DNA of 64,000 bases from Cyclobacteriaceae bacterium. GTDB lineage: Bacteria; Bacteroidota; Bacteroidia; Cytophagales; Cyclobacteriaceae. Position 1 is the stretch's first letter; each line of letters opens with the position of its first letter. The position numbers and the translations under genes are program-made. The stretch covers positions 1,371,501-1,435,500 of the forward strand of contig JAIBBC010000001.1 in the NCBI GenBank assembly GCA_019694875.1, written 5' to 3'. The notes beneath the pieces were generated by a model. That model saw nothing but the letters and a program-made list of their open reading frames with translations, searched no databases and was not told where the DNA came from. This document shows positions 1 to 64,000 of this stretch, piece by piece.

Positions 1-109
1 TACGCTGTTTCCAATCTATCCGCAATACACAGGCTATGAACTGTCTACCACAATTAAAGATCATGTGGTGGTTATGCTGGGCAAAGACGCAGCTGTCTAT
101 TTGAAGTAA
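1..109 (+). CDS. C-terminal fragment of an unidentified protein (5' truncated by window)
   Basis: An open frame runs from the window edge to a TAA at 107-109, encoding about 35 residues that end in GKDAAVYLK. The fragment lies 34 bp upstream of panB on the same strand, so the two may be cotranscribed. No domain can be recognised in so short a tail and no function is proposed. Confidence 0.55.
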   Translation, partial: TLFPIYPQYTGYELSTTIKDHVVVMLGKDAAVYLK

Positions 110-143
110 ATCGGCAATCAAAATTTTAAAATCTTAAATCGGA

Positions 144-965
144 ATGTCTGTTCATCGCTCGCAGAACGAAAAAAAGATCACTACGCATCAGCTCCAGGAG
201 ATGAAGAACCGGGGCGAGAAGATTGCGATGCTCACGGCCTACGATTACAGCATGGCGCGGATTATTGACGATGCCGGTATTGATGTAATCCTGGTGGGTG
301 ATTCTGCCTCCAACGTCATGGCGGGTAACACAACCACGTTGCCGATTACACTCGACCAGATGATTTATCACGCTTCAGGCGTAGTACGTGCTGTAAAGCG
401 CTCGCTGGTGGTGGTTGACTTACCGTTTGGAACCTACCAGGGAAATTCAAGCGAGGCCTTGCGTTCGGCTATCCGGATTATGAAAGAATCGGGCGCACAT
501 GCAGTGAAGATGGAGGGCGGCAGTGAGATTAAAGAATCGGTTGACCGGATTTTAAGTGCCGGGATTCCTGTAATGGGCCATCTGGGATTGACACCTCAAT
601 CGATCTATAAATTTGGTACGTATACGGTTCGCGCGAAAGAAGAAGCGGAGGCGAAAAAACTTCAGGAAGACGCGCGTTTGCTCCAGCAATGCGGATGTTT
701 TGCTATCGTACTCGAAAAAATTCCGGCCGAACTTGCCAAAAGGGTGTCTAAAGAACTGCTTATCCCAACCATTGGCATAGGGGCAGGGCCTGACACGGAT
801 GGCCAGGTGCTGGTTATGCAGGATATGCTGGGTATCAACAAAGATTTTAAACCGCGTTTCCTGCGGCTTTATGCTGACCTGCACACGAGCATTACCGAGG
901 CCGTGAGCAACTACGTGAGTGACGTAAAGGCAAAAGATTTTCCGAACGAAGAGGAGAAGTATTGA
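144..965 (+). CDS. panB: 3-methyl-2-oxobutanoate hydroxymethyltransferase (ketopantoate hydroxymethyltransferase)
   Basis: PanB transfers a hydroxymethyl group from 5,10-methylene-tetrahydrofolate to 2-oxoisovalerate, the first committed step of pantothenate (vitamin B5) and coenzyme A synthesis. The 273-residue protein has the family's normal length and a TIM-barrel pattern. Expected metal- and substrate-binding residues are present: Asp53 in [11 protein letters not shown], Asp92 in VVDLPFGTY, Lys122 and Glu124 in VKMEGG, and the catalytic Glu191 in IVLEKIP. The ATG at 144 is the first in-frame Met, and panB opens 34 bp after an upstream gene stops. No other pantothenate gene is nearby. It faces the minus-strand gene at 980 with only 14 bp between them and no clear terminator. 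Confidence 0.97.
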
Positions 966-979
966 TTAAGGTTTGTGAT

Positions 980-1855
980 CTAATACGACACGGTGATTCC
1001 GAATTTGGCTGCAAGCGGGGTTCTCCTCCCGTCCCGGCTAACCAAATCTACTGTTGACCATGAGGTTCCAAAAAACTTTTCGAAAGTGTCCGAAGTTTTT
1101 GCGTCAGTAAATTGTACATAAATTTTTACAGGTGAATTCTTCCTTCCGTAGGGTATGAACGAGCCTTGTTCGTTATAGTATCCGATAAAGTCAATGCCTA
1201 TAAAAAAGCCCTCTGGTGGAAAAGTAATTTCGAGGGACGTCAAATTGAGATTGATTTTCTTTTCTCGTTTGCCAAGTTGCATTGCTACATTCTTTTCCAG
1301 TATGTCTTTACCTGGCATTCCACTATCATTCGTATAAATGTGAAGCAGCAGAACAGCGTTAAACTTTTGGTCTTTGTAAGGTTGCTCAACACAAAAAGTA
1401 ATTGTTTCCAGTACCCCGGTTTCGTTGCGTGGATTGGTAAATAACTTCGCGTATTGATTAGAACCACCCGCAATCATAATGGTTTTCGCTTTGGCATCAC
1501 CAAGCGAGTTTTTTTCCCTTTTTCGGTGAGCAATCACTTTCACTTCTTCGAGCGCAGTGATTTCTTCCTCGAGAAAGATATTGGTATCCGAAAAATCAAC
1601 GCGAACCGTTAATTTTTTATAACCGACTGAACTGAAAACTAACGTATCAGTTTCCTTAACGGATATTGAAAATACTCCGTTCACGTTGGTAACGGTTCCA
1701 TTTGGGGTGTGGAGCACGCCAATTGTAACAAATGGTATTGGTTCTCTTGTGCCGGCCTTGTAAGCAACTCCAGACAGTGGCTGAGTTTGCCCGAAACAGG
1801 ACAAACTCACTGATAAAAAGACAATAGTGCTAGTTATTGACTGGATCGGGGCCAT
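980..1855 (-). CDS. exported protein with carboxypeptidase-regulatory-like (CarboxypepD_reg) domain
   Basis: The protein starts with a signal peptide (start taken at the Met of MAPIQSITS; an in-frame Met three codons upstream at 1864 is possible). An Ig-like carboxypeptidase-regulatory domain follows at about residues 25-105, with the usual pattern: GVAYKAGTREPIPFVTIG, then GVFSISV, then LVFSSVGYKKLTV. In Bacteroidota this domain is common at the N-terminus of TonB receptors and of free-standing envelope proteins. The remaining 190 residues are beta-rich, contain no plug or barrel, and match no family I can name. Its 5' end overlaps the upstream small secreted protein by about 26 bp, which suggests cotranscription. 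Cellular role unknown. Confidence 0.8.
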   Translation of the reverse strand: MAPIQSITSTIVFLSVSLSCFGQTQPLSGVAYKAGTREPIPFVTIGVLHTPNGTVTNVNGVFSISVKETDTLVFSSVGYKKLTVRVDFSDTNIFLEEEITALEEVKVIAHRKREKNSLGDAKAKTIMIAGGSNQYAKLFTNPRNETGVLETITFCVEQPYKDQKFNAVLLLHIYTNDSGMPGKDILEKNVAMQLGKREKKINLNLTSLEITFPPEGFFIGIDFIGYYNEQGSFIPYGRKNSPVKIYVQFTDAKTSDTFEKFFGTSWSTVDLVSRDGRRTPLAAKFGITVSY

Positions 1856-2075
1856 TGTTATCACAGTCTACAATTACATCAACAGTTCGTGTTTTCCATG
1901 TTATTCCTAGTAAACGCCACTCTTGTGTATGAACATGGTGCATGCAGCCTCTTTCATCCGAATACGTGTATCCGTCATCAACATCATTCCAACCGGTTTT
2001 TGCTTCCGCAAATCTTGGCATTGCAACGGTTAAAATAACAAACAAGATTAACGTAGTAAACTTTGTTTTTCTCAT
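1830..2075 (-). CDS. small secreted hypothetical protein
   Basis: An 81-residue protein with a clear signal peptide (MRKTKF, then a hydrophobic stretch ending near AEA at about residue 25). The mature part has about 55 residues, three cysteines and many aromatic, Asp and Asn residues. No family is recognised. Its 3' end overlaps the start of the CarboxypepD_reg-like gene, so the two are probably coexpressed. The region around it is poorer in GC than the neighbouring housekeeping genes, and an inverted repeat lies directly upstream (2079-2116). It could be a lineage-specific secreted peptide. Confidence 0.6.
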   Translation of the reverse strand: MRKTKFTTLILFVILTVAMPRFAEAKTGWNDVDDGYTYSDERGCMHHVHTQEWRLLGITWKTRTVDVIVDCDNNGPDPVNN

Positions 2076-2078
2076 AGC

Positions 2079-2116
2079 CTTAGGTGCTTTGGTTAACTTA
2101 ACTAAATGTACCTAAG
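2079..2116 (-). promoter_or_regulatory. inverted repeat CTTAGGT/ACCTAAG over a possible promoter
   Basis: Two perfect 7-base arms, CTTAGGT (2079-2085) and ACCTAAG (2110-2116), are separated by 24 bp that include the palindrome GTTAAC. On the minus strand the outer arm runs into TACATTTA, a 7-of-8 match to the Bacteroidota -7 box, with a TTG 21 bp upstream of it. The inner arm ends 3 bp before the start of the small secreted gene at 2075. The layout would suit an operator, but function is inferred only from position and symmetry. Confidence 0.3.
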
Positions 2117-2349
2117 AGTGATTTCAAAAAGCAAGGCTTCGTAAAAATAAAATCTTGATTATCAATAAGTTAGGTTTGTTAAAAATGGATAATAGCGCTT
2201 ATAAACTAGCAACCAGGATCAATACCTGTTAACACCATCTGTTGCATAAGAAATCTTGACATATCCAAAAAGTCTAAGAGCCAGAACTCAAAAACTCATG
2301 AATGAACAACTTATTATGACAAAAATCTCCGAAAAAGCTGAAAGGGAAC

Positions 2350-2700
2350 TTACAACCCGTACTTCTTAAAAATCTGTTTCATCTCCTCGGTGAAGAGGGG
2401 ACTGCGCTCGGCAAGCTCCGGGTTGCCGGTCTTTTTAATTTCGGTAATTAAGCTTGAGTAATGAACCAGATCAAGTGATGAACTGCGCAATTCGGCCAGG
2501 TCGCGCTTCATGAACTCTCGCTTTACCGGGCTGATAGCGACCGTGTTATAAAGTTCTTCGAGTAAATCCATCAGTGCATCATCATGCCGGCTGAGTTCGA
2601 GCAATCGCTTGTTGCGAACAGAATGAAGATACGTGATGATTGATTCAGTAGAGAGCGTGGCGCTGAAGTCAGTGCCAGGGAATAGTGGTGATCCGTGCAT
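2350..2700 (-). CDS. hypothetical protein, predominantly helical
   Basis: A 116-residue protein without signal peptide or membrane segment, predicted mostly helical (leucine-, glutamate- and lysine-rich segments such as LLELSRHDDALMDLLEELY). No family is recognised. The start is supported by a very good promoter just upstream (2711-2740) that leaves a leader of roughly 5-10 nt. It lies in the same low-GC stretch as the small secreted gene but is separated from it by 274 bp with no clear coding sequence. It and the CAP-domain gene are both on the minus strand, 42 bp apart, but its own promoter makes independent expression likely. Confidence 0.6.
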   Translation of the reverse strand: MHGSPLFPGTDFSATLSTESIITYLHSVRNKRLLELSRHDDALMDLLEELYNTVAISPVKREFMKRDLAELRSSSLDLVHYSSLITEIKKTGNPELAERSPLFTEEMKQIFKKYGL

Positions 2701-2710
2701 AGAACGGACA

Positions 2711-2740
2711 CAAATATAAACTTCTTTGTTACTCGTTCAA
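2711..2740 (-). promoter_or_regulatory. Bacteroidota-type promoter, TTG-N19-TATATTTG
   Basis: On the minus strand the -33 element TTG (2738-2740) is followed by exactly 19 bp and then TATATTTG (2711-2718), a full match to the TAnnTTTG -7 consensus known from Bacteroides and Flavobacterium. The ATG of the gene at 2350-2700 begins 10 nt downstream of the box, so the predicted transcript has almost no leader. Confidence 0.65.
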
Positions 2741-2742
2741 TA

Positions 2743-3312
2743 TTATTTACAAACTTCTATCGGAGTTTCATCTGTTACATCACCAAACCACACAACACCA
2801 TACTCCTTGTAGAATCCGATACCAATCGCATTCCATTTTATTTTTTTCCAGATACCATCGTTGATTATCATTTGGTTATGACCTGTGCTTTGCTTCCAGC
2901 CTTCAAGTCCGCTCTCTGCATCAGCACCCGCACTGAAGTAGTAACTGATCTCATAACCGTTACTTGGATAACCCGCTATCTCGCGCGGCTTGTTCCACAT
3001 ACACGCTGCCTGCTTGTGATCGGCTGTGTAACAGCATGATGTCCAGCTGCCTTTCTTCGACCAGCTGTGCAGATTACAACGCTCCTGTGTCGGGTCGTGA
3101 TTTTCCGCCAGATCTTTTGCGTGAACGTGAGCAACTTGGGTCAACTTGGCGGAAAGAGGAATGGTCTCGAGTCCCTTCGACTTCCGGTAGGCCATCATCA
3201 GGTCGTACAGTTTTTTTTCTTCAGCGGATAAGCAAACGGTTTCGGTTTGACGGATTTCTCCGGCAGCGGTCAGAATGAGTGTCAGAAACAGCAGAACTGA
3301 GGTTATTTTCAT
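2743..3312 (-). CDS. secreted CAP-domain (SCP/PR-1-like) protein
   Basis: The 189-residue product has a signal peptide ([18 protein letters not shown]) and then one CAP domain filling the rest. CAP hallmarks visible are [13 protein letters not shown] near the start of the domain, [23 protein letters not shown] in the middle, STGHNQMI with the conserved histidine, and [19 protein letters not shown] at the end. Several cysteines (for example [12 protein letters not shown]) could form disulfides, as in eukaryotic PR-1 proteins. Bacterial CAP proteins are extracellular, and their activities (lipid, peptide or wall binding) are poorly known, so none is assigned. It diverges from icd with 104 bp between the two start codons. 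Confidence 0.85.
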
Positions 3313-3376
3313 GGTTTTTAGGTTATCAAATAACGTTCCGGATATCGAAATGTGTTCATTTCTACAGCGAATTTCA

Positions 3377-3401
3377 TAATTTCGAGTCCCTGAATTCAGG
3401 G
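3377..3401 (+). promoter_or_regulatory. possible icd promoter box followed by a 14-bp perfect palindrome
   Basis: TAATTTCG (3377-3384) matches the -7 consensus at 7 of 8 positions. It is followed by the perfect palindrome CCCTGAATTCAGGG (3388-3401), which ends 15 bp before the icd start codon. A transcript starting about 6 nt after the box would begin inside the palindrome. It could be a dimeric repressor or activator site; no regulator is identified. Confidence 0.4.
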
Positions 3402-3416
3402 TTAAACAAAACCTTT

Positions 3417-4643
3417 ATGAGCGATCAGAAAATAAGCATCAGCAACGGCAAATTAACGGTACCCGATAATCCAACGATTCCATTCATCGAGGGTGATGGC
3501 ACAGGCGTAGACATCTGGCCTGCATCCCGCCACGTGTTCGACAAGGCTATAGAAAAGGCCTATGGCGGCAAACGCAAGATCAACTGGAAAGAAGTGTTGG
3601 CCGGTGAGAAGGCTTTTAACAAAACCGGTAACTGGATGCCCGAAGAAACGCTGACAGCTTTCAAAGAATACCTGGTCGGCATCAAAGGTCCGCTCACAAC
3701 TCCGGTTGGCGGAGGGATTCGTTCGCTCAACGTTGCACTTCGTCAGGATCTTGACTTGTACGCTTGTGTTCGCCCGGTGCAGTGGTTTAAAGGAGTTCCT
3801 TCTCCCGTAAAAGAGCCGCATAAAACCAACATGACCATCTTCCGTGAAAACACCGAAGATATTTATGCAGGTATTGAGTTTCAGGAAGGTTCTGAAGACA
3901 ATAAGAAATTCATGAAGCTGTTTCAGGAAAATTATCCGAAGCAGTATAAAAAAATCCGTTTCCCGGAATCATCCGGAATCGGCATCAAGCCGGTATCGAA
4001 AGAAGGTACCGAGCGTTTGGTTCGCGCTGCGATCGATTATGCCATTGCGCAGAAGAAGCCTAATGTAACGCTTGTTCACAAAGGAAACATCATGAAGTTC
4101 ACCGAAGGTGGCTTCCGCGACTGGGGCTATGCACTTGCCAAAAATGAATATGGCGCAGTTGAGATTGATGGCGGCCCATGGATGGAAATTAACAAGGGTG
4201 GTCACAAGATCGTTGTCAAAGATTCAATTGCCGATGCATTCCTTCAGCAGATTCTGTTGCGTCCGGATGAATATTCAGTAGTGGCAACGCTCAACCTGAA
4301 TGGTGATTATATTTCTGATGCGCTTGCCGCAATCGTGGGGGGTATCGGTATCGCTCCGGGAGGTAACATCAACTATAACACCGGTTTCGCAATTTTCGAA
4401 GCAACACATGGAACTGCGCCAAAGTATGCCGGTCAGGATAAAGTAAACCCGGGTTCGGTAATTCTTTCAGGTGTGATGATGCTTGAATACATGGGCTGGC
4501 AGGAAGCTGCTGACCTGATTATTAAAGGTTTGGAGGGCGCCATCTCTTCTAAAAAAGTTACGTACGATTTCCATCGTTTGATGGAAGGTGCTACGCTGCT
4601 GAAGTGTTCAGAGTTTGCGAATGAAGTTGTAAAGAATTTCTAA
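3417..4643 (+). CDS. icd: isocitrate dehydrogenase, NADP-dependent (E. coli Icd type)
   Basis: Icd oxidatively decarboxylates isocitrate to 2-oxoglutarate in the TCA cycle, producing NADPH. The start is set at the ATG at 3417 (MSDQKISIS), giving 408 residues close to the 416 of E. coli Icd; the frame is open upstream but that part has no homology-like character. Signature segments are the substrate loop [13 protein letters not shown] with Ser103, equivalent to the phosphorylatable Ser113 of E. coli, and [17 protein letters not shown], whose Lys-Tyr pair marks NADP specificity. No isocitrate dehydrogenase kinase gene is in the window. A terminator follows at 4669. Confidence 0.96.
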
Positions 4644-4668
4644 GCGGAATCTTAATCATGAAATTGGC

Positions 4669-4700
4669 CCCGGTTCTAAAAAGGATCGGGTTTTTTTTTT
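4669..4700 (+). terminator. intrinsic terminator after icd
   Basis: An 8-bp stem (CCCGGTTC 4669-4676, GGATCGGG 4683-4690, two G-U pairs) with a 6-base loop is followed directly by ten T residues. It lies 25 bp past the icd stop codon. Confidence 0.8.
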
Positions 4701-4720
4701 GCTCGCAAAAGAAAAAGGCA

Positions 4721-4797
4721 CCACGAACGCTGCGCACCTCCCCGCTGCTAACCGCCTTCCATCGCTCATTCTCCGGTTTGCGCCACACCGTTCGTGG
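4721..4797. repeat. GC-rich intergenic block bounded by a 9-bp inverted repeat
   Basis: Between the icd terminator and the GH97 gene lies about 110 bp visibly richer in GC than its surroundings. It is bounded by CCACGAACG (4721-4729) and CGTTCGTGG (4789-4797), a perfect 9-bp inverted repeat, with a GCTGCG(C) motif recurring inside and just outside. Short frames are open on both strands but look non-coding. It could be a dispersed intergenic repeat, a remnant of one, or a structured RNA; only one copy is in the window. Confidence 0.35.
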
Positions 4798-4838
4798 ACG
4801 TCCGCGCTGCGGCTTCGAGAGGAGTGGCAGGTATTTTA

Positions 4839-4846
4839 TATTTTTG
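4839..4846 (+). promoter_or_regulatory. -7 promoter box TATTTTTG upstream of GH97 gene
   Basis: TATTTTTG matches TAnnTTTG at all positions and lies 13 bp before the GH97 ATG. No TTG occurs at the expected -33 position. Predicted leader is about 7 nt. Confidence 0.4.
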
Positions 4847-4859
4847 ATTGAACTAAACT

Positions 4860-6833
4860 ATGAAGTCAGTACTGTTAATATTTCTGTTGCTTGTTAGTCT
4901 GATAGCAACATCGCAGTCACTCTTTCGACTAGAATCCCTTGGCGGAAACATCACGGTTCAGATTTCCATCAAAGACACACTGAAATATTCCGTTTCAATT
5001 GAGAATACTCCTGTCATTTCAAATGCTCACGCGGCTATGAAATTAAGCGCGGGTGAGTGGCTCGGGGTTAACAATAAGTTGAAGAGAATTAGCAAGCGTA
5101 GCGTAAACGAGGTAATCGAAAACCCTGTTCCGTTCAAAAGGAAACTTATCCCGGATCATTACAATGAACTTACAATCGAATTTAAAAATCAATTTGAGGT
5201 ACAGTTCAGGGTGTATGACGATGGCGTTGCATACCGGTTTAAAACATCAAAAAAAGATTCGATTACGGTCGTAAAAGAAATTTCTACGTTTGATTTTACC
5301 GATGGCGGCACCGTGTATTGGCCGGAAGTTCAGAAGCGTGAGGATTGCGATATCTATCACACCAGCTTCGAAGAACCTTACAAAATATTGCCGGTCAGTG
5401 AAGTTAAGTCGACCTCTATGGCGTTTAGTCCGGTGTTGGTTGATGTCGGAAAAGCAAAAATCTTATTAACGGAATCTGATCTTCTTGATTACCCCGGAAT
5501 GTTTTTAAAAGGATCAAAGGGGAAAATTTTACAAGGCGAGTTTGCGGCATACCCGGATCAAGAAATTGTTCAGGGCGGGGAATTCAAACAATGGGTAGTG
5601 AAGTCGCGAAAGCCTTACATCGCCAAAACAAAAGGAGCACGAACGTTTCCCTGGCGTGTAATCGGCATCGCGCAGCAGGATAAAGATTTGCTGATGAACG
5701 ATATAGTATATCGCCTTGCCTCACCACCTGCACAAAAAGACTGGAGTTGGGTTAAACCGGGTATCAGTACGGAAGAGTGGATTAATGGAATCAACCTGCA
5801 CGGCATTGATTTCAAAGCCGGGTATAATACTGCTTCTTACAAGTACTATATCGACTTCGCTGCAGATGCTGGATTGGATTACGTAATGCTTGATGCGGGC
5901 TGGTCGGACGTTAACGATTTATTCAAAATCACTCCGGGCATGGATCTGAAAGAAATTGCTGCGTATGCAAAATCAAAAAACATCAGCCTTGTGATGTGGA
6001 CACTGGCGATGACGCTCGACCGGCAACTGGAGGAGGCATTGAAAATGTTCAGCGAGTTAAACGTAGCAGTTGTGATGACGGATTTTATGGATCGCGATGA
6101 TCAGAAGATGGTTAACTTCTATTCCCGGGTCGCGGAAGCAACTGCGCGTTACAAAATGATGACGATGTTTCACGGAGCATTTAAAAGTGCGGGCTTCGAA
6201 CGCACATGGCCAAATGCAGTAACACGCGAAGGCGTTATTGGAACCGAGTACAATATCTGGAGCGATAAGGCGAATCCCGAACATGATTTACTGATACCCT
6301 TTATCCGTATGAGTTCCGGAGTTATGGACTATGAACCCGGGCTGATGAGCAATGCAAATAAAGACAGTTTTAAATCATCACGTGATCTGGTGATGTCGCA
6401 GGGTACACGGGCACATCAGCTTGCCATGTTCATCGTATATGAAAGCCCGCTGCAATTGTTTTGTGGTAACCCGTCTGATGCCTGGAAAGAAAAAGGCTTT
6501 ATGAAGTTCCTGGTATCGTTCCCCACCACGTGGGATGAGACCATTGTGCTTGACGCCAAGCTTGGCGATTATATTCTTGTTGCGCGAAGAAAAGACAGCG
6601 AGTGGTTCATTGCCGCCCTTGGCGATTGGACGCCACGTGAGTTTAAAGTTGATCTCGGTTTTCTTGGCGAAGGAGAATTCGATGTTACAACGGTTATGGA
6701 TGGTATCAATGCGGAAAAATATCCCGCTGACTACACGATCAATAAGCTTAGCATTTCCAGAAAAGACGAACTAAACGTACAAATGGCACCCGGAGGGGGC
6801 TACGTTGCGCACCTTACACCTCATAAATACTAG
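4860..6833 (+). CDS. glycoside hydrolase family 97, probably retaining alpha-galactosidase/alpha-glucosidase type
   Basis: A 657-residue periplasmic glycosidase. A signal peptide (residues 1-19, ending near TSQS) is followed by a beta-rich GH97 N domain (about 22-280), a TIM-barrel catalytic domain (about 300-570, with YVMLDAGWSD and LVMWT) and a beta-rich C-terminal domain ending in GGGYVAHL. GH97 comprises inverting enzymes such as SusB and retaining ones. Here VVMTDFMDRDDQ carries Asp408, in the place of the nucleophile of the retaining subgroup, and REGVIGTEYN carries Glu463, a likely acid/base. I therefore infer a retaining enzyme acting on alpha-linked galactosides or glucosides; the substrate is not provable here. 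No SusC/SusD pair or other glycosidase is adjacent, so it is not part of a recognisable polysaccharide-utilisation locus. Confidence 0.93.
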   Translation: MKSVLLIFLLLVSLIATSQSLFRLESLGGNITVQISIKDTLKYSVSIENTPVISNAHAAMKLSAGEWLGVNNKLKRISKRSVNEVIENPVPFKRKLIPDHYNELTIEFKNQFEVQFRVYDDGVAYRFKTSKKDSITVVKEISTFDFTDGGTVYWPEVQKREDCDIYHTSFEEPYKILPVSEVKSTSMAFSPVLVDVGKAKILLTESDLLDYPGMFLKGSKGKILQGEFAAYPDQEIVQGGEFKQWVVKSRKPYIAKTKGARTFPWRVIGIAQQDKDLLMNDIVYRLASPPAQKDWSWVKPGISTEEWINGINLHGIDFKAGYNTASYKYYIDFAADAGLDYVMLDAGWSDVNDLFKITPGMDLKEIAAYAKSKNISLVMWTLAMTLDRQLEEALKMFSELNVAVVMTDFMDRDDQKMVNFYSRVAEATARYKMMTMFHGAFKSAGFERTWPNAVTREGVIGTEYNIWSDKANPEHDLLIPFIRMSSGVMDYEPGLMSNANKDSFKSSRDLVMSQGTRAHQLAMFIVYESPLQLFCGNPSDAWKEKGFMKFLVSFPTTWDETIVLDAKLGDYILVARRKDSEWFIAALGDWTPREFKVDLGFLGEGEFDVTTVMDGINAEKYPADYTINKLSISRKDELNVQMAPGGGYVAHLTPHKY

Positions 6834-7026
6834 GAGTTACTCCTATCGCAAATTGCTCTCTTTAGCTACCGCTCTGCAAACAGCGTATTATGTGTGTCTA
6901 AATACCTTGTTTTTTCGTCAAACGGAACAAGCTGAAACGCAACCAAAGGTTACTGTTCCCGTATATTTCGTATTCTAACCAGGGAAAAACCTGATTAAAC
7001 AACCAAAACAAATTAACTAATTTAAA

Positions 7027-7629
7027 ATGAACAGATTAACAAAATCAGTTGCAAGTGTGATGCTTGCTGTGTCGGCTTTAACATTCTTTAGCTGCGATGA
7101 CGATTCGACAAACGTAATCGGGCTTAACGATGCAGCGCAGTACGGAAAAATTACGGTGAAATTAGAGGGCAAGCGTCCGGATGGTGTTGATTTTACCAAG
7201 AAGATTGAGTTTCGCTTTATGCCAGAAGAAGGGCCGCAGTATTCCTCAATTTCTTATGACGGAAATGCATACTTCTTTGTACAGCGTCATCATGGAGCGG
7301 TGAATGAGTCGCATAACGACAACTATGCAGGGTTCAATCTGCAGGCGGATGTTGACACACAAACTCCGGTTACAGGAAGCTTCTATATGTACACTTCGGT
7401 GATCGATGAAGATGACAACGTTTATTTCTACCTGAATGATGAATTCACCGTGGACATGGCAGACGTAACAAACTTCAACTATAGCGAGGGTACCGGTAAG
7501 CTTAAGTATTCATTTACTACCCAGCTTGATGCCAACAGTAACAGTACAGGTAATGACCTGACCGTTACCGTTGAAGCTAATGTAAACGTATTTGAAGGCC
7601 TGAATGGTAACTTTGGTGGTAATCTTTAA
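7027..7629 (+). CDS. hypothetical lipoprotein
   Basis: A 200-residue protein with a lipoprotein signal: the hydrophobic stretch runs to LTFFSC with Cys23 as the lipidation site, followed by Asp residues (CDDD), an acidic pattern often seen in surface-exposed Bacteroidota lipoproteins. The mature part is beta-rich and acidic, with alternating polar and aromatic residues, and matches no family I recognise. It lies 193 bp after the GH97 gene, so it need not be coexpressed with it. A strong terminator follows 25 bp after the stop. Confidence 0.7.
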   Translation: MNRLTKSVASVMLAVSALTFFSCDDDSTNVIGLNDAAQYGKITVKLEGKRPDGVDFTKKIEFRFMPEEGPQYSSISYDGNAYFFVQRHHGAVNESHNDNYAGFNLQADVDTQTPVTGSFYMYTSVIDEDDNVYFYLNDEFTVDMADVTNFNYSEGTGKLKYSFTTQLDANSNSTGNDLTVTVEANVNVFEGLNGNFGGNL

Positions 7630-7654
7630 TAACAGATTTACGAAACATAAGAAG

Positions 7655-7677
7655 GGGTGCTAAGGCACCCTTTTTTT
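7655..7677 (+). terminator. intrinsic terminator after the lipoprotein gene
   Basis: A 6-bp GC-rich stem, GGGTGC (7655-7660) and GCACCC (7665-7670), with loop TAAG and seven T residues after it. Confidence 0.85.
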
Positions 7678-7729
7678 GTGACCGGCTTGATATAAAAGCC
7701 TCCGTTAAAAGAGATTTGCGGGATTTCAC

Positions 7730-7737
7730 TATTTTTG
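7730..7737 (+). promoter_or_regulatory. -7 promoter box TATTTTTG upstream of glutamate dehydrogenase
   Basis: A full match to TAnnTTTG 25 bp before the ATG at 7763 and downstream of a terminator, where a promoter is expected. A TTG occurs upstream only at a non-standard distance (11 bp). Confidence 0.45.
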
Positions 7738-7762
7738 CAACCGTTTTCGAACACAAATTTTT

Positions 7763-9037
7763 ATGGGTTATATAGAGCCGGCACCCCTGTTAGACAAGGA
7801 GAATCCATTTGAAGCCATGATGTCCCGTTTCCGGGTTGCTTCGCAAATCCTCGGTCTGGAAGAAGAAGTTTACAACGTATTGAAATCGCCTGCACGCCAG
7901 GTGATTGTGTCGCTTCCAATTACCATGGACGACAGCAGCATTAAAGTATTTGAAGGTTACCGCGTGGTGCATTCCACTATCCTGGGACCGTCAAAGGGTG
8001 GAATCCGGTATGATCCGCATGTTAACCTCGATGAAGTAAAAGCCCTCGCGGCATGGATGACATGGAAGTGCGCGGTAGTTGATATTCCGTATGGCGGAGC
8101 AAAGGGTGGTATCACCTGTAACCCGCGCGAAATGTCAGCCGGTGAAATTGAACGCTTGACCCGCGCGTATACCAGCGCGATGATTGACATCTTCGGACCC
8201 GATCGCGATATTCCGGCACCCGACATGGGAACCGGTCCGCGCGAAATGGCTTGGTTGATGGACGAATACTCCAAGACACAAGGTATGACTGTGAACGCGG
8301 TTGTTACCGGAAAGCCGATCGTACTCGGGGGATCACTCGGAAGGACAGAAGCAACGGGTCGTGGCGTAATGGTTTCTGCGCTCACCGCGATGGAAAAAAT
8401 GAAAATCAATCCTTACAAGGCAACGTGTGCCGTGCAGGGATTTGGTAACGTAGGCTCATGGGCAGCACGATTGCTGTCAGAACGGGGCTTGATTGTACAG
8501 GCAGTGAGTGATATCTCGGGCGCTTATTACAATGAGAAGGGTATAGACTTCGAAGCCGCTATCAAATACCGCGATGCCAATAAAGGTTCGCTCGAAGGTT
8601 TTGGTGGTGCTGAAAAAATAAAAGGTGATGAATTGTTGACTTTGCCGGTTGACGTACTGGTACCTGCAGCAACAGAAGACGTGATTACTGCAACGAATGC
8701 TCCAAACATTAAAGCTAAATTGATCGTGGAGGGAGCTAACGGCCCGACATCATCTAAAGCTGACAGCATTCTGAACGACAAAGGAATTGTGGTGGTTCCT
8801 GACATTCTTGCGAATGCTGGCGGTGTAACAGTTTCTTACTTCGAATGGGTTCAAAACCGCCTCGGTTATAAATGGGAAGCCGAGCGTGTTAACCGCAGAT
8901 CAGACCGGATTATGAAAGATGCGCTGAACAACGTTTATAAAACAGCACAGGAATACAAAGTGTCTCTTCGCATTGCTGCGTACATGGTTGCCATCGATAA
9001 GGTTGCCAAAACGTACAAGTACCGCGGAGGTTATTAA
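7763..9037 (+). CDS. Glu/Leu/Phe/Val dehydrogenase family, probably glutamate dehydrogenase
   Basis: The enzyme interconverts glutamate and 2-oxoglutarate plus ammonia using NAD(P). The 424-residue product has the ELFV dimerisation domain (about 40-170) with the substrate lysines Lys78 (GPSKGGIRY), Lys102 and the catalytic Lys114 in PYGGAKGGI. A Rossmann domain with GFGNVGSWAA follows. The FGPDRDIPAPDMGT segment is typical of hexameric glutamate dehydrogenases of the 420-residue class. It has its own promoter-like box after a terminator, so it starts a unit; psd follows 25 bp downstream. Cofactor preference cannot be read with certainty. Leucine or phenylalanine dehydrogenase is less likely because those are usually shorter. 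Confidence 0.93.
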   Translation: MGYIEPAPLLDKENPFEAMMSRFRVASQILGLEEEVYNVLKSPARQVIVSLPITMDDSSIKVFEGYRVVHSTILGPSKGGIRYDPHVNLDEVKALAAWMTWKCAVVDIPYGGAKGGITCNPREMSAGEIERLTRAYTSAMIDIFGPDRDIPAPDMGTGPREMAWLMDEYSKTQGMTVNAVVTGKPIVLGGSLGRTEATGRGVMVSALTAMEKMKINPYKATCAVQGFGNVGSWAARLLSERGLIVQAVSDISGAYYNEKGIDFEAAIKYRDANKGSLEGFGGAEKIKGDELLTLPVDVLVPAATEDVITATNAPNIKAKLIVEGANGPTSSKADSILNDKGIVVVPDILANAGGVTVSYFEWVQNRLGYKWEAERVNRRSDRIMKDALNNVYKTAQEYKVSLRIAAYMVAIDKVAKTYKYRGGY

Positions 9038-9062
9038 TTTAATTTGACTTTAGCTTATCAGG

Positions 9063-9716
9063 ATGACTATTCACAAAGAAGGAAGAACGCTGTTGTTTGT
9101 TTTACTGCTGGTTTTTGTCGGCATTATCTGGGCAAGTGACCATTATCTTTCAGAGGTTGTTCGAAATATCATCATTGGTGTTTCTGCGGTTCTCTATCTG
9201 ATCGTCCTGCAGTTTTTCCGTAATCCTGTTTTCACTGTTTCGAAGAATGCCAGGCATGTGATTGCCCCGGCTGATGGAAAGGTGGTCGTAATTGAGGAAG
9301 CGGAAGAGCCAGAATACTTCAAAGGCAAACGCAAGCAGATTTCAATTTTTATGTCGCCTTTTAACGTGCATGTGAATCGCATGCCGGTAGAAGGAGCCAT
9401 AAGCTATTATAAATATCATCCCGGCAAGTACCTCGTGGCATGGCATCCCAAGTCCAGCACGGAAAACGAGCGTACAACGGTTGTGGCTAAAATGAACAAT
9501 GGAACCGAAGTGCTGTTTCGTCAGATTGCCGGTGCGCTTGCACGAAGAATCAAATGTTATGTTCAACAAGGCCAGAAGCTTGAGCAGGGCCAGGAGTTTG
9601 GTTTTATCAAGTTCGGTTCACGTGTTGATATTTTTTTGCCACTTGATGCTACCGTTAAGGTAAACATCGATGACGTTACAAAAGGAGGAAGAACGGTGAT
9701 TGCGGAACTTGCGTAG
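9063..9716 (+). CDS. psd: phosphatidylserine decarboxylase family protein, short form
   Basis: This enzyme decarboxylates phosphatidylserine to phosphatidylethanolamine, the main membrane lipid. The 217-residue protein belongs to the short (archaetidylserine-decarboxylase-like) group. It has a hydrophobic N-terminal region (about 8-52, probably two membrane segments), the FFRNP motif and APADGKVVVIEE, and the self-cleavage site KFGSRVDIFLP, in which Ser186 would become the pyruvoyl group. It follows glutamate dehydrogenase by 25 bp. A phosphatidylserine synthase gene is not in the window, but cdsA, which makes the CDP-diacylglycerol precursor, lies at 31 kb. Confidence 0.93.
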   Translation: MTIHKEGRTLLFVLLLVFVGIIWASDHYLSEVVRNIIIGVSAVLYLIVLQFFRNPVFTVSKNARHVIAPADGKVVVIEEAEEPEYFKGKRKQISIFMSPFNVHVNRMPVEGAISYYKYHPGKYLVAWHPKSSTENERTTVVAKMNNGTEVLFRQIAGALARRIKCYVQQGQKLEQGQEFGFIKFGSRVDIFLPLDATVKVNIDDVTKGGRTVIAELA

Positions 9717-9827
9717 TCGGAGTTAAACTTCGATTTCTGCCTTAATTGTCACATTATCAAATAAATACACCGCTAACGGTCGTTTTAACGGCTGTATATC
9801 GGTACCTTTCAGGAAATTCCCCCACGG

Positions 9828-10952
9828 ATGAATAGATCCAAATCATTACGTTTCGCAAAAGATCGCCAGGACTTTTTTGTCACGCTGAACAAGCGGGTGA
9901 ATGACTATTTCAAATCCAACAATATCAGCCGCCACGCGAATATTGAAATGATCGCCAAAACGGTCTTCATGTTTGCGCTTTACTTTGTTCCGTTTGTGCT
10001 CATGCTGACCGGAGTGGTATCGGGAACATGGCCCATGATCGCGATGTGCGTGTTGATGGGTGCAGGAACTGCCGGTATCGGACTTTCCATTATGCACGAT
10101 GCCAATCATGGTGCATATTCCGGTAAACCGTGGGTTAATAACCTGATCGGTTATTCATTAAACGTTGTCGGAGGAAATGCATTCAACTGGAAAATCCAGC
10201 ACAATGTATTACATCACACCTATACGAATGTGTACGATGCCGATGAAGATATCAGTCCCCGGGGAGTTTTGCGGATGTCGCCCTATTCAGAATGGAAGAC
10301 TATGCATCGCTTTCAGCACGTGTACGCGTGGTTCATCTACGGCCTGATGACATTTGTGTGGGTATTGTTTAAAGACGTAATCCGCCTGATAAGCTATCAT
10401 AAAGATGGTCTGATCAAAAAACAAAATGCGAACGTAACGCAGGAGATCGTAATTCTTGTCGTGACAAAACTTATCTACCTGGGCTATATTTTTACCTTAC
10501 CCATGGTAATTCTGGATCTATCCTTTTGGACAGTGTTCGCGGGCTTTTGCATTATGCATTACGTGGCTGGTTTCATTCTTGCGGTAATTTTTCAACCTGC
10601 ACACGTTATTGAAGGCACAGAATATTTTGAGCCGGATAGGGAAGGTAATCTTGAAAACAACTGGGCGATCCATCAGCTTCACACCACAACCAACTTTGCC
10701 AACAAGAGCAAATTGTTTTCGTGGTATGTTGGCGGGCTCAACTTTCAGGTGGAACATCACTTGTTCCCGAACATCTGCCATGTACACTACCGGAAAATTG
10801 CACCAATCGTAGAGTCAACAGCAAAAGAATTTGGTGTGCCCTATAAGTCAGCTGAAACATTCCTGGATGCGCTTGTAGGTCATGGGCGACTGCTCCGCGA
10901 ACTCGGCAAGAAACCTGCTGAGGGAACAGTTGCGGTGGCCAACGCTGCTTAA
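9828..10952 (+). CDS. membrane fatty-acid desaturase (acyl-lipid/linoleoyl-CoA desaturase type)
   Basis: A 374-residue di-iron membrane desaturase that introduces a double bond into acyl chains, probably tuning membrane fluidity. The three histidine boxes are complete: HDANH (90-94), HNVLHH (125-130) and QVEHH (307-311). The Q in the third box places it with the front-end/Delta-6-like group, although bacterial members may have other regiospecificity. Membrane segments lie at about 45-65, 68-90, 165-185, 205-230 and 235-258. The gene has a 111-bp upstream region of its own. Its stop codon overlaps that of the convergent aminotransferase in the tetramer TTAA. Confidence 0.93.
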   Translation: MNRSKSLRFAKDRQDFFVTLNKRVNDYFKSNNISRHANIEMIAKTVFMFALYFVPFVLMLTGVVSGTWPMIAMCVLMGAGTAGIGLSIMHDANHGAYSGKPWVNNLIGYSLNVVGGNAFNWKIQHNVLHHTYTNVYDADEDISPRGVLRMSPYSEWKTMHRFQHVYAWFIYGLMTFVWVLFKDVIRLISYHKDGLIKKQNANVTQEIVILVVTKLIYLGYIFTLPMVILDLSFWTVFAGFCIMHYVAGFILAVIFQPAHVIEGTEYFEPDREGNLENNWAIHQLHTTTNFANKSKLFSWYVGGLNFQVEHHLFPNICHVHYRKIAPIVESTAKEFGVPYKSAETFLDALVGHGRLLRELGKKPAEGTVAVANAA

Positions 10953-12100
10953 GACACTACCGTATCAAACATTTTGGTGAACGCTTTCATCTCGTCAAGC
11001 GTGCCAATGCTTACGCGGCACCATTCCTTTCCGAGGTAATCCCAGACACGAATTTCGAAACCTTTTGCTTTGGTTTCGTCAAGAATTGTCTTTCCATCTT
11101 TCGGGGCAGGAAAGAACACCACGTTAGCCTGAGATTTTCCATATTGCCATTTTTTGGAATCGAGGTATTTGAACAGATGCTCACGGGCCTCCGCGTTTTT
11201 CTTTCGGGTGTACGCCATAAATTCCTCGTCACCTAAACTTGCCTGCGCAGCTGCGATGCCGGCCTGGTTGTAAGAACCCCAAATCTGTTTAGCACTCATT
11301 TTCTTAATCAGATCAGGATGCGCTACTACGTAACCCACACGCAAACCCGCAAGACCATACACTTTTGAAAACGTTCTCGAAACGATCACGTTTTTATTTC
11401 CCTGCTTAACCAGTTCACTCATCGATTGCTGCTCAGAAGGGTCAAGGAATTCGAGATAAGCTTCATCGGAATAAACCACGGTTTTCTTCGACATCTCTTC
11501 ACAGAAAGCCTTGTACTTCGCCTTTTCGACAACGGTACCTGTGGGGTTGTTGGGATTAACGAGGAACATAATTTTTGTATCCGGCTTTACGGCCGAAGCC
11601 AAGCCCTCCAGGTCGTGCACCAGATATTCGTCCAGATTTACAGTATCCCAACGGGCATTAAACTTTGCCGCATAGTCCATCAAAAGTCTGAACACCGGAA
11701 ATGCAGAAAGAACCGCGCCACCTTCAAGCCCAACCGACATCCCGGCCAGGCAAAGCAACTCAGACGAACCGGCACCCATTAAAATATAGTCGGGGCTCAC
11801 GCCTTCTTTCTTCGCCAGTATTTCTTTGAATTGTGCTGCGGAAGTGTGCGTGTAGCGGTTTCCTTCGCTCAAAATGTTTTTTACTGCTTCGCGCGCTTTC
11901 GCAGACGGTCCGTAGGGATTTTCATTCGACCCGAGTCGGATCAGCGTATCAGGCTTAAAGGACGACAGGTTGTGCAACCGTTCTGCTTCGCTCACCGGTG
12001 CGGCCATCAGACTGTCGAGTAGGGCAGGCGTAAACGCCAGCCCAGTGCCTAATGCAAACGAAGATTTAAACCAGTTTCTGCGGGATAGCGTTTTTTCCAT
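10949..12100 (-). CDS. Tat-exported PLP-dependent aminotransferase (histidinol-phosphate aminotransferase-like)
   Basis: A fold-type I aminotransferase of the HisC-like class with an export signal. Starting at the ATG at 12100 (MEKTLSRRNW), it has a twin-arginine motif (Arg7-Arg8 in SRRNWFKSS) and a hydrophobic stretch to about residue 34. The catalytic domain shows LGSNENPYGP, NPNNPTG, YSDEAY with the cofactor-binding Asp, and SRTFSKVYGLAG with the PLP lysine Lys246. An in-frame Met at 12154 would overlap the upstream gene and hide the Tat signal, so the shorter start is preferred. Fully folded, cofactor-loaded export is the usual reason for Tat use. The donor and acceptor are unknown; histidine synthesis is unlikely for an exported enzyme. 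It follows the lipocalin-like repeat gene by 4 bp. Confidence 0.9.
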   Translation of the reverse strand: MEKTLSRRNWFKSSFALGTGLAFTPALLDSLMAAPVSEAERLHNLSSFKPDTLIRLGSNENPYGPSAKAREAVKNILSEGNRYTHTSAAQFKEILAKKEGVSPDYILMGAGSSELLCLAGMSVGLEGGAVLSAFPVFRLLMDYAAKFNARWDTVNLDEYLVHDLEGLASAVKPDTKIMFLVNPNNPTGTVVEKAKYKAFCEEMSKKTVVYSDEAYLEFLDPSEQQSMSELVKQGNKNVIVSRTFSKVYGLAGLRVGYVVAHPDLIKKMSAKQIWGSYNQAGIAAAQASLGDEEFMAYTRKKNAEAREHLFKYLDSKKWQYGKSQANVVFFPAPKDGKTILDETKAKGFEIRVWDYLGKEWCRVSIGTLDEMKAFTKMFDTVVS

Positions 12101-12104
12101 GCGG

Positions 12105-13127
12105 TTATCTCCAGGGAGCTTTTTGATATTGTGTAACATAGGTTTGTCCGTCAAGCACGATCATCGGATCGTTGTTCTTCGGGTGATTTCTTTTTTCGAG
12201 CAAATAAGATCCGGAGCCATTACCCATCGAAGAGTTATAATAAATCCGTGATCCATCGTACGACCAGGTGCCACGATCGCTGCCCTGTGAATTGGTTCCG
12301 CCTGCGTACGCATTGGTGTTCACACTTCGGGAAGACTCGCTGTAGTATTCATAGGTGCCGTCGGCCTTGAGCGTAATGCACTGTTCGCTGCTGCTTCCGC
12401 CATTGTTGTAGCTGTTTACATTCACATAGCACCACTTTCCAACCAGTTCCTGAGCGGTGTTGCCATTTCCCGCCGCGGGTTGCGAATAAGCAGGAGCACT
12501 GTTGTTCATACCCGCGGTTGCGGAAGGGTCAGGAATTGCTCCGTTTTTCGCATAATAAAATGTTTGACCGTTAATGGTGAGCGCAAGTTGGTTGCCATTC
12601 ACCGCATATTGCATTGAACTACTGCCTTGTGCGGTTTGAATGCTGATGGTGTTACCGGAAGTTTGGTAGGGAAATACCTGGCCCTGATAAACGCACTGGT
12701 TAGCCTTTGTGAATTCAACGGTTTCATTGTTACCAAGCCAAACGCCCACAAGCGTGTTGGTTGAAGACGTTGACTTGGCTACCGGTGTCGCTTGAGGTTG
12801 CTCACTACCAGAAGTGCCGCGGGTAAAAACTACTTTGCCGTCAATATCTCCACCTGAAACAGTTAATGAATTGCCGGCCAGTGTATACGTATAGTTGGTT
12901 GTTGTTCCACCGGATGTAATCGAGAGTTTGTTTCCTTGTGCAGTGAAAGAAATATCGCTGCCGTCAAATTCTCCGTGACCATCGGCATTCAGAATCAACG
13001 TCATTTGCTGACCGTTGCTGGAATTTTGCCAGACACCGAAAATTTTATTTTGCTGCGTCTTCGCGCCAATCTGTGCAAAAGCCAGCGCTGGAATCATGGC
13101 AAGCAGTAGGAAGGCAAATTTTTTCAT
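12105..13127 (-). CDS. secreted protein with three lipocalin-like (DUF5640-type) repeats
   Basis: A 340-residue protein with a signal peptide (residues 1-18, ending AFA). Three similar units follow: FGVWQNSS...NADGHGEFDG (about 29-105), LVGVWLGN...TKANQCVYQG (about 125-195) and LVGKWCYV...LKADGTYEYY (about 228-330). Each opens with a GxW motif and continues with a short beta meander, as in Lipocalin_5/DUF5640-like domains. Ser/Gly/Asn-rich linkers join them. Ligands are unknown. It is immediately upstream of the Tat-exported aminotransferase, so both act outside the cytoplasm and are probably coexpressed. A -7-like TATCTTGG lies about 22 bp upstream of its start. Confidence 0.7.
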   Translation of the reverse strand: MKKFAFLLLAMIPALAFAQIGAKTQQNKIFGVWQNSSNGQQMTLILNADGHGEFDGSDISFTAQGNKLSITSGGTTTNYTYTLAGNSLTVSGGDIDGKVVFTRGTSGSEQPQATPVAKSTSSTNTLVGVWLGNNETVEFTKANQCVYQGQVFPYQTSGNTISIQTAQGSSSMQYAVNGNQLALTINGQTFYYAKNGAIPDPSATAGMNNSAPAYSQPAAGNGNTAQELVGKWCYVNVNSYNNGGSSSEQCITLKADGTYEYYSESSRSVNTNAYAGGTNSQGSDRGTWSYDGSRIYYNSSMGNGSGSYLLEKRNHPKNNDPMIVLDGQTYVTQYQKAPWR

Positions 13128-13175
13128 GGCAGTGGGTTGACACTGACCAAGATACGGATTTTTTGAGGCTAAAAA

Positions 13176-13658
13176 TCAGAGAAATTTTTCAACGGTGCGC
13201 ATCAGCTTTTGAAGGGCCGCTTCGTCTGTGGCATCGAAATCATTCAGTTTATCGCTGTCTACATCCAGTACAAGAGCCACTTCGCCATGCTTAAAGGCCG
13301 GCAACACAATTTCTGATTTGGATGCCGAACTGCAGGCAATGTGTCCGGGAAACTGATCGACATCCGGCACGAGCATCACTTTTTTCTCCTTCCAGGATGC
13401 ACCGCAAACACCTTTCCCAAACGCAATCCGGGTACAGGCAATGGGTCCCTGAAAAGGGCCGAGTACCAGTTCGTTGTTTTTTACAATATAAAATCCAACC
13501 CAGAAAAAATTCATGGCCTGTTTTAAAGCTGCCGCGATGTTTGAAAGATTGGCAACCACGTCTGGTTCACCCGCGACAAGAGATTCAATCTGCGGAAGCA
13601 ATGCATCGTAACGTTCCTGTTTGGTTGCAGTTTCGGGGATAACAAGTTCTTCGGCCAC
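13176..13658 (-). CDS. msrC: GAF-domain free methionine-(R)-sulfoxide reductase (fRMsr)
   Basis: A 160-residue single GAF domain that reduces free methionine-R-sulfoxide, a repair step under oxidative stress. The three cysteines that define the enzyme group are present: Cys75 in IACTRIAF, Cys85 in GKGVCGAS and Cys109 in GHIACSSASKSEIVLP. Together with the FFWVGFYIV and DVDS segments this separates it from signalling GAF domains. It is the second gene of a minus-strand pair, 7 bp after ribD. The symbol follows E. coli usage. Confidence 0.9.
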   Translation of the reverse strand: MAEELVIPETATKQERYDALLPQIESLVAGEPDVVANLSNIAAALKQAMNFFWVGFYIVKNNELVLGPFQGPIACTRIAFGKGVCGASWKEKKVMLVPDVDQFPGHIACSSASKSEIVLPAFKHGEVALVLDVDSDKLNDFDATDEAALQKLMRTVEKFL

Positions 13659-13665
13659 GGTTGAA

Positions 13666-14709
13666 TTATTGAGGTTGATGATTGGTATAAACTGACAGCG
13701 TATCGCTAAATACGGATTCCTGCGAAATTAAGTTCCCGGAAATTTTTGGTGCGGCAATTCCCAAATCAAATTTGTTTTGAGCTGTAAATATCCTCGCTTC
13801 ATCCCACAATCCTTTATTCATAAACTGTTGAAGCGTGACAGACCCGCCCTCTATCATCACCGACTGAATATTTTTTTTGAACAGATCACTCACAAGCTCT
13901 TCGATAAATGATTGTTTATTGAGTTTTACGAACTCAAGATTTTCCCGTGTTTCGTTTTGTGTTGTGGTGTAGCAAATTGTTTTTTGTTGTCCATCGAATA
14001 ACATAAGCGTGTGCGGCAATTTTCCATACCGGTCGATTACAACCCGAACCGGATTTCTGCCCGACCAATCGCGAACGGTTAATGCAGGATTATCGTAAAG
14101 GGCAGTTCCGGAGCCGACAAGCACTGCGTCTTCTTCGCTGCGCCATTTGTGAACAAGCTTGCGCGAATGCCCGTTACTGATCCATTTTGAATCGAAATTT
14201 TCACGCGCAATAAATCCGTCAACAGTCTGTGCCCATTTTAAAATGATGTAGGGTCGTTTCTTTTCCATGAAGGTGAAGAAACGTCTGTTTAGTTCGCGGC
14301 CAGGTTTTTCGAGTACACCGGTGACGACTTCAATGCCGGCATCTTTTAATTTTTGAATACCCTTTCCGCTGACTAACGGATTGGGATCGGTATTGGCAAT
14401 GACAACTTTTTTAACCTGATGACTTACCAGCATATCGGCACAGGGCGGAGTTTTGCCAAAGTGCGAGCAGGGTTCGAGGTTAACGTATACCGTACTTTCT
14501 TTTAAAAGCGCTTTGTCGTTCACAGAAGCAACAGCATTTACTTCCGCATGCGCGGAACCGTAAACTTCATGTCGCCCTTCACCGATAATCCTGTTTTCAT
14601 GAACGATTACGCACCCCACCAACGGGTTCGGACTGACCGATCCCAGGCTGAGCTGCGCGAGATCAATCGCCCGCTGCATAAAAAGCTCGTCCGGGGAGAG
14701 GGAATTCAT
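13666..14709 (-). CDS. ribD: bifunctional riboflavin biosynthesis protein RibD (deaminase/reductase)
   Basis: RibD carries out steps 2 and 3 of riboflavin synthesis. Its N-terminal domain (about 1-145) deaminates diaminohydroxyphosphoribosylaminopyrimidine and its C-terminal domain (about 150-340) reduces the ribosyl group with NADPH. The zinc site is intact: His54 and Glu56 in HAEVNAV, Cys81 in EPCSHFGKTPPC and Cys90. The 347-residue length is normal. The gene diverges from prmC with only 39 bp between start codons, and no FMN riboswitch fits in that space. Other rib genes are not in the window. Confidence 0.96.
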   Translation of the reverse strand: MNSLSPDELFMQRAIDLAQLSLGSVSPNPLVGCVIVHENRIIGEGRHEVYGSAHAEVNAVASVNDKALLKESTVYVNLEPCSHFGKTPPCADMLVSHQVKKVVIANTDPNPLVSGKGIQKLKDAGIEVVTGVLEKPGRELNRRFFTFMEKKRPYIILKWAQTVDGFIARENFDSKWISNGHSRKLVHKWRSEEDAVLVGSGTALYDNPALTVRDWSGRNPVRVVIDRYGKLPHTLMLFDGQQKTICYTTTQNETRENLEFVKLNKQSFIEELVSDLFKKNIQSVMIEGGSVTLQQFMNKGLWDEARIFTAQNKFDLGIAAPKISGNLISQESVFSDTLSVYTNHQPQ

Positions 14710-14748
14710 GTGTGAAACAATTGGTATACTTGCAAAGATTGTCAGGCC

Positions 14749-15594
14749 ATGATCAATTCCAAAGACTTATTCCGGGATTTGCGAAAGCGGATCACACTCT
14801 TGCAGGATGCATCGGAAACCGAGAGCATTCTGTACCGTGTGCTGGAAGAAGTTCCTGGGATTACACGCTCTGACATTATCGGTCAAAAGGCTGTATCGCT
14901 GACAGCGAAGGAAACTTCTGCCCTGGATTCCATTATTAACCGGATCAATCAAAATGAACCGGTTCAATACATTTTAGGTAAGGTGGATTTTTTAGGACGT
15001 GAGTTCGCTGTGAATCCGTCTGTATTAATACCACGCCCTGAAACTGAATTGCTGATTGAGGCGGTGTTTAAACATGTAACTCCTGCTCCCGGGAAAATTT
15101 TAGATATCGGTACGGGAAGCGGCTGCATTGCCATCACACTTTCGTGTGAGCTTCCGCAAAAACAGGTCTATGCGTTCGACATCAGTGAAGCTGCACTGAA
15201 AACAGCCAAAGGCAATGCTGATAAACTTAATGCCCAAGTCACCTTTCAACAGGCGGATATTCTCAACGAGGAAATAACACTCAATGACTTTGAATTTATT
15301 GTGAGCAATCCGCCTTACGTGGCGGTATCGGAAAAGGATACAATGAATGCAAATGTATTGAATTACGAACCACATCTCGCGTTATTCGTGCCTGACAATG
15401 ATCCGTTAATTTTTTATAAGGTTATTGCAGAAAAGGGTGTGCGTGCGTTAAGATCAGGCGGAAGAATTATTATTGAGATCAACGAGCGATTCGGAAAAGA
15501 GGTGAAAGAAGTTTTTACGAACGCGGGACTGAACGATGTCCGCATCTTAAAAGATTTAGAAGGTAAAGACAGAATTGTTTCTGCAGTTAAATGA
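14749..15594 (+). CDS. prmC: release factor glutamine methyltransferase PrmC
   Basis: PrmC methylates the glutamine of the GGQ motif in peptide-release factors RF1 and RF2. The 281-residue protein has the N-terminal helical domain and an SAM-binding Rossmann domain with ILDIGTGSGCIAI, the family-typical RPETE at 96-100, and the catalytic NPPY at 187-190. A -7-like box, TATACTTG, lies at 14725-14732. Its stop codon overlaps the start of the alpha/beta hydrolase gene (ATGA), so the two are translationally coupled. Confidence 0.95.
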   Translation: MINSKDLFRDLRKRITLLQDASETESILYRVLEEVPGITRSDIIGQKAVSLTAKETSALDSIINRINQNEPVQYILGKVDFLGREFAVNPSVLIPRPETELLIEAVFKHVTPAPGKILDIGTGSGCIAITLSCELPQKQVYAFDISEAALKTAKGNADKLNAQVTFQQADILNEEITLNDFEFIVSNPPYVAVSEKDTMNANVLNYEPHLALFVPDNDPLIFYKVIAEKGVRALRSGGRIIIEINERFGKEVKEVFTNAGLNDVRILKDLEGKDRIVSAVK

Positions 15595-16280
15595 CACATT
15601 CGGTTTTACTGATTCATGGCGCACTGGGTTCGGCTTCGCAGCTTGAACCCGTTAAGATTGCTCTTCAAAATAGCGGTCTTGCTGTTCACAGTATGGATTT
15701 ATCCGGCCATGGTGGGGCAGCATTTCAGACTCAGTTTGGGATCGAACAATTCGCATCGGATGTTCTGAAGTGGCTGGATCAGAATTCACTCCGCACCGTA
15801 AACGTGTTCGGCTACAGCATGGGCGGATACGTATCGTTGGAGTTTGCCAGCAAATATCCCAAGCGCGTTGGTTCAATTGTTACGCTCGGAACCAAGTTCG
15901 ACTGGAGTGTGGAGTCTGCCGCGCGCGAAGTGCGCAAGCTCAATCCTGAAAAAATACTGGAGAAGGTTCCCGCGTTCGCGAGGATACTCGAAAAACGCCA
16001 TGCACCCAACGACTGGAAAGAACTGATTCAAAAAACATCAGCTATGATGATTAGCCTTGGCGGGAAACCTTTATTGACACCCGAAGTTCTCGGGGCAATC
16101 GTCAATCCAACATGGATTTGTCTGGGCGATCAGGACGACATGGCCGACCGGCAGTATTCAGAAGACGTTGCTGGCTTTTTGCCGAACGGAAAGTTTTTGC
16201 TTCTGGAAAATACACCTCATCCCATCGAGAAAGTTTCGATTGGCAAACTAATCGACATCGCTGCACAAGCTTTTCACTAA
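15591..16280 (+). CDS. alpha/beta hydrolase
   Basis: A 229-residue cytoplasmic alpha/beta-fold hydrolase without signal peptide. It shows the oxyanion segment LLIHGALGSASQ, the nucleophile elbow GYSMGG with Ser76, a likely Asp in CLGDQDDM and the catalytic His in NTPHPIEKV. Substrate unknown; the family contains esterases and small-molecule hydrolases. It starts within the prmC stop codon (4-bp overlap), so it is expressed with prmC. Its own stop overlaps that of the convergent STN-domain gene. Confidence 0.88.
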   Translation: MTHSVLLIHGALGSASQLEPVKIALQNSGLAVHSMDLSGHGGAAFQTQFGIEQFASDVLKWLDQNSLRTVNVFGYSMGGYVSLEFASKYPKRVGSIVTLGTKFDWSVESAAREVRKLNPEKILEKVPAFARILEKRHAPNDWKELIQKTSAMMISLGGKPLLTPEVLGAIVNPTWICLGDQDDMADRQYSEDVAGFLPNGKFLLLENTPHPIEKVSIGKLIDIAAQAFH

Positions 16281-18070
16281 AAGAACCGGATGGCTCCTTT
16301 AAAGCCCCACCACATCGTCAGGTGTGTATTGTTATTGTAGTTGTGTTCTTTGATGATTTCAGGCCGATAGTCGGTGAAGATGTCGTAGTAGCCATCGTAT
16401 GAATTTTTCGTCAGATACCCGTTCAGCGTGATGCCAAATGCAATTCCAATCCGGTCGAACGGCTGAACTTCCAATCCCAGGTAAGCTTTGTTGAGAAGAT
16501 TGATTGCTTTGGTAAACTCTCCTTTGTTCAGCTGGTTGCAGGTCAGATCAAAATTCCAGTAAAGCCAATCAAAGATTTGTGGAGCTGTACCGAATCCGTA
16601 GCCAAAGGTCCATTCGGTGCTGCGATCTGTATCATTCGGATCACTTTCGGGTTTTATACCAAACGTAAAGATGTTGTAAAATTTATGCGTACCGGTGCGG
16701 AAGGCAATGTTGGTGTAGAAAATTTCATCTGCTGAAATTTCAAGCTTATGATAACCGTTTCGAACATAGCTCACAAATCCTATGGGAACTCCGCGCAACG
16801 TGTCTGCCACGTTTACTAGTCCGATCTGCATGCCTTTGAGATTGCTCGCATAGTTTGCAATTGGTGCGATCTGAATGCCTTTCATTCTTCGCTTGCTCAC
16901 GTTGGCGATCCCTGATATCTGTGCACCTTTAAATTGTTTAGTCTGGATATTGGCAATACCGGCAACTTGCGCTCCGTACGACCGGCCATTGTTCACGTTC
17001 ACAATCCCTGCAACCTGCAGACCTTTCATGCCCTTACGGTTGGTGTTGAACAATCCTGCCGTTTGAAAGCCACGCATCCGGCCTTCGTTAAAATTCATCA
17101 ATCCCGCAATCTGCACGTATGAAACGTCCAGCAGATCGATGTTAAACAATCCGCCCACTTCCATCACTTTTGTGCCTGCTGAGTAGCCACCCAGCACATT
17201 AAAAGAAAAATCATTAATGGTTCTGGCAGATTCCTTTGCATTGGTTCCCACGAATGGTATGAATGAAACCTGTCCTTTGCGATACTGAAGCGTATCGCGC
17301 ATGCCTTTGGTATTCCAAACCGGTTCGATGGTACGCGCGGTATCCTCCGGAATCGTTTCGACTACAGGCGGTGGCGTTACAACGTTATCTTGCGTTACAG
17401 TCGCGACAGAGTCGTAGTGAACAACCGCGCGGGGAACTTCCGGTTTTATTTCGGGCGATAGTTTAACGTTCACGAACACATACGTGTCTTCTTTCAGCAC
17501 AATCAGTGTGTCGGTATAATTTTTCCGACTGATAGCAATGCGGTTTTCCTCCTGCGGATCTTTCAGCATCATATTGAAATACCCAAACTCATTGGTTACT
17601 GCAGCGGTAAACGTACGCGTATCGTAGAGACTTACACCTGATATTTTTTCGCCCGTTACCGAATTGAGAACATAGCCGTTAATGAAGAACGGATTTTTCG
17701 GTAGAACCGCTGATGAGGTCTTTTCAGGCGCAGGCGGAACCTTGGCCAGGATAATGTATTTACCTTTTTCTTTGAAGGACACCTTTCCCTTGAACAGCTG
17801 TTCCAGGATTTCCCGTACTGTTTTTAACTTGTAGGAAGCAGTAACATTCTGTTCGATGTCGATATCGGAAGACGTGTACGAGAAAGTGATCTTCGCTTCT
17901 TTGGCAATTTTTTTCAATGCCTTTTCTACCGGCTCTTCATGGAATTCGATCGTGATCGTCTTTTCAAGCAACGGAACGTTCTGTGCATTGACTCCGAGGG
18001 TATAGCACACAGCCAAGAGTGTAAGGCAAAACTTACTTCGCACAGCCATTTCCTTTAAGCGTGATTTCAT
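16277..18070 (-). CDS. STN / CarboxypepD_reg outer-membrane protein with LA_2272-like surface repeats
   Basis: The third gene of a sigma/anti-sigma cluster. Residue order: signal peptide (1-29); STN domain (about 37-108, FHEEPVEKALKKIAKEA...VREILEQLF), the part that in FpvA/FecA-type receptors contacts the FecR-like anti-sigma factor; CarboxypepD_reg domain (about 129-205); proline-rich linker (208-250); then about 150 residues (288-432) of a repeat of roughly 20 residues, core GxQxAGIxNxx, with at least six copies such as GLQVAGIVNVN and GAQISGIANVS. This is the pattern of LA_2272-type surface repeats. The end (about 440-597) is beta-rich and may be a barrel. There is no TonB plug or 22-strand barrel, so the usual SusC-type receptor has been replaced. 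The start at 18070 overlaps fecR by 38 bp; Met8 at 18049 is an alternative. Confidence 0.85.
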   Translation of the reverse strand: MKSRLKEMAVRSKFCLTLLAVCYTLGVNAQNVPLLEKTITIEFHEEPVEKALKKIAKEAKITFSYTSSDIDIEQNVTASYKLKTVREILEQLFKGKVSFKEKGKYIILAKVPPAPEKTSSAVLPKNPFFINGYVLNSVTGEKISGVSLYDTRTFTAAVTNEFGYFNMMLKDPQEENRIAISRKNYTDTLIVLKEDTYVFVNVKLSPEIKPEVPRAVVHYDSVATVTQDNVVTPPPVVETIPEDTARTIEPVWNTKGMRDTLQYRKGQVSFIPFVGTNAKESARTINDFSFNVLGGYSAGTKVMEVGGLFNIDLLDVSYVQIAGLMNFNEGRMRGFQTAGLFNTNRKGMKGLQVAGIVNVNNGRSYGAQVAGIANIQTKQFKGAQISGIANVSKRRMKGIQIAPIANYASNLKGMQIGLVNVADTLRGVPIGFVSYVRNGYHKLEISADEIFYTNIAFRTGTHKFYNIFTFGIKPESDPNDTDRSTEWTFGYGFGTAPQIFDWLYWNFDLTCNQLNKGEFTKAINLLNKAYLGLEVQPFDRIGIAFGITLNGYLTKNSYDGYYDIFTDYRPEIIKEHNYNNNTHLTMWWGFKGAIRFF

Positions 18071-19016
18071 GTTCGGTTTTTTCGAGGGTGAGGGATAATG
18101 TTTCAGCGATCACTTCAGCGATCATCTCAATGGTTTCATGGCGGAACGTTACCGTGATGCGGCAGTTTTCAAGAGCAGGGTTGTCAAGCTTCAGTTTGAT
18201 GTCGTACACCTCGTTGATAGATTCAACTACTTCACTCAGTTGTGTATTATCGAATACGAAAATTTGTGTCTTGTACGCAAGCGTATTTTCAGAAGCCTCA
18301 GTCAGTTTGGTGAACTTGCCCGTGGTTTTTGTATAAATACCGGTTTCGTGTTCTTTCAATCTCAAGCCGGAATCCAGCGGAGTGTAAAAAATTACTTCCC
18401 CGCTTTCCACGTAAACCTCCACCGTATCACTTTCCGGGTAAGCCTTTACGTTGAACGATGTTCCAATGTCTTTGATTAGAAGCCCGTTTACCTCCAGCAA
18501 AAACTGCTGGTCACGCTTTTCAGCGATTTTGAAATAGGCTTCACCCTTCAGCCGCGTTTTTCGCATGCGCTTGATCGGATCGTAGTGGTAGTTAACCTCC
18601 GTGTTTTTATTTAAGAATACAGCGGTACCATCAGGCAATGAATTTTCCTTTGTGGCCGTTTGCGCAACAACAATTGTTTTATCCTGTGGTGTTAGGAATT
18701 TCTGATAGGCAAAGATTCCAATCGCCAGTACGACTGCAACAGAAGCCGCTATCCGCCAGCTGAGGCTAATGACCTTCGCCTGATTTTTCTTTTGAATCTT
18801 TTGCTTGAGCTGAATCCAGGCTGCGTCGGTATCGAATACTTCGTGATGCTTCAGTTCGAGACTTTTTTCGAAGACGGTTTTAAAATGTTCGTAGTGCTTT
18901 CGGTTTTCGGCCGACAGTTCAACCCAGTGGTCAAGCACGGTTTTCTCTTCTGCGGAAATTTCTCCCGAGAGCGCCTTGCCAATAAGTGTGTCAATATCGT
19001 TGTAGTCGAACGTCAA
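18033..19016 (-). CDS. FecR family anti-sigma factor
   Basis: A single-pass inner-membrane regulator of 327 residues. It has a cytoplasmic helical part (1-82) that would bind the sigma factor, one membrane segment (about 85-105), a periplasmic FecR domain (about 112-215) with LPDGTAVFLNKNTEV and GEAYFKIA, and a C-terminal STN-like DUF4974 domain (about 250-320). It lies 6 bp after the sigma factor gene and overlaps the STN-domain gene, which is the standard order sigma-FecR-receptor in Bacteroidota. It probably holds the sigma factor until the outer-membrane protein signals through its STN domain. Confidence 0.95.
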   Translation of the reverse strand: MTFDYNDIDTLIGKALSGEISAEEKTVLDHWVELSAENRKHYEHFKTVFEKSLELKHHEVFDTDAAWIQLKQKIQKKNQAKVISLSWRIAASVAVVLAIGIFAYQKFLTPQDKTIVVAQTATKENSLPDGTAVFLNKNTEVNYHYDPIKRMRKTRLKGEAYFKIAEKRDQQFLLEVNGLLIKDIGTSFNVKAYPESDTVEVYVESGEVIFYTPLDSGLRLKEHETGIYTKTTGKFTKLTEASENTLAYKTQIFVFDNTQLSEVVESINEVYDIKLKLDNPALENCRITVTFRHETIEMIAEVIAETLSLTLEKTEHEITLKGNGCAK

Positions 19017-19022
19017 GTTTTC

Positions 19023-19586
19023 TTATCGGATCAGGTTATCAAGCATCAGCAGAAATAAGATCGGCAGGTAGTCGCGGAGTTGTTCGCGCATAATTTTCAA
19101 CGCTTTGCCAATCTGGTTTTCGACCGTTTTCACCGATAGATTTAATTCGGCTGCGATCTCGGCATATTTCAATTCTTCGAAGCGGCTCATCGTAAAAATC
19201 ACGCGGCATTGCTCGGGTAACTTTTGCAGGGCTGCTGCAATGCGTTTCGAAAGCTCGTCCGACTCCACCGGTTGCGCAGAGTCGACCGGGTTGGTCGTCA
19301 GTAATTTTTCCTGGGCGTATTTTTCCTGCATCTTCTTTCGGGTTAAGTGATTCAGGCTGGCATTACGCACCATACTGAACAAATAAGCCTTTACAGATGT
19401 GTGAACATCCAGGGAGTGGCGTTTCTCCCAAAATGCCAGGAAAACAGATTGCACAATTTCTTCAGCTTCATCGCGGTCGCGGAGATACGTGCAGGCGTAG
19501 TTGCACAGCACTCCGTAGTGCTGGCGGAAAACTGCTTCAAAAGCAGCCTCGTTGCCCGGTACCGATTCTTTTTGCGACAATTCCAC
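19023..19586 (-). CDS. ECF RNA polymerase sigma factor (FecI-like, Bacteroidota type)
   Basis: A 187-residue sigma-70 family factor with only regions 2 and 4. Region 2 (about 15-85) contains RDRDEAEEIVQSVFLAFWEKR and the TSVKAYLFSMVRNASLNHL segment. Region 4 (about 115-170) contains LPEQCRVIFTMSRFEELKYAEIA followed by the helix-turn-helix LNLSVKTVENQIGKAL. The C-terminus is hydrophobic (DYLPILFLLMLD), as is common in this group. The start is GTG at 19586; a stop codon lies three codons upstream, so no longer protein is possible. It would direct transcription of the downstream genes or unlinked targets. Confidence 0.95.
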   Translation of the reverse strand: MELSQKESVPGNEAAFEAVFRQHYGVLCNYACTYLRDRDEAEEIVQSVFLAFWEKRHSLDVHTSVKAYLFSMVRNASLNHLTRKKMQEKYAQEKLLTTNPVDSAQPVESDELSKRIAAALQKLPEQCRVIFTMSRFEELKYAEIAAELNLSVKTVENQIGKALKIMREQLRDYLPILFLLMLDNLIR

Positions 19587-19665
19587 TGCACGTTAGTTCA
19601 TGCAAGTTACCCAAAGCATTTGGAGCTAAGACAAGCGAAAAGGTAGATACCCCTATCGAGGTGAA

Positions 19666-20217
19666 TTAATTTATTTCGCAGACCCAGAAGCTGTGGTCGC
19701 GGGTAATGGTTACGAGACCTTCTTTTTCCAAGGGCAGTTCAGGGTGAGCATCCCGCGGATGGAAGTTTAAAGCAGTTCCGGCTGGCAACCATTTTTCGAA
19801 ATGGCCCGATCGGATGAACACCCACCGTTTTCCGTTGCGGATTACGCTCAGATCCAGAGTCTTGAACCCCTCAAATGTTTCGAGATCAGCACCGGATATA
19901 ATGTTAACAGACTTTTGTTTCGATGCGATCAGAAAATGCAGTGCAGTATCCCTTGCATCATTGGTTGCTGTGGTGAGGATTTTCACCGGGGCCTGTTCGT
20001 GTAAGGCAAATTTCCATTTTTCCAGACCGTCTTCCGGTACAATTGCCACATCGATCTTTATCCCCCACGTTAAAACCTGTTCGAGTGCGCGTTCCGTTAC
20101 AATCACAGTCGGGCTCCACTCCAGTAATTGCTGAATGCTCTCGAAGTTCCCGGCTGAGGCGTCATCAATCACCAAAGCCGGCTCCTGATCCTCCCGTATA
20201 ATATGGTGTGACGACAT
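19666..20217 (-). CDS. thiamine pyrophosphokinase-like protein
   Basis: A protein of about 183 residues when started at the ATG at 20217 (MSSHHIIREDQEPALVIDD). The longer open frame upstream would run through the promoter region of the divergent gene and is not used. The pattern LEWSPTVIVTERALEQVL, WGIKIDVAIVPE and the TNDARDTALHFLI segment resembles a group annotated as thiamine pyrophosphokinases in Cytophagales, with an N-terminal nucleotide-binding-like domain and a small beta-rich tail. Canonical TPK catalytic residues cannot be confirmed from sequence alone, so the reaction (thiamine to TPP) is tentative. It diverges from the DUF4254 gene with 39 bp between start codons. Confidence 0.55.
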   Translation of the reverse strand: MSSHHIIREDQEPALVIDDASAGNFESIQQLLEWSPTVIVTERALEQVLTWGIKIDVAIVPEDGLEKWKFALHEQAPVKILTTATNDARDTALHFLIASKQKSVNIISGADLETFEGFKTLDLSVIRNGKRWVFIRSGHFEKWLPAGTALNFHPRDAHPELPLEKEGLVTITRDHSFWVCEIN

Positions 20218-20256
20218 GCAGGTAAAATACGTAACTTGCGCTATAAATGTACGTGC

Positions 20257-20874
20257 ATGCTTAACGCCAATCAATGTTACGAAGCTTTCCAACGAAGTAT
20301 TAACGATTATCACATAACCGATAACGTAGATGCTTCGGTAAAAAACCCGTATCAGGCCGGTAGTTTTGAACATTTACTTTATGCAAAAAACTGGATTGAT
20401 ACCGTTCAGTGGCATCTGGAGGATATTATCCGCCTTCCGGAGATTAACCCGGTAGAAGCGTTGCAAATCAAAAGGCGCATTGATAAATCGAATCAGGACC
20501 GCACCGACATGGTTGAAAAAATGGATGATTATTTTCTTGATCAGTTTAAAACGGTTACACCTAAATCATCTGCAAAGATTAATTCCGAAACACCTGCGTG
20601 GCTGCTTGATCGCATGAGTATTTTGTTGCTGAAGATTTATCACATGAAGGAGCAAACGGAAAGAAAGGATGCATCGCCTGAGCATATCGCAAAATGTAAG
20701 GCCAAGCTTGGCGTTCTCCTGGAACAGCGCAGCGACATGCAGCTTGCGTTTGATCAGCTGATGGAAGACATCAAATCGGGCGACCGTAAAATGAAAGTAT
20801 ACCGGCAGATGAAAATGTACAACGATGCATCGCTCAACCCGATGCTGTATCAAAATTCTTCCGCGAAGGGCTAG
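20257..20874 (+). CDS. DUF4254 domain-containing protein
   Basis: A 205-residue soluble, helical protein that matches the DUF4254 family: PYQAGSFEHLLYAKNWIDTVQWHLEDIIRLPEI near the N-terminus, then IKRRIDKSNQDRTDMVEKMD, and a C-terminal MKVYRQMKMYND segment. No biochemical function is known. The ATG at 20257 is preferred over an in-frame TTG at 20236. It is followed 10 bp later by a GT9 glycosyltransferase, so a role in lipopolysaccharide or surface-glycan assembly is possible by context only. Confidence 0.85.
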   Translation: MLNANQCYEAFQRSINDYHITDNVDASVKNPYQAGSFEHLLYAKNWIDTVQWHLEDIIRLPEINPVEALQIKRRIDKSNQDRTDMVEKMDDYFLDQFKTVTPKSSAKINSETPAWLLDRMSILLLKIYHMKEQTERKDASPEHIAKCKAKLGVLLEQRSDMQLAFDQLMEDIKSGDRKMKVYRQMKMYNDASLNPMLYQNSSAKG

Positions 20875-20884
20875 TGTTACTGAT

Positions 20885-21946
20885 ATGAAGAAAATCCTTG
20901 TTTTACGTTTTTCAGCGATGGGCGATGTGGCACTGATGGTGCCGGTGATTCGCTCGTTGGTGGCCGAACACAAGGATGTGGAAGTTACGATTGTTACCCG
21001 GCCACGATTCGCACCTTTTTTTGCCGGTATTGAACGGGTTGTGGTGTTTGATGCCGATGTTGACCAGAAGTTCAAGGGCTTCTTCGGAATCCGGCAACTT
21101 TTCCGGGCGCTTATCCTGAAGAAGAACTTCGATGTGATTGTTGATTTACACGATCATTTGCGCACGGTTATCCTCCGGAACCTTTTTAAAATCTTTGGCA
21201 AGCGTGTTATTGTTTTCGACAAGGGTCGTAAAGAAAAGAAGGCTTTTTCGCGGAAGGATAATAAGATTACAAAACCGTTGCCACACACAGTCGAACGTTA
21301 CCACAAAGCTTTTGAAAATGCAGGCTTTCAATTCAAGCTGCTCCAGCCACCGTATCTGTTACCAACTGAAGAATCAAAGAAACTGATTGAAGCCTGGTTT
21401 GTAAAGAAGGAGTTAGTTAAGAACGAAAAATGGATCGGTATTGCTCCTTTTGCGATGCACAAGTCCAAGATCTGGCCCGTCGCGAATTACCCAAAAGTCA
21501 TTGATTCTATTTTAAAAAAGATGCCGGCCAAATTTTTTCTGTTTGGCGGAGGCGATGAGGAAATTCAATACTTCGAGGATTTGCAATCTCTTTTTCCGAA
21601 TAACTGCATCATCGTGGCGGGCAGGCTTAAGCTTCCACAGGAACTAACACTGATGCACCACCTCGATTTAATGGTGTGTGTGGATTCCTCCAACATGCAC
21701 CTCGCTACACTGTCGAATACCCCGATCATGTCCATTTGGGGAGGTACACACCCCGATGTTGGATTTGCACCGTTTGGTCACAATAATAAAGAGAGTGTTC
21801 TTCAAATAGGCCGCGAGAAGCTGTCATGCCGTCCATGTTCTGTTTATGGCCGTGAAACATGCCTGAGAGGCGATTTTGCGTGCCTGAACTGGATCACCCC
21901 GGAAGTGGTAGCACAAAAGATTTTAACCCGGATTAGTAACCCTTGA
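20885..21946 (+). CDS. glycosyltransferase family 9 (LPS heptosyltransferase-like)
   Basis: A 353-residue GT9 (GT-B fold) enzyme. The N-terminal KILVLRFSAMGDVALMVPV is the classic opening of WaaC/WaaF/RfaQ-type transferases, and the C-terminal half has CVDSSNMHLATLSNTPIMSIWGGT with HPDVGFAPFG, the donor-binding region. It probably adds a sugar to the lipopolysaccharide core at the inner face of the inner membrane; the identity of the sugar is not provable. The start at 20885 gives the motif at residue 2 and removes 20 residues overlapping the DUF4254 gene. Two cysteines near the end (CRPCSVYGRETC) could bind metal or form a disulfide. Confidence 0.92.
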   Translation: MKKILVLRFSAMGDVALMVPVIRSLVAEHKDVEVTIVTRPRFAPFFAGIERVVVFDADVDQKFKGFFGIRQLFRALILKKNFDVIVDLHDHLRTVILRNLFKIFGKRVIVFDKGRKEKKAFSRKDNKITKPLPHTVERYHKAFENAGFQFKLLQPPYLLPTEESKKLIEAWFVKKELVKNEKWIGIAPFAMHKSKIWPVANYPKVIDSILKKMPAKFFLFGGGDEEIQYFEDLQSLFPNNCIIVAGRLKLPQELTLMHHLDLMVCVDSSNMHLATLSNTPIMSIWGGTHPDVGFAPFGHNNKESVLQIGREKLSCRPCSVYGRETCLRGDFACLNWITPEVVAQKILTRISNP

Positions 21947-21999
21947 CAGGCGTTTCCGGTATACCACACAAACCAATGCTGTCTTAAACCGCCATTTCT

Positions 22000-24363
22000 A
22001 TGCTTAGAAATTTCTTCGTTATTACGATCCGCAGCTTTTTCCGTCAAAAATTTTATTCGTTCATCAACGTTTTGGGGCTCACCTCCGGACTGGCTTGTAC
22101 ACTGTTCATTTATTTGTGGATTAATGATGAGGTAAGCAAAGACAAATTTCACAACGATATTGATAACATCTACCAGGTTGTCACCAACATCAAATGGGAT
22201 GGTGAGATGATCACGTGGGAAAGCACTCCGGGCCCGTTAGCGGATGAAATCAAAGCAAATATCCCGGAGGTTGCAGCTGTAGCTCGTTACTCCAACGATG
22301 GTGATCAACTGTTTACGGAGGGCGAGCGTAATTTTCTGGAGCACGGCTATTTTGCCGATCCGGAATTCTTTAAAGTTTTCAGTTTCCCGGTCATAAAAGG
22401 AAATTCAGCGAACCCGTTATCACAGAAGGGTGATGTAGTTATCACGGAGCGACTTGCCAAAAAACTCTTTGGTGATCAGGACCCGATTGGAAAAACGGTT
22501 CGGGTTCAAAACCGGTACGATCAGAAAGTTTCAGCAGTTCTGGCCGATATTACCGATCAGTCATCAATCCAGTTTGATTTCATCATGCCATTTGATATTC
22601 ACAAAGAATATCGTCAGCCGAACTGGGATAATGCCGACTACAATTTGTACGTAAAACTTAATGATCCCGCACAGGCATCGCTGGCAAGCGACAATATCAA
22701 TGCGATGGTTGATAAGATCACGCTGCAACAAGACCCAAAGGCGAAAAGCGATGAGATCAATTTCTACTTACAACCTTTTGCCGAGCACTACCTGAACTCC
22801 ACATTTGAAAATGGACTGCCTGCCGGTGGAAGAATCAAATACGTTCAGATATTTTCCGTAGTGGCGATTTTCATTCTGGTGATTGCCTGCATCAATTTCA
22901 TGAACATGGCAACGGCAAAAGCCGTAAATCGCGCGAAAGAAGTTGGTGTTCGCAAAGTTATTGGCGCGCAGCGCAAGTCTTTAATTTTCCAGTTTATCGG
23001 GGAGTCGATTTCCATCAGCTTTATTTCGATGGCGCTGGCGATTGCCATGGTATACCTCTTGCTGCCTTTTTTTAATGTACTCGTGGTAAAACACATTGCG
23101 TTGAACCTGACCGATCTGAAATTACTGGGCATGCTGGCAGTGATCGTGTTAGTAACCGGAGTGCTGGCCGGAAGTTATCCTGCTTTTTTTCTTTCCGCTT
23201 TCCAGCCTTCGCAGGTTTTGAAGGGAAATACGAACAAGAGTTTGAGCGGATCAACTTTGAGAAAAGCACTGGTGGTATTCCAGTTCTCGCTCACCGTAAT
23301 TTTGATTGCATGTTCACTGGTGATTTACAACCAGATTGAATTTATCCGCTCAACCAACCTCGGATATAACCGTGAGTCGGTGATCACATTCAACGCACGG
23401 GGAGGCTTGTCGCGGCAGTTTGAAAGTTTTAAACAGGAAGCATTGCAATTCCCTGCTATCAAAACAGTTTCGAAGTCGAATTCATCGCTGGTTGAAATTG
23501 GCAATCAGAATAGTTCGGTTCAGTGGTCTGGAAAACCTGAAGACAGCGATATATTTTTCAGAACCGTGGTTGTTGACTATGACTTTGTAGAAACCATGGG
23601 CCTCACCCTTTTAGAAGGAAGGTTTTTTAAGAAGGAGTTTAACGACACCAATAATTTCATTGTTACGAAGCATGCAGTAGAAATTATGGGACTTGAAAAC
23701 CCGATCGGGCAAGAGATCGTGCAATGGGGTACTCCGGGAAAAATTGTTGGGGTCGTAGAAGACTTTCACGGAAGGTCGCTTCATGAAAAACTCGACCCGA
23801 TTGTGTTGATGTGTAAGCCGGAATGGACTGGCACCGTGTTCATTCGCATTGATGGGGACAAAGCTCAGGAGGCTATTGCTCATCTGGAAAGCCTGAGCAA
23901 GAAATTCAACCCGAAATACGACTTCGCCTACTCGTTTGTTGACGATGACTTCGAACGACTGTACAGCAACGAAAAAGTTACAGGTTCGCTTGCACTGAGC
24001 TTTACCATCATGGCGATTATCATTTCCGGATTGGGATTGCTTGGATTGGCTGCTTACACCGCTGAACGTAAACGTAAGGAAATCAGCATCAGAAAAACCA
24101 TGGGTGCTTCGGTAAGCGGAATCGTTACGATGATGTCGGCCGACTTTGTAAAACTGAGTTTATTAGCTGCGCTGATCGGCTGCCCGACCGCCTGGTACTT
24201 CATGTCAAAATTTTTGGAAGGATATGCCTATCACACCGAGCTTGGCTGGGGATTGTTTGCCCTGACTGCGGGGTGCGTGTTATTGATCTCACTGGTGACG
24301 GTTATGTTCCAGGTTGCGAAAGCAGCTATTGCCAACCCGATTGATGCACTGAGAAATGAATAA
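22000..24363 (+). CDS. ABC transporter permease, MacB/FtsX type with two FtsX domains
   Basis: A 787-residue inner-membrane permease. Layout: membrane segment at about 20-40, large periplasmic MacB-PCD domain (about 45-275), an FtsX core with three membrane segments (about 285-400, with the cytoplasmic coupling motif REVGVRKVIGAQ-like sequence AKEVGVRKVIGAQRK), a fourth segment and second periplasmic domain (about 425-660), and a second FtsX core (about 670-785, with RKEISIRKTMGAS). Such Bacteroidota permeases work by mechanotransmission with a separate ATPase, which is not encoded next to it. Substrates may be lipids, peptides or antimicrobials. It is preceded by a 53-bp gap and ends at a bidirectional terminator. 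Confidence 0.93.
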   Translation: MLRNFFVITIRSFFRQKFYSFINVLGLTSGLACTLFIYLWINDEVSKDKFHNDIDNIYQVVTNIKWDGEMITWESTPGPLADEIKANIPEVAAVARYSNDGDQLFTEGERNFLEHGYFADPEFFKVFSFPVIKGNSANPLSQKGDVVITERLAKKLFGDQDPIGKTVRVQNRYDQKVSAVLADITDQSSIQFDFIMPFDIHKEYRQPNWDNADYNLYVKLNDPAQASLASDNINAMVDKITLQQDPKAKSDEINFYLQPFAEHYLNSTFENGLPAGGRIKYVQIFSVVAIFILVIACINFMNMATAKAVNRAKEVGVRKVIGAQRKSLIFQFIGESISISFISMALAIAMVYLLLPFFNVLVVKHIALNLTDLKLLGMLAVIVLVTGVLAGSYPAFFLSAFQPSQVLKGNTNKSLSGSTLRKALVVFQFSLTVILIACSLVIYNQIEFIRSTNLGYNRESVITFNARGGLSRQFESFKQEALQFPAIKTVSKSNSSLVEIGNQNSSVQWSGKPEDSDIFFRTVVVDYDFVETMGLTLLEGRFFKKEFNDTNNFIVTKHAVEIMGLENPIGQEIVQWGTPGKIVGVVEDFHGRSLHEKLDPIVLMCKPEWTGTVFIRIDGDKAQEAIAHLESLSKKFNPKYDFAYSFVDDDFERLYSNEKVTGSLALSFTIMAIIISGLGLLGLAAYTAERKRKEISIRKTMGASVSGIVTMMSADFVKLSLLAALIGCPTAWYFMSKFLEGYAYHTELGWGLFALTAGCVLLISLVTVMFQVAKAAIANPIDALRNE

Positions 24364-24388
24364 AAAAGGGACGCAGATTTTGCGTCCC
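24362..24388. terminator. bidirectional terminator between permease and rocD
   Basis: An 8-bp perfect stem, GGGACGCA (24368-24375) and TGCGTCCC (24381-24388), with a 5-base loop. Six A residues precede it (T-run on the minus strand), so it is a good terminator for rocD and a weaker one for the permease. The same stem sequence recurs at 42962. Confidence 0.75.
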
Positions 24389-24411
24389 GTTTAAACTATC
24401 TCGATCGATTG

Positions 24412-25650
24412 TTACGAGTCCATTTTCAAAACACACTTTTCGATAACATCACAGCATTCGTGAATCTGCTCTTCGGTGATCACCAAGGGCGGTGCCAGAC
24501 GGATGATGTTGCCATGCGTAGGTTTTGCCAGCAAGCCATTCTTCGCAAATTCAACGCATAAGTTCCACGCAGTTTCACTTTCCGGTGAATCGTTGATAAC
24601 AATAGCGTTGAGAAGTCCTTTTCCGCGCACAAGCGTAATCAGCTTTGTTTTTTTCATCAGTGCTTTCATCCGGTCGCGGAACACCTGCCCGAGGCGTTCT
24701 GCATTCTGCGCAAGCTTTTCATCGGCAACAACCTGTAATGCTTCAATACAAATGGCAGCGGCAAGCGGGTTTCCGCCAAAGGTTGAGCCGTGTTCACCGG
24801 GTTTAATAACTAACATGATCGGGTCATCGGCTAACACAAGTGAAACGGGCATCACACCTCCGGAGAGCGCCTTTCCCAAAATCAAAATATCCGCACGAAC
24901 GCCTTCATGATCCGATGCCAGCATCTTTCCGGTACGGGCAATGCCGGTTTGAATTTCATCCATCATCAGCAACACGTTGTGCTTGCGGCATAGCTTTTCA
25001 GCTGCTTTAAGATATCCGTCTTTCGGAACATACACACCAGCTTCCCCCTGAATGGGTTCAATCCATAATCCGCAAACATTTGGGTTCGCCAACGCCTTTT
25101 CGAGCGCAGCCTCGTTATCGTATTCAACAATTTCAAAACCCGGCATGAACGGTCCGAAGCCTTTACGAGAAGAAGGATCGGTAGAAGCGGAAATAATCGT
25201 GGTAGTGCGGCCGTGAAAATTTTTGCTGGCTGCAACAATTACCGCCTGGTTATCGGGAATGTTCTTTTTGGTGTAGCCCCATTTGCGGGCAAGCTTAATG
25301 GCAGTTTCATTCGCTTCGGCACCACTGTTCATAAACAGTGCCTTTTGATATCCGAAAAGGTCACAAACAAATTTTTCAGCAACGCCCAGCTTATCATTAT
25401 AGAATGCCCGTGACGTAAGCGTAAGTTCTTTCGCCTGCTCGATCAGCCTGTGAATAATGCGCGGGTGACAGTGCCCCTGGTTCACGGCACTGTAGGCCGA
25501 GAGGAAATCGAAGTATCGCTTGCCCTCAACATCCCACAAAAAAACGCCTTCGCCTTTGTGCAATACTACGGGCAGGGGATGGTAGTTATGCGCCCCGTAC
25601 TTTTCTTCAAGATCGATTGCCGCCTGGCTGGATAAAATAGTGTCAGTCAT
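24412..25650 (-). CDS. rocD: ornithine aminotransferase
   Basis: RocD transfers the delta-amino group of ornithine to 2-oxoglutarate, giving glutamate semialdehyde and glutamate, and links arginine/ornithine breakdown to proline and glutamate. It is a class III PLP aminotransferase of 412 residues when started at the ATG at 25650 (MTDTILSSQ); the open frame continues upstream into the promoter. Recognisable segments are KYGAHNYHPLPVVL (specific to ornithine aminotransferases), FMNSGAEANETAIKLARKWGY, MMDEIQTGIARTG and ILGKALSGGVMPVS with the PLP lysine. A promoter and terminator bracket the gene, so it is monocistronic. Confidence 0.95.
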   Translation of the reverse strand: MTDTILSSQAAIDLEEKYGAHNYHPLPVVLHKGEGVFLWDVEGKRYFDFLSAYSAVNQGHCHPRIIHRLIEQAKELTLTSRAFYNDKLGVAEKFVCDLFGYQKALFMNSGAEANETAIKLARKWGYTKKNIPDNQAVIVAASKNFHGRTTTIISASTDPSSRKGFGPFMPGFEIVEYDNEAALEKALANPNVCGLWIEPIQGEAGVYVPKDGYLKAAEKLCRKHNVLLMMDEIQTGIARTGKMLASDHEGVRADILILGKALSGGVMPVSLVLADDPIMLVIKPGEHGSTFGGNPLAAAICIEALQVVADEKLAQNAERLGQVFRDRMKALMKKTKLITLVRGKGLLNAIVINDSPESETAWNLCVEFAKNGLLAKPTHGNIIRLAPPLVITEEQIHECCDVIEKCVLKMDS

Positions 25651-25668
25651 ATGCTTAGGATACTCCCC

Positions 25669-25699
25669 TAAAAGTACCGAATCCGCCAGTGAGAGGCAA
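25669..25699 (-). promoter_or_regulatory. rocD promoter, TTG-N20-TACTTTTA
   Basis: On the minus strand TTG (25697-25699) is followed after 20 bp by TACTTTTA (25669-25676), a 7-of-8 match to TAnnTTTG, 18 bp before the rocD ATG. Spacing and position fit; it also supports the shorter rocD start. Confidence 0.45.
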
Positions 25700-25781
25700 T
25701 TAATTGAAGGCTGACACAAATTGTCCTGACGGATAGCGTTCTTGTTACGGTTACGCTATTATTTAAACTACCTTTACAGAC

Positions 25782-27113
25782 ATGGAAACTGGGTTTGATA
25801 GCATTAAGCGACTGGTTAATGAATTGAAAACACTAACCTTTTGGGACCGGATTTTTAAGTGGGGAACTGTTCGTGCAACGCTGGTAGATGCCAGTGCTGA
25901 CCTCCAGCGGATGATCAACGGATATGAAAGCCAGTCACAATTACGCCATGAGCTCGAACTGGAGAAAAACCGCAACAAAACCATTCAGGAATCGCTCGAA
26001 GAATTGAAATTTCTCCGCACCGAAAAGGAGTCTTTAATGAAAGACAAAGTTTCGCTTGAAAGCAGGAATGATAATTACCTGAAACGCGGAACAGAACTTT
26101 CCAACGAGGTGAGCGCGCTCCGTCAGAAGATCGAATCGTACGAGAATGAATTGAAGAGCTTGCGAAATGAAAATACGTATCTGAAAAGCTCCGATGAACA
26201 ACGGCTAAAAGAATACGAGAGCCGGATGAGTAATCTTACGGAAACCATTAAACGTTTCGATCGCGATCGAATTCAGGAAAAAGAGGATCGCCATGCCCGC
26301 GAGATCGAACGCTTACGGCTGATGAAACAAACGTGGATCAATCACGAAGACAACGTAAAAAGCCGCATCAAGCTGATTTGTAACAGACATGGTGTTGAGT
26401 ATGCTGATCAGGTTCCATTTAAAGGGAAGCCTGACAACACGTTAAAGATCAATGACGAATACATCATTTTTGATGCTAAGAGCCCGGCTAATGATGATCT
26501 TTCAAATTTTCCTTTATACCTGAAAGCTCAAACGGAACAGGCAAGCAAATACATCAAGGAAGAAAATGTACGTAAAGAAATATTTCTGGTTGTTCCGGTG
26601 AATACGTTAGAGGCGATTAAAAATTTTGAGTACCGGCTGAGCGATTATAACGTCTATGTGATTTCAGTTGATGCCCTTGAGCCTATAATTATTGCTCTTC
26701 AGAAAATTGAAGCGTACGAGTTTGCGGATAAGCTAAGTCCGGAAGACAGAGATAATATTTGCCGTGTAATCGGAAAATTTGTTCATCTCTCTAAACGCAG
26801 AATTCAGATTGACGGCTTCTTTGCCAAGCAGTTTTTTGAATTGTTGTATCGAAAGGACGCTGAATTACCGGCAGAATTCTTGGAAAAGGCAACTGAGTTT
26901 GAGAGAAACGAGGTATTGAACCCTCCAAGTGACAGACGCACCAAACAAATCAGTAATCGGGATTTGCAGCAGGAGGTAAATAAGATCAAGAGTGATGCAG
27001 AACAGAAAGGCATCTACACCGAAGAAACACACCTGTCCAAGGGACTAAATCGCCTTCCTTTGTATACTGACGACTCAAGCCCCGACAGCCAGGAGCAGAA
27101 GGAATTGTTCTAA
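25782..27113 (+). CDS. coiled-coil protein with RmuC-like PD-(D/E)xK domain
   Basis: A 443-residue soluble protein. Residues about 45-185 form a long coiled coil rich in Glu, Lys and Arg. The domain after it (about 190-345) resembles the RmuC nuclease-like fold: Pro217-Asp218, then IIFDAK with Asp231 and Lys233 as a PD-(D/E)xK motif, then EIFLVVPVN and NVYVISVDALEPIIIALQKIEAY, which parallel the conserved IDAK, FIPVE and TLLVALRTI elements of RmuC. RmuC restrains DNA rearrangements during replication; whether this relative cuts DNA is unknown. RmuC proper has an N-terminal membrane anchor that is missing here. The C-terminal 90 residues are polar. No recombination gene is adjacent. Confidence 0.7.
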   Translation: METGFDSIKRLVNELKTLTFWDRIFKWGTVRATLVDASADLQRMINGYESQSQLRHELELEKNRNKTIQESLEELKFLRTEKESLMKDKVSLESRNDNYLKRGTELSNEVSALRQKIESYENELKSLRNENTYLKSSDEQRLKEYESRMSNLTETIKRFDRDRIQEKEDRHAREIERLRLMKQTWINHEDNVKSRIKLICNRHGVEYADQVPFKGKPDNTLKINDEYIIFDAKSPANDDLSNFPLYLKAQTEQASKYIKEENVRKEIFLVVPVNTLEAIKNFEYRLSDYNVYVISVDALEPIIIALQKIEAYEFADKLSPEDRDNICRVIGKFVHLSKRRIQIDGFFAKQFFELLYRKDAELPAEFLEKATEFERNEVLNPPSDRRTKQISNRDLQQEVNKIKSDAEQKGIYTEETHLSKGLNRLPLYTDDSSPDSQEQKELF

Positions 27114-27120
27114 TAAAAGT

Positions 27121-27143
27121 CAGTTGAGCGTAGTCGAAGCCTG
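27121..27143. repeat. fragment resembling a dispersed intergenic repeat
   Basis: The segment contains TTGAGCGTAGTCGAAG, which resembles short GAGCG(C/T)AGTCGAAG sequences I recall from between genes in many Bacteroidota genomes. Only one copy is in this window, so repeat status cannot be shown here. Confidence 0.3.
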
Positions 27144-27168
27144 ATTACCCACTCCCATTTTTTTAAAT

Positions 27169-27176
27169 TAGCTTTG
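27169..27176 (+). promoter_or_regulatory. -7 promoter box TAGCTTTG immediately upstream of NTF2-like gene
   Basis: A full match to TAnnTTTG with only 4 bases (TGCC) between it and the ATG. If used, transcription would start at or near the A of the start codon, giving a leaderless mRNA. No TTG lies at the ideal -33 position. Confidence 0.5.
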
Positions 27177-27180
27177 TGCC

Positions 27181-27651
27181 ATGAATCCCACGGCACTGAT
27201 TACTGAATTTTACGCAGCATTCGCCCGGCACGACTCCGCGGGAATGACGGCGTGTTACCACGATGAAATTGAATTTCACGATCCGGTGTTCGGGACACTG
27301 AAAGGGATTCAGGCGAAAGCCATGTGGCAGATGCTGCTGGAACGTTCGAAGGGAAATCTGAAAATTGTTTTTTCGGATGTGAAGGCATCCGGATCATCCG
27401 GCAGTGCGCACTGGGAGGCATTTTATCCGTTTAGCAAAACCGGTCGTAAAGTTCATAACATTATCGATGCGGCATTTGAGTTTAGAGACGGCAAGATTAT
27501 TAAACATCACGATCATTTTGATCTGTACCGTTGGTCGCGGCAGGCGTTTGGTGTAACGGGAACTTTACTCGGCTTTACGCCCTTCTTTAAAAATAAAGTG
27601 CGCAAAACTGCGCAGGACTCATTGAAAACGTACTTGCTGAAGTACACGTAA
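27181..27651 (+). CDS. nuclear transport factor 2 (NTF2/SnoaL)-like family protein
   Basis: A 156-residue single-domain protein with the NTF2-like cone fold. The N-terminal helix with ITEFYAAFARHDSAGMTACYHDEIEFHDPVFG is the standard SnoaL opening, and GKIIKHHDHFDLYRW closes the sheet. Members are isomerases, dehydratases or ligand binders of diverse function; none can be chosen here. It precedes the RsmB-type methyltransferase by 8 bp and is probably the first gene of a three-gene unit (27181-29061). Confidence 0.85.
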   Translation: MNPTALITEFYAAFARHDSAGMTACYHDEIEFHDPVFGTLKGIQAKAMWQMLLERSKGNLKIVFSDVKASGSSGSAHWEAFYPFSKTGRKVHNIIDAAFEFRDGKIIKHHDHFDLYRWSRQAFGVTGTLLGFTPFFKNKVRKTAQDSLKTYLLKYT

Positions 27652-27659
27652 GCATTGTA

Positions 27660-28850
27660 ATGCGAATACACCGGTCTACTTCCGAAGCGATTATTGAATC
27701 TTTAAAGCAGATTTTTCAGGAGAAAAAGTATGCGGACAAGGTTATAGAAAAAACCCTGAAGCAAAATCCAAAATGGGGGTCACGCGATCGGAAATTTATT
27801 GCTGAAACTACGTACGACATCGTTCGCTGGTATCGGTTCTTCAGAAGTGTAGCGAATGCAAAGGGTGATGATTTCTGGACGCTGCTCGCGGTGTGGTGTG
27901 CAGCTCATGACGTTCAACTGCCCGACTGGAAAGAATTTGACGAGCTCAATTATGCTGAGCTGCAGCGAAAAGTAAACGAGAACCATCCTGTGAGGAAAAT
28001 TCATGAGTCGATTCCTGATTGGCTCGATGAACTCGGTGAACAGGAGCTTGGCAGTCGCTGGGATAAAGAACTTGCCGCGCTTAATGTTGAGGCACGTGTG
28101 GTGTTGCGGGTGAACACGTTGAAGACTACGTTGCCGGAGTTACAGCAAAAACTGCGGGAGCACGAAGTCTTCACACACACCGAAAAGAATTATCCTGACG
28201 CACTTGTGCTTGAACAGCGCCAGAATGTTTTTCAGCTTCCCGAATTTAAGGAAGGGTTATTCGAAGTGCAGGATGCCGGCTCGCAATACATCAGCCAGTT
28301 TACGCATGCGAAACCCGGCATGCGCATCATCGATGCCTGTGCAGGCGGAGGCGGGAAAACGTTGCATCTTGCAGCGCTTATCCAGAATAAAGGGAAAATT
28401 ATTTCCATGGACACCGAACAGTGGAAACTGGATGAATTGAAAAAGCGGGCGCGCAGGGGAGGGGTGTCTACCGTAGAGACACGGCACATTGATTCATCGA
28501 AAGTGATCAAGCGTCTTGAAAAGTCAGCCGACCTGTTGCTGCTGGACGTGCCGTGCTCGGGAACAGGAGTGCTCCGCAGAAACCCGGATGCGAAATGGAA
28601 ACTCTCACCCGAGTTTGTCGACAGCGTGAAGACCGCGCAGCACGACATCCTTGCTTCATACAGCGATATGGTAAAACCGGGCGGAACGCTCGTCTACGCA
28701 ACGTGTAGTATTTTACACTCCGAAAATGAAGACCAGGTGAAGAACTTTTTGCAGACTGATTCTGATTTTGAGCTGAACGAAGAGAAACGCATCTGGCCGA
28801 GCGAGGGCTTTGACGGATTTTACATGGCACGATTAACGCGCAGGAAGTAG
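27660..28850 (+). CDS. RsmB/NOP-family RNA (cytosine-C5) methyltransferase
   Basis: A 396-residue SAM-dependent RNA m5C methyltransferase. An N-terminal NusB-like helical part (about 1-130) is followed by a class I methyltransferase domain (about 200-396). The SAM-binding segment is IIDACAGGGGKTLHLAAL. Both family cysteines are present: the release cysteine in DVPCSGTGVLRRNPD and the nucleophile in YATCSILHSEN. The most likely target is 16S rRNA (C967 in E. coli numbering), although substrate specificity within the family is hard to read. A 69-codon gene follows after 1 bp. Confidence 0.93.
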   Translation: MRIHRSTSEAIIESLKQIFQEKKYADKVIEKTLKQNPKWGSRDRKFIAETTYDIVRWYRFFRSVANAKGDDFWTLLAVWCAAHDVQLPDWKEFDELNYAELQRKVNENHPVRKIHESIPDWLDELGEQELGSRWDKELAALNVEARVVLRVNTLKTTLPELQQKLREHEVFTHTEKNYPDALVLEQRQNVFQLPEFKEGLFEVQDAGSQYISQFTHAKPGMRIIDACAGGGGKTLHLAALIQNKGKIISMDTEQWKLDELKKRARRGGVSTVETRHIDSSKVIKRLEKSADLLLLDVPCSGTGVLRRNPDAKWKLSPEFVDSVKTAQHDILASYSDMVKPGGTLVYATCSILHSENEDQVKNFLQTDSDFELNEEKRIWPSEGFDGFYMARLTRRK

Positions 28851-28851
28851 C

Positions 28852-29061
28852 ATGGCCGGATTATCATTCGATGTTTTACGCGTAGGCAAAAAATACAAAC
28901 TCACGAATTTCGGAGAAACCCGTGAGTTTGAAGTAGAGAGTATCCTTACCAATCACGACTTCAAGGTGAAAGACCTTTTTACACTTGAACGGTATCTTTT
29001 GAAAGATTTGATCAAGTACGGAAAGGGCAACGACTTTGAGATTCGCGAGCTCTATCAGTAA
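28852..29061 (+). CDS. small conserved hypothetical protein
   Basis: A 69-residue cytoplasmic protein with a beta-rich N-terminal half (FDVLRVGKKYKLTNFGETREFEV) and a charged helical end. It starts 1 bp after the RsmB-type gene, so translation is coupled. No family name is known to me; the compact beta pattern recalls small RNA- or ribosome-associated proteins, but that is a guess. Its stop codon abuts the stop of the convergent acyltransferase gene with no spacer. Confidence 0.7.
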   Translation: MAGLSFDVLRVGKKYKLTNFGETREFEVESILTNHDFKVKDLFTLERYLLKDLIKYGKGNDFEIRELYQ

Positions 29062-30237
29062 TTAGCTTCCCTTTTTCGGTTTCATGCCGAATAAAAACCG
29101 CATAACATTAAACGGCCTGATAAACGCCAGGTAAAATCCCACACAACTCAAAAGTGTTAAGGAGCATACGGTCCAGTATTTAGCGGAAATACTCCAGTCA
29201 AGTTTACAGATGTAATAGCCAATCACGATGATTACCGTTTGATGCAGAATGTAAAACGGATATAATCCTTCGTTGAATGTTGTTAACCATTTGTGTGGTT
29301 TGTTCAGGTAATGCTGCCCGTAACCCACAATTGTGATCACAGTAAACCAACCAACAAATATTCCGCTTATGCTGAAAATGATTTCAACGGTTTCCTCACT
29401 CCACGGCAGGGTAATTAAATCACGGAAATCGAAGAAACAGATGTAAAACGGAATCAGGGAAAAGAAGGTGGCAACCAGCAGATGCTTCCGGTTCTGCGCG
29501 ATGGATTCCCACAACGGCCTGTACGAGTAACATAAAATTCCGAAAAAGAAGAAGAGAAAATAGAAGGTGAAGTAGGCCCAGTCGTTCGCCAGTCCATGTG
29601 TTTCTTCCGGGAAGTATGGACGCAGAACAATTTGCGTAATCAGAATTATAAATGACGGGATGAAGAGTATGCCTGCCGGACTAGATAAGATCTTCCCGGC
29701 CTTCAATTTGAAGTTTTCTGATTTGGGTGACCGGATATATTTCAAAAATGGAATCGCAATTAGCGAGAACACAAGAAGGTATAAAATGAACCAAAGGTGA
29801 TGCCAGCTGAAACTGCCGGTTGGCACCGGGCTTCCGCCTTTGTAGGGCCTGAATTCAAACACGGTTTTATAGAAATCCCAGTAGTTTGCGTAGTGCGTGA
29901 TATACTCATAATAAATCTGTGGAGGCACCACTACGAACATTCCAAAAATAAGCGGAATAAATAGTCTGCGGAATCGCTCACCGGCAAATTGCCCGGGTGT
30001 TCGTTTACCCAAGGCCATGTAAGTACCGGCTCCTGAAATGAAAAGCAACAGCGGCATCCGGAAGAAGTGCGACCACACCATCCAGTAGCTGAAGGTGGTA
30101 GATGTTTCGGAGTTTTTTACGTGCCACTCCCACTGGTTGAACAGCATACCGGTGTGAAAAAATAGCAGTACTACAATGGCAATGAAGCGCAGCCAGTCGA
30201 GGTCGTAGCGTCTTGGGTTGGTCGATAGTTCGGTCAT
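29062..30237 (-). CDS. membrane acyltransferase, Acyltransferase_3 family
   Basis: A 391-residue multi-pass protein with about ten membrane segments, beginning RRYDLDWLRFIAIVVLLFFHTGMLF, the usual first helix of Acyltransferase_3 proteins with the catalytic-type histidine. RMPLLLFISGAGTYM and HHLWFILYLLVFSL are further family motifs. Members transfer acyl groups (often acetyl or succinyl) to carbohydrates of the envelope, as in OafA or MdoC. The target is unknown and no glycan locus adjoins it. It diverges from the GNAT gene, with 115 bp between starts. Confidence 0.88.
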   Translation of the reverse strand: MTELSTNPRRYDLDWLRFIAIVVLLFFHTGMLFNQWEWHVKNSETSTTFSYWMVWSHFFRMPLLLFISGAGTYMALGKRTPGQFAGERFRRLFIPLIFGMFVVVPPQIYYEYITHYANYWDFYKTVFEFRPYKGGSPVPTGSFSWHHLWFILYLLVFSLIAIPFLKYIRSPKSENFKLKAGKILSSPAGILFIPSFIILITQIVLRPYFPEETHGLANDWAYFTFYFLFFFFGILCYSYRPLWESIAQNRKHLLVATFFSLIPFYICFFDFRDLITLPWSEETVEIIFSISGIFVGWFTVITIVGYGQHYLNKPHKWLTTFNEGLYPFYILHQTVIIVIGYYICKLDWSISAKYWTVCSLTLLSCVGFYLAFIRPFNVMRFLFGMKPKKGS

Positions 30238-30340
30238 AGTTATTTCTTTTGCTGCAAATGAACGGCAGCAGGAGGTGAAGGTAAGGCTGTTTTTATAGGC
30301 TGGGAGGTCGATTTTATAAAGTCGAACGTGAATTTGACAT

Positions 30341-30348
30341 TATCTTTG
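30341..30348 (+). promoter_or_regulatory. -7 promoter box TATCTTTG immediately upstream of GNAT gene
   Basis: A full match to TAnnTTTG, again with only 4 bases (GGCC) before the ATG at 30353, predicting a leaderless or nearly leaderless mRNA. No TTG at the ideal -33 position. Confidence 0.5.
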
Positions 30349-30352
30349 GGCC

Positions 30353-30868
30353 ATGGATTATAAAATTGAACCGGCTACGCCCGCAGATGTTGCTGTGCTG
30401 AATAAATTAGTGAATTCCGCGTACAGGGGAGAATCTTCCCGGAAAGGCTGGGCCACCGAAGCTGACCTCATCGAAGGAACAAGAATTGATGAGGCCGCCA
30501 TGCTCGACCTGATTAACGATAATAACACAACCGTTCTGAAGTATGTTGAGCGCGGAGAAATTCTAGGTTGCGTGGAGCTGCGAATTGAAGGTGACAGTTT
30601 ATACCTGGGGATGCTGACCGTAAATCCCGAACTGCAAGCGAGAGGCATTGGCAAGATTTTGATGTTTGCGGGCGAAGATTTCGCACGAAAAAAGGGATGC
30701 AAAAAAGTGCGTATGACGGTCGTTTCTGTTCGTGACAAACTTATCGGTTGGTATGAGCGTCATGGTTATGTGTTGACGGGCGAACGCAAACCGTTCAAAA
30801 TGCCTGATGAACGTTTTGGTATCCCGCGACAACCACTCGAGTTTGTTGTGATGGAGAAGAAACTTTAA
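30353..30868 (+). CDS. GNAT family N-acetyltransferase
   Basis: A 171-residue acetyl-CoA-dependent acetyltransferase. The core shows LGMLTVNPELQARGIGKILMFAGEDFA, in which the Q/R-x-x-G-x-G/A pyrophosphate-binding loop is clear, then VRMTVVSVRDKLIGWYERHGY, the typical final strand and helix. The substrate (small molecule or protein) is not readable. It is followed after 32 bp by a small lipoprotein gene on the same strand. Confidence 0.92.
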   Translation: MDYKIEPATPADVAVLNKLVNSAYRGESSRKGWATEADLIEGTRIDEAAMLDLINDNNTTVLKYVERGEILGCVELRIEGDSLYLGMLTVNPELQARGIGKILMFAGEDFARKKGCKKVRMTVVSVRDKLIGWYERHGYVLTGERKPFKMPDERFGIPRQPLEFVVMEKKL

Positions 30869-30900
30869 GTATAATAGTCACTACTTTTTACTTTACCAAT

Positions 30901-31209
30901 ATGAAAACAAAAAGCAAAATTTTTCTTTCTGGCGTTTTAGCGCTTCTTTTTTTGGGATCGTGCAGTAAAGATGGTGATGTTTCCTGTAATGAGATTTACG
31001 TAAAGATCGCAACCAAATCGCAGGACCTTGCCTCCACAGATTGTACGGTAGTGGTGGCTACGTATGATAAGCTCATTGATCTGTACGAGCAGGGGAAAGA
31101 TTGTAAGGTGATCAGCGATGCCGTGAAAGATAACGGTTATACGAGTGTGGATGATTTCCTTGCCGACTTCCGTAATCTAAGAGATCTGGAAGCAGCCGAT
31201 TGTAATTAA
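30901..31209 (+). CDS. small hypothetical lipoprotein
   Basis: A 102-residue protein with a lipoprotein signal ending LFLGSC, with the lipidated cysteine at about residue 22 followed by SKDGD. The mature region of about 80 residues is helical and contains four further cysteines (in VSCNEIY, STDCTVV, GKDCKVI and the penultimate residue), probably two disulfides. The family is unknown. The gene ends in TTAA, shared with the stop codon of the convergent cdsA. Confidence 0.75.
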   Translation: MKTKSKIFLSGVLALLFLGSCSKDGDVSCNEIYVKIATKSQDLASTDCTVVVATYDKLIDLYEQGKDCKVISDAVKDNGYTSVDDFLADFRNLRDLEAADCN

Positions 31210-32090
31210 AAGCCGCCTTTGAAGATTTCCAGGTAGGCAACTACGAAAGGAGCGGAGATAAACAGGCCATCGAACCGGTCTAGAAATCCACCGTGGCCGG
31301 GAATGGCTGTACCTGAATCTTTGATTTCAATGCTGCGCTTGAGCAGTGATTCAACAAGATCACCAAATGTTCCGCCCACAACGATGATGATGGTAATGAC
31401 TATCCAATCGATGGGCGATAGATAATGCAGGCCGTAATTATCGAGTATCAGGTTAAATACAAATGCAATAATTCCCGCCAGTACGGCTCCGCCAACAAAT
31501 CCTTCCCAGGTTTTTTTAGGTGAGATTCGTTCAAACAGTTTGTGCTTCCCGAAAAATGTTCCGGCAAAATATGCGCCTGTGTCGGTTGCCCAAAGAATCA
31601 AGAGTATTCCCAGGATCGGTTCAAAATTATATCCCCCTATGATGGTATGCCACTCTGCCTGAGTAGGTACAAAGACAGCATGGTTTAACAACGAAATCGG
31701 AACCCCGATATAAAATATTCCTAAAAAAGTAAAAGCGATGTTGGTAAAGGGTTTATGTTCTCCTTTTTTATAGAGCTTGATCATGTACACCAGCGCCATC
31801 AGCGGGAAAATGACAAAGTAATATTTGGGATCGAGGTCTCCGCGTTCAATAAAAAACGACAAACAAAAAACGGCCATCCCAATAACGATGCCCACTGTCT
31901 TCAGCGGAAGCAGTCCATCAAATGCGGAGAGCTTGTAAAATTCGCGCAGCGAGAAAAAGCAAATGATAAAGAAGATCGCGAAATACGCCCACTCGCTCAC
32001 AATCAAACCATAAATAATGAGCGCTGAGCCCAGCAAACCGGTGATAATGCGCTGTGTTAAATTACTGTATTTCGAAAGAGGCTTGTTCAC
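31206..32090 (-). CDS. cdsA: phosphatidate cytidylyltransferase
   Basis: CdsA makes CDP-diacylglycerol from phosphatidic acid and CTP at the inner membrane, the branch point of phospholipid synthesis. The protein has about eight membrane segments and the family signature near its end, SGTAIPGHGGFLDRFDGL, plus SPKKTWEGFVGG. I place the start at a GTG at 32090 (then NKPLSKYSNLTQR), giving 294 residues; the GTG overlaps the TGA of the upstream CPBP gene (GTGA). The open frame beyond it runs inside that gene and has no CdsA character. Confidence 0.92.
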   Translation of the reverse strand: MNKPLSKYSNLTQRIITGLLGSALIIYGLIVSEWAYFAIFFIICFFSLREFYKLSAFDGLLPLKTVGIVIGMAVFCLSFFIERGDLDPKYYFVIFPLMALVYMIKLYKKGEHKPFTNIAFTFLGIFYIGVPISLLNHAVFVPTQAEWHTIIGGYNFEPILGILLILWATDTGAYFAGTFFGKHKLFERISPKKTWEGFVGGAVLAGIIAFVFNLILDNYGLHYLSPIDWIVITIIIVVGGTFGDLVESLLKRSIEIKDSGTAIPGHGGFLDRFDGLFISAPFVVAYLEIFKGGF

Positions 32091-33016
32091 GAATTCTCCG
32101 GGGAGCTTGAGTACTGTTTTTTGAAAAAGTAAAGTAGTGCAAAGACGGCAACTGCGCAACCTGCAACTAAAGAAAGTGGTGCCGAGGTTTCATCGATATT
32201 CATTTCAATCTTGCCAAGACTCTTCATATAAAATGCCGTCAGCACGAGCGCATTGTTAAAAAAGTGCGTAATGATGGGAACCCATAGATTGCCCGACCAG
32301 TGGTAGAGATAGCCCAACAAAGCGCCCAGCAGCAATCGCGGGAAAAACCCAAAAAACTGCATGTGAAAAGCACTGAAAATAAGAGCTGATGTCCAAATGG
32401 CAACATGAATGTTTCGACTGCTACGGTAAAGTTCGTTTTGAATCAATCCCCTGAAAACAAATTCTTCTCCGACTCCGGCAAAAACTCCAATCACCACAAC
32501 AGCAAGCAAAAAATTACCGAACGATGTAAAGTTTGTAATCATCGTGGTAAGCTCCGCAGCGCGATGCTCTTCTCCGCGAAGGTAGTCCTCTAAATTTTTC
32601 AGGGCTTCGGGAAATACGAGTCCCTGGTTCCACATTGTGATGGGTGAGATCGCAAACACGAACGTTACCAGGATCAGAAAAAGTATTCCAACCTTAACTG
32701 GAAAGTTGGATTCTTCCCTAAAGAATCGGTTGATAGGCTTTAACTCAGAAAACCGGATATAAAGCATCGGCATGACAATTAGTCCGATGAATGTTACGCA
32801 ACCCTGAACAATGAGAAGCGGAACGGAAGCTTCGCCTTTAACCGAACCGCTTATCATATCCGTCATAAGACTTTCACCCTCATAAAAGGGCTGGGCAAGC
32901 ATAAACCCAATCATGGGGCCAACAACCAGAAAACCCATGAGCGCAACCGCGAGAATAAGGAGAATTGAAATAAGAGGCGGCCGGTTAGACACCAAAGAAT
33001 CGCGAAGCTCAATCAT
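32087..33016 (-). CDS. CPBP family intramembrane glutamic endopeptidase
   Basis: A 309-residue membrane protein with about eight transmembrane segments and the CPBP (Abi, Rce1-like) catalytic motifs: GVGEEFVFRGLIQ with the paired glutamates, FSAFHMQFFGF and ITHFFNN with the histidines. Rce1 trims prenylated proteins in eukaryotes; bacterial members act in bacteriocin immunity, protein processing or unknown roles. It is coupled to cdsA by a GTGA overlap, so the two membrane enzymes are made together. It diverges from dusB. Confidence 0.92.
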   Translation of the reverse strand: MIELRDSLVSNRPPLISILLILAVALMGFLVVGPMIGFMLAQPFYEGESLMTDMISGSVKGEASVPLLIVQGCVTFIGLIVMPMLYIRFSELKPINRFFREESNFPVKVGILFLILVTFVFAISPITMWNQGLVFPEALKNLEDYLRGEEHRAAELTTMITNFTSFGNFLLAVVVIGVFAGVGEEFVFRGLIQNELYRSSRNIHVAIWTSALIFSAFHMQFFGFFPRLLLGALLGYLYHWSGNLWVPIITHFFNNALVLTAFYMKSLGKIEMNIDETSAPLSLVAGCAVAVFALLYFFKKQYSSSPENS

Positions 33017-33065
33017 GACGGATTTCTACAAACTCAAAAGTCAGGAAAACCTGCGAATAGTCTGT

Positions 33066-33073
33066 TATCTTTG
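33066..33073 (+). promoter_or_regulatory. -7 promoter box TATCTTTG upstream of dusB
   Basis: A full match to TAnnTTTG in the 105-bp divergent region between the CPBP gene and dusB, 48 bp before the dusB ATG, predicting a leader of about 43 nt. Confidence 0.45.
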
Positions 33074-33121
33074 TGGATAAATCTGAACTGAAAACAGCGT
33101 TTTTGAGTTCAAAATTGACGA

Positions 33122-34117
33122 ATGGTAAAAATCGGTAACATAGAATTGGGCGATTTCCCGCTGCTTCTTGCACCCATGGAGGACGTGAGTGATCCGCCCT
33201 TCCGGGCCGTGTGCAAGGAAAACGGAGCCGATTTGATGTATACCGAATTCATATCGTCTGAGGGGCTCATCCGTGACGCGGCCAAAAGCGTGCAGAAGCT
33301 TGACATCTTCGAATATGAAAGGCCGATCGGAATCCAGCTATTCGGGAGTGATGTGGAAAGCATGCGTCAGTCGGCTGAGATTGCCTCGGCTGTCAATCCA
33401 AACCTGATCGACATCAACTACGGATGCCCGGTGAAGCAGGTCGCTTGCCGCGGAGCAGGTGCTGCATTGTTGCAGGATATTCCGATGATGGTGAAGATGA
33501 CGGAAGCTGTTGTGAAGGCAACTCATCTTCCGGTTACCGTGAAAACACGGTTAGGCTGGGACGATAACACAAAGAACATTCTTGAAGTAGCAGAACGGTT
33601 GCAGGACATCGGCATTCAGGCCCTAACCGTTCATGGCCGCACACGCGCTCAGATGTATAAAGGTTCAGCCGATTGGACGTTGATCGGAAGAATTAAAGAA
33701 AACCCGCGCGTAACCATCCCCATTTTTGGCAATGGCGATATCGACTCGCCTGAAAAGGTTGTTGAATACAAGCGTAAGTATGGCGTTGATGGCGTAATGA
33801 TCGGTCGTGCATCGATCGGCTATCCGTGGATCTTTAACGAGATCAAGCATTACATGCAAACCGGTGAAAAACTAACCGCACCGGATATTGCCGAACGTGT
33901 TCGGGTAACAAAAAAACATCTCGACTTCTCCATTCGCTGGAAAGGTGAAAAGGTTGGCGTGCTGGAAATGAGAAGACATTACACCAACTATTTCAAAGGC
34001 ATCCCTGATTTTAAACCGTACAGAACGCGCCTTGTGGAAACTATTAGCCCGACCGATCTGTTTGCCATTCTTGACGAGATTACTGAAACGTTTTCGAACA
34101 AACTGGTTGAAGCATAA
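33122..34117 (+). CDS. dusB: tRNA-dihydrouridine synthase, DusB type
   Basis: A flavoenzyme that reduces uridine to dihydrouridine in the D-loop of tRNA. The 331-residue length fits DusB. Motifs visible are LLAPMEDVSDPPFR at the start of the TIM barrel, IDINYGCPVKQVACRGAGAALL with the catalytic Cys in GCP, VTVKTRLGWD, LTVHGRTRAQMYKG and IGRASIGYPWIF; the last two bind FMN phosphate. A helical tRNA-binding domain ends the protein. In many bacteria dusB precedes fis, but no such gene follows here. Confidence 0.95.
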   Translation: MVKIGNIELGDFPLLLAPMEDVSDPPFRAVCKENGADLMYTEFISSEGLIRDAAKSVQKLDIFEYERPIGIQLFGSDVESMRQSAEIASAVNPNLIDINYGCPVKQVACRGAGAALLQDIPMMVKMTEAVVKATHLPVTVKTRLGWDDNTKNILEVAERLQDIGIQALTVHGRTRAQMYKGSADWTLIGRIKENPRVTIPIFGNGDIDSPEKVVEYKRKYGVDGVMIGRASIGYPWIFNEIKHYMQTGEKLTAPDIAERVRVTKKHLDFSIRWKGEKVGVLEMRRHYTNYFKGIPDFKPYRTRLVETISPTDLFAILDEITETFSNKLVEA

Positions 34118-34191
34118 CATGACAGTTCGGGCCTGCCTGCACGCATGGTTCATTCAAAACTGACAACTCATGACGCTTCGCAAGAATCAGG

Positions 34192-34222
34192 TTTGAAATC
34201 GTTCTGTGATTGTCAATCTTTG
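34192..34222 (+). promoter_or_regulatory. promoter TTTG-N19-AATCTTTG upstream of EamA gene
   Basis: TTTG (34192-34195) and AATCTTTG (34215-34222, 7 of 8 matches) are separated by exactly 19 bp, the standard spacing. The ATG at 34243 lies 20 bp downstream of the box. This argues against an upstream TTG start at 34210, which would lie between the two elements. Confidence 0.5.
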
Positions 34223-34242
34223 AACCCGTTAAAACCCCTTTC

Positions 34243-35121
34243 ATGCAAGACTCCACACGCGGCAATGCCATCGTTCTGTTAATTGTTTTAACGCTCATCT
34301 GGGGCACGTCCTTTATTTTAATTAAACACGGATTAAAAGTATTTGCTCCGAATGAAGTGGGCGCGCTGCGGGTAACTGCAGCAGGATTGTTTTTGCTGCC
34401 TGCCGCGTTAGTCAGGATTAAAGAACTTACAAAAGATCACTACTGGAAACTTTTCCTTTCCGGGATGATGGGAATTTTTATTCCGGCATTCCTCTTTGCA
34501 ACGGCTCAAACACGAATGGATAGTTCCGTTGCCGGAATGCTGAACACGCTTACACCAATCTTTACATTGATTATCGGTTCGGTCGTTTTCAAAATAAAAT
34601 TCAGAAACCTGACCGTGATCGGAATACTGCTTGGTTTTATTGGAGCCATTGTTTTGATGTTCGCGCGAAGCGGAGGCGAACTGGGAGCGATCAATGTTTT
34701 TGCTTTGCTGATTGTGATTGCCTGTATTTTTTATGCATGCAACCTGAACTTCATCAAATACAAAATTACCGATCTGAATGCCCTTACCATTACCAGCACC
34801 TCGGTATTGTTAATCAGTCCGTTGGCGATTATTTACCTGCTTGGCTTTACGGAATTTACCACTAAGCTTGGCTCCGTGGAGGGCGCCTGGCGCGCATGCG
34901 GCTTTGTCGTGCTCCTGGGTATCATGAGTACAGCCATCGCAACGTTTTTGTTCAACCGGCTGGTTAAAATCAGCACCCCGTTGTTTGCCAGCTCGGTGAC
35001 TTACCTGATGCCCATTGTTGCTGTTGGCTGGGGTTTGCTGGACGGAGAATCGCTGGGACTTGGTCATTTTATCGGAATGGCGGCCGTCATTACAGGCGTG
35101 TATCTGGCTAATCGTAAATAG
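34243..35121 (+). CDS. EamA/DMT family transporter
   Basis: A 292-residue inner-membrane protein with ten predicted transmembrane helices in two EamA repeats (about 10-140 and 155-290). The opening IVLTLIWGTSFILIKHGLK and the internal VAGMLNTLTPIFTLIIGSVVF and FASSVTYLMPIVAVGWGLLDGE are typical. Members export amino acids or other metabolites; the substrate is not predictable. Monocistronic, with its own promoter. Confidence 0.93.
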   Translation: MQDSTRGNAIVLLIVLTLIWGTSFILIKHGLKVFAPNEVGALRVTAAGLFLLPAALVRIKELTKDHYWKLFLSGMMGIFIPAFLFATAQTRMDSSVAGMLNTLTPIFTLIIGSVVFKIKFRNLTVIGILLGFIGAIVLMFARSGGELGAINVFALLIVIACIFYACNLNFIKYKITDLNALTITSTSVLLISPLAIIYLLGFTEFTTKLGSVEGAWRACGFVVLLGIMSTAIATFLFNRLVKISTPLFASSVTYLMPIVAVGWGLLDGESLGLGHFIGMAAVITGVYLANRK

Positions 35122-35235
35122 AAACCGTTTCCGGTAATTTTTACGAAAACTGACTTACGAATCCCGATTTAAGATTGTAGAATTGCGGCTTGTTTCAGGC
35201 CTGTAATAAGTTCGTTATCCTAAATCGCCACCGTC

Positions 35236-36762
35236 ATGTCAAACCGTAAGATTACCCGTGCACTCATCTCCGTATTTTATAAGGATAATCTCGAGCCAAT
35301 CGTTCACCTGCTCGGTAAGGCAGGGGTTGAATTTGTATCTACGGGCGGTACACAGGAGTTTATCGAGAAGCTGGGTTACGCAGTAACACCGGTGGAAAAG
35401 CTCACCGGCTATCCGTCAATTTTCGGAGGGCGTGTAAAGACCCTTCACCCGGCAATCTTCGGTGGCATACTCTATAGAAGAGATGATGCAGGCGACTTAA
35501 AACAGTCGGCTGAATATAAAATACCGCCCATCGACCTCGTGATTGTTGATTTATATCCGTTTGAGGAAACCGTGGCGAAAGGCGGAAGCGAAGAAGATAT
35601 TATAGAGAAGATCGACATTGGCGGAATTTCACTTATCCGCGGAGCGGCCAAAAATTTCAATGATGTGGTGATTATCGCATCGCGCAACCAGTACACTGAA
35701 CTGCAGTCTTTGCTTGAATCGAAAAACTGTTCGTCTGATTTGGCCGATCGTAAACGTTTTGCTGCAAAGGCGTTTGATGTTACCTCGCATTACGATTCAG
35801 CGATTTTCAACTGGTTCAACCACGAACAGCAGATTCCTTCTTTCAAAAAGAGTTATGGTGAAGGAAGAACATTGCGTTACGGTGAAAACCCGCACCAGCA
35901 AGGCAAGTTTTTCGGAAACCTCGATGAACTTTTTGAACAACTTAACGGTAAAGAGCTCTCATATAATAACCTGGTAGACGTTGACGCTGCCGTAAACCTC
36001 GTGCAGGAATTTTCAGGCGAGACAGCTTTCGTCATCATCAAGCACACCAACGCCTGTGGAGTCGCAACGGGATCGTCAGTTAAAGAGGCTTACCTGAAAG
36101 CATTTCAGGCCGATACCACTTCGGCATTCGGAGGAGTTTTGGCGACCAACAAAAAAATTGACCGCGCTGCCGCGGAAGAAATCAATACACTCTTTTTTGA
36201 GATACTGATTGCTCCGGCATACGATGCGGATGCACTTGAACTTCTGAAATCGAAAAAGAACCGGATGATTATGGTTCAGAAGAAACAGTTGGCGGAGAAA
36301 ATTCAGTTCAAAAGTTTATTAAATGGAGTAATTGAGCAAGACCTTGACTTGCATACCGACTCAAGCACGGATCTTAAAGTCGTTACTAAACGCACGCCAA
36401 CCGATTCTGAAGTACGTGCTTTATTGTTCGCCAGCAAGATTGCCAAACATACCAAGTCGAACACCATCGTTCTGGCCGTTGAAGGTCAGCTCCTGGCCAG
36501 TGGGGTTGGACAAACTTCACGCGTGGATGCGCTCCGGCAAGCGATTGAAAAAGCAAAAACGTTTGGCTTTTCCCTTAAGGGATCGGTGATGGCCTCCGAT
36601 GCATTCTTTCCGTTTGCCGATTGTGTGAAGATCGCGCAACAACAGGGTATCGAAGCCGTCATTCAGCCGGGCGGATCGCTACGTGATCAGGACTCAATCA
36701 ACTTCTGCGACAGCCACAATATGGCTATGGTGACCACCGGTATCCGCCACTTCCGGCATTGA
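35236..36762 (+). CDS. purH: bifunctional AICAR transformylase/IMP cyclohydrolase
   Basis: PurH catalyses the last two steps of de novo purine synthesis: formylation of AICAR and ring closure to IMP. The 508-residue protein has the MGS-like cyclohydrolase domain (about 1-150; KAGVEFVSTGGTQEFIEKLG, GGRVKTLHPAIFGGIL) and the transformylase domain (about 155-508; LRYGENPHQQGKF, VIIKHTNACGVA with the catalytic Lys-His, and VIQPGGSLRDQD). Neighbours are unrelated and it seems monocistronic. No purine riboswitch or PurR-like site is evident in the 114-bp upstream gap. Confidence 0.97.
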   Translation: MSNRKITRALISVFYKDNLEPIVHLLGKAGVEFVSTGGTQEFIEKLGYAVTPVEKLTGYPSIFGGRVKTLHPAIFGGILYRRDDAGDLKQSAEYKIPPIDLVIVDLYPFEETVAKGGSEEDIIEKIDIGGISLIRGAAKNFNDVVIIASRNQYTELQSLLESKNCSSDLADRKRFAAKAFDVTSHYDSAIFNWFNHEQQIPSFKKSYGEGRTLRYGENPHQQGKFFGNLDELFEQLNGKELSYNNLVDVDAAVNLVQEFSGETAFVIIKHTNACGVATGSSVKEAYLKAFQADTTSAFGGVLATNKKIDRAAAEEINTLFFEILIAPAYDADALELLKSKKNRMIMVQKKQLAEKIQFKSLLNGVIEQDLDLHTDSSTDLKVVTKRTPTDSEVRALLFASKIAKHTKSNTIVLAVEGQLLASGVGQTSRVDALRQAIEKAKTFGFSLKGSVMASDAFFPFADCVKIAQQQGIEAVIQPGGSLRDQDSINFCDSHNMAMVTTGIRHFRH

Positions 36763-36873
36763 TCCTACAAAAGCTGCAAAATGAAGGCAAAATCTTACAG
36801 TGAGTAAGCACGGTGGCAATATTTATGTAAATTCAGCCCTTGAATTATTCCGTTTAATTTCTAACAAACGTTC

Positions 36874-37899
36874 ATGGCATTTTTTGACTTCTTCACCAGC
36901 GACATTGCGATCGATCTTGGTACGGCAAATACCCTGATCATATATAAAGACAAGATTGTGGTTGATCAGCCGTCTATCGTGGCGATCGATAAAGTAGCGA
37001 ACAAGGTGCTGGCCATCGGTCACGAGGCCATGCAAATGCACGAAAAAACCCACGACCACATCAAAACCATTCGTCCGCTGAAGGAAGGTGTGATTGCCGA
37101 TTTCCAGGCAGCCGAACTTATGATCCGCGGACTTATTAAAATGATTGATACGGGCAAGCGCCTGTTCCCGCCTTCATACCGGATGGTGATCTGCATTCCT
37201 TCCGGGATTACAGAAGTTGAGAAGCGTGCCGTTCGCGACTCAGCCGAACATGCCGGAGCCAAGGAAGTTTACATGATTTTCGAACCGATCGCTGCGGCAA
37301 TCGGAACGGGTATCGACATCGAACAACCGATCGGTAACATGATCGTTGACATTGGTGGAGGTACAACCGACATTGCAGTTATTGCACTTTCCGGTATTGT
37401 TTGCGACCAGTCGATCCGCGTAGCGGGTGATACATTCAATCGCGACATTCTGGATTATATGAGACGTCAGCATAACCTGTTGATTGGTGAGCGCTCCGCT
37501 GAACGCGTAAAAATTGAATGCGGTTCGGCCTTAACGGAACTCGATGACGGTCCGGATGATTACGAAATCCGTGGTCGCGACCTGATGACCGGTATTCCGA
37601 AGACTATTAAGATATCTTACTCTGAGATCGCGTTCGCGCTTGATAAATCAGTATCCAAACTTGAAGAAGCGGTGTTGAAGGCACTTGAAACTTCACCTCC
37701 GGAACTTTCGGCTGATATTTATGAACGTGGAATTTACCTGACCGGTGGCGGTGCATTGCTCCGCGGGTTAGATAAACGCCTTGCGCTCAAAACAAAATTG
37801 CCAATCCACGTGGCTGACGATCCGTTGCGTGCGGTTGTTCGCGGCACAGGTGCTGCACTGAAGAACCTTCATCATTTCCGGGGCGTATTGATGACGTAA
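36874..37899 (+). CDS. mreB: rod shape-determining protein MreB
   Basis: The bacterial actin that guides lateral wall synthesis. The 341-residue protein carries IDLGTANTLIIY (phosphate 1), VDIGGGTTDIAV (phosphate 2) and YLTGGGALLRG (adenosine motif), with the amphipathic N-terminal MAFFDFF that binds the membrane. It is the first of five genes, mreB-mreC-mreD-mrdA-rodA, packed within 4 bp or overlapping. The cell is therefore probably rod-shaped or filamentous. No TAnnTTTG box was found in the 111 bp upstream. Confidence 0.98.
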   Translation: MAFFDFFTSDIAIDLGTANTLIIYKDKIVVDQPSIVAIDKVANKVLAIGHEAMQMHEKTHDHIKTIRPLKEGVIADFQAAELMIRGLIKMIDTGKRLFPPSYRMVICIPSGITEVEKRAVRDSAEHAGAKEVYMIFEPIAAAIGTGIDIEQPIGNMIVDIGGGTTDIAVIALSGIVCDQSIRVAGDTFNRDILDYMRRQHNLLIGERSAERVKIECGSALTELDDGPDDYEIRGRDLMTGIPKTIKISYSEIAFALDKSVSKLEEAVLKALETSPPELSADIYERGIYLTGGGALLRGLDKRLALKTKLPIHVADDPLRAVVRGTGAALKNLHHFRGVLMT

Positions 37900-37903
37900 G
37901 TTC

Positions 37904-38740
37904 ATGGGGCGGATATTTTTATTCATTTACCAATACCGCGCATTCTTTACGTTTTTATTGCTTGAGCTTTTTTGTACCTGGCTGGTTATTCTGAATAACC
38001 GGTACCAGGGCGCCAGTTTCTTCAATTCTGCGAATAGCTTTGTTGCTTCTGTTAACGGCTTTTCTCAAAACACACGAGAGTATTTTTCGCTGCGGGAGAC
38101 CAACAGCATGCTCGCAGAAGAAAACACTGCGCTTCGCAAGAAACTTGAGCAGCTGAACCAGCTTGCGCTGAAAACGGATACGCTTGCCGGAGCAGACTCA
38201 ACCGTGATCAAGCGGTTCGATTTTATCAGTGCAAAGGTCGTTAACAACTCTATCGATCGGTTAACCAACTTCATCACCCTCAATCGCGGCAGCGAAGACG
38301 GGATTAAGCCTGGCATGGCGGTGATCAGTTCAGCGGGCGTGGTGGGTAAAATCAAAATTACGTCCGAACACTTTAGCGTTGTTACCTCGGTATTGAATGT
38401 CGATATCATGGTTTCGGCTCTGATGAAACGGACCGGATATTTCGGCACCATTCAATGGGATGGGCACGACCCCGACTACGTAAAGCTTAAGTTTATTCCA
38501 TTGCACGTAAAACCGCAGGTTGGTGATACGATAATGACTTCCGGATACAGCGGAGTTTTCCCGGAGGGGATCATGGTCGGCACAATTGCCAAAATAAATC
38601 CCGGAAGGGAAACCTCCTTCCACGACCTGGATGTGAAGCTTTCGCAGGATTTCCGGAAATTGTCGTACGCAACCATCATCCGCAGTAATTTATTGAATGA
38701 GCTGGATTCGCTGGAAATGAAAGTCCCCAACATGCAGTAA
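37904..38740 (+). CDS. mreC: rod shape-determining protein MreC
   Basis: A bitopic inner-membrane protein, 278 residues: cytoplasmic start and membrane segment (about 8-28), a periplasmic coiled coil (about 60-92, LRETNSMLAEENTALRKKL) and the MreC beta-barrel domains (about 105-265; NRGSEDGIKPGMAVISSAGVVGK). MreC links MreB filaments to PBP2 and activates it. It begins 4 bp after mreB, and its stop codon overlaps the mreD start (TAATG). Confidence 0.95.
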   Translation: MGRIFLFIYQYRAFFTFLLLELFCTWLVILNNRYQGASFFNSANSFVASVNGFSQNTREYFSLRETNSMLAEENTALRKKLEQLNQLALKTDTLAGADSTVIKRFDFISAKVVNNSIDRLTNFITLNRGSEDGIKPGMAVISSAGVVGKIKITSEHFSVVTSVLNVDIMVSALMKRTGYFGTIQWDGHDPDYVKLKFIPLHVKPQVGDTIMTSGYSGVFPEGIMVGTIAKINPGRETSFHDLDVKLSQDFRKLSYATIIRSNLLNELDSLEMKVPNMQ

Positions 38741-39255
38741 TGAACCGTTCTATTATCATTCAAGGCATTTCGTTCGTGATCTACTTGTTTTTGCAAGTGC
38801 TGATCCTGAAAAATTCGGTCCTGTTCGGTTCGGCCTTTTGCTTTGTATACATCGGCTATCTTTTACTGTTGCCGGTGGAAACAAATCCGCTTTGGCTGAT
38901 GTTCATTGGTTTCGGTATGGGGCTGTTCATCGATATGTTCTACGACAGCGTAGGCATCCATGCCGCGGCAAGTGTAGGGGTGATGTACCTGCGAAACTTC
39001 TGGCTTGCCCGGGTAACTCCGCAGGGCGGTTATGATAACGGGGCTGTGCCAAGCATCGCTGCCGATGGATTGCAGTGGTTTATGATTTACGCTACGCCAC
39101 TGGTGTTTATACATCACGCGTTGTTGTTCTTTATTGAGGCGGGTGGATTTCAGTATTTCGGGTTTACGCTCGTGAAAGTGATTTTCAGCACGCTGTATAC
39201 AATGCTCGTTGTTTTGATTATTCAGTACCTCTTTCCGGGTGAACGAAGAATATGA
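38740..39255 (+). CDS. mreD: rod shape-determining protein MreD
   Basis: A 171-residue inner-membrane protein with five or six predicted transmembrane segments. Sequence similarity among MreD proteins is low, but position between mreC and mrdA, size and the GMGLFIDMFYDSVGIHAAASV segment support the call. It overlaps both neighbours by 1-4 bp, indicating translational coupling within the elongasome operon. Confidence 0.9.
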   Translation: MNRSIIIQGISFVIYLFLQVLILKNSVLFGSAFCFVYIGYLLLLPVETNPLWLMFIGFGMGLFIDMFYDSVGIHAAASVGVMYLRNFWLARVTPQGGYDNGAVPSIAADGLQWFMIYATPLVFIHHALLFFIEAGGFQYFGFTLVKVIFSTLYTMLVVLIIQYLFPGERRI

Positions 39256-41111
39256 ACGAAGGAAGAAAGGAAATTGTACAGATCATTTTTGTGTTCGTAG
39301 GGGTTCTCTTTACGATCAAGCTATTTTTTGTGCAGGTGCTCGACAACCGCTATGCCGACCTCGCCAATAGTAATGCGATCTTGCGTGAAGTGGAATATCC
39401 CTTCCGGGGATTAATTACGGATCGTAATGGTAAGCTGATCGTATACAATACGCCTGAATACGATTTGCTGATCACAAAGAAGGACGTTAAGGATTTTGAC
39501 TCAGCCAAGTTCTGCCAGGTTATCGGCATTACCCACGAACAGCTTCGCGAACGGTTTAAAGACTACAAAGCCCGCAAGGCCAAAAAGGAAGTTTCCGATG
39601 TAAAACCCGCCATCTTTATCCGTCAGCTTTCAAATCTTGACTTTGCCCGCATCCAGGAGCGTATCGATGAGTTCAGCGGATTTCAGATTCAGCCGCGTAC
39701 CACACGGGCTTATGCGACTTTCGCATTGGCAAATTCGATGGGTTATGTAAGTGAAATCACGAAGCGACAGCTCGAACATGATTCCACAAAGGTGTATAAG
39801 CAACGGGATTATATCGGCCAAAGCGGACTTGAATCATACTATGAAAAAGATTTGAGTGGAAAACGGGGAGTACGCTTCAAGTACAAAGATGTATCCGGAA
39901 TCGATAAGGGAGCATTTCTGAAAGGCAAACTCGACACCTTATCTGTGCCGGGCAAAGACCTGACAACAACCATCGACATTGCCTTACAAGAGTACGGTGA
40001 ACATCTGTTTAAAGGTAAGGTTGGAAGCCTAGTGGCGATTGAGCCTTCAACCGGAGAGATTCTTGCCATTATTTCGGGCCCGTCTTACGATCCGACATTA
40101 TTGACCGGCCGGAAATTCAGTTCAAATTTCTTAACCATCAGCAGCGATACTACCAAGCCCTTGTTTACGCGACCGTTGATGGCGATGTATCCTCCCGGGT
40201 CAATCTTTAAAATCATTCAAACACTAATCGGTCTGGAGGAAGGTGTGTTCAACTACGATACGCGCTTCCCGTGCGATAAGTCGCTCGTGAATTGCCACAA
40301 CCATCCAAGTCCTGCCGATTTGCACGGAGCAATTCAATATTCCTGCAATCCGTATTTCCATCAGGCGTTCCGCAGAATTATCAATCAGGGAAAGTCGCCC
40401 AACACCTTTACCGATTCCCGCATCGGGCTTGACCGTTGGCGCGATTATGTTTCGCGTTTTGGCCTGGGCGCTCCGCTCGGAGTTGACTTGCCGAGTGAAA
40501 AAGGAGGATCTATTCCGTCCAGCAGACTTTATAACCGTATTTATGGTGAAGGCCGCTGGAAGTTTTCAACGATTTACTCATTATCGATCGGGCAGGGCGA
40601 GATGCTGGTAACGCCAATGCAAATGGCAAACCTGGCAGCTATTCTCGCCAACAAAGGATATTTCTATACTCCACACATGGTAAGGTCGATCAAGGATGAT
40701 CAGATCGATCCTAAGTTCAGAGTCCGTCATGAAACCGGAATCGACACCGCGTTCTACACATTTGTAACAGACGCTATGACCGATGCCATTTCGGGAACAG
40801 CTCCGCGTGCCCTTATTCCGGGAATGACTATTTGTGGTAAGACCGGAACTGCACAGAACCCGCAAGGCGAAGATCACTCGGTATTCATGGCTTTCGCACC
40901 GAAAGAAAATCCGAGGATTGCCATTGCTGTATACGTTGAAAATGCCGGTTGGGGTGGTAGAGCAGCAGCTTCCATTGCCAGTTTGATGATTGAAAAATAT
41001 GTAACAGGCGAAGTGAAACGCCCTGCGCTTGAGGAATATGTTCTCCGGAATGAGTTTGGCGACAGGCCTTCGCGCACGCGCGCAGCCGAACCGGGTATTA
41101 TACTGGAATGA
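39252..41111 (+). CDS. mrdA: penicillin-binding protein 2 (elongation-specific transpeptidase)
   Basis: The class B PBP of the elongasome, 619 residues, which cross-links peptidoglycan during side-wall growth. It has an N-terminal membrane anchor (about 8-28), a PBP dimerisation domain (about 50-225; FRGLITDRNG) and the transpeptidase domain (about 250-590). The active-site motifs are complete: Ser317-x-x-Lys320 in PPGSIFK, Ser-Cys-Asn 364-366, and Lys-Thr-Gly 530-532. A cysteine pair (FPCDKSLVNCHN) near the active site may form a disulfide. It overlaps mreD and rodA by 4 bp each. Confidence 0.97.
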   Translation: MNEGRKEIVQIIFVFVGVLFTIKLFFVQVLDNRYADLANSNAILREVEYPFRGLITDRNGKLIVYNTPEYDLLITKKDVKDFDSAKFCQVIGITHEQLRERFKDYKARKAKKEVSDVKPAIFIRQLSNLDFARIQERIDEFSGFQIQPRTTRAYATFALANSMGYVSEITKRQLEHDSTKVYKQRDYIGQSGLESYYEKDLSGKRGVRFKYKDVSGIDKGAFLKGKLDTLSVPGKDLTTTIDIALQEYGEHLFKGKVGSLVAIEPSTGEILAIISGPSYDPTLLTGRKFSSNFLTISSDTTKPLFTRPLMAMYPPGSIFKIIQTLIGLEEGVFNYDTRFPCDKSLVNCHNHPSPADLHGAIQYSCNPYFHQAFRRIINQGKSPNTFTDSRIGLDRWRDYVSRFGLGAPLGVDLPSEKGGSIPSSRLYNRIYGEGRWKFSTIYSLSIGQGEMLVTPMQMANLAAILANKGYFYTPHMVRSIKDDQIDPKFRVRHETGIDTAFYTFVTDAMTDAISGTAPRALIPGMTICGKTGTAQNPQGEDHSVFMAFAPKENPRIAIAVYVENAGWGGRAAASIASLMIEKYVTGEVKRPALEEYVLRNEFGDRPSRTRAAEPGIILE

Positions 41112-42400
41112 GAAACGAAATCAGTATATCGAACAAGATGGACTGGGCAACCGTTGCCATTTACATGGTGATGCTGTTGTTCGGGTGGCTGAACATTTTT
41201 GCAGCCGTGTACGATGCTGATGCCAACAATTCGCTATTTGCCGCTACGCTGGATTTCGGGGTGATGCCGCTGCAGATGAAGCAGTTTATCTTCATCGTTA
41301 CCTCGCTCATCATTATCCTGATCATTCTGATTGTGGACATGCGTTTTTATGAAACGTTTGCTTACGTAATTTTTGCCGGTATCATGTTTCTGCTGCTACT
41401 GGTACCCTTGATCGGTAAGGAAGTGGCAGGGAATAAATCCTGGCTGGGCGTAGGTGCATTCGGTATTCAGCCTTCCGAGTTTGCCAAGTTTGCTACGGCC
41501 TTGGCAGTCGCAAAATTTATCGGGTCGGTCGGGTTTCGAATGGATCAGGTACGCAACCAGGTGGTATTGTTTGTGATTATCGGCATACCCGTGATGCTGA
41601 TCCTGTTGCAGAAAGATTTCGGAACAGCCATGGTGTTTGCGGTGTTTCTGCTGGTTTTTTATCGCGAAGGCCAATCTCCGTTCTTTTTGTTGGTAGGAAT
41701 CGGCATGGCTATCATTTTTATCCTCACGTTGCTCGTTAAGAATAACTGGATATTGTTTGCCATTATTGGCGGAATCTGGCTGATTGTAATCTACCTGAAT
41801 CGCAAAAGAAAAATCAAGCAACTCATCATCATTACGCTGGGCGCGATTGTATTGATTGGAACGATGCAAAGCGTAGAGATCATTTTTTCCAAGCTGCCCT
41901 TGCACCACCAGAAACGGATCATGGTGATGCTTAATCCCGATTCTGACCCAACCGGTTACGGCTGGAACGTAACGCAATCAAAAATAGCCATCGGCAGCGG
42001 AGGCTTTGCAGGAAAGGGTTTTTTGAATGGCACCCAAACCAAGTTCGATTTCGTGCCGGAGCAAAGTACCGACTTTATTTTTTGCACCATTGGCGAGGAG
42101 CACGGCTGGTTAGGCAGTTTGCTGGTGGTAGGATTGTTCATGGGCTTGCTGGTGCGACTGCTATTTATTGCCGAGCGACAAAAAAGTCGCTTTGCGCGAT
42201 CGTATGGATATGCAGTTGCAGCGATCTTCTTTTTCCACTTTGCTGTGAATATCGGCATGACACTCGGACTATTCCCCGTAATTGGTATTCCGCTTCCGTT
42301 TTTCAGCTATGGCGGTTCTTCGCTATGGGCTTTCACCGTGTTGCTGTTCATCCTGCTGAAACTGGATGCACATCGTGGTCAGGTACTGGAACGTTTGTAG
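41108..42400 (+). CDS. rodA: rod shape-determining protein RodA (SEDS peptidoglycan polymerase)
   Basis: A 430-residue SEDS-family glycosyltransferase that polymerises lipid II and works with PBP2. It has about ten transmembrane segments. Motifs include GNKSWLGVGAFGIQPSEFAKF, LLQKDFGTAMVF, the periplasmic loop with YGWNVTQSKIAIGSGGFAGKG and TDFIFCTIGEEHGW, and GIPLPFFSYGGSS near the end, all typical of RodA. The central part (about 210-260) has two consecutive hydrophobic stretches flanking RKRKIK, making the protein somewhat longer than the E. coli one (370). Last gene of the operon. Confidence 0.96.
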   Translation: MRNEISISNKMDWATVAIYMVMLLFGWLNIFAAVYDADANNSLFAATLDFGVMPLQMKQFIFIVTSLIIILIILIVDMRFYETFAYVIFAGIMFLLLLVPLIGKEVAGNKSWLGVGAFGIQPSEFAKFATALAVAKFIGSVGFRMDQVRNQVVLFVIIGIPVMLILLQKDFGTAMVFAVFLLVFYREGQSPFFLLVGIGMAIIFILTLLVKNNWILFAIIGGIWLIVIYLNRKRKIKQLIIITLGAIVLIGTMQSVEIIFSKLPLHHQKRIMVMLNPDSDPTGYGWNVTQSKIAIGSGGFAGKGFLNGTQTKFDFVPEQSTDFIFCTIGEEHGWLGSLLVVGLFMGLLVRLLFIAERQKSRFARSYGYAVAAIFFFHFAVNIGMTLGLFPVIGIPLPFFSYGGSSLWAFTVLLFILLKLDAHRGQVLERL

Positions 42401-42556
42401 TTCTCACTTTTGTACCCCAAACTGCGCGTAACGCAATCTCACCCAACGCTAGTATTGTTCATAAAACATTTTTTAAAAAATATAATTGATACGGTTATCA
42501 CAACCTTATTCGAAAGACCTATGTCTAACGGATATGTTCAATTAAAAACTCTTTTT

Positions 42557-42940
42557 ATGATTAAAATCAAAAGCATCCTTGGTCTGTTGTTTGTGGCTTT
42601 CATGTTTGCATTTACTGCGTGTAGTGATGATGACGATCCGAAAGTGAAAACGCCTGCTGCCCCTACACTTAATAATGCAAGCGAGATTACCGCAACTGGT
42701 TTTAAAGTGACATGGTCAGCGGTGACGGATGCGGACGTTTACCTGTTGGATGTTTCGAAGGAGGCTGATTTTGATCCGGCTGTTACGGGTTACGCAAAGA
42801 AGGAAATTACCGGCACTTCACATGTTCTCGCGGGGCTCGACAATGCTACTAAGTACTATTTCAGAGTCTATGCAAAAAATGGCTCAAAAGTATCGGTTGC
42901 CTCTGCTGTGAAAGACGCAACTACATTGACAGCGCCTTAA
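42557..42940 (+). CDS. lipoprotein with a fibronectin type III domain
   Basis: A 127-residue protein when started at the ATG at 42557 (MIKIKSILG). The lipoprotein signal ends AFTAC with the acid-rich SDDDD after it, the pattern that in Bacteroidota tends to send lipoproteins to the cell surface. One FN3 domain fills the rest (about 32-125): PAAPTLNNASEITATGFKVTW, then LAGLDNATKYYFRVYA. FN3 domains of this kind usually bind proteins or carbohydrates. An in-frame extension upstream to 42410 lacks coding character. It lies 156 bp after rodA and ends at a bidirectional terminator, so it is probably transcribed alone. Confidence 0.8.
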   Translation: MIKIKSILGLLFVAFMFAFTACSDDDDPKVKTPAAPTLNNASEITATGFKVTWSAVTDADVYLLDVSKEADFDPAVTGYAKKEITGTSHVLAGLDNATKYYFRVYAKNGSKVSVASAVKDATTLTAP

Positions 42941-42956
42941 TCAGCGATGAACTAAG

Positions 42957-42991
42957 AAAAAGGGACGCAAATTATGCGTCCCTGATTTTTT
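42957..42991. terminator. bidirectional terminator with the same stem as that at 24368
   Basis: The stem GGGACGCA (42962-42969) / TGCGTCCC (42975-42982) with 5-base loop AATTA is flanked by five A residues upstream and, after TGA, six T residues downstream, so it can serve both the lipoprotein gene and the convergent gene at 42999. The stem is identical in all eight pairs to the one between the permease and rocD. Confidence 0.75.
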
Positions 42992-42998
42992 AACTTGT

Positions 42999-43967
42999 TT
43001 AAGAAAACCTTCGTTCAATGATCTCCATGAACTCATGGAACTCCTGGCTCTCTTTATCCCAGCCGGGATAGTACTTTTCTAACGACTTCAGTGCATCCGG
43101 CATGCTGCTTTGCTGATCGAGCTCATCAATCGCTTTGCTGAAAACTTCAAAGTCACCTTTAAAGAGCACTTTGGTAAACATGAACTTCTGATTAATCGTC
43201 AACCGTTCTTTAATGCGCTGAATTTTTTGTGTGCTGTTAACCGTATTCACTTTCGCAGGTTGCGATTGTGTTTCTGTTTTTGCAGGCTTTGGAGTATTAA
43301 CCGGAGCTGCTTTCACCGCAGGCGCGGGAGGAGTCTTTTTCACATAGAATTTTTCCGGATCGAATTTTTCAACGGCTGAAAATTTTTCTACGTAGCCGTC
43401 AACATCATCCGGGGTGAAGCTGACCTCTTCCAGTATCTGATCGAGAATGGCAAATGCTTCGTTGCCGCTGACTTCTTTTTGGTTCTTTTCTTCCAGCTTT
43501 TGCAGCATGCGCTCCAGAGGCGCTTTATTGATTTTCAGATATTTAATTTCTTCGCGAAAGCCGGCAACGTCAAGTTTGTTGTTGGTGCCGGAAACCAGCA
43601 TCGAGAAGTAATCGTACGGATCAAGTACAAGTAATACCGTTTGACTTACGGCTTTTTTGAGCAACGGTGCAAAGTGCTGCCGGTCAATAGAAATGTGCTT
43701 CGACAGCGTGCCCATGAACGTTTCGAGTGCCTCTTTTACTTCAGCATGCTCATAATCGAAATAAGGGCTTTTCAATTTCTTGGTCTCCTCTTTCCATCCT
43801 CTGAACAAATCACGAACGATAAAAAGATTGATCTGCTGAACATCGCACAGCGACAAAATTTCCTGACCGTTTATTTTCTCCTGCGAAGCAAAAGCGCGCT
43901 TCAGGACTTTTTCGGCATACGCATCACTGTAGAGGGCAATCGCTTCCAAACTGATCTTTTCATCCAT
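42999..43967 (-). CDS. conserved hypothetical protein, helical with a Pro/Ala/Lys-rich linker
   Basis: A 322-residue cytoplasmic protein with no signal or membrane segment. A helical N-terminal domain (about 1-200) begins MDEKISLEAIALYSDAYAEKVL; a low-complexity linker (about 212-245, rich in Pro, Ala, Lys and Thr) leads to a C-terminal helical unit (about 246-322) with RIKERLTINQKFMFTKVLFKGD, FSKAIDELDQ and LEKYYPGWDKESQEFHEFMEIIERRF. The C-terminal pattern resembles a family of uncharacterised Bacteroidota proteins. Function unknown. A box TAGTTTTC lies 4 bp upstream of its ATG, a 7-of-8 match with the same short spacing seen at other genes here. Confidence 0.75.
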   Translation of the reverse strand: MDEKISLEAIALYSDAYAEKVLKRAFASQEKINGQEILSLCDVQQINLFIVRDLFRGWKEETKKLKSPYFDYEHAEVKEALETFMGTLSKHISIDRQHFAPLLKKAVSQTVLLVLDPYDYFSMLVSGTNNKLDVAGFREEIKYLKINKAPLERMLQKLEEKNQKEVSGNEAFAILDQILEEVSFTPDDVDGYVEKFSAVEKFDPEKFYVKKTPPAPAVKAAPVNTPKPAKTETQSQPAKVNTVNSTQKIQRIKERLTINQKFMFTKVLFKGDFEVFSKAIDELDQQSSMPDALKSLEKYYPGWDKESQEFHEFMEIIERRFS

Positions 43968-44035
43968 GGCGAAAACTAAATTAATCGCGAATTTAGAGGC
44001 CTAAAGTTAACCGTTATCCTGAATCAGCACCACCC

Positions 44036-44362
44036 ATGGCCTCAATTGTGATCCGGAATCTCGACAAAAAAACAATCCAGAATCCCGATTTGTCGAAACC
44101 GCTGCTTTGGATCTTTCTTGAAAACGGCCTCGACTGGATGCATGCCTGTGGCGGGAAAGGTCGGTGTACTACATGCAAGGCTGTTATTTTGAAGGGTGGT
44201 GAAAACCTCATCCCGAAATCACCTGCTGAAATCCGGTACGAAAGTCAGAATCAACTCGGGCCGAATGAGCGCCTGTGCTGCCAGGCAAAGCTTACCGGGG
44301 GCGAACTGGAAGTTGAAGTGCCGGAAGAAAGCAAATTGCCACACATTACATATTCCTCATAA
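44036..44362 (+). CDS. 2Fe-2S ferredoxin (plant type)
   Basis: A 108-residue electron-transfer protein with a beta-grasp fold. The cluster ligands are Cys38, Cys44 and Cys47 (HACGGKGRCTTC) and Cys81 or Cys82 (RLCCQAKL), a C-x5-C-x2-C-xn-C arrangement; the adjacent second cysteine is a small oddity. No oxidoreductase partner is encoded next to it. The thymidine kinase gene follows after 30 bp on the same strand. Confidence 0.9.
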   Translation: MASIVIRNLDKKTIQNPDLSKPLLWIFLENGLDWMHACGGKGRCTTCKAVILKGGENLIPKSPAEIRYESQNQLGPNERLCCQAKLTGGELEVEVPEESKLPHITYSS

Positions 44363-44392
44363 AGTTGTCGCGCCTAATCAATAAATTGCACG

Positions 44393-44998
44393 ATGTTCAT
44401 TGAGCCATCCCTTGGAAAAAATGATTCCTCCGAGCGTACCGGATGGATTGAAGTGGTATGTGGCTGTATGTTTTCCGGTAAAACGGAAGAGCTTATCCGC
44501 AGATTAAACCGTGCACTGATTGCCAAGCAAAAGGTTGAAATCTTCAAACCCAAAACGGACACCCGCTATCACGAAAACGATATCGTTTCTCACAACGAAC
44601 GCGCTATCCGCTCCACCCCTGTAAACTTTGCAAGCGATATCTTATTGCTGGCCGGGGATTGCGATGTTGTCGGGATTGACGAGGCGCAATTCTTTGATGA
44701 AGCCATCGTTGATGTATGTAACACGCTTGCGAATAGCGGCAAACGGGTAGTGGTTGCCGGGCTCGACATGGATTTTGAAGGTAAACCGTTCGGTTCCATG
44801 CCTAGCTTGCTTGCCGTGGCTGAATTTGTGACAAAAGTACATGCCATCTGCAGTGACACAGGCGAGATTGCTTCGTATTCCTTCCGCCTTTCCGACAACA
44901 ACGAACAGGTGATGCTGGGTGAGCGCAATCAATACGAAGCCCGCAGCCGCAAGAGTTTTTTTGAGGGAATGAAGAATCGCAAAAAATCCGGTGAATAA
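44393..44998 (+). CDS. tdk: thymidine kinase, type II, lacking the usual zinc cysteines
   Basis: Tdk phosphorylates thymidine to dTMP in the salvage pathway. The 201-residue protein has Walker A GCMFSGKT (24-31), the Walker B-like segment VVGIDEAQFFDE with the catalytic Glu nearby, and the lasso region with SYSFRLSDNNEQVMLGERNQYEARSR. In human TK1 and many bacterial enzymes the lasso is held by four cysteines; here only the first is left (HAICSDTGE) and the C-terminal pair is replaced by ARSR. The enzyme probably folds without structural zinc. Its last 8 bp overlap the porZ start. Confidence 0.94.
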   Translation: MFIEPSLGKNDSSERTGWIEVVCGCMFSGKTEELIRRLNRALIAKQKVEIFKPKTDTRYHENDIVSHNERAIRSTPVNFASDILLLAGDCDVVGIDEAQFFDEAIVDVCNTLANSGKRVVVAGLDMDFEGKPFGSMPSLLAVAEFVTKVHAICSDTGEIASYSFRLSDNNEQVMLGERNQYEARSRKSFFEGMKNRKKSGE

Positions 44999-47222
44999 AA
45001 TTTTACGGGTTATCGGTATTCTGGCCATATCGTGTCAGATGTTCACAGCCTTTGGTCAGGATATTCCCGTAGGCACATGGCGCCTGCATGTTTCCTTTTT
45101 TGATATTCGTTCCATTTCTATTACGCCTGAAAAAGTTTATGCGGCCGCTGATAACGGTGTGATGATTGCGGATGTAGCAGATGAAAGCATTGCCACCCTG
45201 ACAAAACTTGACGGCCTGAGCAGCATTAACATTACGCAGGTGGCCTTCGATCAAACACGCAATCAACTGCTGATTACCTATGCAGACGGTAACATCGATA
45301 TCATCAAAGACAACCAGATTATTAATTTCAATACGCTAAAAAATGCGACAACCATTTCCGGATCAAAACGGATTAATCACATCTCCATTCAGGGCGACTT
45401 AGCATACCTTTCCACCGATTTCGGAGTAGTTGTATTTGATTTGATTCAACTCGCGGTCAAAGAAACCTGGCGTGATCTCGGGGCGACCGGAACTAAAATC
45501 AAAATCAATCAAAGTACATTTCACAACGACAGCATCTTTCTCGCCACAGAGAAAGGCGTGTTGGCCGGCAAGCTTACCGATAACCTGCTCGATTTTAACA
45601 ACTGGCAACGATTTGACACCGGAGTATTCAACAGTTCGATTCCATCGGTCACAACTTTTAATGGAAGTGTGTATGCGGCCATCAGCGGATCAGGAATTTA
45701 TAAATACGATAATTCTGCGTGGACATTGCAGCCATATCTTCAGTCGATGCAATACGGAATAATCACTGCAGACCAAAATCTGCTGGTCGTTTCACAGGGA
45801 TCATTATTTCGCGTTAATGCTGCAGGAGTTGTTACTGCTGTTACCTCGGAATTGATTTTTGGCGCCAACCTCGCGTTTGAAGATGCCGGTGGAAAGCTGT
45901 GGATTGGTGACTCCGGGAATGGCTTGATCTCTGACCATACGGGTGTGTTTTCGGTTTACACGGCTAACGGCCCGACTTTTTCGAATGGCTTTCGATTACA
46001 CTATGTTGAGCAAGGTAATTTGATGTACGCTGTGTCAGGCGGATTCAGTGCTTCACTCGCACCGCTTGGTAAAAACCAGTATGTAAACTTTTTTTTGGAT
46101 GGAGTTTGGCATGCCAACTTCGATGTTCTGAATCATGATGTTACTTCTGTTTACGCGAGCGCAAACACGTTATATGTTGCTTCGGCCGGATATGGCTTGC
46201 AGGTTGTTCAGCCTTCAGGAACAATCTTGTTTGACGAAACCAACAGCCCGTTGCAGAATGTTGCTGCCGCAAGAAACGTTCGCGTTACCGATATCGCAAC
46301 CTCTAACCAAGGCATTTGGGTTACCAATGCGGGCGCAACGCAACCTTTGCATTTGCTAAAGAGCGACAATACCTGGGAATCGTTTTCGTTTCCTGCAGTT
46401 GCTGCCGCACGATATCCGACCAACATCGAAGTTGATTATCTCGGTAACGTGTGGATGTTGCTCAATCCGGCAAACGGAGGCGGCATACTTGTGTTCAATA
46501 AAACATCCGGGCAAAGTGTCTACTTAACCGATGTCGCAAATTCAGGCGGACTTCCGAGTCGTGATGTGTACTCAATTGCCATGGACCGCGATGGGTTTGT
46601 TTGGGTTGGCACGAACGAAGGCGTTGCCTATTTCCCGGATCCGTCAGCTGTTTTTCGTTCGGGAGTTAATGCGGTGAAGCCGGTATTCGGCAATCGTTTC
46701 CTGTTGCGCGATGAACGTGTTACTTCCATTGAGGTGGATGGAGGCAACCGAAAGTGGATGGGTACTGAAAACGGCCTCTGGCTTTTTAATGAATTTGGAG
46801 AGAGACAGGTCTATAATTTTAACGCTGAAAACAGCCCGATGCTGTCGAACAAGGTTGTTGACCTCGAAATAAACGATAAAACAGGCGAACTGTTTGTCAT
46901 CACCGATGCCGGGATCGCTTCCTTCCGTTCGGATGCAACCACAGGCGAATCAGTTTTTAACAAGATCAAAATTTTTCCAAACCCGGTTACGAATCAGTTT
47001 AACGGATCGGTTGGAATCTCGGGACTTGTTACCGATGCGATTGTAAAAATCACGGATGTTTCCGGAAAGCTTGTCTGGCAGACAACCGCCAATGGCGGAA
47101 CAGCCGCATGGAATGTGCATGATTATAATGGCAGGCGCGCTGCTACCGGTATTTACCTGGTATTCTGCATCACACAAGACGGAACGGAGAGCATGGTTGG
47201 CAAAATCGCTGTCGTGAATTGA
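44991..47222 (+). CDS. porZ: type IX secretion system protein PorZ (beta-propeller, T9SS type A sorting domain)
   Basis: A 743-residue surface protein. The start is a GTG at 44991 within the end of tdk, giving a signal peptide (about 1-22, ending AFG). Two seven-bladed beta-propellers cover about 30-640, with many W-x-G-T/D and YAAAxNGVM blades (VYAAADNGVMIADV, KLWIGDSGNGLI, VWVGTNEGVAYFPD, KWMGTENGLWLFNE). A type A sorting domain closes the protein (about 660-743; IKIFPNPVTNQF, ending KIAVVN). PorZ works in the T9SS attachment complex with the sortase PorU, delivering anionic lipopolysaccharide to cargo. The position next to recO is, as I recall, a frequent arrangement in Bacteroidota. Its presence implies a working T9SS elsewhere in the genome. 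Confidence 0.88.
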   Translation: MNKILRVIGILAISCQMFTAFGQDIPVGTWRLHVSFFDIRSISITPEKVYAAADNGVMIADVADESIATLTKLDGLSSINITQVAFDQTRNQLLITYADGNIDIIKDNQIINFNTLKNATTISGSKRINHISIQGDLAYLSTDFGVVVFDLIQLAVKETWRDLGATGTKIKINQSTFHNDSIFLATEKGVLAGKLTDNLLDFNNWQRFDTGVFNSSIPSVTTFNGSVYAAISGSGIYKYDNSAWTLQPYLQSMQYGIITADQNLLVVSQGSLFRVNAAGVVTAVTSELIFGANLAFEDAGGKLWIGDSGNGLISDHTGVFSVYTANGPTFSNGFRLHYVEQGNLMYAVSGGFSASLAPLGKNQYVNFFLDGVWHANFDVLNHDVTSVYASANTLYVASAGYGLQVVQPSGTILFDETNSPLQNVAAARNVRVTDIATSNQGIWVTNAGATQPLHLLKSDNTWESFSFPAVAAARYPTNIEVDYLGNVWMLLNPANGGGILVFNKTSGQSVYLTDVANSGGLPSRDVYSIAMDRDGFVWVGTNEGVAYFPDPSAVFRSGVNAVKPVFGNRFLLRDERVTSIEVDGGNRKWMGTENGLWLFNEFGERQVYNFNAENSPMLSNKVVDLEINDKTGELFVITDAGIASFRSDATTGESVFNKIKIFPNPVTNQFNGSVGISGLVTDAIVKITDVSGKLVWQTTANGGTAAWNVHDYNGRRAATGIYLVFCITQDGTESMVGKIAVVN

Positions 47223-47223
47223 G

Positions 47224-47892
47224 ATGTTGCACAAGACGCGCGGTATCGTTTTCAGGTTTACCAAGTATGGCGAGTCGTCTATCATCGTCACCATCTTTAC
47301 CGAACTTTTCGGCATCCAAACCTATATTGTAAACGGTGTCCGCAGCAAGAACGCGAAAGGCAAAATAGCGCTATTCCAGCCGCTGACCCTGCTTGACCTC
47401 GTGGTGTACTACAAAGAAAACGCAAACATCAAGCGAATTAAGGAAGTAAAGTGTGTGCATCAGTATCAAAGCCTGACGGCTGATGTTCGTAAATCAACCA
47501 TTGCCATTTTCATTTCGGAGATGCTGAACAAAACTGTGAAAGACGAAACTCATGCACAGGAGATTTTTGAATTTCTTTTTCATGCCCTGATACTGCTCGA
47601 TCATCAGCAAACCGCGATCGAAAATTTTCACCTGATCTTTCTGATCAAATTGAGCCGGTTCCTCGGCTTCGGTGCACATCAGGCCGATGAGATTTTGGGC
47701 GCAAGAATGCTCGATGCAGATGAGGAAGAAATTCTGAAGAAATTACTGCAAACTGATTTTGCCGGTCAAATCGTGATGACCAATACACAGCGCAGAAATC
47801 TACTCGAAGCGATTCTGCGTTTTTATACCCTGCACATCGAGTCACTGGGTGAGATAAAATCGGTGCAGGTGCTACGGGATATTATGAGCTAG
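47224..47892 (+). CDS. recO: DNA repair protein RecO
   Basis: RecO anneals single-stranded DNA and loads RecA with RecR in the RecFOR pathway. The 222-residue protein has the N-terminal OB fold (about 1-80; HKTRGIVFRFTKYGESSIIVTIFTE) and a C-terminal helical domain. The zinc-binding cysteines found in Deinococcus RecO are absent. It starts 1 bp after the porZ stop and ends with an 11-bp overlap with the convergent response-regulator gene. Confidence 0.93.
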   Translation: MLHKTRGIVFRFTKYGESSIIVTIFTELFGIQTYIVNGVRSKNAKGKIALFQPLTLLDLVVYYKENANIKRIKEVKCVHQYQSLTADVRKSTIAIFISEMLNKTVKDETHAQEIFEFLFHALILLDHQQTAIENFHLIFLIKLSRFLGFGAHQADEILGARMLDADEEEILKKLLQTDFAGQIVMTNTQRRNLLEAILRFYTLHIESLGEIKSVQVLRDIMS

Positions 47893-48574
47893 GCGCTTCC
47901 AGTTTAAAGCCTACGCCATGAAAATTTGTGATCTGCACATTCGGATCATCCTTCAGGTACTTTCGGATTTTTGAAATGAATACATCCAGGCTTCGACCCA
48001 GGAAGTAGTCGTCATTGCCCCAAACAGCCAAAAGAATTTCTTCGCGTTTCAGAACCCGGTCGCGATGCAGGTAAAGCTGTTTTAGAATTTCGGCTTCGCG
48101 CGAGGTAAGCACGCGTTCATCATTTTTATGCCTGAGCGTAAAATTGGCGGTGTCGAACTCATATTCCCCGATCGGCAGCGCGCCCAGAGTGTTCTTCTGA
48201 GTCGAATTGCTGCGCTTCAAAAACACTTCGATGCGGCAATACAGTTCTTCCAGACTAAAAGGCTTGGTGATATAATCGTCCGCTCCCGTGCCGAATCCTT
48301 CAAGCTTGTCTTCGACCATTGCTTTCGCTGTGAGAAAAATAATGGGGATGTTTGAATTTTTTTCGCGGATGGTGCGCGCCAATGAGAAGCCGTCTTTTTT
48401 GGGAAGCATTACATCCAGCACGCACAGGTCGAACATCTTGCGGTTGAATTCCTGCTCACCTTCGGCACCGTCTTTACACAGGGTTACTTCGTAGCCTTTC
48501 AGCAACAAGTTGTCCTTCACCACAAACCCCAGGCTGGGGTCGTCTTCAACGAGTAAAATTTTTGGTTTGGTCAT
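47882..48574 (-). CDS. OmpR-family response regulator
   Basis: A 230-residue DNA-binding response regulator. The receiver domain (about 1-120) has the acidic pair in LLVEDDPSL, the phosphoacceptor Asp in CVLDVMLPKKDG at about residue 54, and the Lys in TKPFSLEELYCRI. A winged-helix OmpR-type DNA-binding domain follows (about 135-228; LTSREAEILKQLYLHRDRVLKREEILLAVWG). It is coupled to the sensor kinase by an ATGA overlap. Target genes are unknown. Confidence 0.95.
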   Translation of the reverse strand: MTKPKILLVEDDPSLGFVVKDNLLLKGYEVTLCKDGAEGEQEFNRKMFDLCVLDVMLPKKDGFSLARTIREKNSNIPIIFLTAKAMVEDKLEGFGTGADDYITKPFSLEELYCRIEVFLKRSNSTQKNTLGALPIGEYEFDTANFTLRHKNDERVLTSREAEILKQLYLHRDRVLKREEILLAVWGNDDYFLGRSLDVFISKIRKYLKDDPNVQITNFHGVGFKLEAPSS

Positions 48575-49839
48575 CGTGGAAAATAAATTCGGAACGTACA
48601 GCCTTCACCCAGGTGGCTTTTCACGGTAATCTTTCCGCGATGCGCATCCACAATCTGCCGCACATAGTTCAGCCCCAACCCAAATCCTTTAACATTGTGA
48701 ACGTTACCTGTGGGCACCCTGAAAAATTTATCAAAGATTTTCTTTTGGTCGTCTTCTTTTACCCCGATTCCATTGTCTTTCACTTCCAGCACAAGGTGTT
48801 TTTCAGCCTGTTTAACACTGATCCAGATTTTCGGATTTTCAGCCGAATATTTAATGGCGTTGTCAAGCAGGTTGTACACAACGTTGGTGGCATGCAATTT
48901 ATCCGCCTGGATAACCGGCTCGACTGCCTGCAGGTCAAGATCAACTTCGATCTTTTTTTCCTGGATAGACGTAGCCATGCCATTAGTAACTTCCTGAACT
49001 ACCTCGTGAAGGTTAACGGCTTCTTTTTTCAGCTCAATGGATTCTTTGTCAAGCTTGGCCATTTGAAGTACGCGCTCCACATGTTGCTTGAGTCGTTTGT
49101 TTTCGTTCTCAATGATTGTTGTATAACTAAGCAGACGTTCGGGCTGCCGAAGTATGTCGGGGCTTTTTAATACTTCCGTGGATAAGGCTATCGTTGCAAT
49201 GGGAGTTTTAAACTCATGCGTCATGTTATTGATAAAGTCCTTCTGTATTTCCGAAAGCCTTTTCTGTTTCAGGATTACAAAAAGTGTATAGGCAAAAAAT
49301 ACAATCACCACCAGCAGTACAACCGATGAAAACGACCATATGCCCATCTGGTTAATAATCTGTGCTTCTCGATTTGGAAACTGCACCCCGAAATAGTACC
49401 CTTGTGTGTTCCACTTGGGTAAATTTTTACTGATTTCCGTTTTCGACTTGCCGTCATTCACCTGTACGTAATTTCCGTACATCATCTTTTCATTCGCACA
49501 ATCGTAGATGCCATATTCAAAGTCGGCCTGAATTTTCCGCTTGTCGAATTCCGTGCGTAACATGAATTCCAGCAGGCTTGCATCAATCTGACTGTTTACC
49601 ATCACCACAAAATAGTTGGTCGACAGCTGTTTTACAGGATTGTGCGTAGGGGCAGGGCCGTGATCGGCAAAGGAATAAATCTGTTGTGCGACATTCAGCA
49701 ACGCGGTGTTGACGTTCCGCTTGAATTCATCTTCCTTCAGGTCAAAAGCACGCTTCACCCAATACACCTGCGTGATGGAAATGCCCACGATGGAAAGCGT
49801 GGCCAAAACAACAATAAACCGGATGGTGGAGGTTTTCAC
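48571..49839 (-). CDS. membrane sensor histidine kinase
   Basis: A 422-residue kinase when started at the GTG at 49839 (KTSTIRFIVVLATL); a TTG six codons upstream (49857) is the alternative. Two membrane segments (about 5-25 and about 165-190) bracket a periplasmic sensor region of about 140 residues with no known domain. The HisKA motif MTHEFKTPIATI holds the phosphorylated His at about 223, and the HATPase domain shows NLLDNAIKYS, VKDNGIGV and FGLGLNYV. It phosphorylates the response regulator encoded just downstream. The signal is unknown. Confidence 0.93.
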   Translation of the reverse strand: MKTSTIRFIVVLATLSIVGISITQVYWVKRAFDLKEDEFKRNVNTALLNVAQQIYSFADHGPAPTHNPVKQLSTNYFVVMVNSQIDASLLEFMLRTEFDKRKIQADFEYGIYDCANEKMMYGNYVQVNDGKSKTEISKNLPKWNTQGYYFGVQFPNREAQIINQMGIWSFSSVVLLVVIVFFAYTLFVILKQKRLSEIQKDFINNMTHEFKTPIATIALSTEVLKSPDILRQPERLLSYTTIIENENKRLKQHVERVLQMAKLDKESIELKKEAVNLHEVVQEVTNGMATSIQEKKIEVDLDLQAVEPVIQADKLHATNVVYNLLDNAIKYSAENPKIWISVKQAEKHLVLEVKDNGIGVKEDDQKKIFDKFFRVPTGNVHNVKGFGLGLNYVRQIVDAHRGKITVKSHLGEGCTFRIYFPR

Positions 49840-49912
49840 AAGGTAAAGGTACTGCAAAATACCTTCCTTATGGCCTGTTTAACAACCTGTTAACACTTAC
49901 GGCATGAATGAT

Positions 49913-50674
49913 TTACTTGGTGCCCACGCCCTGATTCCACTCGTAAACCTTTTCCGAAATCTCGATTAAAAGGTCAGGATGTTTCTCGAGCGCATTGCCG
50001 ATTACGATCATATCGGCTCCGGCTTCAAGTGCGGTAAAAGCTTTTTGACGGGTGTTGATTCCGCCTCCTACGATCAACGGAACCGAGATTGATTTTTTTA
50101 CGGTAGTAATCATTCGTGCGCTGACTTCCTTTTCAGCTCCGCTGCCGGCATCCATATAAATTGCACGAAGGCCCAGCATTTCACCGGCCATAGCCGTGCA
50201 GGCAGCTAATGAATATTTGTCATCCGGTATTGGCGTAGTATTACTGATGTATGCAACCGAAGTTGTTTTACCCGAGTTGATCAGCATATAACCTGTTGGG
50301 ATAACTTCAAGGCGAGTATTCTTGATTATGGGCGCGGCAATCACATGCTGCCCGATCAGTAATTCCGGATTTCGCCCGGAGATTAAAGACAGGAATAATA
50401 ATCCGTCTGCAGTTGGATCAACCTGCATGGAATTTCCCGGAAACAAAACCACCGGAATGGAGACGCTGTCTTTGATCTGCTTGATTACTTCCGCCATGTT
50501 AGTGGTTGTAACCAGGCTTCCGCCCACAAGAAAAAAATCTACCAGGTTTTCGCTGGCGAGATTAATCAGCTGCTGAAGCTGGTTGGAATCTGAGATTTTG
50601 TCAGGGTCAACCAATACAGCGATGGATTTCTTCCCACTGCGTGCGCGATCCGTGAGCGTTTCAAGGATTTTCAT
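49913..50674 (-). CDS. geranylgeranylglyceryl/heptaprenylglyceryl phosphate synthase family protein
   Basis: A TIM-barrel prenyltransferase of 253 residues, related to archaeal GGGP synthase and Bacillus PcrB, which join a polyprenyl diphosphate to glycerol-1-phosphate by an ether bond. Visible elements: VLVDPDKI near the N-terminus (glycerol-phosphate and metal site), FFLVGGSLVT, VLFPGNSMQ, the YMDAGSGA loop and IVGGGINTRQKA with VIGNALEKHP for phosphate binding. Such enzymes are known in Bacteroidota and some use geranylgeranyl diphosphate, but the fate of the product there is unclear. It is the third gene of a minus-strand group with the two holin-like proteins and overlaps the upstream one by 4 bp. 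Confidence 0.9.
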   Translation of the reverse strand: MKILETLTDRARSGKKSIAVLVDPDKISDSNQLQQLINLASENLVDFFLVGGSLVTTTNMAEVIKQIKDSVSIPVVLFPGNSMQVDPTADGLLFLSLISGRNPELLIGQHVIAAPIIKNTRLEVIPTGYMLINSGKTTSVAYISNTTPIPDDKYSLAACTAMAGEMLGLRAIYMDAGSGAEKEVSARMITTVKKSISVPLIVGGGINTRQKAFTALEAGADMIVIGNALEKHPDLLIEISEKVYEWNQGVGTK

Positions 50675-51060
50675 GAAGGTTGATTTTTATCGGCCTGTGC
50701 GCGCAGGTATTCGGTAAGTTTTTCTTTTGCGAGGCTCAGCAACAATGCTCCGCCCTGCGCGACAAGCGCTGAACCCACTTCTGAAAGCATATTGCTGGCA
50801 ACGGAGGGTGTTTCGGTTTCCTCTTCAACACCTGCATCGTTTTCAGCTTTCTTCTTCGATTTTTTCTTCTTGGAGCCCGAAATCTGGGTGTACAAAAAGT
50901 ACGTCAGTGCCAGTGCGCCCCCGATAACGATGGCGTTGGTGATAATTTTTTCGGTTCGGTCTGCGATGGCCCGGGTTTCCTGTTCAAGCTCTTCGCGGTG
51001 ACGCGCTGTCTTCATCAGCAGTTCACCTTTGATCGGATCGTCTGTGTCGAGTAGTTCCAT
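50671..51060 (-). CDS. small membrane protein, hypothetical
   Basis: A 129-residue protein with one membrane segment (about 42-60; IITNAIVIGGALALTYFLY), a lysine cluster directly after it (SKKKKSKKKAEND), and a second hydrophobic, possibly amphipathic stretch near the C-terminus (MLSEVGSALVAQGGALLLSL). The start is the ATG at 51060, preceded by an in-frame GTG. It overlaps the holin-like gene upstream by about 38 bp and GGGP synthase downstream by 4 bp. Family unknown; its architecture recalls YqjD/DUF883-like inner-membrane proteins. Confidence 0.7.
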   Translation of the reverse strand: MELLDTDDPIKGELLMKTARHREELEQETRAIADRTEKIITNAIVIGGALALTYFLYTQISGSKKKKSKKKAENDAGVEEETETPSVASNMLSEVGSALVAQGGALLLSLAKEKLTEYLRAQADKNQPS

Positions 51061-51409
51061 CACTATGAATGATAAGGTTCTTCAATTTTTTTTCGAGGTT
51101 TTTGCTGATCGGATTCCGAAGCAATATGATTATTGCCAGTAACACAAAATAAAACCCTGCCACAATTCCAAAGCCGCTGAATTCGCCCATCGATTCGCTC
51201 AATTTGAACGCCACCGCTACGCTGATAAAGATCAGGAAGAATGTAAACAGTAACGCGCCCAGCATCAGCAACGAAACTTTCGCCAGTCCGCGCGCCAAAT
51301 CTTCCTTTATCTCATACTTCATGAGCTCAATCCGGCCCTCGAAATAGCCGGTAAGGCTATCCAACAGGCTGTCGAGCTTCAATAATTTCAAAATAGTTTC
51401 TTTGATCAT
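51023..51409 (-). CDS. phage holin family (Phage_holin_3_6/YqjE-like) membrane protein
   Basis: A 128-residue protein with two membrane segments (about 47-70 and 80-98) and charged ends, matching the actinobacterial holin-X/YqjE group. Despite the name, these are usually chromosomal inner-membrane proteins found with DUF883/YqjD-like partners, as here, and not prophage genes. There is no phage gene nearby. First gene of the unit that continues through GGGP synthase. Confidence 0.8.
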   Translation of the reverse strand: MIKETILKLLKLDSLLDSLTGYFEGRIELMKYEIKEDLARGLAKVSLLMLGALLFTFFLIFISVAVAFKLSESMGEFSGFGIVAGFYFVLLAIIILLRNPISKNLEKKLKNLIIHSDGTTRHRRSDQR

Positions 51410-51483
51410 AGGGCCTATGCAATATAGCCAAAGATCATAAAAAGTAACCGTGCGAACGTCTGCTAAAAGCCGGCCTGAAAGGT

Positions 51484-53082
51484 CTATTTTTTGGCAAATC
51501 CTGTTATTTCTTCGGTTTCCGTCAGGGTTCCGCGAACGTGATGTTCACGTCTGAGAATCAGTGGATAGAATTTACTGATGTAGATGTTTGCGTAGGCTGA
51601 ATCGGGGTCGTTATAGAATTTTTGCGAGTATACATAAACTGAGTCAAACGAAATCGCCCGGAATTCACGCGATGGGATAACCTGCTCGATGCACATGCGG
51701 TATTTTCGATTGTTTGATTCGCCATCCCAGCAGAAGCCGGGTGCGTTGAACATGTACATTTCGTTATTCAGAAACAGAATGTTGTTTTTCCGGTACATCG
51801 GAAAAATCAGTGAAGGCTCATCATCCGGATTGTTGTACACGAGCATCTGGCCCGTTTTGTTCCAGGTCTGAAATTTTGTCGCGATCGTATACGTGCTGAT
51901 GGCACGTTCTGCCACTACGTTTCTTTCATAGGTAGCTTCTACAACTTCCACCGAATCTTTATTCAGATAGATGAGTGAGAAAGGAATGAAGAAGAAAATC
52001 ATGAGGATGTAAACAAAAACCGTAAGCCGGTATTTGGTGGTAAGCTTACCCAGCCGGCTGGCGAGTTCGAGCGGCACTTTTCTGAGAATTGGTATCGGAT
52101 AGAAAATCAGGACACCAATCAGGTTGAACAGGAAATGCGCGATCGCAATGCTCACAGCTCCGGCTGTGTTTGCGTTAAAGAACGCGGCAATGAATGCAGT
52201 GATCGTAGTTCCCATGTTTGCCCCGAGAATAAAGGGTGCCGCTTTCCGTAAGGTGACAATACGTTGTGCAACAATGGGAACAACTACCGAGATGGTGATG
52301 GTGCTGGAACGAATGGCGGCTGTAGTCACAGTTCCCCAGAAGAATGACTTCCATGCATTTTTGAAAAAGAACCGACTGAAACGTTCCGGTGAGCTTGCCA
52401 GCAATAAACCGGATATTAATTTTCTGAAAACGAGAATTGATGTAAACAGCAAGACAAACGAAAGTGCGGCTAGTAAAAAACCATTAGGAATTAAGTCTAC
52501 GAGTCCTTTAACAATCGGGCCGAACATGTACCATTTCTGGGAGAAGGCGTTTGACGTTGCGGTTGCACCCGGATGAAACAGATATGTTGCAACCCATTGT
52601 GATAAGTCTGACAAGAATCCGTAGTAGTATTCCAATGGAAACAGAATCACCACGATAAGAATGTTAAAAATTCCGTCATATGTTCCTGCGGCAGCGGCCC
52701 TGCGGAATTCCTTTTTCCGGTTGATGAATCCAAGCGAAACGATCGTGCTGGTGATCGTAGTTCCCACGTTCGCACCCATGATGATCGGAATCGCACTTTG
52801 AATCGTAATGGAATTTGAAGCAACAAGTGCAACAACCATGGCCGTTGTAGTGGAGCTGCTTTGAATCATGGCCGTGATTAACAGGCCGATGAAAAGAGCC
52901 GTGAACGGATTTGACGTAGCCTGGATTATGGTTTCAGCGGCTGATTTGCCAATATGCTGCAGCGAAGAAACCATCAGGTCGAGCGCAAATACAAACAGCA
53001 CCAGCGTGGCGATGATGTAAATGGCCGTCTTTAAATTGTTTTTACGTGACTGGACAGGCGGTATGGGTGCGGTTGGTTCCAA
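51484..53082 (-). CDS. Na+/phosphate cotransporter family protein (NptA/PhoU-less)
   Basis: A 532-residue SLC34-type cotransporter. Two inverted repeats of the family contain the QSSS-type motif: MIQSSSTTTAMVVALVAS in the first and AAIRSSTITISVVVPIVA in the second (Q replaced by R). About nine membrane segments span residues 20-380. The C-terminal 150 residues are soluble and beta-rich; the usual PhoU-like helical tail is not evident. The start appears to be a TTG at 53082, directly preceded by a -7 box; no ATG or GTG fits. Function as phosphate import or ion balancing is inferred from the family. Confidence 0.9.
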   Translation of the reverse strand: MEPTAPIPPVQSRKNNLKTAIYIIATLVLFVFALDLMVSSLQHIGKSAAETIIQATSNPFTALFIGLLITAMIQSSSTTTAMVVALVASNSITIQSAIPIIMGANVGTTITSTIVSLGFINRKKEFRRAAAAGTYDGIFNILIVVILFPLEYYYGFLSDLSQWVATYLFHPGATATSNAFSQKWYMFGPIVKGLVDLIPNGFLLAALSFVLLFTSILVFRKLISGLLLASSPERFSRFFFKNAWKSFFWGTVTTAAIRSSTITISVVVPIVAQRIVTLRKAAPFILGANMGTTITAFIAAFFNANTAGAVSIAIAHFLFNLIGVLIFYPIPILRKVPLELASRLGKLTTKYRLTVFVYILMIFFFIPFSLIYLNKDSVEVVEATYERNVVAERAISTYTIATKFQTWNKTGQMLVYNNPDDEPSLIFPMYRKNNILFLNNEMYMFNAPGFCWDGESNNRKYRMCIEQVIPSREFRAISFDSVYVYSQKFYNDPDSAYANIYISKFYPLILRREHHVRGTLTETEEITGFAKK

Positions 53083-53089
53083 TAAAAAA

Positions 53090-53097
53090 CAAAGATA
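53090..53097 (-). promoter_or_regulatory. -7 promoter box TATCTTTG immediately upstream of Na/Pi gene
   Basis: On the minus strand a full match to TAnnTTTG lies 7 bases before the TTG start at 53082, so the predicted mRNA has at most a few leader bases. No TTG at the ideal -33 position. Confidence 0.5.
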
Positions 53098-53141
53098 GCC
53101 GAACGATGTTGCCGGCTGCGGAAGTTAACAATAATTTAATA

Positions 53142-54329
53142 TTAACCGGCCAGCTCGCATACGGCCATCCAGGCCATTAAACCAATGGAAATGGTAAGCG
53201 AATCTTCGTCAATATCAAACGTGGATGTGTGAACGTACGACTTTATTCCTTTTGCTTCGTTGCGCGTCCCCAGCCTGTAAAATGAAGCAGGTATAACCTG
53301 TGAGTAAAACGCAAAATCTTCTGAGCCGAGTGTGATGTCGATATCCACTACGTTGTCTTTGCCGATATAATCTTCTGCAGCTTTACGCAATCTTCTCGTC
53401 AGGGCGGGATTATTTTCCAGGTACGGATAGCCGTGAGAGATTTCAACTTCGCAACGTCCGCCCATACTTTCAGCAATACTCTCGGCCATTTTTTTGATCT
53501 TCTTCAATCCTTCCGCACGCCAGACTTCATTCATTGCGCGGAACGTTCCAACGATCTTCACTTCATCGGGTATGATATTAGTTGTTGTGCCGCCTGCGAT
53601 TTTTCCGATCGTCAAAACGGTTGGCTGTTTAGGCGATGCATTGCGGCTGATGATTTGCTGCAGTGCGATAACAATATGCGAAGCAATCACAATCGGATCG
53701 ACTGTGAGTTCGGGTGCTGCACCGTGTCCACCTTTGCCGATCACGGTTAAATACAGTTCATCGCTGCTGGCCATGTACATGCCTTCGCGGAAGCCGATTT
53801 TTCCAACCGGCAACAGCGGGAACACATGCTGACCGATGATTGATTCCGGAATGGGATTTTTTAACGCACCATCACGGATCATATACGAAGCGCCACCGGG
53901 ATTTTTTTCTTCGCCCGGCTGAAACAAAAAGCGCACCGTTCCTTCAAACTGATCGCGAAGCTGATGCAGGATTTTGGCGGTTCCCAATAAGGATGACGTA
54001 TGAACATCATGTCCGCAGGCATGCATCACTCCCGGGTTCTTGGATTTGTACGGCACTTCATTGCTTTCCTGAATTGGCAATGCATCCATATCCGCGCGAA
54101 GCGCAATAGTTTTTTTACCGGGATTCTTTCCTTTCACTTCCGCTACTAGGCCTGTAGTTGCCATCGGCTGGATTGTATCAATTCCAAACGACCGAAGTGT
54201 TTGCTCAACAAATTTTACTGTGTTGAATTCCTGGTACGACAGTTCCGGATTCGCATGAAGATGTCTGCGCAAACCGATCACTTCCTCCGTGAATGACTTG
54301 GAAAGGGCTTTTATTTTTTCAGGCGTCAT
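53142..54329 (-). CDS. M20 family metallopeptidase/amidohydrolase (N-acyl amino acid hydrolase type)
   Basis: A 395-residue enzyme of the M20D group (IAA-amino acid hydrolase, hippurate hydrolase, YxeP). It has the metal-binding segments ALRADMDALPIQE, MHACGHDVHTSSLLG and FLFQPGEEKNPGGA (the catalytic Glu pair), a dimerisation domain (about 185-305; GKGGHGAAPELTVDPI) and a C-terminal metal ligand in LGSEDFAFYSQ. No signal peptide, so it acts in the cytoplasm on N-acylated amino acids or peptides. A -7 box lies 6 bp upstream of the start. Confidence 0.94.
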   Translation of the reverse strand: MTPEKIKALSKSFTEEVIGLRRHLHANPELSYQEFNTVKFVEQTLRSFGIDTIQPMATTGLVAEVKGKNPGKKTIALRADMDALPIQESNEVPYKSKNPGVMHACGHDVHTSSLLGTAKILHQLRDQFEGTVRFLFQPGEEKNPGGASYMIRDGALKNPIPESIIGQHVFPLLPVGKIGFREGMYMASSDELYLTVIGKGGHGAAPELTVDPIVIASHIVIALQQIISRNASPKQPTVLTIGKIAGGTTTNIIPDEVKIVGTFRAMNEVWRAEGLKKIKKMAESIAESMGGRCEVEISHGYPYLENNPALTRRLRKAAEDYIGKDNVVDIDITLGSEDFAFYSQVIPASFYRLGTRNEAKGIKSYVHTSTFDIDEDSLTISIGLMAWMAVCELAG

Positions 54330-54335
54330 GATTTA

Positions 54336-54343
54336 CAAACGTA
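54336..54343 (-). promoter_or_regulatory. -7 promoter box TACGTTTG immediately upstream of M20 gene
   Basis: On the minus strand a full match to TAnnTTTG is separated from the ATG at 54329 by 6 bases. No TTG at the ideal -33 position; an 11-bp inverted repeat (54353-54385) lies just upstream. Confidence 0.5.
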
Positions 54344-54352
54344 CATAAATTT

Positions 54353-54385
54353 TTAATCCCGAAATCAGATGCGATTCGGGATTAA
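54353..54385. repeat. 11-bp perfect inverted repeat between SPOR lipoprotein and M20 genes
   Basis: TTAATCCCGAA (54353-54363) and TTCGGGATTAA (54375-54385) form a perfect stem with an 11-base loop. It lies 47 bp past the SPOR gene stop and just upstream of the M20 promoter box. On the minus strand A residues, not T residues, follow it, so it is not a classic terminator. It may be an operator or an RNA 3' end. Confidence 0.5.
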
Positions 54386-54431
54386 GACTGAATGGTAAAA
54401 CTCAGAAATGATTTGTGTCGCAATTAGGCGA

Positions 54432-54950
54432 TCAGTTCATAACGATCTGGCCGGGCACGACAATGGCTGTCGGGAAGTATCTTTTGATCAGCTCGAAATC
54501 CTTTTGCGCTTCCAGTCTCGTAAAGTATTTGCCCGATTTCACTTTGAAATTTGGCTGCTCATACTGCACTTCGGTGGTCAGGTTGGGAGCGGATTGCGTC
54601 AATTGTTTCTTTACATTCAGCGCTTCTTCGCGATTCTTTCCCGAATAAACCTGGATGGTGAATCCCTCAACAAATCTTGCGCTCAGGTTAATCTGATCAA
54701 TGCTGTCGAGTACCGCATCAAGCTGCCTGTTAACGGTAAATTTTGCCTCAACCGATGCCTTTGGATCACGTTTTACGTGATCGGGTGTTGTAGTGTTATC
54801 CGGCAACGTTTCTGCCTTCGGACGCAAGCCCGACAAATCTTCTGAATATTTGCCGTCCTGCGCGGAGGTTGTTTTTTGCGTTTGCTGACTTGGTTTACAG
54901 CCAGTGATTAAAAGCCCTGCAACTACGACAAACAGAAGAAGTTTTTTCAT
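54432..54950 (-). CDS. SPOR domain-containing lipoprotein
   Basis: A 172-residue lipoprotein when started at the ATG at 54950 (MKKLLLFVV). The signal ends LLITGC, with the lipidated Cys at about residue 18. A disordered Lys/Thr/Pro-containing region (about 20-85) leads to a SPOR domain (about 95-170; FVEGFTIQVYSGKNREEALNVKK...YFTRLEAQKDFELIKRYFPTA). SPOR domains bind glycan strands stripped of stem peptides, usually at the division site. It begins 2 bp after the secA stop and is probably cotranscribed with secA. Confidence 0.9.
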   Translation of the reverse strand: MKKLLLFVVVAGLLITGCKPSQQTQKTTSAQDGKYSEDLSGLRPKAETLPDNTTTPDHVKRDPKASVEAKFTVNRQLDAVLDSIDQINLSARFVEGFTIQVYSGKNREEALNVKKQLTQSAPNLTTEVQYEQPNFKVKSGKYFTRLEAQKDFELIKRYFPTAIVVPGQIVMN

Positions 54951-54952
54951 GA

Positions 54953-57900
54953 TCAATCTATAACGATGCAACGGTTGTTCAGAATATCGTCTTCAACTTT
55001 TTTGTATTTCACGTCTTTCAATACGCGGCCATCCGTGTACTGCACATTTACTTTGTCGTTCCGGTTAGCAATCTTTTCTGATTTTACCGGCATTACTTTT
55101 TCCTGCGGAGGACGGCCGGTTTGCTGACCCGGTTGCTGTCCGCCACTACTGCTGCCACCGCCACCGCTTAACAGTGACTGCGATTCATCTTTTTGTTCTT
55201 TATACCGCGTATTTCGCTGAACTCGTGCTTCTTCAACCTGATCGGCCTTTTGAACCGGAATATCTGCTTTCATCAGGAACGTGATGGTTTCTTCATTCAC
55301 TTTTCCAATGAGGCGCTTAAACAATTCAAACCCTTCAAACTTGTAAATCAACAATGGATCCTTTTGTTCATATACAGCCGTCTGTACCGACTGCTTCAGG
55401 TCGTCCATTTCACGCAAGTGTTCTTTCCAGAGCTGATCGATAATGGAAAGAGAAATGGCTTTCTCCATCGATTTCACCAGCTCCACGTTATTGGTATCAA
55501 CCGATTTCTTCAAGTTAGCACCAACACCGATGGTTTTTGTACCATCAGAGAAAGGCACAAGAATATTTTCAACTGTTGCTCCGCGTGTTTTATAAATGTC
55601 ACGGATTACCGGCAGCGCCTTTTCCGCTACCAGTTTATTCTTTTTATGATAGTGCTCGAGTGCCCGCTCATATAGATTTTCTGCGAGCTTTCCGGCATCG
55701 GTCTTCCGAAAGCCATCTTCAGAAATTTCAAAGTCGATACCGAGTGTACTCAGGACATTCAGTCGCAAGCTGTCGTAGTCTTCGGAATTTTTCGCACTGG
55801 TTGCAATTTCTTCACTCAGGTCGAACATCATGGTTAAGATGTCCAGCTCAAGACGCTCGCCATACAATGCATTCTTTCTGCGCTTGTAAATTACTTCGCG
55901 CTGTGAGTTCATCACGTTGTCGTATTCGAGCAAACGCTTCCGGATACCGAAGTTGTTCTCTTCCACTTTCTTTTGCGCCCGTTCGATGGAGCTCGTCACC
56001 ATCGAATGCTGAATCACTTCGCCCTCTTTCAATCCCAGGCGGTCCATAATCCGCGCAATGCGTTCCGGCATGAAAAGACGCATCAGGTTGTCTTCCAGCG
56101 AAACATAGAATTGTGAAGAACCCGGATCACCCTGACGACCTGAGCGACCGCGTAACTGGCGGTCAACACGTCTTGATTCGTGGCGTTCCGTACCGATAAT
56201 CGCCAAACCACCCGCAGCACGTGATTCCGGAGTAAGCTTGATATCTGTTCCGCGACCTGCCATGTTGGTTGCAATTGTTACGGTGCCCGGCTTACCGGCT
56301 TCGGCAACAATTTCAGCTTCGCGCTGGTGCTGCTTCGCGTTCAATACATTGTGCTTGATCTTGCGCATCTGAAGCATTCGGCTAACCAACTCGGAAATTT
56401 CTACGGAAGTAGTACCCACGAGTACGGGTCTTCCGGCTTGTGTGAGCTTCACGATTTCGTCTGCCACTGCGTTGAATTTTTCACGCATGGTTTTGTATAC
56501 GTAATCGTCATAATCTTTACGGGTTACCGGCTTGTTGGTTGGAATAGTTACCACATCAAGCTTGTAGATATCCCAAAATTCACCCGCTTCGGTTTCGGCT
56601 GTACCGGTCATGCCAGCCAGCTTATGATACATACGGAAATAATTTTGCAAGGTGATGGTGGCGTACGTTTGGGTAGCGTCTTCAACCTTTACATTTTCTT
56701 TTGCTTCAATCGCCTGGTGCAAACCATCGGAGTAACGTCTTCCGTCAAGCACACGACCGGTTTGTTCGTCAACGATCTTAACTTTTCCGTCAACAATAAT
56801 ATACTCCGTATCTTTTTCGAAAAGCGTGTAAGCTTTCAGCAACTGGTTCACACTATGAATGCGTTGCGATTTAACCTGGTAGTCGCGAATGATTTCTTCT
56901 TTCTTCTGAAACTTCGTCTGGTCATCCAGTGACGAATCTTTTTCGAGTTTGTTCAGCTCGGTCCCGATTTCCGGCATGATGAAGAATTTCGGATCTTCAC
57001 CTTCACCGGTGATCAAATCAATTCCTTTTTCGGTAAGCTCAACGCTGTTATCTTTTTCATCAATGATAAAGTACAACGGCTTATCAGCCTCCGGCATGTT
57101 ACGTTTGTTATCCTGCAGATAAAAGTTCTCTGTCTTTTGCAGGATCGCGCGATTACCGGTTTCACTCAAATACTTAATCAAAGGCTTGTTTTTAGGCAAT
57201 CCGCGGAAAGCCCGGAACAACGCAGTACCCCCTTCTTTTTCATCGCCTTCGGTGATTAATTTCTTCGCATCAACGAGGTATTGCCCTACAATTTTCTTTT
57301 GTGCTTCAACCAGTTTGTAAATACGTGGTTTCAGATCAGCAAATTCATGCTGATCGCCTTTCGGCACCGGGCCGGAGATAATCAACGGAGTACGCGCTTC
57401 GTCAATCAAAACGCTATCCACCTCATCGACCATCGCGTAGTGATGTCCGCGCTGAACGAGGTCAGCCGGTTCTTTGGCCATGTTATCGCGCAGGTAGTCG
57501 AAACCGAATTCGTTATTTGTTCCGTACGTGATGTCAGCCAGGTATGCTTTTCTGCGTGCAGTGGAGTTTGGCTCGTGCTTGTCGATACAATCAACCTGTA
57601 ATCCGTGAAACTGGAAGATCGGTCCCATCCATTCGCTGTCGCGTAGTGCCAGGTAGTTGTTTACAGTTACAACGTGCACGCCACGTTTTGCCAACGCGTT
57701 CAGGAAAGCAGGGAAGGTTGCCACAAGTGTTTTACCTTCACCGGTTGCCATCTCTGAAATTTTACCCTGGTGCAAAACAATACCGCCAATGATTTGAACA
57801 TCGTAGTGCACCATGTCCCATTTGATCATGTTGCCGGCAGCTTTCCATTGGTTAGCCCAGATGGCTTTATCACCGGAGATCGTTACGTTTTCATGCCGAC

Positions 57901-58321
57901 CTGAGAGTTCACGGTCAAAATCGTTGGCAGTTACTTCAATGACTTCGTTTTCCTTAAAGCGTTTCGCGGTTTCGCGAATAATCGCAAAGGCACGCGGCAA
58001 CACTTTCATGAGAACTTTTTCAAGTTCCTTGTTCCGCTCCAGTTCCAGTTTGTCGATCTGTGCGAACACAGATTCTTTTTCCTGAATGTTGAGATCGGGG
58101 TTATCGGCAATCTGCCTGTGCAGAGCAGCAAGTTGCTCGTCAATTTCCCTTAATTCTTCGTTGATGATGTTCTGGACTTCGAGGGTCTGACTTCTGAGTT
58201 GATCATGCGAAAGGCCGGTGAGTTTTTCACCTTCCTGGCGGGTTTGTTCCACCAGCGGCATGATCTGCTTAATATCTTTCTGAGACTTGGTTCCGAAAAT
58301 TTTGGCAATGAGCTTTAGCAT
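54953..58321 (-). CDS. secA: preprotein translocase ATPase SecA
   Basis: SecA drives Sec-dependent export through SecYEG. The 1122-residue protein is longer than E. coli SecA (901), as is usual in Bacteroidota. DEAD-motor motifs are visible: [11 protein letters not shown] (Walker A), [20 protein letters not shown] (Walker B region), and in the second motor domain [12 protein letters not shown] and [16 protein letters not shown]. The helical scaffold ([19 protein letters not shown]) follows. The end has a Gly/Ser/Gln-rich linker and a short conserved tail, without the CxCxSGxxxxxCH zinc finger that binds SecB. A promoter-like pair lies upstream. Confidence 0.98.
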
Positions 58322-58350
58322 ACTTCTCTTAATCGTTAATGGTTAATCGC

Positions 58351-58379
58351 CAATAATACAGACCGAAAAAACCGATCAA
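58351..58379 (-). promoter_or_regulatory. secA promoter, TTG-N18-TATTATTG
   Basis: On the minus strand TTG (58377-58379) precedes TATTATTG (58351-58358, 7 of 8 matches to TAnnTTTG) by 18 bp, with the secA ATG 29 bp downstream of the box. Position and spacing are good. Confidence 0.45.
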
Positions 58380-58464
58380 CTATTAACGAATAACCCCAAA
58401 AAGGGGCTTAAAGTTAGTTTGTTTTTTGAACCTGCCTACCAGCAGGGACGGTTGGGAGGGACAA

Positions 58465-59250
58465 TTATAGTTCCAACTCTCCTTTAAAGACCATTTTGGC
58501 AGGTCCCACAAGGAAAATCTCCTCAAATGCCTCGGTAGATGCGGCAGATTGGCTGATTTTGAACTCGACCGACAGTTCGCCACCGAGCGTTTTGATTTTG
58601 ACGGGCGATTTATAGCCTTTTGTGGTGGCGGCCAGTGCGGCCGCTGTTACGCCTGTTCCGCACGATAAAGTTTCGTTTTCAACGCCACGTTCATACGTGC
58701 GGACAAAAATGGTATTGTCAGGCAACAGCTCTACGAAGTTCGCATTGGTGCCGGCCGGTTTAAATGTTTCGCTGTAGCGAATGGTGCGGCCTTCTTCAAA
58801 AACATTTACAGAGCGAATATCTTTCACAAATCGCATCAAATGAGGCGCGCCTGTGTCGATCCAAAGATCATCGCCATAGCGCCTGATGCCATGCGTGTCG
58901 TTCATCTTCAACCGAACAATTCCGTCTTTGCCGAGGGTTGCATCGTGCCGGCCATCATAGGCATTGAACGAAGCACTTCCATTCACCATTTTCAGATAAG
59001 AAGCAAAGCTCATGGCTGCGCGACTTCCGTTGCCACACAGGCTTTGTGAACCATCCTGGTTATAATAGACAAGATTGAAATCCAGTTCCGGATGTTTTTC
59101 GATCAGCATCAGACCGTCCGCGCCAACACCAAATTTTCGGTCGCAGATTTTTTGGATTTGCTCAACCGACAAGGAAAATTCACCCGACCGGTTGTCGATC
59201 ATTACAAAATCATTGCCGGTGGCCTGATATTTATAAAAGTGAATTTTCAT
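58465..59250 (-). CDS. dapF: diaminopimelate epimerase
   Basis: DapF converts LL- to meso-diaminopimelate for lysine and peptidoglycan synthesis. The start is the ATG at 59250 (MKIHFYKYQATGNDFV), giving 261 residues; the open frame continues 14 codons upstream without homology-like character. Both catalytic cysteines are present: Cys72 in SLCGNGSR and Cys197 in TLSCGTGVTAA. Other motifs are GVGADGLMLIE and the DTGAPHLM segment. It lies 64 bp after the DUF4834 gene on the same strand. The 143 bp to secA hold the secA promoter and no clear terminator. Confidence 0.96.
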   Translation of the reverse strand: MKIHFYKYQATGNDFVMIDNRSGEFSLSVEQIQKICDRKFGVGADGLMLIEKHPELDFNLVYYNQDGSQSLCGNGSRAAMSFASYLKMVNGSASFNAYDGRHDATLGKDGIVRLKMNDTHGIRRYGDDLWIDTGAPHLMRFVKDIRSVNVFEEGRTIRYSETFKPAGTNANFVELLPDNTIFVRTYERGVENETLSCGTGVTAAALAATTKGYKSPVKIKTLGGELSVEFKISQSAASTEAFEEIFLVGPAKMVFKGELEL

Positions 59251-59314
59251 GTTCGAAGCCTGATGAGTGAAAGTCAGAAATTCGAAAATCAACTGTCGAA
59301 CTTCTCAACTTCGA

Positions 59315-59527
59315 TTATTTAATCTCTTCGTAGTCTACGTAGTCGCCACCCTTGAAGGTTGAGCGCTTTTTTTCTTTTGACGGAGCGTTGTCGACATTCA
59401 CGTTGCTGTTGGGCGGCTTGCGGTACTGATCTTTTTCATTGTATCCGCTGGAAAGCGACCTGAAAAACCCCATTTTATAGAGCACGTAGCCAATAAGCGT
59501 TCCTATAATTAACCAGCGTAAAAGCAT
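59315..59527 (-). CDS. DUF4834-like small membrane protein
   Basis: A 70-residue protein with one N-terminal membrane segment (about 3-20; LRWLIIGTLIGYVLYKMGFF) and a polar cytoplasmic tail with a KEKKRS basic patch and ending GDYVDYEEIK. The size, topology and acidic end match DUF4834 proteins, which are confined to Bacteroidota and have no known function. It starts 23 bp downstream of carB on the same strand. Confidence 0.75.
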   Translation of the reverse strand: MLLRWLIIGTLIGYVLYKMGFFRSLSSGYNEKDQYRKPPNSNVNVDNAPSKEKKRSTFKGGDYVDYEEIK

Positions 59528-59550
59528 ACTCTAAAGATAATACTTTGTCT

Positions 59551-62364
59551 TTAACGGCTCAGGTACAGGTTTCGTTCACTGTAAATCTTCATGAAATAAT
59601 CGTCCATGAGATCGTCAATAAAGTAAATCGCTTCCCCGGTCGACTTCATTTCAGGGCCCAGCTCCTTATTTACATCAGGGAATTTGCTGAACGAGAACAC
59701 CGGTTCTTTGATCGCGTATCCTTTTTTAGTCGGGTTGAATTTGAAATCCTTCACCTTCTTTTCACCGAGCATAACCTTGGTGGCGTAGTTAACATACGGC
59801 TCGTCATATGCCTTGCAAATGAACGGCACCGTGCGCGAAGCGCGCGGGTTTGCTTCGATGATATACACCTTGTCATTCTTCACCGCAAACTGGATGTTGA
59901 TCAGGCCAACGGTTTTTAAGGCTACCGCGATCCGCTTGGTGTAGTTTTCAATTTGCTTGATCACCAGGTCGCCCAGGTTATAAGGAGGAAGCACGGCATA
60001 GGAATCGCCTGAGTGAATACCTGCAGGTTCGATGTGCTGCATGATGCCGATGATGTAAACATCTTCCCCATCGCAGATCGCGTCCGCTTCGGCTTCTATC
60101 GCCCCATCCAGGAAGTGGTCAAGCAACACTTTATTTTCAGGAAGGTGTTTCCAGATGTCGATGATGTGATCTTCCAGTTCTTTTTCATTGATCACAATCT
60201 TCATGCTTTGTCCGCCCAATACGTACGAAGGACGAACCAGTAACGGGAACCCGATCGTTTTTGAAACTTCAAGTGCTTCATCCGCATCCGTGGCTACGCC
60301 AAATTCGGGGTATGGAATACCGAGGTCTTTCAGCAAGGTTGAGAAGCTTCCGCGATCTTCCGCTAAGTCAAGCGCTTCGAACGAAGTGCCCATAATCTTC
60401 ACACCATATTTATGAAGCTTTTCCGCAAGTTTAAGTGCGGTTTGTCCGCCAAGCTGAACGATAACGCCTTCCGGCTTTTCAAGCTGGATGATATCCCAAA
60501 GGTGTTCCCAGAATACGGGTTCGAAATAAAGTTTATTCGCAATGTCGAAATCGGTGGAAACCGTCTCCGGGTTGCAGTTGATCATGATCGCCTCGTACCC
60601 GCATTCTTTAGCCGCGAGGATACCGTGAACGCATGAGTAGTCAAACTCAATCCCCTGACCGATGCGGTTCGGGCCCGAACCCAACACGATGATTTTCTTT
60701 TTGTCGGAAACTACCGATTCGTTTTCCGCATCGAAGGTCGAATAGTAGTACGGAGTTTTTGCTTCGAACTCTGCTGCGCAGGTATCAACCAGTTTGTATG
60801 TTCGGTTGATGCCCATTTCTTTGCGCTTGTTATGCACTTCACTTTCAAGGCAGTCTAACAAGTGTGCAATCTGGCGGTCGGCATAGCCTTTTTCCTTTGC
60901 AGTGCGCATCAAAGTGGCCGGAATGGTATCCAGCTCATATTTTTCAATCTGCTGCTCAAGTTCAATGAGTTCCCAAATTTGTTCGAGGAACCACTTGTCG
61001 ATCTTGGTAAGCTTTTGAATCGTCTTCATCGAAATGCCAAGCTTCATCGCATCGTAAATGTGGAACAAACGGTTCCAGCTCGGATGCTCAAGACTGTATA
61101 GCAAATCAGCCTGCTTGGTTAACTCTTTCCCGTCTGCACCTAAACCGTTTCTTCTGATTTCGAGCGACTGACAAGCTTTCTGTAATGCTTCCTGGAAATT
61201 TCTTCCGATTCCCATTACTTCACCTACCGACTTCATCTGCAAGCCCAGCCTGCGATCGGCACCATGAAACTTGTCGAAGTTCCAGCGCGGGATTTTTACA
61301 ATCACATAATCAAGCGCAGGTTCAAAGTATGCTGTTGTTGTGCCGGTAATGGCGTTCTTTAGTTCATCGAGGTTGTATCCGATCGCCAGCTTGGCAGCAA
61401 TCTTGGCAATCGGGTAACCGGTTGCTTTTGATGCCAGCGCTGAAGAGCGCGATACACGCGGATTGATTTCAATTCCGATGATGTCGTCTGTTTCCGGATT
61501 AACTGAAAACTGGACGTTACATCCGCCCGCAAACTTGCCGATTCCGTTCATCATTTTGATGGCGAGGTCGCGCATCCTCTGATACACCGTATCCGGAAGC
61601 GTCATTGCGGGAGCAACGGTGATCGAGTCACCTGTATGAATCCCCATCGGATCGAAGTTCTCGATCGAGCAGATGATGATCACGTTTCCGGAACCATCAC
61701 GCAAAAGCTCAAGCTCGTATTCTTTCCAGCCCATGATACTTTGCTCCACCAGCACTTCATGGATCGGTGAAGCATGCAAACCGCGGTTGAGCGCCTCATC
61801 AAAGTCTTCCGGTTTCTCAACGAAACCACCACCAGTTCCACCCAATGTGTACGATGGACGAATTACCAGCGGGAAGCCGATTTCCTGGGCAATCTCTTTT
61901 CCGAGTAGGAACGATGTTGCCGTTCCGCCTTTACAAACGCCTACGCCAAGCTCAAGCATTTTCAGGCGGAATTTCTCGCGGTCTTCGGTCGTCTCGATGG
62001 CCTTAATATCAACCCCGATGATTCGAACACCGTAGTGTTGCCAGATGCCGGCTTTATCGCAGTCGATGCACAGGTTAAGGGCGGTTTGTCCGCCCATGGT
62101 CGGAAGAACGGCATCGATATTATGCTTTTCAAGAATTTCGCGTATCGATTTCTTGGTGAGCGGCTTCAGGTAAACATGGTCTGCCGTCACTTTGTCGGTC
62201 ATGATCGTTGCCGGGTTGGAATTGATCAGCACGACTTCAATGCCTTCTTCACGGAGTGAACGTGAGGCCTGTGAGCCTGCATAGTCAAATTCACATGCCT
62301 GGCCGATAACGATCGGACCGCTTCCAATAATTAAAACCGAGCGAATGCTTCTGTCTCTTGGCAT
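59551..62364 (-). CDS. carB: carbamoyl-phosphate synthase large subunit without the MGS allosteric domain
   Basis: CarB makes carbamoyl phosphate from ammonia (delivered by CarA), bicarbonate and two ATP, for arginine and pyrimidines. It has two ATP-grasp halves: the first (about 1-400) with VLIIGSGPIVIGQACEFDYAG and GFPLVIRPSYTLGGTGGGF, the second (about 555-925) with IIVLGSGPNRIGQGIEFDY and GFPLLVRPSYVLGGQSM. It stops at residue 937, where E. coli CarB (1073) continues with the MGS-like domain that binds UMP, IMP and ornithine; the sequence ends shortly after GPEMKSTGEAIYFI. The conserved reading to the end shows this is natural and not a frameshift; I recall similarly short CarB proteins in other Bacteroidota. 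carA is not in the window. Confidence 0.95.
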   Translation of the reverse strand: MPRDRSIRSVLIIGSGPIVIGQACEFDYAGSQASRSLREEGIEVVLINSNPATIMTDKVTADHVYLKPLTKKSIREILEKHNIDAVLPTMGGQTALNLCIDCDKAGIWQHYGVRIIGVDIKAIETTEDREKFRLKMLELGVGVCKGGTATSFLLGKEIAQEIGFPLVIRPSYTLGGTGGGFVEKPEDFDEALNRGLHASPIHEVLVEQSIMGWKEYELELLRDGSGNVIIICSIENFDPMGIHTGDSITVAPAMTLPDTVYQRMRDLAIKMMNGIGKFAGGCNVQFSVNPETDDIIGIEINPRVSRSSALASKATGYPIAKIAAKLAIGYNLDELKNAITGTTTAYFEPALDYVIVKIPRWNFDKFHGADRRLGLQMKSVGEVMGIGRNFQEALQKACQSLEIRRNGLGADGKELTKQADLLYSLEHPSWNRLFHIYDAMKLGISMKTIQKLTKIDKWFLEQIWELIELEQQIEKYELDTIPATLMRTAKEKGYADRQIAHLLDCLESEVHNKRKEMGINRTYKLVDTCAAEFEAKTPYYYSTFDAENESVVSDKKKIIVLGSGPNRIGQGIEFDYSCVHGILAAKECGYEAIMINCNPETVSTDFDIANKLYFEPVFWEHLWDIIQLEKPEGVIVQLGGQTALKLAEKLHKYGVKIMGTSFEALDLAEDRGSFSTLLKDLGIPYPEFGVATDADEALEVSKTIGFPLLVRPSYVLGGQSMKIVINEKELEDHIIDIWKHLPENKVLLDHFLDGAIEAEADAICDGEDVYIIGIMQHIEPAGIHSGDSYAVLPPYNLGDLVIKQIENYTKRIAVALKTVGLINIQFAVKNDKVYIIEANPRASRTVPFICKAYDEPYVNYATKVMLGEKKVKDFKFNPTKKGYAIKEPVFSFSKFPDVNKELGPEMKSTGEAIYFIDDLMDDYFMKIYSERNLYLSR

Positions 62365-62412
62365 TGTAGTAAGTAGTGGTTGGTGAAACGAAGGAAAAAA
62401 ATCAGGCCGGAA

Positions 62413-62436
62413 GGAGTTGTTTTGCGGGTCAACTCC
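62413..62436 (-). promoter_or_regulatory. hairpin in the predicted carB leader
   Basis: GGAGTTG (62413-62419) and CAACTCC (62430-62436) form a perfect 7-bp stem with a 10-base loop, between the predicted carB promoter and its start codon. On the minus strand a run of seven T residues follows about 12 bases after the stem, an arrangement that recalls an attenuator but is looser than a normal terminator. Confidence 0.35.
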
Positions 62437-62500
62437 GTGAAATCAGTGGAATGAGTGGTTCTTGCGCTGAATTTCAATAAAATCCTGATCTAAAATCCTG

Positions 62501-62508
62501 CAAAAATA
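62501..62508 (-). promoter_or_regulatory. -7 promoter box TATTTTTG upstream of carB
   Basis: On the minus strand a full match to TAnnTTTG lies 136 bp before the carB ATG, downstream of the terminator of the preceding gene. It predicts a leader of about 130 nt, long compared with other genes here. No TTG at the ideal -33 position. Confidence 0.4.
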
Positions 62509-62559
62509 ACCACAGATTTTAATCATTTGCCGGTTGGGCGGATTATAATTTCCGGGCAT

Positions 62560-62589
62560 AAAAAAACCGCCCGGGTAAGCAGGCGGTTT
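62560..62589 (-). terminator. intrinsic terminator of the T9SS cargo gene
   Basis: On the minus strand AAACCGCC (62582-62589 read in reverse) pairs with GGCGGTTT (62564-62571) and runs into seven T residues (62560-62566). It lies 20 bp past the stop codon at 62610. Confidence 0.85.
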
Positions 62590-62609
62590 GAAGTTCACGC
62601 GGTGTCGGA

Positions 62610-64000
62610 TTAACCCCGTTTGATAATTTTTCGCACAGTCGATTTGGTACCATCGGAAACCTTTAACAGGTACATACCTTCGGACAATTGAGTTGCAGCA
62701 ATCGTGTGCACCATCCGGCCGTTAGCCGCACGCTCGGTAGCCTCGTAAATTTTTTGCCCCTGAAGCGATAACAATTCAATCGAGAAATCAGCCTTTGATG
62801 CGCTCGCTAATTCTACCCGGATGTTTTCCGTTACCGGGTTTGGATATATACTCAGTTTTGCTTCCAGCGCATCTTCAGCCTGTGTGATTACGGTTTGAAT
62901 GGCGAGGTTGTCGATTGTCCAGCCCCATCCAACAGCCAATTGATCGACAAACATTCTGAACCGGATTATTATTTCGGTGCCACTTTCAAAGTTCTGAAGC
63001 ATGTTGATCTCGTGAATCCGGTAAAGTTCCGGAGTCGCAACGGCAGTTGAGTTACCATCCGCATCTGATTTACTGTTATACCGGGTGAGCCAGGCACTTT
63101 GTGTACGTGCATCGTAGCCCGGAATCAGCGGTACCCAGGTTTCGCCCAAGTCGTCAGACCCTTCCACAATCACGTAGTCGAAAAAGTCACTGTCCCCGAA
63201 AACAGAACCCGAAGCTCCGGGCTCAACCAGCGCAATCTCATCGAACTTGATGGTAGCAGCGGTTGGTTGAACAATGATCGGAATTCGCAATTGATAGATC
63301 AGGTTACGTTCGTTGCCTTCAAAGTCGTTGCCAGTAACGTAAGGGTGTTCTGAATTGAGCGAGCGGTTGGTAAAACCAGTTGCAGTTGAAATGGTAAAGC
63401 CGGTTCCAAAAAATTCCTGATCGCGATCGGGATCGGTAAAGGTGTTTTGATACGTGGCCTGTGCAGCTTCAAAGCCAACAATCGGAACAATATGAAATCC
63501 GTCTGCCGGAGAACTTTTTTGATTGTGGTTGGATGAAGCATCCGTAGCAACAATCTTGTATTTGATTTTATCTCCATTGACGAGGCCGGCAAAATTGATC
63601 GTTGCTGTATAAACCGAATCTTCTCCCGGCTCGGAAAGAACAAGCGGAATATCAGTTTGTGAGACATCGTTGATTGAATAAACAATTTTCGCATTGAGTG
63701 AACCAATGTTATCGGAGATAATTGCACTGATGTCGAGTTCTGTATCGGAGTCCATTTTATACAGTGCAGGAGTATGTGTGATAATTGGCTTTTCGGTATC
63801 AGGACCTGTCGCGAAAATGTAAATGTTCTGCAATTGCGGAAGCAAAACCCTTACGATTTTACCCGGATTAGCATATGATGCTCCCGCATCGCTTTCCGCG
63901 GAGATGAAATAACCGAACTCCCGCGCAACACCCGGGTTGGGATTGACGATGTTGGCTGAGAAATCATTGTTGCCCAGGTCGGTCATTACAACGCTGGTGA
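62610..64000 (-). CDS. T9SS type A sorting domain-containing secreted protein (5' truncated by window)
   Basis: At least 463 residues; the frame stays open to the window edge, so the N-terminus is missing. Visible parts: a segment ending in IYIFATGPDTEKP, an Ig-like domain (about residues 70-165 of the visible part from the first Met) with ITHTPALYKMDSDTELDISA and KIKYKIVATDASSNHN, a beta-sandwich with GWGWTIDNLAIQ (as in MAM-like or peptidase-associated domains), and a C-terminal type A sorting domain (LSIYPNPVTENIRVEL, then GMYLLKVSDG, ending KIIKRG). It is exported by Sec and then by the T9SS, which removes the tail. The truncated N-terminal part may hold the catalytic domain, for example a peptidase; that cannot be seen here. 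Confidence 0.88.
   Translation of the reverse strand, partial: TSVVMTDLGNNDFSANIVNPNPGVAREFGYFISAESDAGASYANPGKIVRVLLPQLQNIYIFATGPDTEKPIITHTPALYKMDSDTELDISAIISDNIGSLNAKIVYSINDVSQTDIPLVLSEPGEDSVYTATINFAGLVNGDKIKYKIVATDASSNHNQKSSPADGFHIVPIVGFEAAQATYQNTFTDPDRDQEFFGTGFTISTATGFTNRSLNSEHPYVTGNDFEGNERNLIYQLRIPIIVQPTAATIKFDEIALVEPGASGSVFGDSDFFDYVIVEGSDDLGETWVPLIPGYDARTQSAWLTRYNSKSDADGNSTAVATPELYRIHEINMLQNFESGTEIIIRFRMFVDQLAVGWGWTIDNLAIQTVITQAEDALEAKLSIYPNPVTENIRVELASASKADFSIELLSLQGQKIYEATERAANGRMVHTIAATQLSEGMYLLKVSDGTKSTVRKIIKRG

Follow-up and report, generated by a model that had tools for sequence, protein, structure and literature searches.

A plug-less LA_2272-repeat protein predicted to stand in for the TonB-dependent transducer of a FecR-type signalling operon in Bacteroidota

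FecR-type signalling has usually been read as a form of receptor-coupled import control. In the FecI-FecR-FecA, FpvA and FoxA systems, the components are an ECF sigma factor, a FecR protein with an STN-like C-terminal domain, and an STN-bearing outer-membrane partner, and the same components in the same gene order are found at the locus described here, which lies in a 64,000-nucleotide stretch of DNA (the window) from a Cyclobacteriaceae bacterium. Two other described systems come close in single features. According to the available text of PMC2729926, the Vre/PUMA3 system of Pseudomonas aeruginosa (VreA-VreI-VreR) also has an STN partner of a FecR-type regulator that lacks a TonB-receptor barrel, and according to that of PMC13088901, the Dma proteins couple an inner-membrane ECF anti-sigma function to a C-terminal barrel, as would be the case here.

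In the ORF listing, the sigma, fecR and STN genes all lie on the minus strand (Table 1); the ECF sigma gene adjoins the FecR-type gene, and the STN gene overlaps fecR by 38 nt. The ORFs and the profile matches bear out the tight or overlapping sigma-FecR-STN arrangement reported in an earlier note on this DNA. The sigma protein matches Sigma70_r2 and Sigma70_r4_2 in a Pfam profile search, and FecR shows, by eye, a single hydrophobic stretch at residues ~84-105.

Table 1 Features of the predicted signalling operon, in window coordinates
Feature	Position	Strand	Basis and remarks
Predicted ECF promoter TAGGGGTATCTACCTTTTCGCTTGTC	19630..19655	-	Upstream of sigma gene; exact motif match, genome coordinates 1391130-1391155
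ECF sigma factor, 187 aa	19023..19586	-	GTG start; TIGR02985 E 2.4e-54
FecR-type sigma regulator, 327 aa	18033..19016	-	TTG start; PF04773 E 1.6e-11; FecR_C PF16344 E 2.2e-12
Plug-less transducer, 597 aa	16277..18070	-	Signal peptide (by eye), STN, CarboxypepD, predicted beta-solenoid and 8-stranded barrel
STN domain, residues 62-109 by Pfam	17744..17887	-	PF07660 E 7.8e-5, below gathering score
CarboxypepD_reg-like domain, residues 130-206	17453..17683	-	CarbopepD_reg_2 PF13715 E 1.6e-5, below gathering score
LA_2272 repeats (residues ~284-436), predicted 16-residue-coil beta-solenoid	16763..17221	-	NF047436, model
C-terminal 8-stranded barrel, outer-membrane type, residues 439-597 + stop	16277..16756	-	Model

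Like the partner in Fec-type systems, the third protein carries an N-terminal STN domain. Its modelled fold begins near residue 38, ahead of the Pfam start at 62, and resembles the signalling domains of PupA (Foldseek against 2a02: prob 1.00, E 0.11) and PupB (9cuv: prob 0.99, E 0.35). In an alignment of nine proteins, which included the window protein and one LA_2272-only paralogue, STN and LA_2272 were each matched in 8/9 and CarbopepD_reg_2 (PF13715) in 7/9 at E <= 0.01. The Plug and TonB-receptor barrel of Fec-type partners were not found: a Pfam profile search of the 597-aa protein gave no match at E <= 1 to Plug or TonB_dep_Rec, nor to a TonB- or TolA-type domain. The earlier note had claimed that the plug and large barrel are replaced while STN and CarboxypepD_reg are kept, and had proposed the plug search as the check; the claim stands. 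The evidence supports the conclusion that the third member of the operon is not a TonB-dependent receptor.

The C-terminal half belongs to the LA_2272 repeat proteins, with a score of 39.1 bits for NF047436 against the NCBIfam cut-off of 25, and not to the VC2662 family (NF047437, 29.2 bits against a cut-off of 140). The earlier estimate of about seven GxQxAGIxN-type repeats agrees with the regular expression, which gives seven, spaced by 16 residues in 5/6 intervals; repeat positions 2, 4, 8 and 10 are hydrophobic, as is position 7. In the AlphaFold model (pLDDT 80) this part forms a beta-solenoid with 16-residue coils, followed by an 8-stranded barrel. Landmark distances in homologues were 101, 133-135, 149-150, 165-166, 182, 197 and 211-214 residues, taken from the 30/71 ORFs that have both landmarks, the other 41 being without one of them. 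The solenoid length thus changes between homologues in single 16-residue steps, as expected for solenoid coils. Because the repeat strands alternate hydrophobic residues, we also considered that the repeats might be extra strands of one large porin-like barrel, but we rejected this for now, since closed barrels should shift by strand pairs (32 residues) whereas the homologues step by 16, and since the model shows a solenoid and an 8-stranded barrel.

The tail described earlier as beta-rich is present and can be refined, from AlphaFold and structure comparison, to a predicted small 8-stranded barrel of the outer-membrane type; the protein ends in ..GAIRFF, which looks by eye like a beta-signal. 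The modelled barrel has short turns (4, 7 and 5 residues) on one side and loops (5, 12, 7 and 26 residues) on the other, a modest contrast in which the loops are longer on average. The even number of strands together with these lengths suggests that both barrel ends face the periplasm. The transducer would accordingly have both outer-membrane and periplasmic parts, with the solenoid predicted to be periplasmic rather than surface exposed, and since the repeats precede this barrel, the wording "surface repeats" in the earlier note is not supported.

The transducer gene is conserved next to sigma and fecR genes of a clustered lineage, a conclusion supported by its surroundings and by the trees. 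Among 42 distinct ORFs combining STN and LA_2272 (STN::LA_2272), 41 adjoin fecR, and 30 also have a sigma gene nearby, the flank being < 850 nt in 10 of the other 12; one such gene (L152) stands alone. None of 28 distinct LA_2272-only ORFs adjoins fecR. The adjacency to the sigma-FecR pair, whose absence the earlier note had named as grounds for refutation, is thus conserved. In the trees of FecR and sigma proteins, three changes of the LA-type label are needed in each, where shuffled labels need 19.0 and 18.1 on average, and no shuffle of 500 was as low in either tree. Several families of Bacteroidota share this architecture.

Of 110 FecR_C matches, we used 85 as FecR places and dropped 25, namely 24 whose frames are 513 aa or longer, which we took for STN domains or broken frames, and one in a 488-aa frame that had already given a match. 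The places used include L136, which duplicates L116, four without a classifiable third gene (L071, L101, L143 and L151) and three of another kind (L128, L135 and L147); the third gene of L146 was read from a late ATG, so that its STN domain is cut in alignment A4. Plug was found in 57/57 long (receptor-type) third genes versus 0/20 non-receptor third genes. The statement that the third member is almost always a TonB receptor holds for most FecR places (57/85, in 16 genomes) but not for the window's genome, where no receptor gene comes after either of the two FecR genes. Because most of the 16 genomes were picked for carrying the module, 16/85 is no estimate of frequency.

A promoter-like motif, TAGGGGTA-N13-TTGTC, was found upstream of 13/16 LA-type sigma genes at a score <= 2 (mismatches, plus 0.5 for N14 spacing), as against 0/52 receptor-type sigma genes, the lowest score of which was 2.5; none of 10 scorable loci of other kinds reached a score <= 2. 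We used this stricter, placed test because a relaxed scan, which allowed one mismatch in each half, a spacing of 11-16 and any position within the locus, matched 9/57 receptor-type loci as well as 18/20 LA-type ones. The exact motif occurs in 27/32 genomes with a strong homologue (72 sites versus 9 for the reversed pattern) and in 14/116 other genomes (17 sites versus 28), a difference between the two groups of genomes with Fisher p 1.3e-14. Weaker matches were rejected: at two mismatches, the window's genome has 56 sites versus 136 for the reversed pattern. It also has two one-mismatch sites, one of them 3 bp upstream of what may be the ATG of a GDPD gene, the other without a convincing gene. 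The LA-type sigma factor probably binds the motif directly.

Exact copies of the motif mark a coherent predicted regulon of STN-less receptors, DUF2807 proteins, a small secreted family and LA_2272-only proteins. We examined 40/89 exact sites, those not at sigma genes in genomes with the module, and the next ORFs fall into a receptor-like cluster (13), DUF2807 (11), a family of 206-226 aa (10), FAD enzymes (2), singletons (3) and one LA_2272-only protein (L226); PAP2 was seen at 2/40 sites. Of the small proteins at L188, L189 and L190, the last two were covered by the Pfam scan. In the window's genome, the sole other exact copy precedes a TonB-receptor/DUF4249 pair, making import look like an output and not the sensor. 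This receptor is 41.7-42.0% identical to those of L212, L221 and L239 (790-798 aligned positions) and 40.5% to that of L227, each of which stands behind an exact copy. The suggestion of a locus that works without TonB-driven import can therefore hold for the sensor only, given that plug-containing receptors are among the predicted targets, including one in the window's own genome. The wider proposal, a signalling locus sensing the envelope or a surface ligand, is partly supported.

We propose, with a probability of roughly two in three, that the locus is a cell-surface-signalling operon and that a plug-less outer-membrane protein, in place of a TonB-dependent transducer, controls its sigma factor and the TAGGGGTA-N13-TTGTC regulon. 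The computed grounds for this are the order of the domains, the adjacency, the clustered lineage, the solenoid and barrel predictions, and the motif together with the genes that follow it. The C-terminal barrel would anchor the transducer in the outer membrane, where its loops may sample the surface, and the LA_2272 repeats would form a rigid periplasmic stalk, at the far end of which STN would touch the STN-like C-terminal domain of FecR, a contact with precedent in the available text of PMC11637429. FecR would span the inner membrane and hold the ECF sigma factor. Binding of a ligand to the barrel, or a disturbance of the barrel or outer membrane, may alter the STN-FecR contact and thereby lead to proteolytic processing of FecR, and the freed sigma factor would then transcribe its own operon and envelope genes, the latter encoding STN-less TonB receptors, DUF2807 proteins, small secreted or barrel proteins and LA_2272-only proteins. 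Both the nature of the signal and the function of the module are thus put forward as a model.

A more specific form of this proposal, which we regard as a tentative possibility, is that the transducer monitors its own outer-membrane assembly or the distance between the membranes: an inserted barrel would keep STN on FecR and shield it, and failed insertion or detachment would free FecR for cleavage and turn on remodelling genes. Small 8-stranded barrels generally have no wide channel, and the modelled barrel is of this kind; the solenoid varies in length by whole coils, and the predicted targets are mostly envelope proteins and not those of one uptake pathway. A transducer signalling domain protects its anti-sigma factor when the signal is absent, according to the available text of PMC11637429, and that of PMC13088901 describes Bacteroides Dma proteins in which a C-terminal barrel is tethered to an anti-sigma domain and which have an effect on vesiculation. 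On the other hand, the ORFs next to the 40 sites included no recognised family of chaperones or of barrel-assembly proteins, and the TonB receptors among the targets suggest a response to nutrients or ligands too. It is rather unlikely that the solenoid serves as a molecular ruler, in a two-protein FecR-STN-solenoid-barrel bridge that spans the envelope and reports outer-membrane position or barrel assembly to the ECF sigma factor; if so, a sigma factor with its own promoter class, TonB receptors included, would remodel the outer membrane, and these receptors would be placed under a sensor that is no transporter.

The transducer could instead be an output of the sigma factor that serves as a structural barrel and has a leftover STN domain, while FecR answers to something else. 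That LA_2272-only paralogues have their own motif copies, implying a barrel part useful without signalling, and that one STN::LA_2272 gene stands alone would fit this, but it is unlikely given that STN is kept and that fecR adjacency separates the two kinds of ORF so sharply. Surface-exposed repeats binding a ligand directly seem quite improbable: the NCBIfam label is "surface repeat" and the hydrophobic repeat positions call for one face to be covered, yet STN must be periplasmic to reach FecR, the repeats sit between STN and the barrel, and the turn and loop lengths, for all their modest contrast, point to periplasmic ends. That the protein is a TonB-dependent transducer in decay, without its plug and with part of its barrel left, is hardly credible; STN and CarboxypepD are indeed common to receptors, but the matches of the C-terminal half are to LA_2272 repeats and small barrels, and the same architecture persists across families of the phylum.

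The plug-less transducer module is, as far as the literature was searched, a new variant of FecR-type cell-surface signalling; the search found no description of a plug-less LA_2272 transducer in such signalling. Unlike the partners in the FecI-FecR-FecA, FpvA and FoxA systems, the one here has no detected plug or TonB-receptor barrel and a predicted beta-solenoid and 8-stranded barrel instead, and a TonB receptor is a predicted target elsewhere in the genome. The module appears to split sensing from transport, with a plug-less barrel at the sensor's place and plug-containing receptors among the predicted targets, and the motif provides a short, testable list of target genes per genome. The LA_2272 repeat proteins (NF047436) and the VC2662 family (NF047437) share the repeat, but their models cover the repeat part only, without the STN domain present here. 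VreA, in the available text of PMC2729926, is small and mostly soluble and has a C-terminal domain like that of TolA/TonB, and the genes are ordered differently, whereas a barrel and solenoid are predicted here. Dma, in the available text of PMC13088901, which does not mention STN, is one polypeptide with a disordered tether; here FecR and the barrel protein are separate ORFs that would meet via STN-type domains at the end of a solenoid stalk. The Dma family has ECF21 as its sigma partner, and the best NCBIfam model of the sigma factor described here is TIGR02985. If confirmed, the module would give Bacteroidota a second type of link between a barrel and an ECF sigma factor, besides that of the Dma proteins.

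The gene of the 597-aa protein overlaps fecR by 38 nt. Among Pfam models the protein matches STN (E 7.8e-5) and CarbopepD_reg_2 (E 1.6e-5), both below the gathering scores, and from sequence comparison we take both as real domains, because 8/9 and 7/9 aligned proteins, respectively, match them at E ≤ 0.01 (the nine include the window's own protein and one LA_2272-only paralogue, that is, one with the repeats and no STN). The LA_2272 repeat reached 39.1 bits against an NCBIfam cut-off of 25, while neither Plug nor a TonB-receptor barrel of Pfam was detected in the protein at E ≤ 1. The gene upstream of the sigma gene ends about 80 nt ahead of it, and a promoter-like motif lies inside that gap.

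Features of the sigma/FecR locus in the window
Feature	Position	Strand	Remarks
Third gene, 597 aa	16277-18070	minus	STN, CarbopepD_reg_2, LA_2272 repeat
FecR gene	18033-19016	minus	Pfam FecR and FecR_C domains
ECF sigma gene	19023-19586	minus	
Promoter motif copy	19630-19655		
Gene upstream of sigma	19666-20373	minus	weak thiamin pyrophosphokinase match only (E 0.05)

We surveyed 85 FecR_C places in 16 genomes, mostly picked for carrying the module. The third gene, next after fecR, was a long frame at 57 places, all matching Plug (57/57, E ≤ 0.01), an STN::LA_2272 gene at 16, and short at four: three of these short frames have 402-415 aa and an STN recognised by an in-house profile, and in the fourth, of 302 aa, the STN was read by eye only. 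Of the other eight places, one is a duplicate, three represent another kind and four could not be classified. Plug matched 0/20 of the non-receptor third genes (16 STN::LA_2272 and four short). The window's genome has 32 Plug places and only two FecR_C places, one at the window locus and the other on contig C5, where a 415-aa STN frame comes next; therefore neither FecR of this genome is followed by a TonB receptor. The C5 frame, which belongs to a second sigma-FecR pair (L154:7406-10096), has a C-terminal part that looks barrel-like by eye and lacks LA_2272 repeats, and similar short partners occur at L116, L144 and perhaps L114. Another receptor-less FecR_C arrangement is seen at L128:4655-5860, L135 and L147, where the sigma gene precedes a frame of 189-201 aa that matches FecR_C; the gene behind that frame encodes ~400 aa and lacks STN, and in L128 its product looks helical by eye.

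The 597-aa protein found a match in 83/148 genomes of the same family, and a profile search across the phylum in 146/395, many of the latter being receptors caught by the N-terminal part or LA_2272-only proteins. In the fetched loci, fecR adjoins 41/42 distinct STN::LA_2272 ORFs and 0/28 distinct LA_2272-only ORFs. A sigma gene is also visible at 30 of these 42; the other 12 are ten with flanks below 850 nt, L034 and L152. At L152:3582-5375, neither FecR nor sigma was found within the 8.5 kb fetched, and the neighbours resemble, by eye, glucose-6-phosphate and 6-phosphogluconate dehydrogenase genes. LA-type members (those partnered with an STN::LA_2272 gene) cluster in the FecR and sigma trees, with three label changes each versus shuffled means of 19.0 and 18.1, and 0/500 shuffles were as low as three. 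They do not form one single clade; one branch (support 95/78) holds 19/20 LA-type sigmas and a single further sigma, which is partnered by a short STN protein.

Upstream of sigma genes we read the motif TAGGGGTA-N13-TTGTC, scored as mismatches plus 0.5 if the spacing is N14, with the best match taken per gene. Scores ≤ 2 were obtained at 13/16 LA-type sigma genes, at 0/52 receptor-type sigma genes whose upstream sequence was long enough (lowest score 2.5) and at 0/10 of other kinds; one receptor-type locus, L081, carries an exact N14 copy at another place within the locus. In some species the STN::LA_2272 gene may have its own promoter, since a one-mismatch copy lies 23 bp ahead of it at L117:2027.

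The window's genome contains two exact matches, versus none for the reversed pattern. One is the window's sigma promoter; the other lies 72 bp ahead of a gene pair far from the window (L157:2710-6017), in which a 791-aa receptor (CarboxypepD and Plug, without STN) is followed by a DUF4249 protein. Together the 148 family genomes contain 89 exact sites versus 37 reversed. Of the 32 genomes whose homologue is strong (E < 1e-45, a threshold set afterwards), 27 have exact sites (72 sites versus 9 reversed), as do 14 of the 116 others (17 versus 28), with a Fisher p of 1.3e-14; when genomes are split by any homologue match instead, the numbers are 35/83 versus 6/65 (p 6e-6).

With ≤ 1 mismatch allowed, the motif lies 17-62 bp ahead of an LA_2272-only gene's ATG in eight relatives' loci and of that of a ~780-aa receptor in four, and precedes two DUF2807 genes (at 0 bp in L194, whose start is doubtful); exact copies precede small proteins that match OmpW, PagL or OMP_b-brl weakly. 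At 40 exact sites other than sigma promoters, drawn from the 89, 13 of the next ORFs form a receptor-like cluster, in which eleven measure 779-804 aa and the remaining two 351 and 313 aa. The rest are DUF2807 (11), a 206-226 aa family (10), LA_2272-only (1), FAD enzymes (2) and singletons (3); of all 40, eight match Plug (E ≤ 0.001) and 12 CarbopepD_reg_2. Over 790-798 positions the 791-aa receptor shares 41.7-42.0% identity with those of L212, L221 and L239 and 40.5% with that of L227; each of these four also follows an exact copy. Members of the 206-226 aa family (L213, L215, L223, L228, L231, L237, L240, L244, L248 and L249) have the exact motif 10-27 bp ahead and few or no Pfam matches; they are apparently secreted and share GYGA..NKFT by eye, from which some deviate. 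The FAD-binding enzyme genes lie 166-171 bp behind exact copies in two genomes from a single genus (L214, L219), and could be chance or real targets.

As described in PMC11637429, a transducer STN contacts the anti-sigma factor already without signal, shielding it from proteolysis. In this precedent the contact is made with the anti-sigma factor's STN-like end, and the same logic would fit the window's FecR. The LA_2272 solenoid modelled by AlphaFold might then be the stalk of the 597-aa protein, and the modelled 8-stranded C-terminal barrel an outer-membrane anchor or sensor, with a ligand or membrane state as candidate signals.

In our literature search, which excluded most subscription journals and bioRxiv, neither an STN-LA_2272 protein partnering FecR nor the motif, which is not searchable as words, was described. 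A flavobacterial promoter study, in the passages covered, reports a CGT box as an ECF motif, and no word starting with GGGG occurs there (PMC9723704). Two known systems come near: VreA, an STN partner that has no barrel (PMC2729926), and Dma, in which a tether joins the anti-sigma factor to a barrel (PMC13088901). Judged by the passages of these two papers that were covered, the window locus fully matches neither, and we rate it as a new variant within FecR-type signalling, one whose predicted regulon is unusually clear.
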